This document shows positions 1 to 45,657 of a stretch of DNA of 45,657 bases, piece by piece. The DNA is taken from NCBI GenBank assembly GCA_022710385.1, contig JAKLGZ010000005.1:1-45657 (forward strand), written 5' to 3'. Under the pieces are notes generated by a model that did not search any database, was not told where the DNA came from, and saw only the letters and a list, made by a program, of their open reading frames with translations. A program made the position numbers and the translations under genes. How positions within the stretch are numbered: position 1 is the first letter of the stretch; each line of letters starts with the position of its first letter. This DNA is from Methanoregula sp. (GTDB lineage: Archaea; Halobacteriota; Methanomicrobia; Methanomicrobiales; Methanospirillaceae).

Positions 1-2
1 AG

Positions 3-95
3 GAAGGGATCGGCCTCTTCATGGACGAGATCGATATCACCCTTGCCTCCAATCCGGATAAAGACCAGCACTGGCCCGGACGGATCAGGGTCTGA
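3..95 (+). CDS. 3' end of an unidentified protein (partial)
   Basis: An open frame runs from the left edge to a TGA at 93-95 and encodes about 30 residues ending in HWPGRIRV. The frame has balanced, protein-like codons and no internal stop. It lies on the same strand as the downstream DNA ligase, about 145 bp before it. The fragment is too short to assign to a family. It could be the C-terminus of a gene co-oriented with the ligase, or a chance open frame. Confidence 0.5.
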   Translation, partial: EGIGLFMDEIDITLASNPDKDQHWPGRIRV

Positions 96-240
96 TGTTG
101 ATTCGTCTCCTGGTAGTAATGACGCTACCCGGCCATTAGAGCATTTTTCACTTAATAGGTGAGGCTTGGATCCTCGGCAGGAACGACATAACAATCCTTA
201 TTCCCTGTTCCACCAAACCTGATGCAAAAAGGGCCTGTAC

Positions 241-1884
241 ATGAACTTTCGTGAATTTGCACGTGTCTGCGAGGAGCTTGAAGGGATCCCCGGACGCCTT
301 GCGATGATCGATCTGATCAGCCGGATCCTTCCCGGGCTCACCGAGGAAGAACTGCCGGTATTCATCAGGTTCATTATGGGACGGATCTTTCCTGACTGGA
401 GCCCTGAAAAACTCGGGATAGGGCCAAATCTCCTCTATGAGGGGATCGCATACGTGGCAGGAATACGAAAAGAGGAGGTCATCCGGATCATCAACCGGAC
501 CGGGGATGTGGGGAGAGCGGTCGAGGAACTCCTGGGAAGGAAAGAACAGACTTCGTTCTTCACCGAGGAACTCTCTCTTCTTGATGTATACAGGGAACTT
601 GCTGCCATCGCTGCCACTGGCGGGAACCGGTCGCAGAAAGAGAAACTGAAAGTCGTCAGGAAGCTGTTCAGCAACGCGGGTCCCCTCGAAGGGAGGTACC
701 TCTCCCGAATCATGCTTGAGGATTTGAGGATTGGAGTTGGAGAAGGGAATGTCAGGGAAGCAATCGCCCGGGCCTTCCAGGTCGATCCTTACCAGGTCGA
801 GCATGCCTTCCAGGCGATCAATGACCTTGGGCAGGTTGCACTCTTCGCAAAAGAGGGGGAGGAACGGTTGAAGGAGGTGCGGATTGCCCTTTTCCACCCG
901 GTGAAGATGATGCTTGCCCAGCAGGGAAGTATCGAGGGAGCTGTTGCCGAGAACGGGGCAATCGCCGCAGAATACAAATACGATGGATCAAGGTTCCAGT
1001 TTCATAAATCGGGCGCCACCTGCAGGATGTACTCCCGGAAACTGGAGGAGGTCACCGATGCACTCCCGGATGTCGTCGATCTCCTGGCAAAGTCTACCGA
1101 CCATGATGTGATCCTTGACGGAGAGGTTATCGCCATCAGGGATGATCGTCCGCTGCCATTCCAGACTGTTCTTCGGAGGTTCCGGAGAAAATACGGGATC
1201 GATGAGATACGCGAGGAGATCAGGATGATCCCGAACGTCTTTGACCTCCTCTACCTCGATGGCGAGACCCTCATAGACCTCCCCTTCTCGGAACGGAGAA
1301 TTCGGCTCATGGGCGTGATCAATGCCTATATTGCTCCCCAGATAGTGAGCGGGGATCCAGCGGTGATCGATCGGATGTACCAGGAAGCACTGGCCGCAGG
1401 CCACGAAGGGCTGATGCTGAAAGTCCCGTCTTCGCCCTACACCCCGGGAGTGAGGGGGAAGAACTGGATCAAGATAAAACCAGCGGTTGATTCCCTGGAC
1501 CTCGCGGTGATTGGTGCCGACTGGGGTGAAGGGAAACGGGCACATCTCTTCGGCTCTTTTCTCCTCGCATGCCAGGATGCAAACGGGGAACTGGTCCCGT
1601 TATCGAAGGTGGCAACAGGCTTTTCCGATGAGCAGCTCCAGGAGATGTATACCCTCCTCAAAGACAGGGTGATCAGCGAGTCAGGGAAAGAGCTGCGGTT
1701 CGAGCCGGGGATCGTGATCGAGGTAGGTTACTCCGAGATCCAGAAGAGTCCCAATTACGAGGGAGGATTTGCGCTGCGGTTCCCCCGGTTCATCCGCCTC
1801 CGCGATGACAAGTCGGTCGATGAGATCGAGACCCTTGAGAGCATCAGGGAACGGCATTCGAAGCAATCAGCGGGACAGCAGTGA
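241..1884 (+). CDS. lig: ATP-dependent DNA ligase
   Basis: Seals nicks in DNA during replication and repair using ATP. The 547-residue length is typical of archaeal type I ligases. Residues 1-220 form the helical DNA-binding domain. Motif I, KYDGSR, places the AMP-accepting lysine at K246. Further nucleotidyltransferase motifs follow: FDLLYLDG (motif III), EGLMLK (IV) and WIKIKP (V), then a C-terminal OB-fold region. The sequence QTSFF at residues 103-107 matches the non-canonical PCNA-binding motif QKSFF known at Q103 of the Pyrococcus furiosus ligase, so recruitment to the sliding clamp is likely. It is transcribed towards nreA, another PCNA-linked repair gene, with 67 bp between their stops. 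The ATG at 241 gives the expected N-terminus. Confidence 0.95.
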
Positions 1885-1892
1885 GCATCCCG

Positions 1893-1923
1893 GGGAACCC
1901 TCTCCCTCCTTATCGAGGTTCCC
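1893..1923. terminator. Inverted repeat between convergent lig and nreA
   Basis: GGGAACC (1893-1899) is complementary to GGTTCCC (1917-1923), with a 17-nt loop. It sits in the 67-bp gap between the converging stops of lig and nreA, where a bidirectional transcription end would be expected. The long loop makes a terminator role uncertain. Confidence 0.35.
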
Positions 1924-1951
1924 TGCACCTCCTTCACAGGAAGGCCACTGC

Positions 1952-3094
1952 CTAAAACTCAGAGAGTGTCTTCTGGAAACGGATCTCCGGGACAAGGGCA
2001 GAGTGATGGATCCAGTCAGGAAAACCAGCAAGAGAGCCTGCCTGCTGGATGGCATCAGTAAGAGAAGAAACAACAAGTGGCGGCCCCGCCATTGCACGGC
2101 GTGTCGCCTCCCGCACAACCCATGTTCCGAGCGGCGTCCAGTAGGTGGGATCAACATTCCGGATCACGATCACGCGGGCACACCGACCTGATCGGAACAG
2201 GTGCTCGGTGACCGCAAGCCTCGCCGAATAGTACGCACCGGTTATCGGGGAGTATCCTGTTTTTTTCATGGTTTCTCCGTCCCTGACAACGGTTGCAGTC
2301 TCGCCTGCCCAGAGGCTTTGCGGCTCCCATCGCTCGATCATCTCGTATCGCCAGTCACCGGGTACGAGGATCACAGCGATCCGGTTTCCAAACAGTTCCG
2401 AATAATGGAGCCGGATCTCCTGAAGTTGAGAGAACCGCGCAATAGCACGTTTCTGTGCGGTTGAGACAGAATCATCGACTGCTGTTATTGCCCACCGGGT
2501 GGGTACGATCCTTCTTTTCTTCCCAAGAAGCCCCGCAGTAAAGAGAGGGGTGATCCGGTATACATCAAGTCCCGACCGGTGAAGATCGATACATGCCTCT
2601 ACCGCAGGGAGGTCGGTATCCGAGACAATCCGATCCACCACACGATCGGTAGGGGGATGATCAAGCAGATCAAGTCGCCTGATATTCCCCACGCTTCCAA
2701 CAGGTGCAGTCACCCGGTCAAAATCAGGTTCGAACCTGACCGGTTGTTCGAAGGAGGCTTCGACCGAAACGGGGCGTGAGGCAAGCGCGATATCCTGTAT
2801 CTGCCCAAGATAGGGAGCAACCTTTGAAATTCCCCTGATGGTCTCTGACCGGAGGCTGACGATATCCTCGATCCCGAGACCCTGTGACAACCAGTCGGTC
2901 GGAATGTCGGTGTCCTGCACAAGGAGAGGCCCGCCACTGACTGAAGGGTACCCTGCACTACCGATAAAGACAGACGGGGCTGTCCCTTGATACTCAGTAA
3001 CCGGACGTGCTGTGGCCAGTGAGTGGAAACGCTCCATGATGGGACACCGTGAGAGTCCACAAAGACCTTTTCCCTTGCATACAGCGCAGAGCAT
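1952..3094 (-). CDS. nreA: Archaeal DNA repair protein NreA with C-terminal PIP box
   Basis: NreA-family proteins are archaeal DNA-damage response factors that bind PCNA. This 380-residue protein begins with a four-cysteine cluster (C3, C6, C12, C17 in a CxxCxGxGLCGLSRCP context) that probably binds zinc. It ends in QKTLSEF (residues 374-380), a clear QxxLxxF PCNA-interaction motif at the extreme C-terminus. Both features are hallmarks of the family. The DUF2117 gene lies 6 bp upstream on the same strand, so the two are probably co-transcribed. The convergent neighbour is DNA ligase, also with a PIP-like motif. Confidence 0.88.
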   Translation of the reverse strand: MLCAVCKGKGLCGLSRCPIMERFHSLATARPVTEYQGTAPSVFIGSAGYPSVSGGPLLVQDTDIPTDWLSQGLGIEDIVSLRSETIRGISKVAPYLGQIQDIALASRPVSVEASFEQPVRFEPDFDRVTAPVGSVGNIRRLDLLDHPPTDRVVDRIVSDTDLPAVEACIDLHRSGLDVYRITPLFTAGLLGKKRRIVPTRWAITAVDDSVSTAQKRAIARFSQLQEIRLHYSELFGNRIAVILVPGDWRYEMIERWEPQSLWAGETATVVRDGETMKKTGYSPITGAYYSARLAVTEHLFRSGRCARVIVIRNVDPTYWTPLGTWVVREATRRAMAGPPLVVSSLTDAIQQAGSLAGFPDWIHHSALVPEIRFQKTLSEF

Positions 3095-3100
3095 AGAGAA

Positions 3101-4138
3101 TCAATCCGGGTATCGGGAGATAGCCACCCTGCTTCCAAGATGAAGGATGAGCTGTGACACCAGGTCATTCCACGTCACCTGCCCTTGCGGGATCATCACC
3201 CTGATCTCGGTACCAATGTCATCATCCCGCTCGCGTACTGCTCTTGCGAGAACAGAACCAGGGGCGTACCCTGCTTCGACTATTCCGTCACGGTCTCCGT
3301 CAATAATGCCGAAGACAGGGATACCCAGATGGGAGCCGATATGCCCGCATACTGCCGTTGTATCATCGCCGACGCTGATGATCCCGCAGATGTCAGGAGT
3401 GAGCAGGCGGTACAGGTGATGCCCGGCGTGATCGATGAAAAGTACCCGGCCCTGCTGCCTCTGCCGCAGATTGGTGGGAACCGGAGCATTTCTCCGTATC
3501 GTCCCGCTCTTGCACCAGATACCGGAAAGGTCATGTATCGGTATCTTTGCGATCTTCTCAAGACCGTGCATTTTCGGTATGATCCCCGATTCGGGAATAA
3601 TGGTTCCTTCCTCGAGTGTGAGAATGACCTCGGGTCCCGTGGCATGACCAATCACTATGCCGTTGACATAGACAGGTTCCCCCCTGACGCACCCCCGAAT
3701 CGACCGTTTCGGTGATGGTTCGTTTTTTGAGATCTTCTGCGGAACAATACGAAAGCCGGTCTTTTCCCCAATGTCATGGACCAGATTGTCAATAGCCTGG
3801 TTCCATGAATAAAGGGTCTTGTCTGAGCATTCAAGGTGAATGAGCCCCCGGGGGAAAAGACGAGATGCCACAATCTCACCGAATATTCGCCCGGACTCAG
3901 GGGTCTTGCCATGGTTGGCGAGAAGAGTGCAGCCGGAGAGATCCTTCAGAACGAGGCTGGGAGGCACGCTGATGAACTCGCAGTCTATCCCGGACTCCTC
4001 TGCGGCGGTCCGGGCCATCACCCCCGCAACAATCACCCGTTCCGGATGGAGCCGGTCAATAAGATAATGAACATCGCCGGCATCAAATACCTCCGGTCCG
4101 TGGAGGACCAGGATACAGGGGTCGGAACGTGAGGCCAT
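3101..4138 (-). CDS. DUF2117 family protein
   Basis: A 345-residue soluble protein. Its N-terminus (VLHGPEVFDAGD, then GVMARTAAEESG) resembles the archaeal DUF2117 family, recalled as starting with a HGPE-D-G motif followed by a G-T/V-M-x-RTA motif. The function is unknown. The C-terminal half contains a stretch with GDDTTAVCGHIGSHLGIPVFGIIDGDRDGI, which looks like a small-molecule or nucleotide-binding alpha/beta domain (inference). It overlaps no neighbour and ends 6 bp before nreA, suggesting one transcript and a possible link to DNA repair. A TATA-like CTATACG (minus strand, about 4165) lies roughly 30-40 bp before the ATG. Confidence 0.7.
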   Translation of the reverse strand: MASRSDPCILVLHGPEVFDAGDVHYLIDRLHPERVIVAGVMARTAAEESGIDCEFISVPPSLVLKDLSGCTLLANHGKTPESGRIFGEIVASRLFPRGLIHLECSDKTLYSWNQAIDNLVHDIGEKTGFRIVPQKISKNEPSPKRSIRGCVRGEPVYVNGIVIGHATGPEVILTLEEGTIIPESGIIPKMHGLEKIAKIPIHDLSGIWCKSGTIRRNAPVPTNLRQRQQGRVLFIDHAGHHLYRLLTPDICGIISVGDDTTAVCGHIGSHLGIPVFGIIDGDRDGIVEAGYAPGSVLARAVRERDDDIGTEIRVMIPQGQVTWNDLVSQLILHLGSRVAISRYPD

Positions 4139-4387
4139 GGGACGAGGTTACGTGTCTTGGTAGTACGTATAGTTCAGATTTCAGATAAGGGTGCGGATAG
4201 AGGAGTACTTCATCAGAATATATCTCAATTCATAGCAAGCTGACGACTCATCAATAAGCTCATCCCTTCCTGAACCGTTACAACCATTAAAAATCATATC
4301 AGGGACATTTCCCTCATTCAAATCCGAACAATCGATTCAGTTCTTCAATTACCATTTTATCGAACAGAACAGAGAAAGGAGAAGAGA

Positions 4388-5353
4388 TTATTTTCTTCTT
4401 GATCCAGTGACAATAAGAAGGAACATCAATGCAACTATCCCGGTCACTCCACCGGCAATCCCAGCTCTTGGTGTGGGGGAGAGTTCAGTGCTGGTTACTT
4501 CCGCTGTAAGGGTTGCAGTGTCATTTATCAGGGCAACCGTTGGAAGTTCAGTGGGGACGGGGGTACCTGATTCCATGACGGAAGCTTCGGTCTCCATGGT
4601 CTCTCCGGATTGGTCGCCGGCATATGCCAAAGAGAGCTTTTCGGCGACATCTTCAAGATTCGGATTCATGGCGAGGGCCTTAAGATACTGCTCCACGGCA
4701 TCATCATATGCTCCTGCAGCGAAACGGGCATCACCAAGAAGAGCATAGACGCTGGCATCACCGGGATCGAGTTTTAGCGCCTTACCAAACGCATTTTCTG
4801 CTTCAACGGTCCGGTTCAGGGACAGAAGTGCATTTCCCTTTCCTTTCCATGCCCTGAACGAGAATGGATCAGAGGATAGTGCCTTTTCGTAGGCGGCGAG
4901 TGATTCGTTATACTGGCCTTTCGTGAAGAGGTCATCACCTTTTATCCGCCAGAGGACTCCTTCCTCAGCAGATTCTCCACTTGCTCCGGATGAAGAGCCG
5001 GAATCTGATGAGGAACTGTCTGAACCGGAGCTGCCACTGGTACTTTCCTGCCCATCACTGGGGTCACTGCCACCTGATCCTGACCCACTATCACCAGAAC
5101 TGCTGTCATCCCCGGAACTCCCGGAATCACCAGAACTGCTGCTATCCCCGGAACTCCCGGAATCACCAGAACTGCTGCTATCTCCGGAACTCCCGGAGTC
5201 ATCATCGTCATCGAAGCTTCCCGACCCGCCATCATCCCAATCATCTGATGGAGAATCCCAGGATCCCCCGCAACCACAGTCATCTGCAGCTGCGCTCCCC
5301 ACGATGACCAGAATAATGAGAGCGGCTACAATGAGAGATCGCACTGGCTTCAT
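4388..5353 (-). CDS. Secreted, membrane-anchored TPR protein with Ser/Asp/Gly repeat linker
   Basis: A 321-residue surface protein. Residues 1-23 form a signal peptide (KPVR, hydrophobic core, AAA before DDC). Residues 24-130 are almost entirely Ser, Gly and Asp, including near-identical 12-residue units of the type SSGDSSSSGDSG encoded by a 36-bp DNA repeat. About three tetratricopeptide repeats follow (135-240; GQYNESLAAYEKAL, TVEAENAFGKALKLDP, GAYDDAVEQYLKALAMNP). A Thr/Pro-rich stalk leads to one C-terminal membrane segment (about 296-316) ending in RRK. This suggests a protein tethered outside the cell, presenting TPRs through an acidic linker. Sequons NES and NRT in the TPR part are possible targets of the AglB in this window. 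A TATA-like CTATAATTT lies about 25-30 bp before the ATG, a leaderless arrangement. Confidence 0.85.
   Translation of the reverse strand: MKPVRSLIVAALIILVIVGSAAADDCGCGGSWDSPSDDWDDGGSGSFDDDDDSGSSGDSSSSGDSGSSGDSSSSGDSGSSGDDSSSGDSGSGSGGSDPSDGQESTSGSSGSDSSSSDSGSSSGASGESAEEGVLWRIKGDDLFTKGQYNESLAAYEKALSSDPFSFRAWKGKGNALLSLNRTVEAENAFGKALKLDPGDASVYALLGDARFAAGAYDDAVEQYLKALAMNPNLEDVAEKLSLAYAGDQSGETMETEASVMESGTPVPTELPTVALINDTATLTAEVTSTELSPTPRAGIAGGVTGIVALMFLLIVTGSRRK
5090..5197. repeat. 36-bp tandem repeat, three copies
   Basis: Three head-to-tail 36-bp units (5090-5125, 5126-5161, 5162-5197), each starting ATCACCAGAACTGCTG, differ at only a few bases. They encode the Ser/Gly/Asp 12-residue repeat of the TPR protein on the minus strand. 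Because 36 is a multiple of three, copy-number changes keep the frame, so linker length could vary between strains. Confidence 0.9.
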
Positions 5354-5384
5354 AAGGAGAATTAGGCCACTAACAAATTATAGG

Positions 5385-5401
5385 TTCCCCCTTGAGGGGA
5401 A
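5385..5401. terminator. Hairpin between UbiA-family gene and TPR gene
   Basis: TTCCCC (5385-5390) pairs with GGGGAA (5396-5401) around a 5-nt loop. On the minus strand it lies just after the stop of the UbiA-family gene and just before the TATA-like box of the TPR gene. It could end the upstream transcript or act as an operator. The stem is short. Confidence 0.35.
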
Positions 5402-5415
5402 TAGTGCCTTCTGCA

Positions 5416-6336
5416 TCAGACGAGCAGGATCTGTATCGAATTCTGGATGAACACAATACCAACCATCAGCACACCAAGGACAATGAATTGCCCGTCTGCA
5501 ATCAGGTCACACTTCAGATTTCCTGTGCTTATCTTTTCGTATAACAGGATGTATGCCTGGGCATAGATCATTCCGAAGAGAAACAGGCAGAGAAACAGCA
5601 TCGGAATCTGGAATTCGAGCAACACGATGATCCCCACACCAAAGATGATATTGATCAGAGTAAGGAGGATCTTTGTATTGGTCACCCCGATGCAGACAGG
5701 TATGGTCCGAACCCCCGTTGCACGGTCACCCTCAACATCCCTGATATCAAACAGGACCGTGTTGATAAAAACCAGCGAGAAGAAGAACAATACCACTGCA
5801 AGCGTAATAAGGCTCGGTACTGCCCCTCCGATGTAAACGGGCAACAGCGCAGGCGGAAGTGCCCAGGCAATGGCTACTATCATACTTTTTGCGAGGGGAA
5901 TTTCTTTCAGTCTCCTGTATTTGAATCCCTTAGGGAAGATGGGTGTGCTGTAAATCAACCCTGATATGAGGGGTATTGCCGAGATAAGAAGCACACTCAA
6001 TCCATAAAGACCAGAAAGGACGAGGGCAAGCACATATGCGCCGATTGCTGAAGCGAAGAGCAGATGTTCATACCTCTTTGTGAAGGCAAACCGGTGAGAA
6101 TGATTGATGGCATCCTCGCTCTCATCGGTTTTCCTGTTCAGGTTGTATACCGAAAAGGTGATCAGCATCCCAAGTGCAAGCACCACGGGGTTGAAAGCGA
6201 CATTATGCAGGACACTGGAGATGAAGGCCATTGCCCCCGCAGCAAAAGAGAGGTAGATTGAGCTATAAACCAGGTACTCGATGAAAACACCGGGATCAAG
6301 GTCAAAAGTGTATACCGGATGGCTGTGTTCAAACAT
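5416..6336 (-). CDS. UbiA-family membrane prenyltransferase
   Basis: UbiA enzymes join a polyprenyl chain to an acceptor within the membrane; in archaea they include enzymes of ether-lipid and quinone synthesis. This 306-residue protein has about eight to nine hydrophobic segments. The two family aspartate motifs are present: NLNRKTDESED (N65, D71, D75) and DIRDVEGDRATG (D197, D200, D204). The substrate cannot be told from the sequence. The first ten residues (MFEHSHPVYT) and 84 bp of upstream DNA align without gaps to those of the next upstream gene, a FilR1-like regulator. A perfect 19-bp palindrome lies 66 bp before the ATG, so control by one of the adjacent regulators is likely (inference). 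Confidence 0.85.
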   Translation of the reverse strand: MFEHSHPVYTFDLDPGVFIEYLVYSSIYLSFAAGAMAFISSVLHNVAFNPVVLALGMLITFSVYNLNRKTDESEDAINHSHRFAFTKRYEHLLFASAIGAYVLALVLSGLYGLSVLLISAIPLISGLIYSTPIFPKGFKYRRLKEIPLAKSMIVAIAWALPPALLPVYIGGAVPSLITLAVVLFFFSLVFINTVLFDIRDVEGDRATGVRTIPVCIGVTNTKILLTLINIIFGVGIIVLLEFQIPMLFLCLFLFGMIYAQAYILLYEKISTGNLKCDLIADGQFIVLGVLMVGIVFIQNSIQILLV

Positions 6337-6680
6337 AGATTATTCTTCATGACTAGAATAAACATACATTCCCATGATGAAAAGTACGCAAAAAGGTTAA
6401 TATTAATCTGAACGATTAATCAAATTACAGGAAGAGCGCCAGCCCCAGCCTGGGGATACACCAAAGATATTGTGTAATTATCCCTTTTCCGATATGAGAT
6501 ATATATTTTTGCCCGGCAAAGGCTCTTTTTTGGGGAGATTGGGCTCAAATAACTGAAAAAACACAGGGAAACATACATCATACCTCAATTTCAGACCTCG
6601 TGATCGTGAAATGCCACCCGAATGCAACTGATGCAAAATGTTCCCGGGAAAAGATATCCAGGACTAGTATTGAGAAATGA
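6337..6680. other. 344-bp intergenic region before the UbiA-family gene
   Basis: Holds the promoter of the UbiA-family gene (operator at 6402-6420 and a TATA-like TGTTTATT close to the ATG) and AT-rich DNA downstream of the first regulator gene. No convincing coding frame was seen. Confidence 0.6.
6402..6420. promoter_or_regulatory. Palindromic operator ATTAATC-N5-GATTAAT upstream of UbiA-family gene
   Basis: Perfect 7-bp arms with a 5-bp spacer (TGAAC), 66 bp before the start at 6336. The same palindrome with the same spacer length occurs before both neighbouring regulator genes. An extra GTTAAT half-site abuts it at 6396-6401. The geometry fits a dimeric winged-helix repressor or activator. 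Confidence 0.75.
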
Positions 6681-7568
6681 TTATAAGGTAAATTCCACTG
6701 CATTACTTTTATAATACTGATACAGCTTCTGCCCCCATGTAACGGCTGCTGGGTCTGCTGAGAACAAATCGGTGGTGGTGTCATAGGTGACTCCATCACT
6801 CTTGTAAAGACCAAGCGAGATCTGCTTATCGGTGACCGTCAATCCCAGCCTGGGCATTTCATCGAGAATGAAAATCTTGCTCGTGGTATGGCTTGCAAGT
6901 TCGTGAATTTTATCGAAATGGGGAGATTGTAGGATCTGTCCGATAAGGTCTTTTCCTATCAGTGTTTCCACATATACACCTTCCCTGATTCGTTTGAGTA
7001 CAGCATCGGTATGGGCTGGGCTTGAGATAGGGGAGAGGATGTAGATCTCTTTTGAATCCTGTATCATCCTGAGAAAATTGAAGTACACATTGAAGATATC
7101 AACATTCGTATCAAGAATGATATCGGAATTGTACAATTCTCCGAGATTCACGAAAAAATCTTCAGGGATTGCTTCTGAGTAATGCTGATCCCAGAAATTG
7201 TTGTGCTTTTTTGTGACTGATTTGAAAAGGATAATATCCTTGATCTTTTTTGTGAGGATCTTTCCCACGGGAGTCAGGTGGTATTCGTAGTCAGAGATTG
7301 CCATAAAATTACTCGATTCCAGCTTTCGGATCTTTGGAATCAGTGCCTGGGATGAGCTTCCGGTAATATCTCTGAGCTGCGAAAGGGTTTTTGTTCCATC
7401 ACCAAGTGCAAGAAGGATCTGGATCTGGAGTCTCGACCGAAAGAGGGCCTGGATATCCCCCATGATGCGGGAATACTGATCAACTTCTTTTGCTCTCAAA
7501 CCATGATTTGGGGGCAGTCCGGTGAATGCAATGTTCGAACTATACATCGTCCGGCTCTGTTCAAACAT
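6681..7568 (-). CDS. FilR1/DUF1724-type winged-helix transcriptional regulator (copy 1)
   Basis: A 295-residue regulator. Residues 36-100 form an ArsR-like winged helix (IMGDIQALFRSRLQ, GSSSQALIPKIRKLE, wing YEYHLTPVGK). Residues 105-295 match the methanogen-type FilR1 (formerly DUF1724) effector domain, with the ILSPISSPAH and LGLTVTD...SLGLYKSDG patterns. It is a close paralogue of the gene at 7898-8707, being nearly collinear from IMGDIQALF onward. The N-terminal 35 residues are unique to this copy and begin MFEQSRTMYS, resembling the start of the UbiA-family protein. A near-palindrome of the shared operator lies exactly 66 bp upstream, so autoregulation and control of the UbiA-family gene are plausible. 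Translation could instead begin at the internal Met before GDIQALF. Confidence 0.85.
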   Translation of the reverse strand: MFEQSRTMYSSNIAFTGLPPNHGLRAKEVDQYSRIMGDIQALFRSRLQIQILLALGDGTKTLSQLRDITGSSSQALIPKIRKLESSNFMAISDYEYHLTPVGKILTKKIKDIILFKSVTKKHNNFWDQHYSEAIPEDFFVNLGELYNSDIILDTNVDIFNVYFNFLRMIQDSKEIYILSPISSPAHTDAVLKRIREGVYVETLIGKDLIGQILQSPHFDKIHELASHTTSKIFILDEMPRLGLTVTDKQISLGLYKSDGVTYDTTTDLFSADPAAVTWGQKLYQYYKSNAVEFTL

Positions 7569-7897
7569 AACTTGTTCTTCGAGGGTGAAATAAACATAAA
7601 TTCCTATGGCGAAGAATCGCCAAAGAGATGAATGTTAATCGTAGCAGTTAATGTCCCTGCTTAAAAGGGCTATTCCCTTCACAGGGAACAGAGGAGCTGA
7701 AATATCCCTTCCTATACGATATAGCTTTGCATGGCATTGAACAATAAGAGCACTGTCAATCTCACATCCCGCGGGTAGTTTCGCGAAAAGGGATAAGGTG
7801 ATGTACATATCAACTTATGAAAAATGCGCTATCAGGCCACATATTCTTTGCAAGGGATATTCGGACAAATGAAAGATCGGGTTGCCAAGATGAACCA
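7569..7897. other. 329-bp intergenic region between the two regulator genes
   Basis: Contains the promoter of regulator copy 1: the operator at 7634-7652 and a TATA-like TTTATGTTTATT about 21-32 bp before the ATG, implying a leaderless mRNA. The rest is the 3' flank of regulator copy 2. A 72-codon frame here lacks protein-like composition and overlaps copy 2 antisense. Confidence 0.6.
7634..7652. promoter_or_regulatory. Operator GTTAATC-N5-AGTTAAT upstream of regulator copy 1
   Basis: Same 7-5-7 geometry as the operators at 6402 and 8818, with three changes from the perfect palindrome. It lies 66 bp before the start codon at 7568, exactly the distance seen at the UbiA-family gene. Confidence 0.65.
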
Positions 7898-8707
7898 TCA
7901 GTATTTCAATTCGGTTGCCATATTCCGGTAATAGTGATACACCATATGCCCCCAGCTGACAGCTCTTGGATCTGTGGAATACAGGTCGGTTGTGGTATCA
8001 TACGTGATGCCGTCATTCTTGAAAAGGCCGAGTGAGATATGGTTCTCTGTAACCGTAAGACCCAGTTTTGGCATCTCTTCCAAAACGAGTATTTTACTTT
8101 TCGTATGACTGGCTAGTTCATAGATTTTATCGAACAGTGGTGATTGCGAGAGGTGTGCGATAAGGTCTTTTCCCACCAGTGTTTCCACATAGGCACCTTC
8201 ATTAATCCGTTTCAGAACTGCATCGATGTGGGCAGGGCTTGAGATAGGTGAAAGGATATAGATCTCTTCCGATTCCTGTATAATCTTAAGAAAATTGAAA
8301 TAAACATTGAATATTTCGACATTGGTATCGGTGACAATTTCTGAACTGTACAGGTCACCGACAGAAGAGAAATACTCATCTGGTATCGATTGCGTGTAAT
8401 GCTGGTCCCAGAATTTTTTATGTTTCTTGATCACTGATTTGAAAAGGATGATATCCTGGATTTTTTTGGTGAAGATCCTCCCTATGGGGGTTAGGTTGTA
8501 CTGGTAATTGGCTATCGTTATGAAATTGCTTGTCTCAAGTTTTCGTATCTTCGGGATGAGAGCCTGCGAGGAACTTCCTGTTATTTCACGGAGTTGTGCA
8601 AGGGTCTTTGTACCATCCATGAGGGCTATTAAAATCTGGATCTGAAGTCGCGAGCGGAAAAGTGCCTGGATATCTCCCATCATACGAGTGAACTCGTCTA
8701 CTGCCAT
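7898..8707 (-). CDS. FilR1/DUF1724-type winged-helix transcriptional regulator (copy 2)
   Basis: A 269-residue paralogue of the regulator at 6681-7568, without its N-terminal extension; it begins MAVDEFTRMMGDIQALF. A winged helix occupies residues 8-75 (GSSSQALIPKIRKLE recognition region), followed by the FilR1-type effector domain (ILSPISSPAH; KLGLTVTENHISLGLF). The two copies share most residues throughout, so they arose by tandem duplication. A perfect ATTAATC-N5-GATTAAT palindrome lies 111 bp upstream, with another GATTAAC half-site nearer the gene. The effector ligand is unknown. Confidence 0.87.
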   Translation of the reverse strand: MAVDEFTRMMGDIQALFRSRLQIQILIALMDGTKTLAQLREITGSSSQALIPKIRKLETSNFITIANYQYNLTPIGRIFTKKIQDIILFKSVIKKHKKFWDQHYTQSIPDEYFSSVGDLYSSEIVTDTNVEIFNVYFNFLKIIQESEEIYILSPISSPAHIDAVLKRINEGAYVETLVGKDLIAHLSQSPLFDKIYELASHTKSKILVLEEMPKLGLTVTENHISLGLFKNDGITYDTTTDLYSTDPRAVSWGHMVYHYYRNMATELKY

Positions 8708-8817
8708 TCTGTGTCACCCACACTAACCTGCCTGCCGGAAAATGTCATTTCAGGGATGACCTCCGCAATGCGTGTTCCCCCGTTTCTGATGGCGAATGAC
8801 AAATTCTCATCAGTGCC

Positions 8818-8836
8818 ATTAATCAATGAGATTAAT
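8818..8836. promoter_or_regulatory. Palindromic operator ATTAATC-N5-GATTAAT upstream of regulator copy 2
   Basis: Perfect 7-bp arms with 5-bp spacer AATGA, 111 bp before the start at 8707. A further half-site, GATTAAC, lies at 8849-8855, farther from the gene. It is identical in arms and geometry to the site at 6402-6420. Confidence 0.75.
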
Positions 8837-8938
8837 CTTCATCTATACGATTAACCTTCCTTAAGGTACCATGTAATCGTATATAATACCTATCGAATCA
8901 CTTATCCGGCGCTCCCATTCAGGGCTCAAAGATATCTA

Positions 8939-9376
8939 TCAACTGACCATGATCTGGATGGCACCAGGATACCTGCCCATAATGGCAAACACGATCGCCC
9001 TGCCCACCCATAACCTCCCCCCGATGAATTCCCTCAGGTCCGACAACTCCCCAAGAGCTTGTAACGCCTCAAGTGCCGTAGCATCAGCCAGCATGAAGCT
9101 GTCAGTGACCGTTGAATCAAAGTAAAAAAGAATGGGGAGTTTGAGGCGGTAGCGGAGAGGTTCAGGAAGTCTCTCCCAGAGAACCCGGATCGTATTTCTA
9201 TCAAAAGCATACTCTCTGCCACCACGGGTGACCGATGCAGGATGTAGTTCCCTGACAAGGTCTGAAAGTCTCCTTCGATCAGCAACGACGCCATCATTTA
9301 TTTTCCCCATCTCGAGAGCCATCCATCTCATGAGAACGGATTCATCTGACACGGGTGGGCCAAAGGTCATACTCAT
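8939..9376 (-). CDS. UPF0216 (DUF61) family protein
   Basis: A 145-residue soluble protein resembling the archaeal UPF0216/DUF61 family. Typical features seen are the N-terminal LEMGKINDGVVADRRRLSDL, an acidic helix and the RYRLKLPILFYFD segment. The molecular function is not known. It stands alone on the minus strand, divergent from the THEP1 gene. A second ATG two codons inside (MTFG) is possible. Confidence 0.75.
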   Translation of the reverse strand: MSMTFGPPVSDESVLMRWMALEMGKINDGVVADRRRLSDLVRELHPASVTRGGREYAFDRNTIRVLWERLPEPLRYRLKLPILFYFDSTVTDSFMLADATALEALQALGELSDLREFIGGRLWVGRAIVFAIMGRYPGAIQIMVS

Positions 9377-9561
9377 TTAGTATTCTGGTTTTTTTGGTAA
9401 GTAATCTATTCCCACCGGCAGAATTTTTTACGTAAAACAGCAACAGCACATTACCCGGTTCAACCTCCTTGACACAACAAGGAGAAGTCTACCAGAGACG
9501 GATATCTGGTGAACAGCAATGGAGGGACACCTCGTAAAGAATCGGGGGATGACCCATTATC

Positions 9562-10041
9562 ATGACCATACCATTGGCAAAAAACCTCCTCATCACCGGC
9601 AGTCCCGGGATTGGCAAGACCACGATCCTGGTATGGCTGGCAAGAGCCTTGTCAGATCATCGACTCGCCGGCTTTGTCACCCATGAGATCAGGAAGAATG
9701 GTATCAGGCAGGGATTCCTTCTTGTCAGCTGTTCAGGGAAGAAGCGTATTCTTGCCCATACTGATATCCATAGCCCGGTTCGGGTGGGAAAGTATCGAAT
9801 CGACCTGGAAGGATTCGAGTGTTTTCTGGAGGAGATACACCTGGAGGAAAACGATCCGAATCTTGTGATTATCGATGAAATAGGGAAAATGGAATGCTTT
9901 TCACCTCGTTTCAGGGAACTGGTGCTCTCTCTCCTTGCCTCCGAACGCCCTGTTATTGCCACCATAGCGAAGAGAGGTATTCCCTTCATGGAAACGATCA
10001 AAATGAGACCTGATGTGAAACTGATTGAGATAACAACCTGA
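9562..10041 (+). CDS. THEP1-type nucleoside-triphosphatase, C-terminus truncated by an insertion sequence
   Basis: THEP1-family enzymes are P-loop NTPases. The Walker A motif GSPGIGKT lies at residues 13-20. Walker B with the family sequence IIDEIGKMECF holds D106 and E107. The frame runs 159 residues and ends ...LIEITT where an insertion element enters. Removing the element and one target copy restores 16 further residues (MQNRDSIRDDLLNSAI) ending at TAA 11604, giving a 174-residue protein of normal family length. The truncated form keeps both Walker motifs and loses only the last helix, so it may still fold; its activity is unknown. Confidence 0.9.
   Translation: MTIPLAKNLLITGSPGIGKTTILVWLARALSDHRLAGFVTHEIRKNGIRQGFLLVSCSGKKRILAHTDIHSPVRVGKYRIDLEGFECFLEEIHLEENDPNLVIIDEIGKMECFSPRFRELVLSLLASERPVIATIAKRGIPFMETIKMRPDVKLIEITT
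10031..10036. repeat. Left target-site duplication TAACAA
   Basis: TAACAA directly flanks the left end of the insertion element and is repeated exactly at 11551-11556, showing a 6-bp staggered insertion. Confidence 0.85.
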
Positions 10042-11550
10042 CTTCGCCAGAAGAAGGATGAGAAGGTAGTGTTTAGAGAATTTGATGCCAGAAAACACAA
10101 CCTTCTCATTAGGCAATATAGCGTTAATCGATAAAATTGATTTGGAGACTACCTTCTTTGAATCAGTTCTTGGAGGGATTGGCGGTCGGAGCAGATCGTT
10201 CATACCGTCCGTAAAACTTCTCATCAGCAACAAGCTCAATCAATCAGTATCCATCAACAAGATCCTGGATTTTACGCCGGATGAACTCCTTGGGACCTTA
10301 GGATTTACGGATAAAATCTCAGATCGGAGTTTGTATAGGGTTTTGGAACGGCTTGGCGAGAGACAACCGATTGTCCTTGACCAATTTCAGCGATGGATCT
10401 GCCATCAGGATCTCGTTGATCCAACCCAGTTCGTGGACTTCAGTTCGAGTTATTTCGAGGGGAAAAAATGTCCTCTCGGTGAACTTGGATATTCCCGGGA
10501 CAACCAGCCAGGAAAACTCCAGTTCACGTTTGGGATCAGTGTTGGCCTCAACAACATACCGACGATGTTGACCATCCAGAGAGGAAATGTTCAGGATAAG
10601 AAGCACATGCGATCGCTGATTCGGTTATGTTCGCGAGTCCTGCCAGAGGGAAGTCTCCTGGTGTTTGACTGTGGCGGGAATACCCAGGATAACAAACGAA
10701 GGATCCGTGATCTGAACTTCCATTATCTGACCCTGAAGGCAAAGAAGAAAGGACCATACCGGAACGAGATAGCGATTTACCATACCAGGAAAGAAAGCCG
10801 AGTTACCTTTCTTTCCAACAACCGGGTCTATTCATGCGTCAAATCCAGGGATGGCGAAGAGGTGCGGTACATCTTTTTCTCCGAGGATCTCGCAGACGAC
10901 CAGTTAACGAAGAAAGCAAGGAAACTTGAGAAGGAGCTCAAGAAGGGAAAGATCCTTTCGAAGAAAGTTGAACAGGGAAAAGATCTCGGCCAGTATATCG
11001 CTCCTGATGGCTGGATCGTCGCCCGGGGTCATCTCCAGAAGATTCTCGGTGAAATCCCGAATCCCTATGTCACTGGTCTTGAAGGATTCTTTATCCTTGA
11101 ATCAAGTGTCGATGATGACGCCGAGAAGATCCTGACCGCTTACAAGAACCGGGACCGGGCAGAGAAGTTCATCCGGGATCTGAAAGAAGGTGCCGAGATG
11201 CGACCTATCCGGCACTGGTCCAAACATGCGGTGATCGGGTATGTTTTGATTGTATTCCTCACGAAAGTCCTGGTCAGTTTGACACAACTTTTCTGCAATA
11301 ATCCCGTCGTGAAAAATCTGAAGGTCCTCAAAAATTATCTCACGAATTTGACACTTACGATCATATACCCCTCTTTTGGGTATCCTATCAAGATCATTTC
11401 CAACTTCTCCCCAGAATTACGCCCAATTCTTGGAGATTTTATCAAGAGATATGGTAATTTGGAGGCTCCTAATCGTTGGTAATATTGAACTGGCGAATTG
11501 CATTTAGGCGCACTGATTAGTGGTGACTATATGAAAGTGGCGAAGTTAGG
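10037..11550 (+). mobile_element. Complete insertion sequence, IS4-superfamily (IS1634-like), 1,514 bp
   Basis: The element has 13-bp terminal inverted repeats (CCTGACTTCGCCA at 10037-10049; complement of CCTAACTTCGCCA at 11538-11550; one mismatch). It is flanked by identical 6-bp target duplications TAACAA. It carries one intact DDE transposase gene. It interrupts codon 159 of the THEP1 gene. Intact ends, intact transposase and perfect duplications point to a recent insertion. Confidence 0.92.
10085..11482 (+). CDS. DDE transposase of IS4/IS1634 type
   Basis: A 465-residue transposase. The catalytic triad is visible as D118 (FVDFSSSYF), D195 (LVFDCGGNTQD) and E360 in YKNRDRAEKFIRDLK, which fits the Y-(2)-R-(3)-E-(6)-K signature of the IS4 superfamily exactly. 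The region between D195 and E360 is long, as expected for the beta-strand insertion domain of this group. An in-frame TTG precedes the chosen ATG by one codon. The gene starts 48 bp inside the left terminal repeat and ends 68 bp before the right end. There is no frameshift or internal stop, so it is probably functional. Confidence 0.93.
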   Translation: MPENTTFSLGNIALIDKIDLETTFFESVLGGIGGRSRSFIPSVKLLISNKLNQSVSINKILDFTPDELLGTLGFTDKISDRSLYRVLERLGERQPIVLDQFQRWICHQDLVDPTQFVDFSSSYFEGKKCPLGELGYSRDNQPGKLQFTFGISVGLNNIPTMLTIQRGNVQDKKHMRSLIRLCSRVLPEGSLLVFDCGGNTQDNKRRIRDLNFHYLTLKAKKKGPYRNEIAIYHTRKESRVTFLSNNRVYSCVKSRDGEEVRYIFFSEDLADDQLTKKARKLEKELKKGKILSKKVEQGKDLGQYIAPDGWIVARGHLQKILGEIPNPYVTGLEGFFILESSVDDDAEKILTAYKNRDRAEKFIRDLKEGAEMRPIRHWSKHAVIGYVLIVFLTKVLVSLTQLFCNNPVVKNLKVLKNYLTNLTLTIIYPSFGYPIKIISNFSPELRPILGDFIKRYGNLEAPNRW

Positions 11551-11556
11551 TAACAA
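11551..11556. repeat. Right target-site duplication TAACAA
   Basis: Exact copy of 10031-10036, directly after the right terminal inverted repeat. Confidence 0.85.
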
Positions 11557-11606
11557 TGCAAAACCGGGACTCTATCAGAGATGATCTCCTGAATTCAGCG
11601 ATTTAA
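11556..11606 (+). pseudogene. Displaced 3' end of the THEP1 gene
   Basis: Beyond the element, the original reading frame resumes as MQNRDSIRDDLLNSAI and ends at TAA 11604-11606. NRD followed by an acidic helix matches the usual C-terminus of the family. It is no longer joined to the rest of the gene. Confidence 0.8.
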
Positions 11607-11830
11607 TGCTGGATAACCATGCTCGTTCAGGACTGGGACAATCGGAGGGTATACGTGAATCCCTCATGATTCACAAAATCTCTTAAAAATCAGGTCCACC
11701 AGATGAGAAAGGAGGATGAACAGAGGATTGATCAGGGAGTGTGATTACTTCAGGGGAATGGGAATACTTCGCATGGATAGCCTTTCTGACAAGGATCCTG
11801 TCATCTGGCTGTTTCCAATGATCGGGTGAT

Positions 11831-12085
11831 TTACCAGCGGCCGACTGTTTGAGATATGATCCGGTTCACGATTTCCCGGGGTATCGAAAGTTCTCCTCCC
11901 TGATTATTCACTGCAATCCAGGTATTGAGGGCCAAGGCAACGGTCAGTATCTCACGGGGATTGTGGGTGGCTTTTGTGATCCACCTGCAGATCTCCTCTT
12001 TATTGGAAATGGTAAGGCAGTATGAATGCTCAATCATCTGCAGATGACTCATTACCATCTCATGGTTGTCAGCAGATTGTGGCAT
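11831..12085 (-). CDS. Small hypothetical protein (84 aa)
   Basis: No family was recognised. The protein is predicted soluble and largely helical, with protein-like composition (HLQMIEHSYCLTISNKEEICRWITKATHNPREIL...). A TATA-like TACTTATAGAG (minus strand, 12105-12115) is 20-30 bp before the ATG, the spacing expected for a leaderless archaeal mRNA. This supports the gene and its start. Confidence 0.6.
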   Translation of the reverse strand: MPQSADNHEMVMSHLQMIEHSYCLTISNKEEICRWITKATHNPREILTVALALNTWIAVNNQGGELSIPREIVNRIISQTVGRW

Positions 12086-12276
12086 GGTTCATACCTGAAT
12101 TTCGCTCTATAAGTAACTACCTCAATGATGAACCCCAAGGCCTGGATTTGAATACTTAGAGAAACAAGAGGTTCCCGATCTTCGACTCACTTCTGGGTAT
12201 TATGTCGATGAGATTGCGATAGGATGAAATCACGTTCCATGAAAGTGCCGGATCCACGTTCCTGGAAAAACAGCAA

Positions 12277-12350
12277 TGGGCTCGAGGAGATTCGAACTCC
12301 TGACCTCCGCCATGTCAAGGCGACGTCATAACCAGCTAGACCACGAGCCC
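12277..12350 (-). tRNA. tRNA-Val (GAC)
   Basis: The minus strand folds as a tRNA. The acceptor stem GGGCTCG pairs with CGAGCCC, followed by A73. The anticodon loop TTGACAT gives GAC. The T-arm has GGAGTTCGAATCTCC. CCA is not encoded. A TATA-like CTTATATTAA at 12371-12380 sits about 21 bp upstream, as usual for archaeal stable RNAs. Confidence 0.95.
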
Positions 12351-12370
12351 GCTCTCTTGCGAGATGCCTC

Positions 12371-12380
12371 TTAATATAAG
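12371..12380 (-). promoter_or_regulatory. TATA box of the tRNA-Val gene
   Basis: CTTATATTAA on the minus strand, 21-30 bp before the mature tRNA 5' end, matches the archaeal TATA consensus. Confidence 0.65.
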
Positions 12381-12526
12381 TCACATGACTATTAAACTAT
12401 TCTCTTTTCCTCCAATAAACGACTGTAAACCGGAAATCCTATGGTGAACCTGATAATTTCGGTGTTTGCAGGAACCTATTTCTCTGGAAAATAACTGATA
12501 TGCCTGCGGTATACCATCGTGTCTTA

Positions 12527-12555
12527 TTTTTCTCCCTTAAATGAGAAGGGAAAAA
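12527..12555 (-). terminator. Hairpin after serA
   Basis: TCCCTT (12533-12538) pairs with AAGGGA (12546-12551), extended by A/T pairs past one bulge. It lies 9 bp beyond the serA stop and is followed on that strand by an A/T-rich run, consistent with transcription termination. Confidence 0.5.
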
Positions 12556-12563
12556 TGATTTTT

Positions 12564-14177
12564 TCAGATCAGGTTATCCGAGATTTTTGCAAATTTTGCG
12601 GTAAAAATTCCGACTTTCGCCCGGAACTCGTCCATGATTTCCGGAGAAACTTCACCATCCACGTTAAGGACCATGATTGCTTCTTCGCCAGGAGTGATCC
12701 TCCCTACCTGCATGCCGGCAATGTTGATGTTGGCCTTGCCGAGAATTGTTGACGCCCTGCCGATCACACCGGGCTTGTCGAGGTGGCGGGATACGATGAC
12801 ATACCCCTCGGGTATCATGTCCATGGTATATCCGCCGATGGAAACGATCCGGCTCCTTCCCTTGAAAAACACCGTGCCGCTCATCGTCTCTTCCATCATG
12901 TCGGTCCTGACTTTGATGGTGACAAGGCTCTTGAATCCGCCAGATTCAGGAGTGGTGGTCTCCGCATAGCTGATTCCCCGCTCCTTTGCGATGAACTCGG
13001 CGTTCACGATATTGACCGGAACCTGGAGAATTGGATCGAGAAGGCCTTTCAGCGCCATCCTTGTTACGAACCGTGTATTGGTTCCCAGCTGGGAGAGTTC
13101 CCCGCTGTAGGTGAACTCCACCCGTTCCACCCGTCCATCCACCAGTTGCATGAGGAACCGTGCCATCTTCTCAGCGAGGGCTGCAAACGGCTCGATGGTA
13201 TCTGCGACATCGGCAGGGACGATTGGTGCGTTCACAATATACTTTGCCGAACCTCCTTTCAGGACGGCCCCGCACTGCTTTGCGATTGAGACAGCAACAT
13301 TGGTCTGGGCTTCGACCGTGCTCGCACCGAGATGTGGGGTCGTGATGACCTGGTCAAGGGTGAGAAGCGCGGAGTTGAGCGGCGGCTCCTCTTCGAAAAC
13401 ATCGAGCGCCGCACCAGCCACTTTCCCTGATTTCACGGCATCGTAGAGTGCCTTTTCATCGATGATGCCCCCGCGGGCACAATTGATGATCCTGACGCCA
13501 TCCTTCATCGTGGCAATGCTCTTTGCATTGATGATGTGCCTGGTCTCCTTGATGAGGGGAGTATGCACGGTAATGAAATCCGAGGCCCTGAAGAGCTCAT
13601 CGAGGGACGCAGATTCGACACCCAGCTGGACAGCCCGCTCTTTGCTGATAAACGGATCATATCCCAGGCAGTGCATTCCCATGGCATTCGCCCTCTTTGC
13701 GATCTCCCGTCCGATCCTGCCAAGCCCGACTATCCCGAGCGTCTTCTCATTCAGCTCCACCCCCATGAACTTCGAGCGCTTCCACTCCTTCTTCTTCAGG
13801 GATGCATTCGCCTGGGGAATGTTCCGGGCAAGGGATAACATCATGGCCATCGTGTGTTCGGTTGCAGCAAGGGTGTTTCCCTCGGGGGCATTTGCAACAA
13901 TAATTCCCCGCCGGGTCGCTGCATCCATATCGATATTATCGACGCCAGCTCCTGCCCGGCCGATGAACCGGAGCTTTTTTCCCGCCTCGATTACCTTTGC
14001 GGTGACTTCGGTCCCACTCCGGACAAGGAGCGCGTCGTAATCCCCGATGATCCTGATCAGCTCATCTTCCGGCAGATCGGTTTTGACCTCTACCTGGAAC
14101 TCCGATCTGAGCAGCTCCAAACCATCTTCGGCCAGCGGATCGCTGACCAGTATCCTGAAGCTCATATGAAAACCCAT
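12564..14177 (-). CDS. serA: D-3-phosphoglycerate dehydrogenase
   Basis: Oxidises 3-phosphoglycerate to 3-phosphohydroxypyruvate, the first step of serine synthesis. In the 537-residue frame, the NAD-binding loop GLGRIG is at 151-156. Catalytic residues are R235 (NCARGGI), a Glu near 264 (FEEEP) and H282 (TPHLGAST). Residues 320-460 form the intervening domain and the last 75 are an ACT domain (DKPGVIGRASTILGKANINIAGMQ), which binds serine for feedback control in this family. The length fits the long SerA type. A second ATG at codon 5 (14165, MSFRILVSDP) is equally likely to be the true start. It diverges from ppsA. Confidence 0.95.
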   Translation of the reverse strand: MGFHMSFRILVSDPLAEDGLELLRSEFQVEVKTDLPEDELIRIIGDYDALLVRSGTEVTAKVIEAGKKLRFIGRAGAGVDNIDMDAATRRGIIVANAPEGNTLAATEHTMAMMLSLARNIPQANASLKKKEWKRSKFMGVELNEKTLGIVGLGRIGREIAKRANAMGMHCLGYDPFISKERAVQLGVESASLDELFRASDFITVHTPLIKETRHIINAKSIATMKDGVRIINCARGGIIDEKALYDAVKSGKVAGAALDVFEEEPPLNSALLTLDQVITTPHLGASTVEAQTNVAVSIAKQCGAVLKGGSAKYIVNAPIVPADVADTIEPFAALAEKMARFLMQLVDGRVERVEFTYSGELSQLGTNTRFVTRMALKGLLDPILQVPVNIVNAEFIAKERGISYAETTTPESGGFKSLVTIKVRTDMMEETMSGTVFFKGRSRIVSIGGYTMDMIPEGYVIVSRHLDKPGVIGRASTILGKANINIAGMQVGRITPGEEAIMVLNVDGEVSPEIMDEFRAKVGIFTAKFAKISDNLI

Positions 14178-14259
14178 ACTATATCGTTACCAGAGCTTTT
14201 CTAACCTTCTTCTCAATTCATAGTCCTGTCGGTCCGCTGGCCGGGACATCAGGAGATGA

Positions 14260-14270
14260 TAATTTATTAA
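14260..14270 (+). promoter_or_regulatory. TATA-like box of the ppsA operon
   Basis: TAATTTATTAA lies 34-44 bp before the ppsA start in the 126-bp divergent region shared with serA. It is the best TATA match on this strand there. Confidence 0.4.
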
Positions 14271-14303
14271 CCAGATGACAGGTGAGATTATAGTGGTGCG
14301 TGA

Positions 14304-16577
14304 ATGAAGGAGATGCCGGATATTCTGTGGCTTGAAGAAATACGAAAAGAAGATATCGCTGCAGTAGGGGGAAAAGGAGCCTCGCTTGGAGAGATGTCAT
14401 CGATGGGCCTCCCGGTACCGGGGGGATTTGTTGTGACGAGCCGGGCGTTCCGCCACTTCCTCATTGAGACAGGGATCGAACAGCCCCTGTTTTCCAATCT
14501 TGAGAATTTGAACGTCGATGATAACAATGCTCTTGAACAAGCTTCAAAGAAAGCCCGTGCACTGGTGATGAAAGCAAAGATGCCAGCATCCCTGAAAGAG
14601 AGGATCCGGGAATCCTACCAGAAGCTGAACGGTGGCGGGATGGTGGTTGCCGTCAGGTCAAGTGCGACGGCTGAGGACCTTCCCGATGCAAGTTTCGCCG
14701 GCCAGCAGGAGACCTTCCTGAATATCAAAGGTGAGAAGAACCTCCTTGATGCTGTCCAGAAGTGTTGGGCTTCGCTCTATGGAGCGAGGGCAATTTACTA
14801 CCGTGCAAAACAGGGTTTTGATGACCGGAGTGTCAACATCGCTGTGGTTGTCCAGCAGATGATCAACTCGGAGAAAGCAGGGGTGATGTTCACTTCCCAT
14901 CCGGTGACGGGAGAACCTCTGACGATCATCGAGGGATCCTGGGGTCTGGGAGAAGCAGTGGTCTCCGGCTCGGTATCTCCCGACAAATATGTCTATGACC
15001 AGCGGACCGAAAACGTGATCGACAAGCTCATTGCACAGAAGAAAACCGAGATCGTCTCCGATGGTGAACATGGCACAAAGACTCTTGAAATAGGAAAAGA
15101 ACGACAGGAGACACCGGTTCTTTCTGACGATGAGGTTGCACGGCTGGCCACGTATGGGAAGGTCGCGGAAACCCACTACGGGATTCCACAGGACGTCGAA
15201 TGGAGCATAGTCGGGGAAACCATCTACATCCTCCAGTCCCGGCCCATCACCACCATCAGGTCAGGTACAACTTCGGTAAAAACAGAAACCGGCGAGGGAA
15301 AGATCCTGGTCAAAGGCCAGGGGGCATCACCGGGCATGGCGACCGGCCGTGTCGTGGTTATCCGCGACGTCAAAGATACGGGGTCGGTCAAGGCAGGAGA
15401 CATCCTTGTCACGAAAATGACAAACCCTGACATGGTGCCCGCGATGCAGAAGGTTGCAGCGATTGTGACTGATGAAGGGGGGATGACCTGCCATGCCGCA
15501 ATCGTGAGCAGGGAACTCGGTACCCCGGCGGTTGTCGGGACAAGAAATGCCACATCCATACTCAAACCAGGCCAGCTGGTCACAGTTGATGGTGAAAAAG
15601 GATTTATTTACGAAGGGGCACTCGAAACGCCAGCCCAGGCACAAGCCCCTGCGGCGGCAATCACTGCATCACCCCTTATCACGGCAACCAGCGTCAAGGT
15701 GAACGTCTCTATCCCCGGAGCGGCGGCTCGCGCTGCTGCGACAGGTGCTGACGGGGTGGGTCTCCTCCGGATCGAGCACCTCATCCTCGGGCTGAACAAG
15801 ACGCCGGGGTGGTTTATCGCGAATGGCAGGGAAGAGGAATTCATCGATGAGCTGTACAAAGGGATCAAGATCGTACTTGATGCGTTCAACGGAAAGCCGG
15901 TCTGGGTGCGGACGCTTGATGCCCCGACAGACGAGTTCCGGAATATGGCCGGTGGCGAGAATGAACCCCATGAGCACAACCCAATGCTGGGATGGAGAGG
16001 TATCCGGCGCGATCTCCAGAGCCCCGAGCAGTTCCGTCTCCAGGTCGAGGCGTTCAAACGGCTCTGGGAAAAGGGATACGACAACCTTGGTGTGATGTTT
16101 CCCATGGTATCGCACCCGGAAGAGTTCATCGCTGCCCGGGAGATGATGGCAGAATGGGGAGTGGATGTCAACGCCGCGACCCTTGGGGTGATGATCGAGA
16201 TCCCGTCATGTGCCATCATGATCGAGGATTTCATCCATGCCGGGATCGATTTCGCCTCGTTTGGGACCAATGATCTCGTCCAGTACACCCTTGCTATTGA
16301 TCGGAACAACGCAAACGTTGCCTCAATGTACCAGCCGAAGCATCCCGCGGTGCTGGCGCTGATCGACCAGGCGATCGAGGTCTGCCGTGACCACGGGGTC
16401 GAATGTTCCATCTGCGGCCAGGCTGGTTCTGAGCCCCCCATGGTGACCTGGCTCGTAGAGCATGGAATAACGAGTGTCTCGGCCAACATCGATGCCATTG
16501 CAAAGATACGGGAGACCGTCGCACGGACAGAGCAGCGAATCATTCTTGAGAGTGCAAGAAGGTCACATGCGGAGTAA
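14304..16577 (+). CDS. ppsA: Phosphoenolpyruvate synthase
   Basis: Makes PEP from pyruvate and ATP (pyruvate, water dikinase), a key gluconeogenic step in methanogens. At 757 residues it is near the usual size. An N-terminal ATP-grasp domain (VGGKGASLGEM; RSSATAEDLPDASFAGQQET) is followed by the swivelling domain with the phosphorylated H397 (GGMTCHAAIVSRELG). The C-terminal TIM barrel binds pyruvate/PEP and has C704 in SICGQAGSEPP. The start could also be the ATG three codons later. Its stop overlaps mfnA by 11 bp, so the two are translationally coupled at the head of a five-gene operon. Confidence 0.96.
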   Translation: MKEMPDILWLEEIRKEDIAAVGGKGASLGEMSSMGLPVPGGFVVTSRAFRHFLIETGIEQPLFSNLENLNVDDNNALEQASKKARALVMKAKMPASLKERIRESYQKLNGGGMVVAVRSSATAEDLPDASFAGQQETFLNIKGEKNLLDAVQKCWASLYGARAIYYRAKQGFDDRSVNIAVVVQQMINSEKAGVMFTSHPVTGEPLTIIEGSWGLGEAVVSGSVSPDKYVYDQRTENVIDKLIAQKKTEIVSDGEHGTKTLEIGKERQETPVLSDDEVARLATYGKVAETHYGIPQDVEWSIVGETIYILQSRPITTIRSGTTSVKTETGEGKILVKGQGASPGMATGRVVVIRDVKDTGSVKAGDILVTKMTNPDMVPAMQKVAAIVTDEGGMTCHAAIVSRELGTPAVVGTRNATSILKPGQLVTVDGEKGFIYEGALETPAQAQAPAAAITASPLITATSVKVNVSIPGAAARAAATGADGVGLLRIEHLILGLNKTPGWFIANGREEEFIDELYKGIKIVLDAFNGKPVWVRTLDAPTDEFRNMAGGENEPHEHNPMLGWRGIRRDLQSPEQFRLQVEAFKRLWEKGYDNLGVMFPMVSHPEEFIAAREMMAEWGVDVNAATLGVMIEIPSCAIMIEDFIHAGIDFASFGTNDLVQYTLAIDRNNANVASMYQPKHPAVLALIDQAIEVCRDHGVECSICGQAGSEPPMVTWLVEHGITSVSANIDAIAKIRETVARTEQRIILESARRSHAE

Positions 16578-17670
16578 AGGAATCCCTGAAGAAGACCTCT
16601 TCTCATTTTTGCAGACAACAAAGCTACAGGATAAAAACCACCGGTTCATCCTGAGCTCGATGTGTACTCTCCCGCATCCTGTCGCAGTCAGGGCGCATGC
16701 CCTCTTCATGGAGACCAATCTCGGAGATCCGGGGCTTTTTTCGGGAACCGCTTCGCTTGAACGAACGCTTATCAGCCGTATCGGGACCCTCTTCCACCAC
16801 CCGGATGCCTGCGGGTATGCCACGACCGGAGGGACTGAATCAAATATCCAGGCACTCAGGATTGCAAGGGCGACCGCAGGGATTGCATCACCCAATGTGG
16901 TCATACCTGAATCCGCCCACTTCTCATTTAAGAAAGCCTGTGATATGATCGGGGTTGAGATGCGGTCGGTTCCCCTCACGCGGGATTACCGGGTCGATTG
17001 TGAACGGTACCTGGAGTCCGTTGATGCAAACACCTGCTGCATGGTCGGCATTGCAGGAACAACCGAGTATGGCATGGTAGATCCCATCAGGAGGCTTGCA
17101 GACTATGCGCGGAAGGAGGGGATATTCTTCCATGTCGATGCTGCGTTCGGGGGTATGGTCCTTCCGTTCCTGAAAGGGGCTCCCGAATTTGATTTCTCGC
17201 TCCCTGGGGTAATGTCGATCGCTGTCGATCCTCACAAAATGGGGATGAGCACCATACCAGCCGGCTGCCTCCTTTTAAGGAATGAAAAAGATCTCTGTTC
17301 ATTATCAGTAGATACCCCCTACCTTACCGTGAAGCAGGAGTTTACGCTCTCCGGCACCCGGCCCGGTGGATCCGTCGCCGGAGCACTCGCGGTGCTTGAA
17401 TATCTTGGCTACGAGGGGATGGCAGCGGTAGTCGATGGGTGCATGAAGAATACCAGAAGGTTGATCAACGGGATGGAGAGCTTCGGAATCCGGCCGGTTG
17501 TCATCCCCGATGTCAACGTTGCCACCTTTGAAGCCCCGGAATCGCCGGTTCCTTCACCCTGGCAGGTCTCGTACACCCGGAACAACCATCTCAGAATCGT
17601 CTGCATGCCCCATGTGCATGCGGGGATTATTGAAGCATTTCTTGAAGCTATTGGTGAGCAGTATGCTTGA
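16567..17670 (+). CDS. mfnA: L-tyrosine (or aspartate) decarboxylase MfnA
   Basis: A PLP-dependent group II decarboxylase. In methanogens it makes tyramine for methanofuran; some homologues act on aspartate to give beta-alanine for coenzyme A. The chosen ATG gives 367 residues, the family length; a longer open frame starts inside ppsA but is not supported. The PLP lysine is K224 in VDPHKMGMS, preceded by the HVDAAFGG aspartate motif. GYATTGGTESNIQALR is the cofactor-phosphate region. It overlaps ppsA upstream (11 bp) and hpt downstream (8 bp), indicating tight co-expression. Confidence 0.92.
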   Translation: MRSKGIPEEDLFSFLQTTKLQDKNHRFILSSMCTLPHPVAVRAHALFMETNLGDPGLFSGTASLERTLISRIGTLFHHPDACGYATTGGTESNIQALRIARATAGIASPNVVIPESAHFSFKKACDMIGVEMRSVPLTRDYRVDCERYLESVDANTCCMVGIAGTTEYGMVDPIRRLADYARKEGIFFHVDAAFGGMVLPFLKGAPEFDFSLPGVMSIAVDPHKMGMSTIPAGCLLLRNEKDLCSLSVDTPYLTVKQEFTLSGTRPGGSVAGALAVLEYLGYEGMAAVVDGCMKNTRRLINGMESFGIRPVVIPDVNVATFEAPESPVPSPWQVSYTRNNHLRIVCMPHVHAGIIEAFLEAIGEQYA

Positions 17671-18211
17671 AAAACTGATAAAATCGCTTGAAACATGCCC
17701 GGTTGTCAAACGTGGCGAGTACAATTATTTTATCCATCCTATCACGGACGGGGTACCTTCTCTCGATCCTGCCGTGCTCCGCGAAGTGGCAACTGGCATG
17801 ATCAAGATCATGGATCTGGACCGGGTCGACCGGATCGTTGCTGCCGAGGCGATGGGGATTCCCATCGGGTCCATCATCTCCCACATGACCGATCTCCCTC
17901 TGAACATTGTCAGGAAACGGGAATACCAGTTGCGGGGTGAGATCCCGGTGCACCAGGTTACCGGATACTCGAAAGGACAGCTCTTTTTGAACGGTGTGCG
18001 GGAGGGAGAACGGGTCGTTATCGTTGACGATGTGGTCAGCACCGGGGGAACGACAAGGGGAATCCTTGCCGCCCTCCACGTGGCAGGAGCAGAGGTTGCC
18101 GATATCTGCTTTGCCATCAGGAAAGGGTATCCTGATATCGGAAGGCCTTACAAGGTGCTGGTAACCGTCGAGGTATCTGACAGGGTGCGTGTGGTTGAAC
18201 AACATCTCTGA
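17663..18211 (+). CDS. hpt: Archaeal hypoxanthine/guanine phosphoribosyltransferase
   Basis: Salvages purine bases by joining them to PRPP. The 182-residue protein opens with the archaeal Hpt signature (CPVVKRGEYNYFIHPITDGVP). It carries the PRPP loop VVIVDDVVSTGGTT (118-131) and GEIPVHQVTGYSKGQLFLNG, resembling the Methanocaldococcus enzyme as recalled. The ATG at 17663 overlaps the mfnA stop by 8 bp; a longer upstream extension lies inside mfnA and is not family-like. The next gene begins within its last 23 bp. Confidence 0.92.
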   Translation: MLEKLIKSLETCPVVKRGEYNYFIHPITDGVPSLDPAVLREVATGMIKIMDLDRVDRIVAAEAMGIPIGSIISHMTDLPLNIVRKREYQLRGEIPVHQVTGYSKGQLFLNGVREGERVVIVDDVVSTGGTTRGILAALHVAGAEVADICFAIRKGYPDIGRPYKVLVTVEVSDRVRVVEQHL

Positions 18212-19136
18212 CCTGGTGACCTGGCTCCAAGAGAAGAGGGCACGGTCAGTCGCCCTCCAGTTCCCGGCCGGCCTCAAGCGAAAGGCAGCTGGTATTGCAG
18301 ATGCCCTTTCACGCCAGGGCTTCTCTGTCATCATCAGCGGGGATCCCTGTTACGGTGCCTGTGACCTGTCGCTTGAGCTGCTCGACTATGCCGATGTGCT
18401 CGTGAACTTCGGCCATACCCCTCTGCTCATTCATCCGGACGTCCTGCACATACCCTACCGGGTCGACTTCGATCCGGTTGTCATCAGATCTGCCCTGCCC
18501 TTTCTCAAGGGGAAAAGGATCGGATTAATTACCACTGCCCAGCATACCCACCTGCTCCCGGAGATTGCTGAGGTGCTCAGAAACGAAGGGTACGATCCCA
18601 TCTTTCAGTGTGCGGGGGGAAGAACGCCAGAACCCGGCCAGGTGCTTGGTTGCTCTTTTGCGGCTGCGAGAATTCCGGGGGTATCGGAGATCCTTTTCAT
18701 CGGAACAGGGATGTTCCATCCCCTCGGAGTCCAGCTTGCCACGCGGGCTCATGTGGTGGCACTTGACCCCTTCTCTGGGCAAGCCGTTGAGGTCGATGCA
18801 GGGAAGTTTCTCCGGAAACGCCATGCGCTCATCGAGAAAGCACGGGAGGCTGCCCATATCGGGATTATTATCAGCACAAAACAGGGCCAGAACCGTTGTG
18901 ACCTCGGAACACGCCTCCTCTCGCTCTCTGACAGGGCATACCTTGTCTTCATGAAGGAGGTGAGCCCTGACGAGCTCCTGAATCTTGGATTTGAGGCCTA
19001 CGTGAATACCGCATGCCCGAGACTTGCATACGATGACCAGGTCAGGTTCCCGGTACCGGTCCTCACCCCCGCTGAGTACGAAATTCTCTGCGGGACCCGC
19101 ACCTGGGAAGACTATGCCATCGATGAAATGCTCTGA
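18189..19136 (+). CDS. dph2: Diphthamide synthase Dph2 (2-(3-amino-3-carboxypropyl)histidine synthase)
   Basis: Catalyses the first step of diphthamide formation on elongation factor 2. It is an unusual radical-SAM-like [4Fe-4S] enzyme whose three cluster cysteines come from separate domains. The 315-residue protein shows all three: C58 in GDPCYGACD, C155 in LGCSFA and C276 in VNTACPRLAYDD. Three related alpha/beta domains are expected. Translation starts at GTG 18189 (or TTG 18195), overlapping hpt by 23 bp or less. The next gene, 2 bp on, modifies rRNA, so two translation-apparatus modifiers are adjacent. Confidence 0.94.
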   Translation: MWLNNISDLVTWLQEKRARSVALQFPAGLKRKAAGIADALSRQGFSVIISGDPCYGACDLSLELLDYADVLVNFGHTPLLIHPDVLHIPYRVDFDPVVIRSALPFLKGKRIGLITTAQHTHLLPEIAEVLRNEGYDPIFQCAGGRTPEPGQVLGCSFAAARIPGVSEILFIGTGMFHPLGVQLATRAHVVALDPFSGQAVEVDAGKFLRKRHALIEKAREAAHIGIIISTKQGQNRCDLGTRLLSLSDRAYLVFMKEVSPDELLNLGFEAYVNTACPRLAYDDQVRFPVPVLTPAEYEILCGTRTWEDYAIDEML

Positions 19137-19138
19137 CC

Positions 19139-19795
19139 ATGAAACTGAAACACCTTGAGAAGCTCCTTGAGAACCTCGAGGGATTTTCCAAACCCTCTCC
19201 TCTCCTTGAACAGTACAGGACACCGGCTCCTCTCGCCGCACGGCTCCTGTTCCATGCAGCGATGAGGGGAGATATCGAGGGAAAACGGGTCTGTGATCTT
19301 GGAGGTGGTACCGGGGTCCTTGGCATTGGGGCAGCACTCCTCGGTTCCCGTGACGTGGTCGCTGTTGAGATAGATCCTGATGTGCTCGGAATCGCCCGTA
19401 AGAATGCCCGCCAGGCTGCTGTGGAGATCCATTTGATCGAAGCAGAGGTAAAATATCCCCAGGTCCTCCCCCTGGTTGGAGCATGCGACACGGTCGTGAT
19501 GAACCCTCCCTTCGGGGCCCAGCAGATTCATGCCGATCGGCCGTTCATCGATGCCGCCCTCGCAATAGCACCGGTAACGTACGGTATCTTTAACGCGGGC
19601 AGCCGTTCATTCATCAGCTCATATATTGCCGGACGGGCAGAGATTGACGAGGTGATTGGCGGCCTGCTCCCGATCAAACGGACGTTTGCCTTCCATAGAG
19701 AAGAGGTAAGAGAGATACCGGTTGAGATACTCGTACTACGAACAAAGGTGCAGCACGAGAATCAACCAGCCAATCCCGGAGAGAGAGGTACCTGA
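19139..19795 (+). CDS. METTL5-like RNA N6-adenine methyltransferase
   Basis: A 218-residue class I SAM methyltransferase. The SAM-binding loop CDLGGGTGVLGIGAALLG lies at 52-69, an acidic EID at 77-79 and the catalytic NPPFG at 122-126, typical of N6-adenine methylation. The N-terminal LEKLLENLEGFSKPSPLLEQYRTP resembles archaeal and eukaryotic METTL5 proteins, which act on small-subunit rRNA. It begins 2 bp after dph2 and ends the ppsA operon. The last 15 residues are polar and probably disordered. Confidence 0.88.
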   Translation: MKLKHLEKLLENLEGFSKPSPLLEQYRTPAPLAARLLFHAAMRGDIEGKRVCDLGGGTGVLGIGAALLGSRDVVAVEIDPDVLGIARKNARQAAVEIHLIEAEVKYPQVLPLVGACDTVVMNPPFGAQQIHADRPFIDAALAIAPVTYGIFNAGSRSFISSYIAGRAEIDEVIGGLLPIKRTFAFHREEVREIPVEILVLRTKVQHENQPANPGERGT

Positions 19796-20114
19796 TCCGG
19801 CCTCCTGACTCCCGCCAATAACGGTTGTTCGTATTTCAACCACCACCCTTCTTTTCAACCAGTATTATCCAGGAGAAAAGATACCGTTCCTCCAAGCAGT
19901 GGTTCATCACAAAAATTAAAGCAGTTAGTCAGCCCATGTATCTGCAGGTATACCCGGGATTAGTGAAGCATCTGCCTCGATGCGAGAAAGCACGTTATAT
20001 GGAATCCTGCTATCCTCTCTTTTTTGAGGCCTGACAGGACTCCCCAGGTGACACTCCGATGAGATCTGCCCTGCATGCCGTACAAGAGATACGAATGAGA
20101 GCTAGCTGATTATT
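19796..20114. other. 319-bp intergenic region before the glycan locus
   Basis: Separates the ppsA operon from the first glycosyltransferase. A TATA-like GTTATATGG lies near 19994-20002, about 115 bp before the next ATG, which would imply a long leader. The only open frame (69 codons) is unconvincing. Confidence 0.5.
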
Positions 20115-21185
20115 ATGGAGTTTGCAGTTTTTCATGACTATTTCGGAGCTATCGGGGGAGGAGAGAAGGTTGCTGTTGCCATCGCAGAGATTCTGAATGC
20201 CGATATCATTACCACCGACGTCGAAAGCATCGGGAAAATTGGATCCAGGCTTAATATAAAAAGCCTTGGGAAGACACCTCACGTACCACCACTCAAGCAA
20301 ATCTCTGCATCCCACCGCTTCTCTTCCTGCGATCTCTCACATGATTACGATTTTTTTATATTCAGTGGAAACTGGGCCCACCATGCCGCTGGAAGGCACC
20401 ATCCGAATATCTGGTACTGCCATACTCCGGTCAGGGCTTTTTATGATCTGTATGACACGTTTCTCAAGCGGCAATCGATTCTTCAGCGGCAGGCGTTCTT
20501 TCTCTGGTCATCTCTGTATCGACGTATGGATCAGCGTGCCGTATCCCACGTCGATCGTATTCTGACCAATTCAAGAAATACCCAGGGCAGGATTCAGACG
20601 TACTACCAGAGAGATGCCGACATCCTCTACCCTCCCATCGACACTTCGAATTATTCCTGTAAGGAATATGGAGAATTCTGGCTCTCCGTAAACCGTTTGT
20701 ATCCTGAGAAGAGAATAGAACTTCAGATCGAAAGCTTCCGGAGACTTCCTGACGAACATCTCTGCATCGTTGGCGGATATGCAGCCGGGGATCACGCGGA
20801 AGGATATGCAGCACGGCTCATGAAAGATCTCCCCCCAAATGTCGAACTAATGGGAGAGGTCCCAGAATCCCGGCTTCTCGATTTGTATTCCCGGTGCCGG
20901 GGTCTGATATGCACTGCAGTAGATGAGGACTTCGGGATGACCCCAGTCGAGGCCATGGCTGCCGGAAAACCTGTTGTTGCGGTGGATGAAGGGGGCTTTA
21001 AGGAGACGGTTACCAACGAGACCGGCATACTCGTTCACGCTGATATCGAGACGATCATACCTGCTTTAAAGATGGTCTCAGAACATCCTTTTACGTACCG
21101 TGATGCCTGCCTTGCCAGGGCAATGAAGTTCGATCGTTCAATCTTCGAAGAGCAGTTATGGACGGTGATACACGATGTTGTATGA
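20115..21185 (+). CDS. GT4-type glycosyltransferase
   Basis: A 356-residue GT-B-fold transferase of the family-1/4 type, opening the glycan locus. The N-terminal domain starts [15 protein letters not shown], with the glycine-rich loop of retaining enzymes. The C-terminal domain holds the [24 protein letters not shown] sugar-nucleotide site with the E-x7-E pattern. [19 protein letters not shown]-like sequence marks the inter-domain joint. Donor and acceptor are not known. It acts at the cytoplasmic side of the membrane, probably on a lipid-linked glycan. No clear Shine-Dalgarno sequence precedes the ATG. Confidence 0.88.
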
Positions 21186-21291
21186 AACAGGGATGAATCT
21201 GAGGGGATGCAGGGTCGGTATCCACCACCGCACCATCCTCTCCACGTCATGCTCCGTGCCGGCCGTTCCCTTGAACAGTTCATTTCAATTA

Positions 21292-21310
21292 TATAACCGC
21301 ATACGTTATA
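21292..21310. promoter_or_regulatory. 19-bp dyad with embedded TATA sequence
   Basis: TATAAC (21292-21297) and GTTATA (21305-21310) form a perfect dyad around a 7-bp centre, about 97 bp before the methyltransferase start at 21407. It could be a TATA box overlapped by an operator. No second copy was seen. Confidence 0.35.
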
Positions 21311-21406
21311 CACAGTTGATGAGAAGAACCTGCTCTGGTATTTGCGCGACGAAGGGGGACACCATCCCGGAAACCTCTGGCGATGACAGAATGCGGATGG
21401 ATATTC

Positions 21407-22522
21407 ATGGATAAAGAAGAGTTGTTCGGGATTGACGATGACGAGATCGATGTAGAAGAGAGTATGAAGAAAATCCGTGAAAATCTCCGCAGAAAAAAGA
21501 AAAAAATGTTTGAATCACCACATCCTGAATTCCCAGGGAGGCATTCCGCCTCCTCCCAGACCCTCCCCATCTCCGGTATGAGTCCCGATGATGCCCGGGA
21601 TATGGCGTGCCTGTCAGGTAACTGGGATATCCAGAACGCTAGCTATACCATCAGATCCCATCGACCAATTGTCGGAAGACTGCTGGTCAGGGGTCGCGAT
21701 CTTGTTCACGGAGAAGTCCGCCGGTATACTGATCCCATAATCTGGCGGCAGACCGAGTTCAACCGGGCTGCCTCAACCCAGATCTCCCGTCTCAATCAGC
21801 GGGTTGCTGCGATCGAGAGCCAATGCCACGGGAAGAAGAGCCCCCGCTCACCTCTGCCCTCCGTCTATGGTGAGACCGCGGAGGCCGGCATCCTGGAGCG
21901 GCAGGCTGGATTCCTTCCCTCCCTTGAGAACGCCCGGAATGTCCTTGTCATCGGTTCCGGCGGGGGGGATCTCCTTGAGGCGATGAGGCAGGAGGGCATT
22001 GTCGCCAGGGGAGTAGATGCTGATCCCGCCTGTGTCTCGTTCTGTCAATCGCGGGGATTTGAGGCGGAATGCAACGATCCAATACCATATCTGGAACAGG
22101 TAAAAGATGCCAGTCTCGATGGAATTGTTCTCGATTGGAAAAGGGGGCAACCAGGACCAGCGGATGCAATCCGGCTCTTACACCTCTGCTGCCAGAAGAT
22201 CAAACCCGGGGGTTATTGCATCCTGGAATCGATAAATCCACTCTCGTACACTTCCTTTACCAGAGTATTCCACACCATGGCTGATGTCAACCCAATCCAT
22301 CCCGATGCCCTGAAATATCTCTTTGAATCGGTGGGATTCTCTGAAGTTCAGATCCGGTTCTCTGATTCGATGCCCGATCTTCCCCGATTACAGAGACTGC
22401 CTTCCACGAAAGAGGATGATGAAGAGACCCGAAAACGGATCGAGATACAGAACAAAAATATTGACATGGTAAACGAGGTTCTCTACGGTCCGTTCTGTTA
22501 TACGGTAACAGGAAGGAGATAA
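21407..22522 (+). CDS. SAM-dependent methyltransferase of the glycan locus
   Basis: A 371-residue protein. Residues 1-40 are charged (DDDEIDVEE then RRKKKKMF), followed by an extended region and a predicted coiled segment (QISRLNQRVAAIESQ). Residues 180-330 form a class I methyltransferase fold (VLVIGSGGGDLLEAM; ARGVDADP). This layout resembles bacterial O-antigen methyltransferases that cap or modify a growing glycan, but the acceptor is unknown. The ATG at 21407 is favoured over one eight codons earlier because a GGATGG sequence precedes it at suitable distance. The next gene starts 6 bp after its stop. Confidence 0.8.
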   Translation: MDKEELFGIDDDEIDVEESMKKIRENLRRKKKKMFESPHPEFPGRHSASSQTLPISGMSPDDARDMACLSGNWDIQNASYTIRSHRPIVGRLLVRGRDLVHGEVRRYTDPIIWRQTEFNRAASTQISRLNQRVAAIESQCHGKKSPRSPLPSVYGETAEAGILERQAGFLPSLENARNVLVIGSGGGDLLEAMRQEGIVARGVDADPACVSFCQSRGFEAECNDPIPYLEQVKDASLDGIVLDWKRGQPGPADAIRLLHLCCQKIKPGGYCILESINPLSYTSFTRVFHTMADVNPIHPDALKYLFESVGFSEVQIRFSDSMPDLPRLQRLPSTKEDDEETRKRIEIQNKNIDMVNEVLYGPFCYTVTGRR

Positions 22523-22528
22523 GATCGG

Positions 22529-25500
22529 ATGGAATGCTTGAAGATTGCGGTGGTCACCCCAAAGGCACTCCATGGTGAGACAGGGGGGGCAGAACATTTT
22601 TATGCAGGATTGGTAAGTGCCCTGAACAGGGCAGGACATACCGCCCATCAGATCGAAGTTGTGATCGACGAATCTACCTTCGAAGGGATTCTGGAAGCTT
22701 ACTGCAGATGTTACGACCTGGATCTCGATGAGTATGATGTGGTCATCTCGACAAAGTCACCCACCTATATGGTCAGGCATCGAAACCACATCTCGTATCT
22801 CGTTCATACCATGCGTGCCTTCTATGACATGTTTGAGAGTGAATTCGATGCTCGTAATGAAGAAGTACAAAAGAAGAGAAAAATTATCCATGCATTTGAC
22901 AAATACGGGCTCAATCCCATCCGGGTGAAGAAGCATTTTACGATAGGAAAACCCGTCTGCGAGAGACTGATTGCCGTCGATCCCTTCTGGAACGATGTCC
23001 CTTTCGAGATCCTGTATCCTGCTCCAAAAATTGAGCGGTTCCTCCCCCCAAAAAAAGGAGAGTTCATTTTCTTACCGTCACGCATCCATAAGTGGAAACG
23101 GCAGGATCTTATCATAAAAGCGATGGAGTATGTGACATCGGATGTGAGACTGGTTCTTTGCGGGACCGGTGAGCATGAGGAGGAGTGCCGTTCCCTTGTC
23201 AAAGACGCCGGACGAATTGAATTTTTAGGACCGGTTGACGACGATACCCTCATTGACCTTTATTCGCGATCGATTGTTGTACCATTTGTGCCGATCGGAG
23301 AAGACTATGGATATATCACCATTGAAGCCTTTTTGAGCAGGAAACCGGTCATCACGTGTACTGATTCGGGAGAACCTGCGAATATTGTCCGCGACGGTTT
23401 TTCAGGGTTTGTCGTAGCACCCGATCCCAGGGCAATCGCAGAAAAGATAGAGTACCTCGTCCGGAATCCTGATGAGGCAGCCAGGATGGGAGAGAACGGC
23501 TATCAGTCGATCCAGGGTATTTCATGGGACAGGGTGGTGGAACGATTACTGGGGGATATCGAGATTACCCCCAACCAAAGGGCAGTGTCCCCGACACGCG
23601 TCCTTGTCCTTGATATGCAACCCATCGAACCGGCAACCGGAGGAGGGCGGCTGAGGCTGAAAGGATTGTACTCGCATCTCGGCGAGGAGATTCACGCCCG
23701 GTATATCGGCACTTTTGACTGGCGAGGGGAAAAGGAGAGAGAGGTCGCAATCACTGAATCCCTCCAGGAATGGGACATCCCCCTTCATGAAGATCAGTTC
23801 AGACTGAATGATTATTTCAGCACGCTGATACCAGGCAAGACCCTGATCGATCTCTTATTCCCCCTTCTTGGAGAAGCTTCTCCGGATTTGATGCGAGGGG
23901 CAAGAGAGTGTGCAAAAGCTGCAGAGGTCATCATTTTCAGCCATCCGTGGATGTACCCGCTGATTAAGACACACGTTGATCTTTCAAAAAAGACCGTCAT
24001 TTATGACAGTCATAACTGTGAGGGAATACTTCGGCAGCAACTGCTCGGAAATACACCATTTGCACAATGCATCTCAAATTTTATCCGGTTTGTCGAGGGC
24101 GAGCTCTGTGAGGAAGCCGATCTTATACTTGCATGCTCTGACGAGGACAAATTGCAGTTTGTACAGGAATACCATATCGATCCCGAAAAGATTGAGGTAG
24201 TTCCAAACGGTGTTGACATCAACGCCATTGTCCCTGTTACAAGAGAGATAAAAAAGAGAAGGAGAGCGGAGCTGGAACTGCCCGACAGAGTTGCCCTTTT
24301 TATCGGAAGTGAATACCCGCCCAATGTCGAAGGGGGTCAGTTTATCATTGATACCCTTGCGGACCAGTGTCCTGATGTCACCTTTGTCCTTGTGGGAGGC
24401 GTCGGAAACCAGCTCAATGCAAGGGGGAAAAAGAATGTCCGGATATATGGCCTGGTGTCTGACGAAAAGAAACGGATGCTCCTCGAAGCTGCCGATGTCG
24501 CACTCAATCCGATGTTTCGTGGTTCAGGGACCAACATCAAAATGTTTGATTTCCTCTCTGCGGGGCTCCCCACAATAACATCCCCCACAGGGGCCCGGGG
24601 TATCATCGACAATGGATCTTTTATTGTGGCTGAACCTGCCCGGTTTTCCGATGAACTGTACCGGGTTCTTTCAACTCCAAACCTGTATCAGGAACTTGCC
24701 ATGAAGGGACGATCCCTTGTTGAGGGCCATTATGACTGGAATACCATCTCTCATGACCTGGGCAGGAAGATTCGCCTGCTGCATACCTCCTGCGAGCTGT
24801 ACTTCTCGGTGATTGTGCCCACAAAACGAGGGAATCTGGACGTCCTTATTGATGCGCTGAATAATCAAAAATACAGGGATTTTGAGGTGATTATTATCGA
24901 TGCAGGGGAGAATCGCGAGGCGTCCCTGCAAAAAAAATGCACGTTCCCGGTTGTGTATATCAATGATCCCGCTGCCGGCGCTGTGCGGGCGAGAAATATA
25001 GGAATAGGACACGCATCAGGAAGAATAATCGCCTTTACAGATGACGACTGCAGGCCTGATCCCGAATGGCTCGAGAATGCAAAACAGATGCTTGAGAGCA
25101 GAGATATCATCGGAATTGAAGGGGATATTTATTCGGATGATGAAAAAAGAGAGGATTCCCGCTACCGGATCGTGACAAACGAGGGATTTCAGGGCCTTGG
25201 ATTCATGACGGCGAACCTCTTTCTTTGCCGGGATATCATCGAACGTATAGGTGGGTTTGATGAACGGTTCGATAAACCTCATTTCAGGGAAGATACCGAC
25301 CTTGCCTGGAGGGCTCAGCACTATGGTGAGATTCCCTTCAGCGACAAAGTACGGGTATATCACCCACCTCACCTCCGGAATGAGAATGGTGAATCAAAGC
25401 AGGAGAGAGACCGGTTCTTTATAAACGATCCACTCTTATTTTCAAAGCATCCTGAAAAATATCTCCGGCTGATAAAGGCTGAAGGGCATTACCGGAACAA

Positions 25501-25645
25501 TCCCCATTTCTGGAAGATGTTCCGGGAAGGCTGTAAACGAATTTCCGGACCTCTCCCCCTCCACTATCTGATACATGATCCTGATATCAGGAAGTTCATC
25601 CCGTCGGATTTACTAGCTGAACAGGAGAGATCAGCTGAATCGTAG
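22529..25645 (+). CDS. Three-module glycosyltransferase (GT4-GT4-GT2)
   Basis: A 1,038-residue fusion of three transferases. Module 1 (about 1-345) is GT-B/GT4 (TGGAEHFYAGL; EDYGYITIEAFLSRKPVITCTDSG). Module 2 (about 350-750) is a second GT-B unit (TGGGRLRLKGLYSHL; FVEGELCEEADLILACS; RGSGTNIKMFDFLSAGLPTITS). Module 3 (about 755-1038) is GT-A/GT2 (YFSVIVPTKRGNLDVLIDAL), with the metal-binding triplet D838-D840 in FTDDDCRPDPEW and an acceptor region FREDTDLAWRAQHYGEIPF. Such a protein could add three successive sugars to one acceptor. A Shine-Dalgarno GGAAGGAG lies at good spacing, overlapping the end of the methyltransferase gene. No membrane segment is evident. Confidence 0.9.
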   Translation: MECLKIAVVTPKALHGETGGAEHFYAGLVSALNRAGHTAHQIEVVIDESTFEGILEAYCRCYDLDLDEYDVVISTKSPTYMVRHRNHISYLVHTMRAFYDMFESEFDARNEEVQKKRKIIHAFDKYGLNPIRVKKHFTIGKPVCERLIAVDPFWNDVPFEILYPAPKIERFLPPKKGEFIFLPSRIHKWKRQDLIIKAMEYVTSDVRLVLCGTGEHEEECRSLVKDAGRIEFLGPVDDDTLIDLYSRSIVVPFVPIGEDYGYITIEAFLSRKPVITCTDSGEPANIVRDGFSGFVVAPDPRAIAEKIEYLVRNPDEAARMGENGYQSIQGISWDRVVERLLGDIEITPNQRAVSPTRVLVLDMQPIEPATGGGRLRLKGLYSHLGEEIHARYIGTFDWRGEKEREVAITESLQEWDIPLHEDQFRLNDYFSTLIPGKTLIDLLFPLLGEASPDLMRGARECAKAAEVIIFSHPWMYPLIKTHVDLSKKTVIYDSHNCEGILRQQLLGNTPFAQCISNFIRFVEGELCEEADLILACSDEDKLQFVQEYHIDPEKIEVVPNGVDINAIVPVTREIKKRRRAELELPDRVALFIGSEYPPNVEGGQFIIDTLADQCPDVTFVLVGGVGNQLNARGKKNVRIYGLVSDEKKRMLLEAADVALNPMFRGSGTNIKMFDFLSAGLPTITSPTGARGIIDNGSFIVAEPARFSDELYRVLSTPNLYQELAMKGRSLVEGHYDWNTISHDLGRKIRLLHTSCELYFSVIVPTKRGNLDVLIDALNNQKYRDFEVIIIDAGENREASLQKKCTFPVVYINDPAAGAVRARNIGIGHASGRIIAFTDDDCRPDPEWLENAKQMLESRDIIGIEGDIYSDDEKREDSRYRIVTNEGFQGLGFMTANLFLCRDIIERIGGFDERFDKPHFREDTDLAWRAQHYGEIPFSDKVRVYHPPHLRNENGESKQERDRFFINDPLLFSKHPEKYLRLIKAEGHYRNNPHFWKMFREGCKRISGPLPLHYLIHDPDIRKFIPSDLLAEQERSAES

Positions 25646-26164
25646 CATTCGCCGGATGCGGATGCGATGAATTCCCGCACTACGTTCATGAAATGCGAAA
25701 GGGCAGCCCCTGGCAAACGTATTTGATCAGAAAAGATGGCACGACCCTTTCTGGTGAGGGGATCGTGCTCATTTTCAACACCGTATTGTTCACAAATCAT
25801 GAGGAGAGATTTTGAAAGATAGTATCCCTCTCTCTGGGGAAAAATGCTATTTTTCGGTCTGGCAACCCCTTTGTGATAGCCCCCGCAGCCCCTGATGGGC
25901 GCCGAGGAGGTGGCTCAATACCTGCCGGCATGAAACGTGATGAACGAAGGTATTATCTGAAATTTTCAAATCAGGAAGGTAAACCGCCACGATATAACGG
26001 GATGGTTCATCGCGTTCGGCATTAATTGTGGTGACCTGAATCGTCACTTTATGACCTGGTAATTTCAAAGGTACCAGGATTTTAAAAGGATATCCCGACT
26101 TAGAACTGTCAATAAAAAATTGACAAAAACATATAATCCCATGGATGAGAAATAATTCCACTAC
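25646..26164. other. 519-bp intergenic region
   Basis: No convincing gene was seen. The reverse-strand frames in it have skewed composition and overlap neighbours. It contains the dyad at 26107-26125 and a TATA-like ATATAAT at 26130-26136 serving the next gene. Confidence 0.55.
26107..26136 (+). promoter_or_regulatory. Promoter with upstream dyad TGTCAAT-N5-ATTGACA and TATA box
   Basis: A perfect 7-5-7 dyad (26107-26125) abuts a TATA-like ATATAAT (26130-26136). The GTG start of the next gene at 26165 is about 29 bp after the TATA sequence, fitting a nearly leaderless mRNA. The dyad lies where a transcription factor would contact the TATA/BRE complex. Confidence 0.5.
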
Positions 26165-27097
26165 GTGGACCCCCAGATTTCGGCCATCATTATCACCCAT
26201 AACAGGGTAGAATATCTGATCAAAGCAATTCAAAGCCTGCTTCACCAGAGTCTTGGGAAGGATCAGTTCGAGATTATTGTGGTGGATAACTGTTCAACCG
26301 ATCATACACGGGAAACGGTTGAGCAATTATCAGCGAACAATGAGGTGAGATATGTCTATGAATCAGAGCTGGGCTCCTCAACATCACGAAATACCGGTCT
26401 GCAGCATGCACGGGGAAGTTATGTTGCGTTCCTTGATGATGATGTGATCACCTGTCCAGACTGGCTGGAAAAGATACTCCATGTTTTTGAGACGGTACAA
26501 CCCCGGCCGGGCTGTGTAGGGGGCAGGGTAGTGCCAATATGGGAATCAGAAAGGCCTGTTTGGTTATCAGATTCATTGCTCTTATCCCTGGCACTCATTG
26601 ACTGGTCTGAATCCCCCCATGTGATTGAGGATCTGAAGAAAGAACACCTCGTGAGTGCCAGCATCGCCTTCCCCATTGAAATAGTAAAAGAGACAGGTGG
26701 ATTCAATACCAAGCTGGGCCGGTTTGGAAAGGATCTCCTGTCAAACGAGGATACCTTCCTGCAACGAGAGATCATGAGAAGAGGATATTCCTGTTATTAT
26801 CACCCTGATATTGTTGTCAGACACCATGTCTTCCCGTCACGTTTGAGTCAATCCTTTTTCATGCGGAGATATTATTGGCAGGGTATTTCTGACTCAGTCA
26901 TGGAGCTCATGGAGCATGATACTTCCCGGCTGGATCGATATTCCACTGCACTATCCAAGCTAAAGTATTTGTTTTATTCCGGGAAAGCCGGAAGACTTCT
27001 CCGCCACACCGATGATCCTGATGAATTCACCCAGAGATGTTGGGCATTCACCACCCTGGGAGAGATCTCAGGACTGTTGAGAGGGGTACATCAGTAA
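26165..27097 (+). CDS. GT2-type glycosyltransferase
   Basis: A 310-residue GT-A-fold enzyme. It begins ISAIIITHNRVEYLIKAIQSL, the usual nucleotide-binding first strand, with NCSTDHTRE near 44-52. The metal-binding D91-D92-D93 is in FLDDDVITCPDWL. Acceptor-side residues appear in LLSNEDTFLQREIMRRGY, the ED motif of GT2 enzymes. The start is GTG; an ATG 24 bp earlier is closed by a stop after five codons. The C-terminal 90 residues are basic and may associate with the membrane. Donor and acceptor are unknown. Confidence 0.87.
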   Translation: MDPQISAIIITHNRVEYLIKAIQSLLHQSLGKDQFEIIVVDNCSTDHTRETVEQLSANNEVRYVYESELGSSTSRNTGLQHARGSYVAFLDDDVITCPDWLEKILHVFETVQPRPGCVGGRVVPIWESERPVWLSDSLLLSLALIDWSESPHVIEDLKKEHLVSASIAFPIEIVKETGGFNTKLGRFGKDLLSNEDTFLQREIMRRGYSCYYHPDIVVRHHVFPSRLSQSFFMRRYYWQGISDSVMELMEHDTSRLDRYSTALSKLKYLFYSGKAGRLLRHTDDPDEFTQRCWAFTTLGEISGLLRGVHQ

Positions 27098-27181
27098 CTA
27101 TTCTTTTCTGCTCTGAAATTGTGTGCGCAACGGAAATCGGGGGAGTTTATGGAGATCCTCTCCGCCCTCATATGCAGGATC

Positions 27182-28159
27182 TCATACTCCAGCGGTTCGT
27201 TGTAACCAGATCATATCCTTATAGTATCTGAGGTACTCCCTCTTCCAGACGAGTTCAACCAGGGTGACGATGAAAAAAACCGGATTTTTTAATCCCAGGA
27301 AGAGTGACAGACAGAAGGGAAGCCAGAAAAAATACAAATCTGCAAGGGGTATGGTGTCAAAGGACGATAACAACTGAGGTAACCCTTTCTTCCTCAGAAC
27401 CGGATAGAGGCAGGTCATGAAAAACAGCAGATAGGCGGTCATCAAAGCAATAAAAAACGGATTGGAGACGGCTATTAACGCAATTAATGCGAGAAGGAAG
27501 AGTAGTTCAGCGCTGAAGAGGACCCTGGCTAAACTATAGGTTTTTCCAGGAGTATGAACGACCGCGAAGGTCGTAGTGCCGGACCGGATGTCATTAGGAT
27601 AATCATGCAGCTGATGGGTGAACATGAACCTCAATCCGATCAGGAGATAGATCCCTGCAAAGACAAAGGTATCTACGTGATAATGCCCGAAGACAGCGAA
27701 CACGATGACAACCGGTACCATCCATTGTGCCATGGCTGCCCCGATAATGCCCCAGATACCCCTTTCTTTCAGTCTGAATGGCGGTGCTGAATACATGAGG
27801 GCAAGGGCGAGATTGCAGAGGGAGAGGATGAGGACAATGGGATCCTGGTAAAAGGGGAGCAGAATAAGAAAGGTACTACAGAAGGTGAGGAGTAATATGA
27901 GTATTTGGTGATTCTTTTTCAATTTGCTCATCGGTTTTTCTTTTCCTGCAGCTCTATCGCTGAACTGATCGGAATAGTCATTTATCATATACCCAAATGC
28001 CATCAACAGAATGAACCAGCATATGAGGAGGATGACGGGGAACAGATCGCTGACCGTTAGTTCAGCGGACAGGAACAGCAGGTAATAATTTGCGAACACA
28101 AAAAGCGATAATTTTGAATGATACCATTCTTTCCAGCGGAGCAGCTCTGCAATAATCAT
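27182..28159 (-). CDS. UbiA-family prenyltransferase inside the glycan locus
   Basis: A 325-residue protein with about eight to nine membrane segments. The first aspartate motif is N60-D61-Y-S-D64-Q-F-S-D68; the second is HDYPNDIRSG (D186, D190). UbiA relatives next to glycan genes include decaprenyl-phosphate phosphoribose synthases, which make lipid-linked sugar donors; such a role would suit this locus but is inference. It differs strongly from the UbiA-family protein at 5416-6336. It is oriented against its neighbours and converges on the GT2 gene. Tandem 18-bp repeats precede its start. Confidence 0.82.
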   Translation of the reverse strand: MIIAELLRWKEWYHSKLSLFVFANYYLLFLSAELTVSDLFPVILLICWFILLMAFGYMINDYSDQFSDRAAGKEKPMSKLKKNHQILILLLTFCSTFLILLPFYQDPIVLILSLCNLALALMYSAPPFRLKERGIWGIIGAAMAQWMVPVVIVFAVFGHYHVDTFVFAGIYLLIGLRFMFTHQLHDYPNDIRSGTTTFAVVHTPGKTYSLARVLFSAELLFLLALIALIAVSNPFFIALMTAYLLFFMTCLYPVLRKKGLPQLLSSFDTIPLADLYFFWLPFCLSLFLGLKNPVFFIVTLVELVWKREYLRYYKDMIWLQRTAGV

Positions 28160-28605
28160 TTTTGTATCCTGTCCTTCTGTTGTGTCCTGTACTTCTGTGA
28201 AAAAATGCTACTCTCCTGCAGCTTCTTTTATCAAAACTATTCGCACCATCAATCTTTATGGTATTTATATGAGGTTCCTGCCGATGGGTGAAGGTATCCA
28301 TGAATCGTGAGAACCGGCTCCCTCGATCAGGTCGGTGAGCGGTGAGGCCATGTTCCCCCGAACACGCTCCGATATTTTCCAGTCGAATATCCGGGCTGTT
28401 CTTCCCTCACAGGAATGATATAGTGGTTCACGGCAGGGGAAGGTTCAGGACGAGCATGGAAGGACAGCCATTTTGCCACATCGTGGTGTACCACCTGAAA
28501 CGTTCCTTTTCTCTCTAGAACGAGATCAGGGACACAGCCTGAAATGTTTGCTGATCGCTCTCGTAATGATTAACCAATAGGACGTAAATATTCCTACACA
28601 ATTCT
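28160..28605. other. 446-bp divergent intergenic region
   Basis: Separates the UbiA-family gene (minus) from the GT-A enzyme (plus). It holds a tandem repeat next to the UbiA start, a TATA-like TATTTATATGAG near 28260-28271, and an A/T-rich stretch before 28606. No convincing coding frame was seen. Confidence 0.5.
28164..28199. repeat. Two tandem 18-bp repeats before the UbiA-family start
   Basis: GTATCCTGTCCTTCTGTT (28164-28181) and GTGTCCTGTACTTCTGTG (28182-28199) match at 15 of 18 positions. They begin 5 bp from the start codon; read on the minus strand each contains ACAGGA, so the ribosome-binding region may have been duplicated. Confidence 0.6.
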
Positions 28606-29637
28606 ATGATCAGAAAGGAAGAAATTCATGAATTCCCGCTCTCTCTCCCGGGAGAACTCTGGGGAATCACCACCTATTTCAACCCGGCAGGGTACAAAAC
28701 CAAATCCGCCCTCTATCGGATATTCAGGGAGTCGTGTAAAAATCAGGGTTTGAACCTTCTGACCGTAGAACTCGCATTCGATACGGCATCTTTTGAACTG
28801 GGAGACGGGGATGCGGATATGTTACTCCAGCTGCGCACAGAGAAAGAGAATATCCTGTGGCAGAAAGAGGCGATGCTCAATATAGCCCTGAAAAACCTCC
28901 CTCCTGATTGTGACAAAATTGTCTGGCTCGATTGTGATATCATATTTAAGAATCAGGAATGGGTGAAAGAAACTGCAACACTGCTTGAGAGATATCCCAT
29001 CGTCCAGCCCTTCACGTACTGTGTGAGACTTGCCAGAGGGCAACAGGACCTGCCCACTGCCGTGATAAACCAGATGATCTCAGGGGAAATGCCAGGAGAT
29101 ATTATTCCAGGAAGGATCTATTCGATCGTTCATGAGGACACGGAGAGATTTCCCTACTCCGGGTGGACCGGATATGCCTGGGCAGGGAGGAGAAAAATCT
29201 TCGATACCATTCAATTCTTCGATTATGGCATAATCGGGTCTGGTGATTATTTCATGGCGGAGGCATTTACGAAGGGGTATCCCTGGAAAATACTGGAAAA
29301 TTACACGGAGGAGATGAGACAAAAATACCTCGAATGGTCAGAGAAGGCATCAAAAGAGATCAACAACAGTCTGTTTTTCACGGAAGGCGTGATCCTTCAC
29401 CTGTGGCATGGTGAGAGAAAAAACCGTGATTACGATGATCGACACGGGAAGATAGGATCGCTTGAGTTTAATCCCGATATCGATCTGAAAAAGAATGCGG
29501 ATGGCCTCTGGGAACTGACTGACGACAGGGATGGGATCAGGAAAGCAGTATACCAGTATTTTATCGACCGGAATGAAGAAGGCTCATTGGCAACTCAAAT
29601 CTCGATCGTTCTTCGTAAATTATGTTCCAGACGGTAA
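28606..29637 (+). CDS. Putative GT-A-fold glycosyltransferase
   Basis: A 343-residue protein with no family recognised with certainty. It has a GT-A look: an N-terminal WGITTYFNPAGYKTK segment, a DxD metal site at D109-C-D111 in KIVWLDCDIIFKN, a WTGYAWAGRRKIFD acceptor-like stretch and a late HLWHG (about residues 264-268) that could give the metal-binding histidine. There are no membrane segments. It probably adds a sugar in the cytoplasm to the locus product. Codons are more A/T-rich than in the ppsA operon, a hint of separate ancestry. Confidence 0.65.
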   Translation: MIRKEEIHEFPLSLPGELWGITTYFNPAGYKTKSALYRIFRESCKNQGLNLLTVELAFDTASFELGDGDADMLLQLRTEKENILWQKEAMLNIALKNLPPDCDKIVWLDCDIIFKNQEWVKETATLLERYPIVQPFTYCVRLARGQQDLPTAVINQMISGEMPGDIIPGRIYSIVHEDTERFPYSGWTGYAWAGRRKIFDTIQFFDYGIIGSGDYFMAEAFTKGYPWKILENYTEEMRQKYLEWSEKASKEINNSLFFTEGVILHLWHGERKNRDYDDRHGKIGSLEFNPDIDLKKNADGLWELTDDRDGIRKAVYQYFIDRNEEGSLATQISIVLRKLCSRR

Positions 29638-30054
29638 ACCCAATGCCCAGTGGATAAAGAGTCCGGTATGTGACCCGGCAGTTCGACGACCTTACCTCCA
29701 CTCCGGTCTTACAGCCTTCCGGGGGCAGGAACACGGTATTCCTCCGGCTTATCCTCGAATCGGGCATCGGACGGCAAAGAGAGGTTTGACTTGAAATCCA
29801 GTTGTTTTATAGCTAACAGTCGACATGTTCTTCTCAATACCACAACTTCCTTGTAAAACTATCATCCCAGGGTAAAGAAAACTGGAAGAGGTTCGGAGGA
29901 TATGCACGAAATAAAAGGGAATATCCCTCTTTTCTTCAGATTGTTTATCCCACAGTGTATGATGTCAGAAATGGTCCTCATTTCCTCACCGCGGGGGTCA
30001 GATACGAATTACGTAGTTATTAAAGATTTTGAGGGCGATTGATATAATGTCATC
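29638..30054. other. 417-bp intergenic region before the ABC exporter
   Basis: No convincing gene was seen. TATA-like TTATTAAAG at about 30017-30025 lies 30-38 bp before the permease start. Another A/T-rich TTTTATAGC occurs near 29803. Confidence 0.5.
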
Positions 30055-30816
30055 ATGTGGCTTATCGAATACAAGGATCTGATTCAGGTTCTTACCATCA
30101 GCAATCTTAAAATAAAATATCAGAGCTCTGTCCTTGGTTTTGCCTGGTCCCTCATCAATCCCCTGTTCATGATGATCATCCTGTATATCGTATTCAGCGG
30201 GATCTTCAAAATATCCGAGAAGCAGTTCGCCATTTACATTCTGATCGGAATCGTTACCTGGAGGTTTTTTACGAGTGCAACCAACCTCGGTATGATATCG
30301 ATTGTATCACAACCGGGACTGGTCAAAAAGATCTTTTTCCCCCGGGAGATCCTGGTGTTCAGCTCCGTCCTATCCTGCCTGATAAGTTCGCTCTTGGAAT
30401 TCGCTGTTCTGTTCTGCATTCTCATCGCCTTACAGGTATCGATCTCATGGAGCATTCTTCTCTATCCCCTCATTATACTGATATTTTTTGGGATTGCCTA
30501 CGCATTTTCGCTTGGACTCTCTTCGCTCTTCGTTTATTACCGGGATTTAAACCAGATTTGGGATGTGCTCCTCCAGGCGGGATTCTTCTTATGCCCTATC
30601 GTATACCCGATCACGGTTATCCCGGAGAAGTATCTTGCTCTCTATATGCTGAATCCCCTGACGGTCATCATGGAAATATTCAGGGACATTTTACTCAATG
30701 GAATCTTCCCTCCCCTCTGGGATGTAATGTACATATCGTTATGGGGACTGTTCCTATTGATTATCGGGCATTACCTCTTTTCCCGGTTAAAAATCAGATT
30801 TGCAGAGGAGGTGTAA
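30055..30816 (+). CDS. ABC-2 type polysaccharide export permease (Wzm-like)
   Basis: The membrane half of an ABC exporter for lipid-linked polysaccharide. At 253 residues with about six membrane segments it has the family size. It opens with IEYKDLIQVLTISNLKIKYQSSVLGFAWSLINPLF, the amphipathic helix and first segment typical of O-antigen and teichoic-acid exporters (RYxxSxLGxxWxxxxP pattern). The ATPase gene follows by 4 bp, so both belong to one operon. It would flip a finished glycan across the cytoplasmic membrane. Confidence 0.9.
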   Translation: MWLIEYKDLIQVLTISNLKIKYQSSVLGFAWSLINPLFMMIILYIVFSGIFKISEKQFAIYILIGIVTWRFFTSATNLGMISIVSQPGLVKKIFFPREILVFSSVLSCLISSLLEFAVLFCILIALQVSISWSILLYPLIILIFFGIAYAFSLGLSSLFVYYRDLNQIWDVLLQAGFFLCPIVYPITVIPEKYLALYMLNPLTVIMEIFRDILLNGIFPPLWDVMYISLWGLFLLIIGHYLFSRLKIRFAEEV

Positions 30817-30820
30817 CGGG

Positions 30821-31597
30821 ATGACGAGACCATCAGATGACAAAGAAGCCCCTCATGCCGCGATTGTTGTAGACCATGTGTCCAAAAAATTCCGCATCCC
30901 GCTGGAAAAAAAATACACCGTGTACCAACACCTTTTCGGAATTTTTAAAGGAGGCTATTATTCATATAATGAATTTCTGGCGTTGGATGACATCTCATTT
31001 ACCGTCAATCACGGTGAGAGCTTTGGTATCATCGGACCAAACGGGAGTGGTAAAAGTACTCTTTTGAAATTAATCGGAGGCATTCTGTATCCGGACAAAG
31101 GATACACCCGGGCATACGGCAGGATAGCCCCTTTTATCGAACTGGGGGTTGGATTTCATCCTGAACTCACGGCACGGGAGAATATCTTCCTGTATGGATC
31201 AATATTAGGTCTGAAAAAAGATCAGATTCGGGAAAAGTATGACGAAATACTGTCATTCTCCGAACTGAAACAATTCGAGAATATGAAAATCAAAAACTTT
31301 TCATCAGGAATGACGGCACGACTGGCCTTCGCAACCGCGATACAAACCGATCCTGATATTCTGCTGATCGATGAGATGCTTGCAGTGGGCGATGAAGAGT
31401 TCAACTACAAAGTGGTTGAGAAGATCAACGAGATGAAAGAGAGAGAAGTTACCATCCTTTTTGTATCACATGCTCTCAGACTGGTCCAGCAGTACTGTTC
31501 GAGAACTCTCCTTCTCTCCAAAGGGAAAATCATTCAAATAGGGGAGACATCACAAGTCATCGAAAAATACCTTCAAATTACACGGGAACATCAGTAA
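30821..31597 (+). CDS. ABC-type polysaccharide export ATPase (Wzt-like, short form)
   Basis: The ATPase partner of the upstream permease. In the 258-residue protein Walker A is GPNGSGKST (72-80), the signature is NFSSGMTARLAFA (159-171) and Walker B is DILLIDEM (179-186); H217 is the switch histidine. It ends shortly after the nucleotide-binding domain, so it lacks the C-terminal glycan-binding domain of the Wzt type that recognises capped O-antigen. The ATG at 30821 follows the Shine-Dalgarno GGAGGTG; an earlier start overlapping the permease is less likely. Confidence 0.92.
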   Translation: MTRPSDDKEAPHAAIVVDHVSKKFRIPLEKKYTVYQHLFGIFKGGYYSYNEFLALDDISFTVNHGESFGIIGPNGSGKSTLLKLIGGILYPDKGYTRAYGRIAPFIELGVGFHPELTARENIFLYGSILGLKKDQIREKYDEILSFSELKQFENMKIKNFSSGMTARLAFATAIQTDPDILLIDEMLAVGDEEFNYKVVEKINEMKEREVTILFVSHALRLVQQYCSRTLLLSKGKIIQIGETSQVIEKYLQITREHQ

Positions 31598-31774
31598 TTG
31601 GCAATACAATATCATATCATTCGCCTATTTTCAGTCCAGTTTTAACATCGGAAAAAAAGTACACCGAATGGGAGATGAAGACAGGATACAAGTCAGCATT
31701 CACAGAAAACCTCACATCAGGAAAATTGTTTGGAATCAGGGGGATTAAATCTAAAAGGGTGCGATCGCATGGTT

Positions 31775-32773
31775 TCAATCCTTGTGAATCATTGACGCAA
31801 TACCCGTCTCAATGTCCACTTTCGGCCGCCATCCGAGAAGGCGCGTTGCCTTCGATATATCCGGCCATCTCCTCACCGGATCATCTTCAGGCAACGGTTC
31901 AAAGGTGAGCTCAGAGTCTGATCCTGCAGCGCTCCTGATAAGGTCTGCCAGACAGAGGATGGTTAGTTCCGTATCGTTCCCGATATTTACCACCTCTCCT
32001 TTTGCTGCATCCGAATACAGCAATTTCAGGAGACCTGCTACCTGATCGGTGACGTAACAGAAACTCCTCGTCTGTGATCCATCCCCAAAGATCGTCATCG
32101 GGGTGCCATTCAGGGCCTGGGAGATCAGACGGGGTATCACCCGTCCATATACCCCGTCAGCCCTCATCAGTGGGCCGTAGGTGTTGAATATCCGTGCAAT
32201 CCTGATATCGGTCCCTTTTTCACGGAGATATGCCAAAGATATCGCTTCACCCATCCGTTTAGATTCATCGTAACATCCCCGTATCCCAAGCGTATTCACG
32301 TTTCCATGGTACGATTCCGGAGTGGGAAAGACGTCAGCATTTCCGTACACCTCGCTGGTTGAGGTATAGAGGAACCGTGCACCATGAGCAGTGGCGATAT
32401 CAAGAGCATGCATTGTCCCGAGCGTGTTGGCTCTGATAATCTCAAGAGGGAACTGGTCAAACTCCAATGGGGAAGCCCGCGAGGCAAGATGAAGGACATA
32501 ATCAATCTTCTGCCGGAACTGGATCGGTTCCGCGATATCGTGGAGGATAAAAGAGAACCGGGGATTTTTTTCCAGAGAGGAGATATTGTGTCGTAACCCA
32601 CTCGAGAGATTATCGACACAGAGTACCTCGGCACCCTGACTGATCAGGAGACTGCAGAGCCATGTTCCAAGAAAGCCCGCTCCTCCGGTAACCAGGAACC
32701 GGGAATGGTGACAATCCACGTCCTTCAGATGATGCTGCAATGTATCGAGATCCCCCGAAAGATTCCAGGTCAT
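31775..32773 (-). CDS. NAD-dependent sugar-nucleotide decarboxylase/epimerase (UDP-xylose synthase-like)
   Basis: An extended short-chain dehydrogenase of 332 residues. The NAD loop is G30-G-A-G-F-L-G36 and the catalytic pair is Y168-xxx-K172 in CYDESKR. HLASRASPLEF and the ESYHGNVNTLGIRGCYDESKR stretch resemble UDP-glucuronate decarboxylases, which make UDP-xylose. The residues before the NAD loop are not family-like and may form an N-terminal tail. Its ATG overlaps the galU stop (ATGA), and ugd is also in this strand's series, giving the enzymes for glucose-1-phosphate to UDP-xylose. A UDP-glucuronate or UDP-glucose 4-epimerase is the main alternative. Confidence 0.78.
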   Translation of the reverse strand: MTWNLSGDLDTLQHHLKDVDCHHSRFLVTGGAGFLGTWLCSLLISQGAEVLCVDNLSSGLRHNISSLEKNPRFSFILHDIAEPIQFRQKIDYVLHLASRASPLEFDQFPLEIIRANTLGTMHALDIATAHGARFLYTSTSEVYGNADVFPTPESYHGNVNTLGIRGCYDESKRMGEAISLAYLREKGTDIRIARIFNTYGPLMRADGVYGRVIPRLISQALNGTPMTIFGDGSQTRSFCYVTDQVAGLLKLLYSDAAKGEVVNIGNDTELTILCLADLIRSAAGSDSELTFEPLPEDDPVRRWPDISKATRLLGWRPKVDIETGIASMIHKD

Positions 32774-33654
32774 GGCTGTTCACCAGCCTCAAGAGATCGG
32801 AAGTACTCCCTTATTTCTCCTCCGAATTCCTTGTTCTGAAGCGTGAGTGCAAGGTTCGCCTTCATCCAGCCGAGCTTATCCCCTATATCGTATCGCCGGC
32901 AGTGGCTCACAAGGCCGATCTTTCGCGGGAGCTGCTGCAGGGCATCGGTGAGCTGCACTTCTCCGGAAAGCCCAGGAGAGAGATCGCTTAAGATATCGAA
33001 AATATCAGGGGTGAGGACGTACCTTCCTATGGCACCAAGGTCTGATGGAGCGGTATCCAGCGTGGGCTTTTCGATAAAGGTATTGATTTCATATACCCCT
33101 TCCGCTATCTCCGGGCCTCCGATTATCCCATAATCTCTTATTTTCTCCCTCCTGACCTTCTCCACCACGATAACCGGGCACCCGTAATCGGAAAAGGCAC
33201 TGATCATCTGGGTGGTGCAGGAGGCACATCCCACATCCGGAACGGTGATCGTATCGCCCAGCAGTACCGCAAACGGCTGATCATTACAATGCTTTTTTGC
33301 ACAGAGGACCGCATCTCCGAGGCCCCGCGGCTCTTTCTGCCGTATAAAGTGAATTTCAGCAAGATTGGAGATCCGCTCCGACAGTGCAAACTGGGTTACA
33401 TTTCTGTTCTCTTTTAAATTATATTCAAGCTCGAATGACTTGTCAAAATGATCCTCGATGGCCCGCTTGTTCCTGCCGGTGATGATAAGGATGTCATCGA
33501 TCCCCGATACGACTGCTTCTTCAACAACATACTGGATTACGGGCTTGTCAACCACCGGAAGCATCTCTTTTGGCTGAGCTTTTGTCAGCGGAAGAAACCT
33601 GGTTCCAAGTCCAGCCGCCGGGATAACCAGTTTGTCAACGATGTTCTGTCTCAT
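32770..33654 (-). CDS. galU: UTP-glucose-1-phosphate uridylyltransferase
   Basis: Makes UDP-glucose from UTP and glucose-1-phosphate. The 294-residue protein has the nucleotidyltransferase loop GLGTRFLPLTKAQPKEMLPVVDKP (17-40) and the conserved IQYVVEEAVVSGIDDILIITGRNK, typical of GalU. It is the first enzyme of the UDP-sugar route encoded here, upstream in function of ugd. It overlaps the UXS-like gene by 4 bp and lies 117 bp after ugd. An RmlA-type activity is less likely given the close GalU pattern. Confidence 0.93.
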   Translation of the reverse strand: MRQNIVDKLVIPAAGLGTRFLPLTKAQPKEMLPVVDKPVIQYVVEEAVVSGIDDILIITGRNKRAIEDHFDKSFELEYNLKENRNVTQFALSERISNLAEIHFIRQKEPRGLGDAVLCAKKHCNDQPFAVLLGDTITVPDVGCASCTTQMISAFSDYGCPVIVVEKVRREKIRDYGIIGGPEIAEGVYEINTFIEKPTLDTAPSDLGAIGRYVLTPDIFDILSDLSPGLSGEVQLTDALQQLPRKIGLVSHCRRYDIGDKLGWMKANLALTLQNKEFGGEIREYFRSLEAGEQP

Positions 33655-33771
33655 ATATCGCTTCTCAAAAATTGAATTACACGCGGTTGATCAATAACTA
33701 TCTGTTATTTCTTTCCATTATATGGATGTACTGCTTAAAATTCCCCTGCCCTGGAATGGTGAGTCGTTAAT

Positions 33772-35037
33772 TTACCAGCAGACTCCCTCCCGGTCGCGGT
33801 ACGAGAGAATTCTCCGCCCTTCAATCACCACCCTGGAGTTCATCAGATCAAATTCTTTTTCAAGACGGGAGAACTCCGGCCATTCTGTCATGACAAGACA
33901 GGCTTCAGCACCAGTGAGTGCCTCCGCCGCTGAACTGCAATAACAGATATCCGGGAAAATTTTCGCCATCGCGGCGTTTGCGACGGGGTCGAAGGCAGCA
34001 ACAAGGGCACCTTCTTTTACCAATCCCGCAATAACGGGTATTGCCCTTGAATCGCGGACATCATCGGTATTATCTTTGAAAGCAAGGCCGAGGACTGCTA
34101 TCTTTTTCCCCCTGATCATGGGGAGACGCGATTTCAGGAGGGTGAGCATCCGGACTGCCTGGTTTTCGTTCACCTTTATGACCGCCTTGAGGATCAGGGG
34201 GTCCTCTCCGAGAGAATCTGCAAAGGTGATGAGTGCGGTCACATCTTTCGGGAAACAGCTCCCTCCAAATCCCACCCCGGCATCAAGGAAGTGCGGGGAG
34301 ATTCTCGTATCCATTCCAACACCTTTCATCACCTCGTACACATCGATGCCGATCCTCTTGCAGATGTTCCCGATCTCGTTTGAAAAGGAGATCTTAGTTG
34401 CGAGAAAGGCATTGGAGACATATTTGATCATTTCTGCAGCAGGTACAGAGGTCCGGATGACAGGAGCATCAATTCCCTGGTAAGCGGATGCGACCGCGTC
34501 AAAACATGCAATGTCACTGCTTCCGATGACGATTCTGTCAGGGTGAAAAAAATCCCGAATAGCTCTGCCTTCACGAAGGAACTCCGGATTCATGGCACAG
34601 GGGATATCAGAACGGCCTGCAGCGTCCTGGACAAGCGGCCGGACAACACACTCCGTCGTCCCTGGAGGGACGGTGCTCTTGACAACAACAACGGGCGCAT
34701 GGTTACATCCTGTAAGAATTTTACCAATGGACTGGCTTGCGGCACGGACCATTGAAAGATCTGCACAGCCATCATCACGGCAGGGAGTACCCACACAGAT
34801 GAAGACAAGATCGGAGTCCCGGACGGTATCATAGTCGCTTGTGGCAAAAAGAGATCTCCCGACATTCCTCTGGAGAAGTTCATCAAGCCCCTTCTCGTAT
34901 ATCGGAGGATTTCCTGCTTTGATAGCGGCGATTTTGTCCGGATCACAATCGATAACATGTACGGTATGCCCCATCTCAGAAATACATGCTCCTGTGACCA
35001 GCCCTACATATCCCGCTCCGATAACCGCTATTTTCAT
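33772..35037 (-). CDS. ugd: UDP-glucose 6-dehydrogenase (AglM-like)
   Basis: Oxidises UDP-glucose to UDP-glucuronate with two NAD. The 421-residue protein starts with the Rossmann loop GAGYVGLVTG (8-17). It has STVPPGTTE (121-129), the central helix with NAFLATKISFSNEIG (209-223) and the catalytic cysteine C261 in GFGGSCFPKDV. The C-terminal domain has VLGLAFKDNTDDVRDS. The homologous AglM supplies glucuronate for haloarchaeal N-glycans (established knowledge). Its place between GT genes and galU supports this role. Confidence 0.94.
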   Translation of the reverse strand: MKIAVIGAGYVGLVTGACISEMGHTVHVIDCDPDKIAAIKAGNPPIYEKGLDELLQRNVGRSLFATSDYDTVRDSDLVFICVGTPCRDDGCADLSMVRAASQSIGKILTGCNHAPVVVVKSTVPPGTTECVVRPLVQDAAGRSDIPCAMNPEFLREGRAIRDFFHPDRIVIGSSDIACFDAVASAYQGIDAPVIRTSVPAAEMIKYVSNAFLATKISFSNEIGNICKRIGIDVYEVMKGVGMDTRISPHFLDAGVGFGGSCFPKDVTALITFADSLGEDPLILKAVIKVNENQAVRMLTLLKSRLPMIRGKKIAVLGLAFKDNTDDVRDSRAIPVIAGLVKEGALVAAFDPVANAAMAKIFPDICYCSSAAEALTGAEACLVMTEWPEFSRLEKEFDLMNSRVVIEGRRILSYRDREGVCW

Positions 35038-35259
35038 TACGATGTGCTCCAGGGAAAGGTGTGTGTACTATACTACCCCCACCCACATAAAAAATTCATA
35101 CCTGCCATTCATACCATCGCATTGCGTTGCTCTTCCCTCCAACCGGTTCTTCCGTTCTGACAGTGCCTGATTGCGGACTTTGAATACCAACTGATAACGG
35201 GGAGAGATGCCGGATGCAGAGCGCCCGAAAAAAAAGATCAGGAATTTCAGCGAACCCGG

Positions 35260-36390
35260 TCAGCTGATGCTGTCAACTACTCTGGAATAGTAGCCCTCTA
35301 TCTGTTCTGTGACAGGCCCCCAATCGTAGCCTGATGCGCTCCTGCGAATCTGGTTCCTGTCGATATCCCTTCCGAGCAGCATCCGGACTTTCTCCGCAAT
35401 ATCCCCTGCATCGAGTGAGGTCAGTGCTCCGCATCCCTCCTGAACAAACATACTGCTCGCATTCTTCGGGTGATCAACCGTCGCGATCGGAAGACCTGTG
35501 GCAAGCGCCTCAAGGGCCGCAATCCCGAACCCTTCTCTCGTAGAGGGAAGTACGAACACCCGGGATGACTTCATGCGTGCAATTACTTCCCTTGAATCGG
35601 TAAAAAATCCGGTGAAGGTGACAGAACCAGAGAGTCCCTGCTCCGTTACCTTGTTCTCCAGGGAAGACCGTTCGGGTCCCCCCCCGATAATCAGGCACTG
35701 TATTCCGGGAAGGTTCTCTTTAAGAAGTGCGACTGCGTCGATCAACCTGTCAACATGCTTCTCCCGGATGAGCCTTCCGACAAATATAATATCCGATTTG
35801 AATTCTGAAGCGGGTATCGCATCAACCTCCGCGATATCGATGCCGATCGGAAGGACCGTTATCGCTCTCTCCCTGACCAGTCTCGTTAAACCAGCCTTCG
35901 TGGTATGAGAAATAGCAACGTGATGGGCATGAATCCGGGCGGCGAGCCGTTCGATTACTTTGCCTGCCGCACCGCTCCGTCCCAGGTATTCGTACCAGTA
36001 GTCTCCCCATACCTCGTACCAGGTGATAATCAAGGGTGATTTGGAGATCCTGCAGGCAGCCGCAGATCCGAAGACTGACGTATAGGGGAACTGCTGGCAA
36101 TCCACGATGTCAAATTTTTCTCGTGCAAGGGCCAGAAAAACCAGGAATCCGAAGATGAATGCCGGCAGGATCCTGCGTTTTCCTCCCCGGTAGAAGGAAA
36201 AAGGCTTACAGACCCCATGGAAGATAACGCTCTCTTTTATGATCGTCTGCTCCCCTTCCCAGAACTGCATCCCGAAGAGGTGAACTTCATGCCCTCTCGC
36301 AACCATGCGACGGGCAATCTCCCAGACCCTCTTCTCACCCCCCCCAAGAACATAGGGATACACCGCATCATATACGAAAGCAATCCGCAT
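35260..36390 (-). CDS. GT4-type glycosyltransferase
   Basis: A 376-residue GT-B-fold enzyme. The N-terminal domain begins FVYDAVYPYVLGGGEKRVWEIARRM; the C-terminal domain has FVGRLIREKHVDRLIDAV and STREGFGIAALEALATGLPIATVDHP with the E-x7-E motif of retaining GT4 enzymes. One hydrophobic stretch (FIFGFLVFLALA, about 78-89) may contact the membrane. It starts 14 bp after the GT2 gene on the same strand, so the two are coupled. It probably extends the lipid-linked glycan used by AglB. Confidence 0.9.
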   Translation of the reverse strand: MRIAFVYDAVYPYVLGGGEKRVWEIARRMVARGHEVHLFGMQFWEGEQTIIKESVIFHGVCKPFSFYRGGKRRILPAFIFGFLVFLALAREKFDIVDCQQFPYTSVFGSAAACRISKSPLIITWYEVWGDYWYEYLGRSGAAGKVIERLAARIHAHHVAISHTTKAGLTRLVRERAITVLPIGIDIAEVDAIPASEFKSDIIFVGRLIREKHVDRLIDAVALLKENLPGIQCLIIGGGPERSSLENKVTEQGLSGSVTFTGFFTDSREVIARMKSSRVFVLPSTREGFGIAALEALATGLPIATVDHPKNASSMFVQEGCGALTSLDAGDIAEKVRMLLGRDIDRNQIRRSASGYDWGPVTEQIEGYYSRVVDSIS

Positions 36391-36404
36391 CGATCCCCCC
36401 CTCC

Positions 36405-37577
36405 CTAGGGAGAGGTCTCATCATTGAGGCACATCATGCTAATAAAGACCGTGGTAAATGCAACCTCAAGCCCAATGATGATAAGTAACAGAGAGAGTAC
36501 CGCGTTACCGATCTGGGCGAGTTCTCCAAATCCTGTCGATATCCAGCTTTTCAAGATCCAACTCCCGATAAGCAATCCCATGAGGGTGAGCACGATCCCC
36601 ACAAACAGATACCGTTCAAGGGTATGATAGTTGAGAAGATGTTCAACAAAACCCACTCTCCTCTCAAACCCATGGATGACCGAATAGACCTTGATCAGTA
36701 TCCCTGAAAGGAAGAGCTGGAGACCCCCGCTGATGAGAATAGCCCCGAGAATGAAGGAATGAAATCGCCCGGTGGGATCATTGGCTGACGCATAAAACGC
36801 TGCCATCAGGATCAATCCAAAAAAAGTACAGAGAATACCGGGAATGGTGAGAAATGGCATCGGTTTTAACAGAAGGATAAACCGAAGATGTCGCCACCCA
36901 TCAGAAAAACTACTCAGTTTTGAGGGGCTCGCCCTTGGGTAGTAGGTGATGGGGACTTCTTTTATCTTCAGGCCTTCACGGGAGGCTTTGATTACCATCT
37001 CAGAGGCGAATTCCATTCCCCAGCTCTGCAGGTTCAATTTATTGAGGATTTCAGCCCGGAAGGCACGAAATCCGCTATGGGTGTCTGAAAAATTGGCATG
37101 AAAGACATGGTTCAGGATCCAGGTAAGGAGGGGATTTCCAATATACTGGTGGAGCGGTATCATCGCTCCCTGCTTAATTTCCCCTCTGAACCGCGAGCCG
37201 ATCACAAGATCTGAACCATCATCAAGCTCTTTGAGAAGAGTGGGAAGTTCCAGAAAATCATACGTGTTGTCAGCATCACCGATCACGATGTACCGTCCAC
37301 GTGCATGACGGAATCCTTCAAGGTACGCATATCCGTAACCGCGATGCTCGGGATGCACAACGACGGCACCCAGTGACCGGGCGATTTCGGGCGTCGAATC
37401 GGTCGATGAATCGGATACAATGATCTCTCCCCGTATTTTCATCGACTGGAACACTTCCTGAATCTTGCTTATGCAGATGGCGATGGTAGCCTCCTCGTTC
37501 AGGGTAGGCAGGACCACGGAAATGTCAGGAGAGGTTGTATCGTTGTCTGTGTCCACCGGTGTCATCACCTGCCACAT
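36405..37577 (-). CDS. Membrane GT2, polyprenyl-phosphate sugar transferase (DPM/AglJ/AglD type)
   Basis: A cytoplasmic GT-A domain followed by membrane helices. VVLPTLNEEATIAICISKI (21-39), VSDSSTDST and the metal site D101-A-D103 in VIGDADNTYDF mark the dolichol-phosphate mannose synthase-like family. After residue 240 come about four membrane segments. Members load a sugar onto dolichol phosphate, either starting the N-glycan (AglJ) or making a lipid-linked sugar (AglD-like). Position just after aglB on the same strand fits either role. The ATG at codon 5 is an alternative start. Confidence 0.88.
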   Translation of the reverse strand: MWQVMTPVDTDNDTTSPDISVVLPTLNEEATIAICISKIQEVFQSMKIRGEIIVSDSSTDSTPEIARSLGAVVVHPEHRGYGYAYLEGFRHARGRYIVIGDADNTYDFLELPTLLKELDDGSDLVIGSRFRGEIKQGAMIPLHQYIGNPLLTWILNHVFHANFSDTHSGFRAFRAEILNKLNLQSWGMEFASEMVIKASREGLKIKEVPITYYPRASPSKLSSFSDGWRHLRFILLLKPMPFLTIPGILCTFFGLILMAAFYASANDPTGRFHSFILGAILISGGLQLFLSGILIKVYSVIHGFERRVGFVEHLLNYHTLERYLFVGIVLTLMGLLIGSWILKSWISTGFGELAQIGNAVLSLLLIIIGLEVAFTTVFISMMCLNDETSP

Positions 37578-37736
37578 CGAGCGGGAACTATCGATTTGAG
37601 ATTGAACAGCAAGAGTGCTGTTCGGCGGGAGATCGCATAATGATTCCTATACGAAAATAACCTTCCGGCAGAACAAGTAAGACAGTTCTCCCGGTATTCC
37701 TGAAAATATGAGAACGCAGGGAAAAATCCCTGCCTC

Positions 37737-40316
37737 TCATCCGGTAATGACCTTCCCTTCAAGCACATCCTGTTCAGCGACGTCAACCGTTCTGCCTGAA
37801 GAGATCATCCGGTATGGCCCGAGTGTATGTACCGGATACTGAGATCCTTTTGTCGGATAGGGCAGGATGAAGGACCCGTTTTCGCTCTGCTGGTGGTAGA
37901 CAAAGGTCCGGCCGAGGTTGGTCTGGATGGTGACTTCAATCTCGCCGTCTCCTTTCAATCGTGCCCCCTTCACATACTCGAATGCTTTCACTGCCTGGGT
38001 GTAGGAAGGACTCGTTTCATTCTCAACCTCGGCCTCTTCGTATACGAGACGATAATGACGGAGGGCAGGGATCGTTTCAACCGGTGTATCAAGCCCGGTA
38101 TTGAGGATGGCTGCCCTCCGTCCTTCGTGAGGAGTTGCATTGAACAGGGCAATTTTTTCACGGGCTGTTTCGGGATCGAGATTCTCGTAGACCGATATCC
38201 CTGGCGTGGTTCTCGCGCTTGCCGGAATGTCATATTCCACATACATTACCGTCTGAGGTGCGGCCATAGAGCCATCGAAGCTGTGAAGCCTGCTTACCAT
38301 GATATGGTAGAATGGTGATGCATGGAACCTGGCAAGGGTCTGGTTCCCTTTCTTATCAGGTGATGTAATACGGAATACCTGGTAATAATAGTCTGCCGGA
38401 AGTGATTGATCGTCAAGAGAGCTATCGTAAAATGCAACCATTGCAGGGAATTTTGATTCGACCATCTTCCAGTCGGTTATCACATATTTTACCCGGTAGT
38501 TATCAGCAATTGCGTTGGCGTTTTCCTCAGAATCAGCAAAGAAATACATTGCAGAGGGGACGAGATTATCCTGGAAGGGATTGGTAACCGGGATGCGCCG
38601 GGATATCACGGTGATCCAATGCCCGTAATCCCACCATGAGAGCACTCCATAGGACTCTTCAGGATAGCTCCACTGGTCGCCTTGCCCGTAGGAGCCCAGA
38701 TACGACACCCCTGGATCGGGACTCGACTCAGCAGCCCACTCGAGCACCCCGGTCCACTGCCGTGGGATCAGGTCTTCTTTCGTCAGTGGCACCGCAATGG
38801 AATAATCCGCAAGGAGAGAGAATCCGCAGAAGACGATCATGCATGCCAGTACCAATGAGGTTCCGGTACCCTCAAGATCGGCCAGCAGCCCTTCACTCGT
38901 ATTCTTTTTGACTTCTTTCGCTCTCTTCTTTTCTTTTTTGCTTTTCGGATCGTTTTTATGCTGGAAAGGATTGTTTTTCGGCTTCCCAGGTTTGTCAAGA
39001 GAGAACGCCGATGCGAGTGTAAATGTCGCGGCGATAACGATAATCACTGCACTGTAATACTCGTACCGGGAATGCTGGATTGTCGCTATTAACAGCACTA
39101 TCCCCCACACAAGGGAGTAGAGATACAGCGGGCAGTCCTTCTTCCAGAATGAATAAGCAAATAATGCAAATCCAACGAATCCGAGTATGATAGCAATATT
39201 GTAGCTCGCCCACATCTGGCCTGGCGACCAGGGCTTCAGTTCCTCAATAGGTGCAGCTGAGAAACTCTGTCCGAAGAAGGTGGAGATCGAACCTGTCCAC
39301 GATGAGATAAGGGAGGGATCCACAACTGCTGCAACAATAAGGGCTACTGCAATGGAAGAACATAAAAGCCCGATAAAATACCAAGGCTTGTGTTTCGTTG
39401 CCATGGAAAAGATCTGAAGGATGAGAGTCCAGCAGAACAGGGCAATAAAAGCATGGAACGGCGCTGCAGAATAGGTGGAGAGGCTGTAGACCGGCGAATG
39501 GATACCAACAACCGCCAGACCAGCAATGGCGCCCAGTGATACCGCTCCATTGAGGAGGAGGAGAGAGTCCGATCTCTTCTCATGAAATGCACTCCAGCAA
39601 TACTGAACGGTTGAATAGAGCACCACAATAAGACCAAAAAGGATGAGCGTAGGCATGACCGCCATGCCAAAGCCCATGGATATCCCCGCCAGGAGCGAGG
39701 GGAAGAGAACAGGTTTTAGTGATGCCGGATTCCGGATATCGATCCCATGCTCTGATGATCGCCGGAGTGCCCAGAGATAAAAAAGACAGAAGAGTGTTGA
39801 GAACAATATCTCAAGAGCGTGGTGATCAACAATCCCGGCCATCGTCCGGTAAAAATACTCTCCCGATACAAATGCGATGAAAACGGCGGCGATGATCCCG
39901 GCCTTCCATCCGGCAATCAGCCTGCCAAGGAAAAAAACAACCGGAATCATTGCAATGCCCGCGACGACCGGCATCCAGGAGGAGACCGCCATGATATCTG
40001 CCAGTTGTACCGCTCCACCAATAAGACAGAGCAATGAAGCGAACAAGGGAGAGAGCGGGCCCCAGTCGAGCTCTTTTCCGACCGGGTACGCAGTCATGGG
40101 ATCAAACCAGTTGTACCGCGGGAAGTCCGATACCATCACCTCTATCTGCCGGAAGTTATACCAGATATCAGGATCACCATGCACAGCAAGCGTCTGAAAA
40201 TCCATCTGGAACCAGGGGAGAACGCGGAGAAGAAGGGATACTACGATACATACCAGGAGAAGCAGAATTATGATCCACCGTTGTTTTGAAAGTGGAGGGA
40301 TCACTGATCTATTCAC
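37737..40316 (-). CDS. aglB: Oligosaccharyltransferase AglB (STT3 family)
   Basis: Transfers glycan from dolichol phosphate to asparagine in N-x-S/T sequons on the outer face of the membrane. The 859-residue protein has a dozen or so membrane segments up to about residue 500 and an outer C-terminal domain. The first external loop has the metal-binding D48-P-D50 in HGDPDIWYNFRQ. The sequon-binding W561-W562-D563-Y564-G565 is followed by a +2-site region. A basic cytosolic-looking stretch (KKEKKRAKEVKKN) lies near 450-465. Neighbouring transferases and UDP-sugar genes supply its glycan donor. Confidence 0.95.
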   Translation of the reverse strand: MNRSVIPPLSKQRWIIILLLLVCIVVSLLLRVLPWFQMDFQTLAVHGDPDIWYNFRQIEVMVSDFPRYNWFDPMTAYPVGKELDWGPLSPLFASLLCLIGGAVQLADIMAVSSWMPVVAGIAMIPVVFFLGRLIAGWKAGIIAAVFIAFVSGEYFYRTMAGIVDHHALEILFSTLFCLFYLWALRRSSEHGIDIRNPASLKPVLFPSLLAGISMGFGMAVMPTLILFGLIVVLYSTVQYCWSAFHEKRSDSLLLLNGAVSLGAIAGLAVVGIHSPVYSLSTYSAAPFHAFIALFCWTLILQIFSMATKHKPWYFIGLLCSSIAVALIVAAVVDPSLISSWTGSISTFFGQSFSAAPIEELKPWSPGQMWASYNIAIILGFVGFALFAYSFWKKDCPLYLYSLVWGIVLLIATIQHSRYEYYSAVIIVIAATFTLASAFSLDKPGKPKNNPFQHKNDPKSKKEKKRAKEVKKNTSEGLLADLEGTGTSLVLACMIVFCGFSLLADYSIAVPLTKEDLIPRQWTGVLEWAAESSPDPGVSYLGSYGQGDQWSYPEESYGVLSWWDYGHWITVISRRIPVTNPFQDNLVPSAMYFFADSEENANAIADNYRVKYVITDWKMVESKFPAMVAFYDSSLDDQSLPADYYYQVFRITSPDKKGNQTLARFHASPFYHIMVSRLHSFDGSMAAPQTVMYVEYDIPASARTTPGISVYENLDPETAREKIALFNATPHEGRRAAILNTGLDTPVETIPALRHYRLVYEEAEVENETSPSYTQAVKAFEYVKGARLKGDGEIEVTIQTNLGRTFVYHQQSENGSFILPYPTKGSQYPVHTLGPYRMISSGRTVDVAEQDVLEGKVITG

Positions 40317-40431
40317 AAGTAAAACCTTATTTCGAAATATGAAAAAGATTCGCTCGGGCTATGCCTTCGCCATCAGATTCTGTTTTCCCGAAATGATTTT
40401 CACGTGATACGTATTTGGTGGCACTGTACTG

Positions 40432-40462
40432 ATTTGAACTGCCTGCGTTCAGGGCTTCAAAT
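40432..40462. terminator. Hairpin between PrsW gene and aglB
   Basis: ATTTGAA (40432-40438) pairs with TTCAAAT (40456-40462), extended by CTG/CAG past a bulge. It lies immediately after the PrsW stop and before the aglB promoter on the minus strand, so it may end the upstream transcript. Confidence 0.4.
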
Positions 40463-40464
40463 GC

Positions 40465-41142
40465 TTATCGTGGGCGATACCCTGATGAGAGGAGTGCCTG
40501 ATCGATCTTTTTCTGCACAGAGAACCAGAGCACCGGAACCACGACCAGAATGAGAACGGCAAAACCGATCGCATCGTATAAGAGGAGATTGAACAGGGCA
40601 TGGAATGCCATTGCAAGGATCAGCCCGGTGGCAATGACTCCCGTTCGCTGCTCTTGGGGAATGAACCGTGCCTTCCCGAGCGAATACCCCCACATTGCAG
40701 AGAAGAGGACATGCCCGGGGACCGAGATGAGTGCCCGAAGCAGCCCCGTCTGGAGGGCGAGGATCAGGGAAGTTTCGACCGCAGAAAAGACATAAATCAC
40801 ATTCTCCAGGGTGGCAAAACCGAGGCCGGCCGCAGCAGCGTAAATGATTCCATCGACCGGCTCATCAAACTCCAGGGATTCCCACACCGTCTTTTTCACG
40901 ACGAGATATTTTCCCGCTTCTTCGACGATCGGCGCTCCTAATACCACGATGAAAAATTCGGGAATGATTATGCTCAAGGTACCCTCGATGAAGGCCACAG
41001 GAATGGTGACAACGATACCGAATATGTACACCATGAGGATCCACGAAAGGGGTTCGGGCTCATACCGGTCTTTGTTGTAAAAATACCAGAGCCAGAATGC
41101 TGCAGGGGCAACTGCGAGAAGAAAAAGGTAGCCTGTCTCCAT
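40465..41142 (-). CDS. PrsW-family intramembrane metalloprotease
   Basis: PrsW proteins cleave membrane proteins within the bilayer; the bacterial one cuts an anti-sigma factor. This 225-residue protein has about seven membrane segments and the family residues E74-E75-xx-K78 (PIVEEAGKY), E113-N114 (ATLENVIY) and H144 (VPGHVLFSAMWGYSLG), which would bind the metal. The substrate is unknown, and archaea lack sigma factors, so its role must differ. It lies between corA and aglB on the same strand, but spacings of 79 and 148 bp do not prove co-transcription. Confidence 0.88.
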   Translation of the reverse strand: METGYLFLLAVAPAAFWLWYFYNKDRYEPEPLSWILMVYIFGIVVTIPVAFIEGTLSIIIPEFFIVVLGAPIVEEAGKYLVVKKTVWESLEFDEPVDGIIYAAAAGLGFATLENVIYVFSAVETSLILALQTGLLRALISVPGHVLFSAMWGYSLGKARFIPQEQRTGVIATGLILAMAFHALFNLLLYDAIGFAVLILVVVPVLWFSVQKKIDQALLSSGYRPR

Positions 41143-41220
41143 TCCAGACAGAACCTTTCACACAAAGGATGATAATAGGTGGTTTGGATGCCAGAACGGA
41201 GAAATGTGTGAGTAATTTCC

Positions 41221-42282
41221 TCAAATCCACTCTTTTTTCCTGAAATAAATGAGCATCAGCACCACCATCCCTATCATCACGGTCCAGACTGTATAATACC
41301 CGTATTCCCAGGCAAGTTCCGGCATGTAGCGGAAATTCATGCCATAAACCCCTGCTACGAAGGTGAGCGGGATGAAGATGGTGGCAATCAGGGTGAGCAC
41401 CTTCATGATCTCGTTCATCCGGTAGGAAAGACCCGAGAGGTAGATGTCGAGCATGCCCGAGACCATGTCCCGCAATGTCTCAAGCGTATCGATAACCTGG
41501 ATGGTGTGATCGTACACATCGCGGAGGTAGATGGCCGTCGTCTCTTTGATCAGCGGTGACTCGGAATGCTCAAGAGTGCTGATCACCTCCCTGAGAGGCC
41601 ATACCGATTTTCTCAGGAAGATCATGTCTTTTTTCAGCCGGCTGATCCGGGCGAGTGACGCCTGCGTGGGATGAAGCACGAGCTCTTCTTCGAGCTCTTC
41701 GACCCGCTCCTCGAGCTTCTCCATGACCACGAAATAGTTATCCACGATGCTGTCGATAAGGGCATACGCCAGGTAATCAGGCCCGAATTTGCGTATCCTT
41801 CCATCCTTCCTGATCCTCTCCCGCACCGGATCAAAGATATCCCCGACATCCTCCTGGAACGAGATAAGAAAATTATGCCCGAGCAGCATACTCACGTGCT
41901 CGACCTTGACATCCTTCTCTGGATCGACGAATGAGAGCATTTTCATATTGAGATAGATATACGCATCAAGATCCTCCATCTTCGGCCGCTGATCGGTATT
42001 CAGGATATCTTCAAGGATGAGCGGATGGATGGTGAAACACTGCCCGAGCTCCTCAATAATCCTGGTATTTCCGAGTCCATCGACGTTGAACCAGGTCACG
42101 GTCTCCGTATCACGGAAGGGAAAACACTCGGTGATCTGGCTGACTGTCTTCTCAGTAAAATGGGCAGCATCATAATCCATGACGGTAATCCGGACATCTT
42201 CAGTGGACGGAATGCCTCCGGCATGGAGGGTTCCCGGCGGCTGGCCTGCTTTTTTCGAGAGTTTGTGCTTGTGGCGGGACAT
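41221..42282 (-). CDS. corA: CorA-type magnesium/cobalt transporter
   Basis: Pentameric channel for Mg2+ (and Co2+). The chosen ATG gives 353 residues, the usual size; the open frame extends 38 codons further upstream, but that part is not family-like. A large cytoplasmic domain and long helix (MEKLEERVEELEEELVLHPT) are followed by two C-terminal membrane segments. The selectivity motif G314-M315-N316 is in VYGMNFRYMPEL, and the tail ends in basic KKEWI. It diverges from a CaCA-type cation exchanger, grouping two divalent-cation transport genes around one regulatory region. Confidence 0.93.
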   Translation of the reverse strand: MSRHKHKLSKKAGQPPGTLHAGGIPSTEDVRITVMDYDAAHFTEKTVSQITECFPFRDTETVTWFNVDGLGNTRIIEELGQCFTIHPLILEDILNTDQRPKMEDLDAYIYLNMKMLSFVDPEKDVKVEHVSMLLGHNFLISFQEDVGDIFDPVRERIRKDGRIRKFGPDYLAYALIDSIVDNYFVVMEKLEERVEELEEELVLHPTQASLARISRLKKDMIFLRKSVWPLREVISTLEHSESPLIKETTAIYLRDVYDHTIQVIDTLETLRDMVSGMLDIYLSGLSYRMNEIMKVLTLIATIFIPLTFVAGVYGMNFRYMPELAWEYGYYTVWTVMIGMVVLMLIYFRKKEWI

Positions 42283-42408
42283 GGGGAACACGGCTTCTCT
42301 TTTCAGAGTCTTTTTGATGATCCACCAATTAAGGGTTTGGAGAGCGGAGGTAGAAATTTCATTGTATCTGTAAATGACCGCCGTGGGATCGAGCATAGCC
42401 TGTTGGAT

Positions 42409-42428
42409 TGTTTTTTATTTGAAAAACA
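42409..42428. promoter_or_regulatory. Dyad TGTTTTT-N6-AAAAACA in the corA/exchanger region
   Basis: Perfect 7-bp arms with a 6-bp centre in the divergent region between corA and the cation exchanger. It could be an operator or a hairpin in a leader RNA. Confidence 0.4.
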
Positions 42429-42545
42429 GAGGAGAATCCTCCATTCTTACCGCTTTGTCATAAGATACCTTACAAACGAAGTGAGGATCCTCCCCGGTGA
42501 AGAGAGCTTTTTAACCTCCCGTTCCCAGCTCTGATAATACGGAGG

Positions 42546-43502
42546 TTGGATACTGCCTCCTTTGGTTCGGAGTGGTGCGGCATTTTAATTCCTTTGGTCC
42601 AGTTTACAATCGGTCTTATCCTCCTTCTGAAAGGGGCCGATTTTACCGTCAGGGGTGCTGAGAGCCTTGCTATGAAACTCAAGGTCTCTTCTACTACGAT
42701 TGGGCTTACCGTTGTGGCGTTTGGCACCTCCCTGCCGGAACTTGTCGTCACCTCAGAAGCGTTCAGACAGGGAAATTACGCCATCGCTACCGGGAATGTG
42801 ATCGGTAGCAATATTGCCAACATAGGGCTCGTCCTCGGCATGGTCGGTCTTATCATGCCTTCCGTCTGCACTCTCCCCTCCTCTCGTCCCCGGCTCCTTG
42901 AAAACGCCCTGCTCACGCTTGGTGCCACCATGATCTTTGTCCTCTTTGCGTTCAGGGGATATTTCGATATCCTGTCGGGAATAATTTTCCTTGTCATCTT
43001 TTCCCTGATACTCTACAGGATGTGGATACACAATCCTGACATAAGCTCCTCCGATATAATTCCGACCCGGTACCCTCTTCTCGTAACTCTTGCCGGCCTT
43101 TTAATGGTGGTTGTTGGTGCCGAGCTGCTGCTCGAAGGAGCAGTGACGATTGCTGAGATCCTCTCCATACCGCCAGCAGTGATAGGGCTCTCGATGGTTG
43201 CAGTTGGAACCTCTCTCCCTGAACTCGCAACATCAGTGATTGCCGCGATTCAAAAGAGGCCTGGGATCTCAATCGGGAATCTCCTTGGAAGCAACATCTT
43301 CAACCTCTTATTTGTCATCGGGCTCAATTCGCTCTTTTTTACCATTCCGGTCCCTGAAATGAAGGATATTTTCGTGATGGCCATTTTCACGATTGCTATA
43401 TTTGTCGTATTCGTTCGCAAAATATGTGAAACACGGATATGGGGTATCCTGCTCCTCGGGGGTTACCTCCTTTACATGCTTTTTTTATTTGGAATCATCT
43501 GA
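42546..43502 (+). CDS. CaCA-superfamily Na+/Ca2+ (cation/H+) exchanger
   Basis: A membrane antiporter of about 318 residues with ten hydrophobic segments in two inverted halves. Each half carries the alpha-repeat signature: VVAFGTSLPELVVTSEAF...GNVIGSNIANIGLVLG in the first and MVAVGTSLPELATSVIAAIQ...IGNLLGSNIFNLLFVIG in the second. These are the ion-binding regions of YrbG-type exchangers. The start is unsure: TTG 42546 directly abuts a GGAGG, leaving no spacing, and TTG 42594 or another non-ATG codon may be used. The true N-terminus probably begins near LIPLVQFTIGLILLLKGAD. Confidence 0.88.
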   Translation: MDTASFGSEWCGILIPLVQFTIGLILLLKGADFTVRGAESLAMKLKVSSTTIGLTVVAFGTSLPELVVTSEAFRQGNYAIATGNVIGSNIANIGLVLGMVGLIMPSVCTLPSSRPRLLENALLTLGATMIFVLFAFRGYFDILSGIIFLVIFSLILYRMWIHNPDISSSDIIPTRYPLLVTLAGLLMVVVGAELLLEGAVTIAEILSIPPAVIGLSMVAVGTSLPELATSVIAAIQKRPGISIGNLLGSNIFNLLFVIGLNSLFFTIPVPEMKDIFVMAIFTIAIFVVFVRKICETRIWGILLLGGYLLYMLFLFGII

Positions 43503-43709
43503 TCAGCCAGCTGGTGCAGGATCCAGAGATAGAGGAGATTGAACCATGCCGATGTGGATTAAAGAGCGGGGAATTACCCAAAAGAAATCGTTCCGCAGGC
43601 AGATCACCAATGTCGGACCGAGAACATGTCGGCAAGAGGAATTCTGTGATTTCCACCCCATTCCTATAGGCGGGAGAATTATTATCTTCCCACCAGTCGA
43701 CTTTTCTGC

Positions 43710-43988
43710 ATGGATATGCTCCTGCTCTTTTCAGTCGTCATCATGGCGCTGTTGATCCTTAACACGATCGTCCTCATCATGCGAATCAGGGCTGCACCCG
43801 ACAAGCCCATCGGGAAGGGGATAGGCCTTGTCCTGGGACTGGCAATCGGGCTTACCCTCTGGGTACCCCTGACGTACCTTCTCGGAAACCAGAATGGAGG
43901 GATCATTGCAGGATCGATGATCGGGATTATCATTGCTATTGCCCTGGAACTCTACTCGGCCCAGATACGGAAGAGACTGGAATCGTAG
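43710..43988 (+). CDS. Small membrane protein (92 aa)
   Basis: No family was recognised. About three hydrophobic segments are visible (MLLLFSVVIMALLILNTIVLI; GIGLVLGLAIGLTLWVPLTYLL; GIIAGSMIGIIIAIALELY) with a basic tail (QIRKRLES). The regular hydrophobic pattern supports a real gene. It lies 207 bp after the exchanger, and a strong hairpin follows its stop. Confidence 0.65.
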   Translation: MDMLLLFSVVIMALLILNTIVLIMRIRAAPDKPIGKGIGLVLGLAIGLTLWVPLTYLLGNQNGGIIAGSMIGIIIAIALELYSAQIRKRLES

Positions 43989-44009
43989 GACTTGAAATCC
44001 TTTTTTATA

Positions 44010-44032
44010 TGAAAATGCCTCCGGCATTTTCA
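44010..44032 (+). terminator. Strong hairpin after the small membrane protein gene
   Basis: TGAAAATGCC (44010-44019) pairs perfectly with GGCATTTTCA (44023-44032) around a 3-nt loop, 21 bp after the stop codon, followed by TTCTTTATG and preceded by a T run. A likely transcription end. Confidence 0.65.
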
Positions 44033-44361
44033 TTCTTTATGCTTGTGTTACGAGGGGAATCATTCAGTTTTTTTCGAACCCCGAGGCAGGGCATTGTTAA
44101 GCAAATAGGACTCTCTCATAAAAGAGGGTAACTACGCTTGAGATGATCCAATAATTACCCGTATCCATCAGGAGCTTCCTGGAAGGACAGGAATTTCTGG
44201 CATTTTCTCTCAGTCCCTCTTTCTATAAATGTTTTGAGGTCTTTTCACGCACAAATAGGACAAATGAGTGAACTGCCCGGTTCATTCCTGAAACCAGGCC
44301 TATGGCACCATTATTTTAATATCCGTTCAAAGGAGGTAGGGCAGGGTGTTATCCTTTCGGG
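44033..44361. other. 329-bp stretch with no clear gene
   Basis: A/T-rich non-coding DNA. A TATA-like TTTTAATATCC (about 44313-44323) and an AAAGGAGGTAG sequence (about 44328-44338) near its end could serve the small ORF at 44362. Confidence 0.45.
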
Positions 44362-44547
44362 ATGGATACCCAGGAGATAACAGCGATGGATATCAACAGA
44401 ACTATGATCAGGGTTGCACTGGCAGATCGGACAAGAGAGTTGATCATGGCAAGAAAAGCCCTTTATGCTGCCGCAACGATCCATACCGTCACAACAGCCA
44501 TGCTCATGGCATGGTTTGCTCTCATGCTGCATGTAGTCCTGCCCTGA
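44362..44547 (+). CDS. Possible small one-pass membrane protein (61 aa)
   Basis: A charged N-terminal helix (DINRTMIRVALADRTRELIMARKAL) is followed by one hydrophobic segment (TTAMLMAWFALMLHVVL). Codon use looks protein-like and a TATA-like box lies 39-49 bp upstream. A GTG-started 153-codon frame in another register (44346) is better placed for the GGAGG but has poor composition. The gene is uncertain. Confidence 0.4.
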   Translation: MDTQEITAMDINRTMIRVALADRTRELIMARKALYAAATIHTVTTAMLMAWFALMLHVVLP

Positions 44548-44939
44548 TATCAATACCAATCCCCGCCCTATCGGAATCGGAAGGTATGCCGAACGGGCGG
44601 TATATCCTCATTTTCAGATTCCTTCTTCAACAAAAGTCCGAGGAAGAGCTGTGGTATCATCCGGTCAATCATCGAAAGGGAAAATTGGCGAAATCTATGA
44701 AGAGGGATCGTTACCGAAAGGTGGCCGGACTAAGAGCCGGAGCGCTGTTACCTATGTATTATCCAAAGAAGCACATGAAGACAAATAGATCGATTATGAT
44801 CTATTGAATGACTCACTCTTGTTTTTCTTGATTCGTGGGCATCTATTGAAACTATCAATACGAGATGAACCCACAATAAGCGGTCTGTCCAACCGTACCA
44901 TAGGTTCACATAACCAGTCGCATTAAAAAATTTTTATGG
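44548..44939. other. 392-bp stretch with no clear gene
   Basis: No supported coding frame. An A/T-rich ATTAAAAAATTTTTATGG just before 44940 probably holds the promoter of the next ORF. Confidence 0.45.
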
Positions 44940-45248
44940 ATGGACGTGATAAGGACGATTAATACGGAATACCCGATGGTGATTATAGTGAGTGTGGATG
45001 CTTCCCAAGTTCCATTTCTGGTTAAAGTGTGTACGTCAGCGAATCAGGCTAAGGAGGTTGCCTGCTCCCTTATCGATCAGAATCTCCCTGTAATTATCGA
45101 CAGATTAGAGGGAATGTCACCTCCTGCAATGCGGATAGATGCCAGGACCGGCGAGGCATTCATCGAATGTGAAGGCCCCTATTGGCTGGTATTCTCTGAT
45201 TATGAAGCCCGTGATATTTTAGAATCAGAAACAGCCGGGGAATTATGA
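44940..45248 (+). CDS. Hypothetical protein (102 aa)
   Basis: No family was recognised. It is a soluble alpha/beta-looking protein with balanced composition (MVIIVSVDASQVPFLVKVC; ACSLIDQNLPVIIDRLEG; GPYWLVFSDYEARDIL). Strand-helix alternation and an A/T-rich promoter directly upstream support a real gene. An internal Met at codon 13 is an alternative start. Confidence 0.6.
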   Translation: MDVIRTINTEYPMVIIVSVDASQVPFLVKVCTSANQAKEVACSLIDQNLPVIIDRLEGMSPPAMRIDARTGEAFIECEGPYWLVFSDYEARDILESETAGEL

Positions 45249-45311
45249 TTTTTCACCCTGCACGGTAATGCAATAAATTAACCCCCGCCCGAATCGTAGG
45301 CGATGCGAGGT

Positions 45312-45435
45312 GAGCGAAGCAAGCGAATGTGGCCGTCAAGAGGACCAGGAGCGATCTCGAAAAAAGACGCACGATGTGAGCGAAGGGAGGAGTGAGCACC
45401 GGATGACTGGAGGAGCGAAACGATGACCGGAGCGA
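45312..45435. repeat. Cluster of GAGCGA repeats
   Basis: Five exact GAGCGA hexamers (45312, 45349, 45378, 45413, 45430), mostly preceded by G or TG, plus near matches (AAGCGAA at 45320, GTGAGCA at 45392) fall within 124 bp. The spacing is irregular, so it is not a CRISPR array or simple tandem repeat. Confidence 0.6.
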
Positions 45436-45442
45436 GCATGGT

Positions 45443-45657
45443 GTGGACATCATTATGCACTGTTCATCCGGCCTGGTTGTGTCTCATGACATAAGGATCC
45501 GTGAGGCGCTCAGAATAATATGGCTCGCAGATGAGACACAAGACCCGGGTACCTTTCAGGGAGTGGTTCCTTCGGTGATGGCAAAAAACCTGTACTCCTT
45601 CCCTCATTCAGCATTTTGCAGGAAATGTAGTCACGTTCATATAGATTTTTCCAGAGA
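45443..45657 (+). CDS. Possible 5' end of an unidentified gene (partial)
   Basis: An open frame from GTG 45443 (or ATG 45455) runs to the right edge without a stop, about 70 codons. It begins near MHCSSGLVVSHDIRIREALRII and includes a late FCRKCSHVH pair of cysteines. No family was recognised and no clear promoter is seen, so it may be chance. Confidence 0.3.
   Translation, partial: MDIIMHCSSGLVVSHDIRIREALRIIWLADETQDPGTFQGVVPSVMAKNLYSFPHSAFCRKCSHVHIDFSR
45477..45541. repeat. 11-bp inverted repeat, 43 bp apart
   Basis: TTGTGTCTCAT (45477-45487) and ATGAGACACAA (45531-45541) are perfect complements. They might form a long-loop hairpin or mark the ends of a small element. Confidence 0.6.

Follow-up and report, generated by a model that had tools for sequence, protein, structure and literature searches.

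A conserved candidate operator palindrome linking TrmB-like regulators with a UbiA-family prenyltransferase gene in Methanomicrobiales

Nearest described systems and the proteins of the locus

Among the nearest known systems are TrmBL1 and Tgr of Thermococcales, which use the TGM operator TATCAC-N5-GTGATA; this lies downstream of the BRE/TATA and mostly over the start where it represses, whilst both proteins activate where the site lies upstream of the BRE/TATA (PMC4158304). The locus described here, three adjacent genes in a Methanoregula sp. window of 45,657 nucleotides (the whole stretch of DNA that was analysed), resembles that system in its palindrome with a 5-bp spacer, in putative repressor sites downstream of the BRE/TATA and over the start, and in a candidate scattered regulon (PMC4158304), as well as in a TrmB-family fold, predicted here, that joins a winged helix to a phospholipase-D-like domain. 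It differs in its arms (RTTMATC/GATKAAY), in sites that often form abutting tandems at 19 bp, in having UbiA as the partner rather than sugar metabolism, and in that neither regulator matches a TrmB Pfam model at E ≤ 0.001.

With FilR1 of Methanosaeta (Methanothrix) harundinacea the regulators share PF08350 and a winged-helix N-terminus (PMC5847659); the words motif, palindrom, inverted repeat and consensus are absent from the text of the FilR1 paper (PMC3991700). The preliminary description of this locus had called both regulators FilR1-like, which is apt for the shared FilR1_middle domain (PF08350, E=2.5e-24 and 1.2e-23) but not for the remainder of the proteins, as the predicted fold is TrmB-like and no REC receiver domain was matched at E ≤ 0.001, FilR1_middle being the end of both proteins. 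Since the C-terminal receiver domain was not found, we do not regard them as two-component response regulators. Their Pfam matches are PF08350, PF25213 and, in regulator 2 only, HxlR.

MreA of Methanosarcina acetivorans, with which the Msr regulators are grouped among the nearest known systems, is a methanogen regulator like the proteins described here, but it regulates methanogenic pathways. It has been described as a TrmB family member; of its 139 residues, the first 111 contain the DNA-binding part (PMC4158304).

An AlphaFold2 model of regulator 2 (pLDDT 92.5, pTM 0.85) predicts a TrmB/TrmBL2-like fold, in which the winged helix is followed by a phospholipase-D-like effector domain. The fold matches listed include TrmBL2 (Z 15.2 over 208 residues, rmsd 22, the relative domain orientation being different), the TrmB sensor 2f5t (Z 14.2, rmsd 2.5, 130 residues) and TrmB 3qph (Z 13.7). 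The predicted fold opens the way to a ligand screen on the phospholipase-D-like domain.

The third protein agrees with UbiA-family prenyltransferases in family and in both Asp-rich motifs, which in these enzymes are the Mg-prenyl-diphosphate motifs; neither NxxxDxxxD nor DxxDxxxD varies among the 16 orthologues aligned. It differs in that none of the 14 NCBIfam models listed is matched above its cut-off, the closest, PRK13591, falling far short (96.6 bits against a cut-off of 238). Going solely by UbiA homology, a prenyl compound may be its product.

Candidate operator copies and probable promoters in the window

The preliminary description had reported the palindrome ATTAATC-N5-GATTAAT twice in perfect form and once with three changes, each copy upstream of one of the three genes. 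All three sites were recovered at those places (Table 1), and perfect sites appeared in 0 of 100 dinucleotide-preserving shuffles. Allowing up to three mismatches to the strict motif, the window holds 5 matches against 2.78 expected, and as 17 of 100 shuffles also reach 5, the diverged copy before regulator 1 is not significant on its own. It is backed, however, by relatives with a site before the same gene, namely L183 and L175 (one and two mismatches to the family consensus, respectively) and G047 (two mismatches to the strict motif). Additionally, we found a copy that had been overlooked, directly abutting the perfect site of regulator 2; it has three mismatches to the strict motif and, as read from the sequence, one to the broader form RTTMATC-N5-GATKAAY.

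Table 1. Genes, candidate operators and probable promoter elements of the locus (window coordinates)
Feature	Position	Strand	Basis
UbiA-family prenyltransferase gene, 306 aa	5416..6336	-	Pfam PF01040, E=2.5e-23; both Asp-rich motifs intact
Putative operator of UbiA, perfect palindrome ATTAATC-N5-GATTAAT	6402..6420		Conserved block in seven-sequence genus alignment
Probable BRE/TATA of UbiA promoter, 79 bp upstream of operator	6500..6519	-	Conserved GGCAAA-N2-ATATA in seven-sequence genus alignment
Regulator 1, 295 aa, winged helix and FilR1_middle	6681..7568	-	PF08350, E=2.5e-24
Putative diverged operator of regulator 1	7634..7652		3 mismatches to strict motif; matching sites in G047, L175, L183
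Probable BRE/TATA of regulator 1, counterpart of UbiA element	7717..7734	-	Alignment
Regulator 2, 269 aa, TrmB-like winged helix and phospholipase-D-like domain	7898..8707	-	PF08350, E=1.2e-23
Putative operator of regulator 2, perfect palindrome	8818..8836		Motif scan
Putative second operator copy, abutting, 19-bp pitch	8837..8855		Tandem in G047 (L039) too
Probable TATA box of regulator 2, 24 bp upstream of tandem operators	8880..8888	-	Read from sequence

The distance of exactly 66 bp between site and start codon, pointed out earlier for two of the genes, was confirmed at UbiA and at regulator 1, but the two spacings are not independent. Their 5′ regions are duplicates, with a local alignment score of 64 where the largest of 2000 shuffles gave 28, which rules out independent origins. 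The equal spacing is thus explained by a duplication in which the UbiA promoter and first codons were copied to a place ahead of regulator 1, and the same event explains why the first residues of regulator 1, MFEQSR, resemble the UbiA N-terminus. The upstream region of regulator 2 is not clearly part of this duplication, judging from a score of 27 against UbiA (the largest of 2000 scores of UbiA against shuffled regulator 1 being 28). An outgroup regulator in L180 is closer to regulator 1, sharing 226 identities with it and 205 with regulator 2. Given the probable TATA box 24 bp upstream, the tandem operators of regulator 2 would start approximately at the transcription start.

The candidate operator and the gene pair in relatives

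Comparison of the upstream regions of orthologues showed the site to be conserved and enriched: of 39 loci, 34 carry RTTMATC-N5-GATKAAY with at most one mismatch in the 350 bp preceding UbiA and five have no site at this threshold, against 2 of 867 control windows drawn from the same loci that carry one. The strict motif, real as it is, represents only one form of this broader consensus, whose copies often abut as 19-bp tandems. The earlier suggestion of a genome-wide check for chance frequency did not lead to a refutation. In the source genome (1.74 Mb, 74% complete) the strict motif is found three times, twice in the window and once on contig C141. Across 61 genomes the broader motif with N5 gives 86 sites, compared with 22 for N6 and 19 for N4; by these controls, roughly 20 of the 86 may be chance. 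A reversed-pattern control gave 1 match in the 61 genomes, but the reverse contains CTA/TAG, which makes this control too lenient; the N4 and N6 spacers were used for this reason. A site is present in 28 of 29 genomes with a strong regulator match and in 9 of 32 without one (p=2.7e-8), a count that takes in the sites at the UbiA–regulator module itself.

The pairing of UbiA with a regulator is nearly constant. Of 87 UbiA matches (a few of which are fragments of one gene), 78 have a related regulator no more than 1.5 kb away, in three arrangements with the regulator upstream, downstream or convergent, and no other gene group is found near UbiA in more than 7 of the 40 regions compared. Among the 29 regulator-bearing family genomes, five (G010, G022, G030, G032 and G039) gave no UbiA match. 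The best reading of these sequences is that UbiA and the regulator form a two-gene module, presumably autorepressed, in several families of Methanomicrobiales. The compact, self-regulating circuit proposed earlier stands in part: in its behaviour the palindrome resembles an operator that goes with the regulators and UbiA, and autoregulation is the natural reading, but the circuit is not a local three-gene oddity. No viral relatives of the regulator were found by tblastn. Further FilR1-like paralogues exist elsewhere in the genomes (for example G000 C162) and could bind the same DNA.

Operator and recognition helix also match, the operator being present in all 31 loci with the canonical helix and in 3 of 7 with altered helices, although the canonical class was set up after the sequences had been inspected. 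In the distant convergent pair of G038 (L035), which has a regulator of another subfamily, a one-mismatch site lies ∼500 bp before the regulator, and the operator may therefore not be strictly limited to the subfamily studied here.

In most loci where UbiA comes first, the operator has a fixed place behind a TATA-like element, [AT]T[AT]TATCAC, which ends exactly 10 bp before it in 17 of 25 loci (a total that includes L160, counted without a regulator) and 29 bp before it, one 19-bp unit more, in two; the 10-bp placement corresponds to that of TrmBL1 repressor sites. The element is absent from the 50 bp read in four (L159, L172, L177 and L181), and the remaining two are cut off by a contig end; the UbiA start codon follows the operator by 45–49 bp in 22 of the 25. 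The window's genus differs: a gap of 79 bp separates its UbiA operator from the conserved BRE/TATA-like block upstream, so that repression there would need a roadblock or another promoter.

Proposed regulation, alternatives and candidate targets

We consider it likely, on the strength of these comparisons, that dimers of the adjacent TrmB-like regulators bind the palindromic DNA operator and thereby control UbiA and their own genes, most probably by repression. What we infer is binding by the regulators, repression as its result and release by a ligand: the bound operator would govern the UbiA gene and provide autoregulation, repression would act at the transcription start or immediately downstream of it, and it would be relieved once the phospholipase-D-like domain binds a ligand, perhaps one tied to the UbiA product or to membrane state. 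As their recognition helices are identical, regulators 1 and 2 should share or compete for sites.

A different sign of control, in which the same regulators mainly activate UbiA from upstream of a promoter near its start codon (block 6340–6375 in the window's genus), appears unlikely. In the genus this block, immediately ahead of the UbiA start, shows strong conservation and can be taken as TATA-like (TATGTTTATTC), and TrmBL1 and Tgr activate from sites upstream of the BRE/TATA (PMC4158304); the same block is, however, also readable as a short open frame, the TATA-like element stands 10 bp upstream of the operator in the 17 UbiA-first loci, and the TATA box of regulator 2 lies upstream of its operators. 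We give still less weight to an unlinked regulator that owns the operator and has the FilR1-like genes as mere targets. Genomes contain further paralogues, and 9 of 32 family genomes lacking a strong regulator match still hold at least one site, but the N5 sites in those 32 number 13, not far from the 9 that each spacer control gives, and two of the genomes (G053 and G059) come from the window's genus and are incompletely assembled. Moreover, the pair stays together through changes of gene order, and loss of the operator accompanies change in the recognition helix.

It is very improbable that the palindromes act at the RNA level, as leader hairpins, and not as sites for DNA binding. They do lie in predicted 5′ leaders, the inverted repeat reaches into the spacer in many relatives (the commonest spacers being GCAGC and GCTGC), and the arms covary at positions 4/16 (p=2.5e-6). 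Among 102 distinct sites, however, 27 are non-complementary at 4/16 and 23 at 1/19, which disfavours a hairpin, as do the abutting copies at 19-bp pitch and a presence that follows the regulator's recognition helix. Finally, AT-rich coincidence or remnants of duplication can hardly account for the sites: the UbiA and regulator 1 promoters are indeed duplicates and the three-mismatch count in the window is not significant, but the region upstream of regulator 2 is not clearly within the duplication, conservation extends across genera and families, and both the absence of perfect sites from all shuffles and the contrast with the control windows rule out chance.

With regulation by the adjacent TrmB-like proteins as the preferred reading, an operator and a partner gene are now assigned to the large archaeal regulator group with the FilR1_middle domain, and the UbiA enzyme is marked as important enough for a dedicated regulator across several methanogen families. 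Among the open-licence papers listed in our searches we found no description of this operator, of the UbiA–regulator pair or of any operator for FilR1_middle-domain regulators. A bolder extension, which we regard as rather doubtful, is an order-wide switch for prenyl-compound homeostasis: the phospholipase-D-like domain would respond to the product or the prenyl-diphosphate substrate of UbiA or to the membrane-lipid state, and in at least two genera, one of them the window's, the operator would couple this signal to cell-surface proteins. If true, this would parallel the sugar-responsive TrmB system with lipid as the signal, and would suggest that Methanomicrobiales contain a prenylated compound not described so far.

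By means of the operator, other candidate genes can readily be listed for each genome. On the best reading of the sequences, the window's genus and one other genus carry the motif at additional genes, of which many encode secreted or membrane proteins. The survey covered 40 stretches around sites among the matches listed, a list that is complete for the window's genus; three of the stretches (L141, L143 and L153) are regulator or UbiA loci. Sites inside open frames (L118, L127, one in L130, L138, L147, one in L150, L151, L155 and L156) may be chance. A one-mismatch site was also observed at G000 C156:6469, near open frames that we take to be ferredoxin-like and formyltransferase-like; it may be a chance match. 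Secretion was scored in L117–L152, minus the module loci L141 and L143, with open frames called by length: hydrophobic N-termini were found in 15 of 26 candidate targets and 58 of 148 background genes (p=0.088, not significant), and in 15 of 19 (p=0.0012) when the eight members of an MPES-type gene group were collapsed to one target, a step chosen only after the first result. The strict site on C141 precedes two open frames, both with a hydrophobic N-terminus; the contig ends within the second.

Palindromic sites in the window and in related genomes

The preliminary description reported two perfect ATTAATC-N5-GATTAAT palindromes in a block of a UbiA-family gene and two regulator genes; both are present, upstream of UbiA and of regulator 2, and 100 shuffles of the window gave none. 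A third copy that it had reported, with three changes, is also there, although in the shuffle comparison it has no significance on its own. In the genome-wide scan that it had proposed, the window's genome contained the strict motif three times and, at ≤ 2 mismatches, ten times (reversed control 1), which is not chance frequency. Across 61 family genomes the strict motif occurred 11 times, in six genomes (reversed control 0). From UbiA upstream regions we derived the general form RTTMATC-N5-GATKAAY (here termed the operator), which was found 86 times in the 61 genomes, compared with 22 and 19 occurrences for the same arms with N6 and N4 spacers. Where the regulator match was strong (29 genomes), 73 N5 sites were counted (13 and 10 in the spacer controls); the 32 genomes without such a match had 13 (9 and 9), and the eight of the window's genus in this sample 35 (4 and 0). 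A genus-wide search recovered at least one operator site in 12 of 12 genomes. One further stretch of the window's genome (L005) holds two copies at a 23-bp rather than a 19-bp pitch; the two open frames downstream, at 10465 (76 aa) and 10692 (leaving the contig), each have a hydrophobic N-terminus.

Coordinates of genes, sites and open frames (window positions unless a contig or locus is named)
Feature	Position	Strand	Remarks
Regulator 2	7898-8707	-	PF08350 (FilR1_middle); first in transcription order
Regulator 1	6681-7568	-	PF08350 (FilR1_middle); second in transcription order
UbiA-family gene	5416-6336	-	PF01040; third in transcription order
Perfect ATTAATC-N5-GATTAAT	6402-6420		upstream of UbiA
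Perfect ATTAATC-N5-GATTAAT	8818-8836		upstream of regulator 2
Third palindrome copy	7634-7652		three changes; upstream of regulator 1
Fourth palindrome copy	8837-8855		adjoins the 8818 site
TATA-like TATATAATA of regulator 2	8880-8888		24 bp from tandem operators
Short open frame, MGMYVYSSHEE-stop	6340-6375	-	ends 3 bp before UbiA start
Open frame directly behind UbiA	4388-5353	-	hydrophobic N-terminus, Ser/Asp-rich repeats, TPR repeats
DDE transposase-like open frame	10082-11482	+	PF01609; near the regulator block
Two operator copies (L005)	G000 C141:10249-10290
Third FilR1-like paralogue (L235)	G000 C162:5066-5812		window's genome; upstream of a same-strand gene with hydrophobic N-terminus
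Small Cys-rich open frame	L230 5019-5321
Small Cys-rich open frame	L232 5160-5423
Small Cys-rich open frame			also in L231, L186, L234

Association of UbiA with the regulator

Scanning genome contigs with UbiA yielded 41 loci, from Methanoregula, Methanolinea, Methanospirillum, Methanoculleus, Methanofollis and Methanogenium, from genomes labelled Methanomicrobiales or Euryarchaeota, and from one labelled Methanosarcinaceae (L178); L195-L197 are distant matches. Of the first 38 loci, all but L160 (37) had a regulator ≤ 1 kb from UbiA, as did L195. The operator (≤ 1 mismatch) was found ≤ 350 bp upstream of UbiA in 34 of 39 loci (L157-L195), 26 times perfectly, compared with 2 of 867 windows drawn from these loci as controls. 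Two copies (each ≤ 2 mismatches) exactly 19 bp apart were present in 15 of 38 loci, 14 of which have one copy at ≤ 1 mismatch. Among 199 genomes of the class, 79 had UbiA matches and 99 regulator matches, and a regulator lay ≤ 1.5 kb from 78 of 87 UbiA matches (some being pieces of one gene): on the same strand upstream in 38 pairs and downstream in 26, and convergent in 14. For six of the nine unpaired UbiA matches (G054, G162, the second copy of G183, G151, G060 and G177) no regulator match was found on the contig; the other three (G126, G113 and G121 C3) have one farther off. Besides UbiA and the regulator, no gene group occurred in more than seven of 40 regions compared. The group of the protein encoded directly behind UbiA in the window was found there in six of these, the window counted.

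Within the close group the recognition-helix segment TGS[ST]SQA[LI]IPKIR hardly varies. This canonical form, a class defined post hoc, was accompanied by the operator in 31 of 31 loci, and other forms in three of seven (L169, L174 and L178; absent in L173, L187, L192 and L195). A further, distant subfamily of UbiA forms convergent pairs with a distant FilR1-like regulator (14 cases; G003, G027, G038, G099, G170 C40 and others), and thus the pairing probably predates this operator. Of two such pairs examined, that in G003 (L034, L236) showed no site at ≤ 1 mismatch; in G038 (L035) a one-mismatch site lies ∼500 bp before the regulator, so that either the operator is not wholly confined to this regulator subfamily or the site is a chance occurrence.

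The description of both regulators as FilR1-like holds for their middle domain; however, Pfam found no receiver domain in either and, unlike FilR1, they are not response regulators. TrmB sequence models do not place either in TrmB. For regulator 2, whose structure was predicted with high confidence, Foldseek returned TrmBL2 at ranks 1-8, then phospholipase-D-fold proteins, with the TrmB sensor domain at rank 17. VIA-align gave Z 15.2 against TrmBL2, with an rmsd of 22 over 208 residues because the two domains are differently oriented, and Z 14.2 against the TrmB sensor (rmsd 2.5 over 130). By analogy, the module would work like TrmBL1 with its TGM operator: the regulators would bind the operator and repress, with a ligand taking part, and the UbiA product is likewise presumed. 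As a class, enzyme genes with their own autoregulator and a palindromic operator are ordinary. The preliminary description knew of no account of this operator, and our literature searches found none of it or of the UbiA-regulator pair; what is new, as far as could be checked, is the operator, UbiA as the partner gene and the breadth of the system.

Promoter geometry and the 66-bp spacing

Promoters were compared in 25 of the 39 loci, namely L160 and those in which the regulator follows UbiA. In 17, exactly 10 bp separate the end of a TATA-like [AT]T[AT]TATCAC from the anchored operator downstream; in two this distance is 29 bp, longer by one 19-bp unit. The element is absent from the 50 bp examined in four, and two are cut by the contig end. 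The UbiA start codon follows the operator by 45-49 bp in 22 of the 25. If the element is a TATA box, the operator would cover the transcription start. For TrmBL1/Tgr, repression goes with sites downstream of BRE/TATA and activation with those upstream (PMC4158304). At the window's UbiA, 79 bp separate the operator from a conserved GGCAAA-N2-ATATA block upstream of it, a distance at which repression would have to act by roadblock or with a second promoter. The short open frame just before UbiA is strongly conserved in a seven-sequence genus alignment; the first ATG is missing in L188, and in L189 the peptide is variable.

The 66 bp reported before two start codons are indeed common to UbiA and regulator 1, but the two are not independent. 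Their 5' regions are homologous from the operator through the first codons (score 64; maximum of 2000 shuffles 28), the proteins beginning MFEHSH and MFEQSR, respectively, whilst UbiA against regulator 2 scored only 27. Thus regulator 1 was put behind a duplicate of the UbiA promoter, and the spacing inherited with it. A regulator with such an N-terminus also occurs in L175 and L183, preceded by a site with two and one mismatches to the consensus, respectively. G047 has two regulators ordered as in the window, with a site before the first (two mismatches to the strict motif).

Further candidate targets

In the window's genus and G007, most other sites examined lie between open frames. The genes behind them encode an S8 peptidase that carries surface domains, a NosD-type beta-helix protein, a VWA/Big_1 protein and further products whose N-termini are hydrophobic; an ion-channel gene has its sites 179-453 bp away. 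In five genomes a site also precedes genes of the MPES type, whose products appear to be intracellular, at 16-19 bp from the start. Hydrophobic N-termini were present in 15 of 26 candidate targets compared with 58 of 148 background proteins (p=0.088), or 15 of 19 with the MPES group collapsed (p=0.0012), which is no more than suggestive of enrichment. Outside the family, among the matches listed, several sites lie at UbiA or regulator genes (among them G078, G075, G137, G129 and G121) and others do not. In Methanoculleus-type genomes a small Cys-rich open frame (containing CASCAYYEPERAYCTYIHTP) follows UbiA or the regulator, and an operator-like site (≤ 1 mismatch) precedes it in four of five cases (all but L231).
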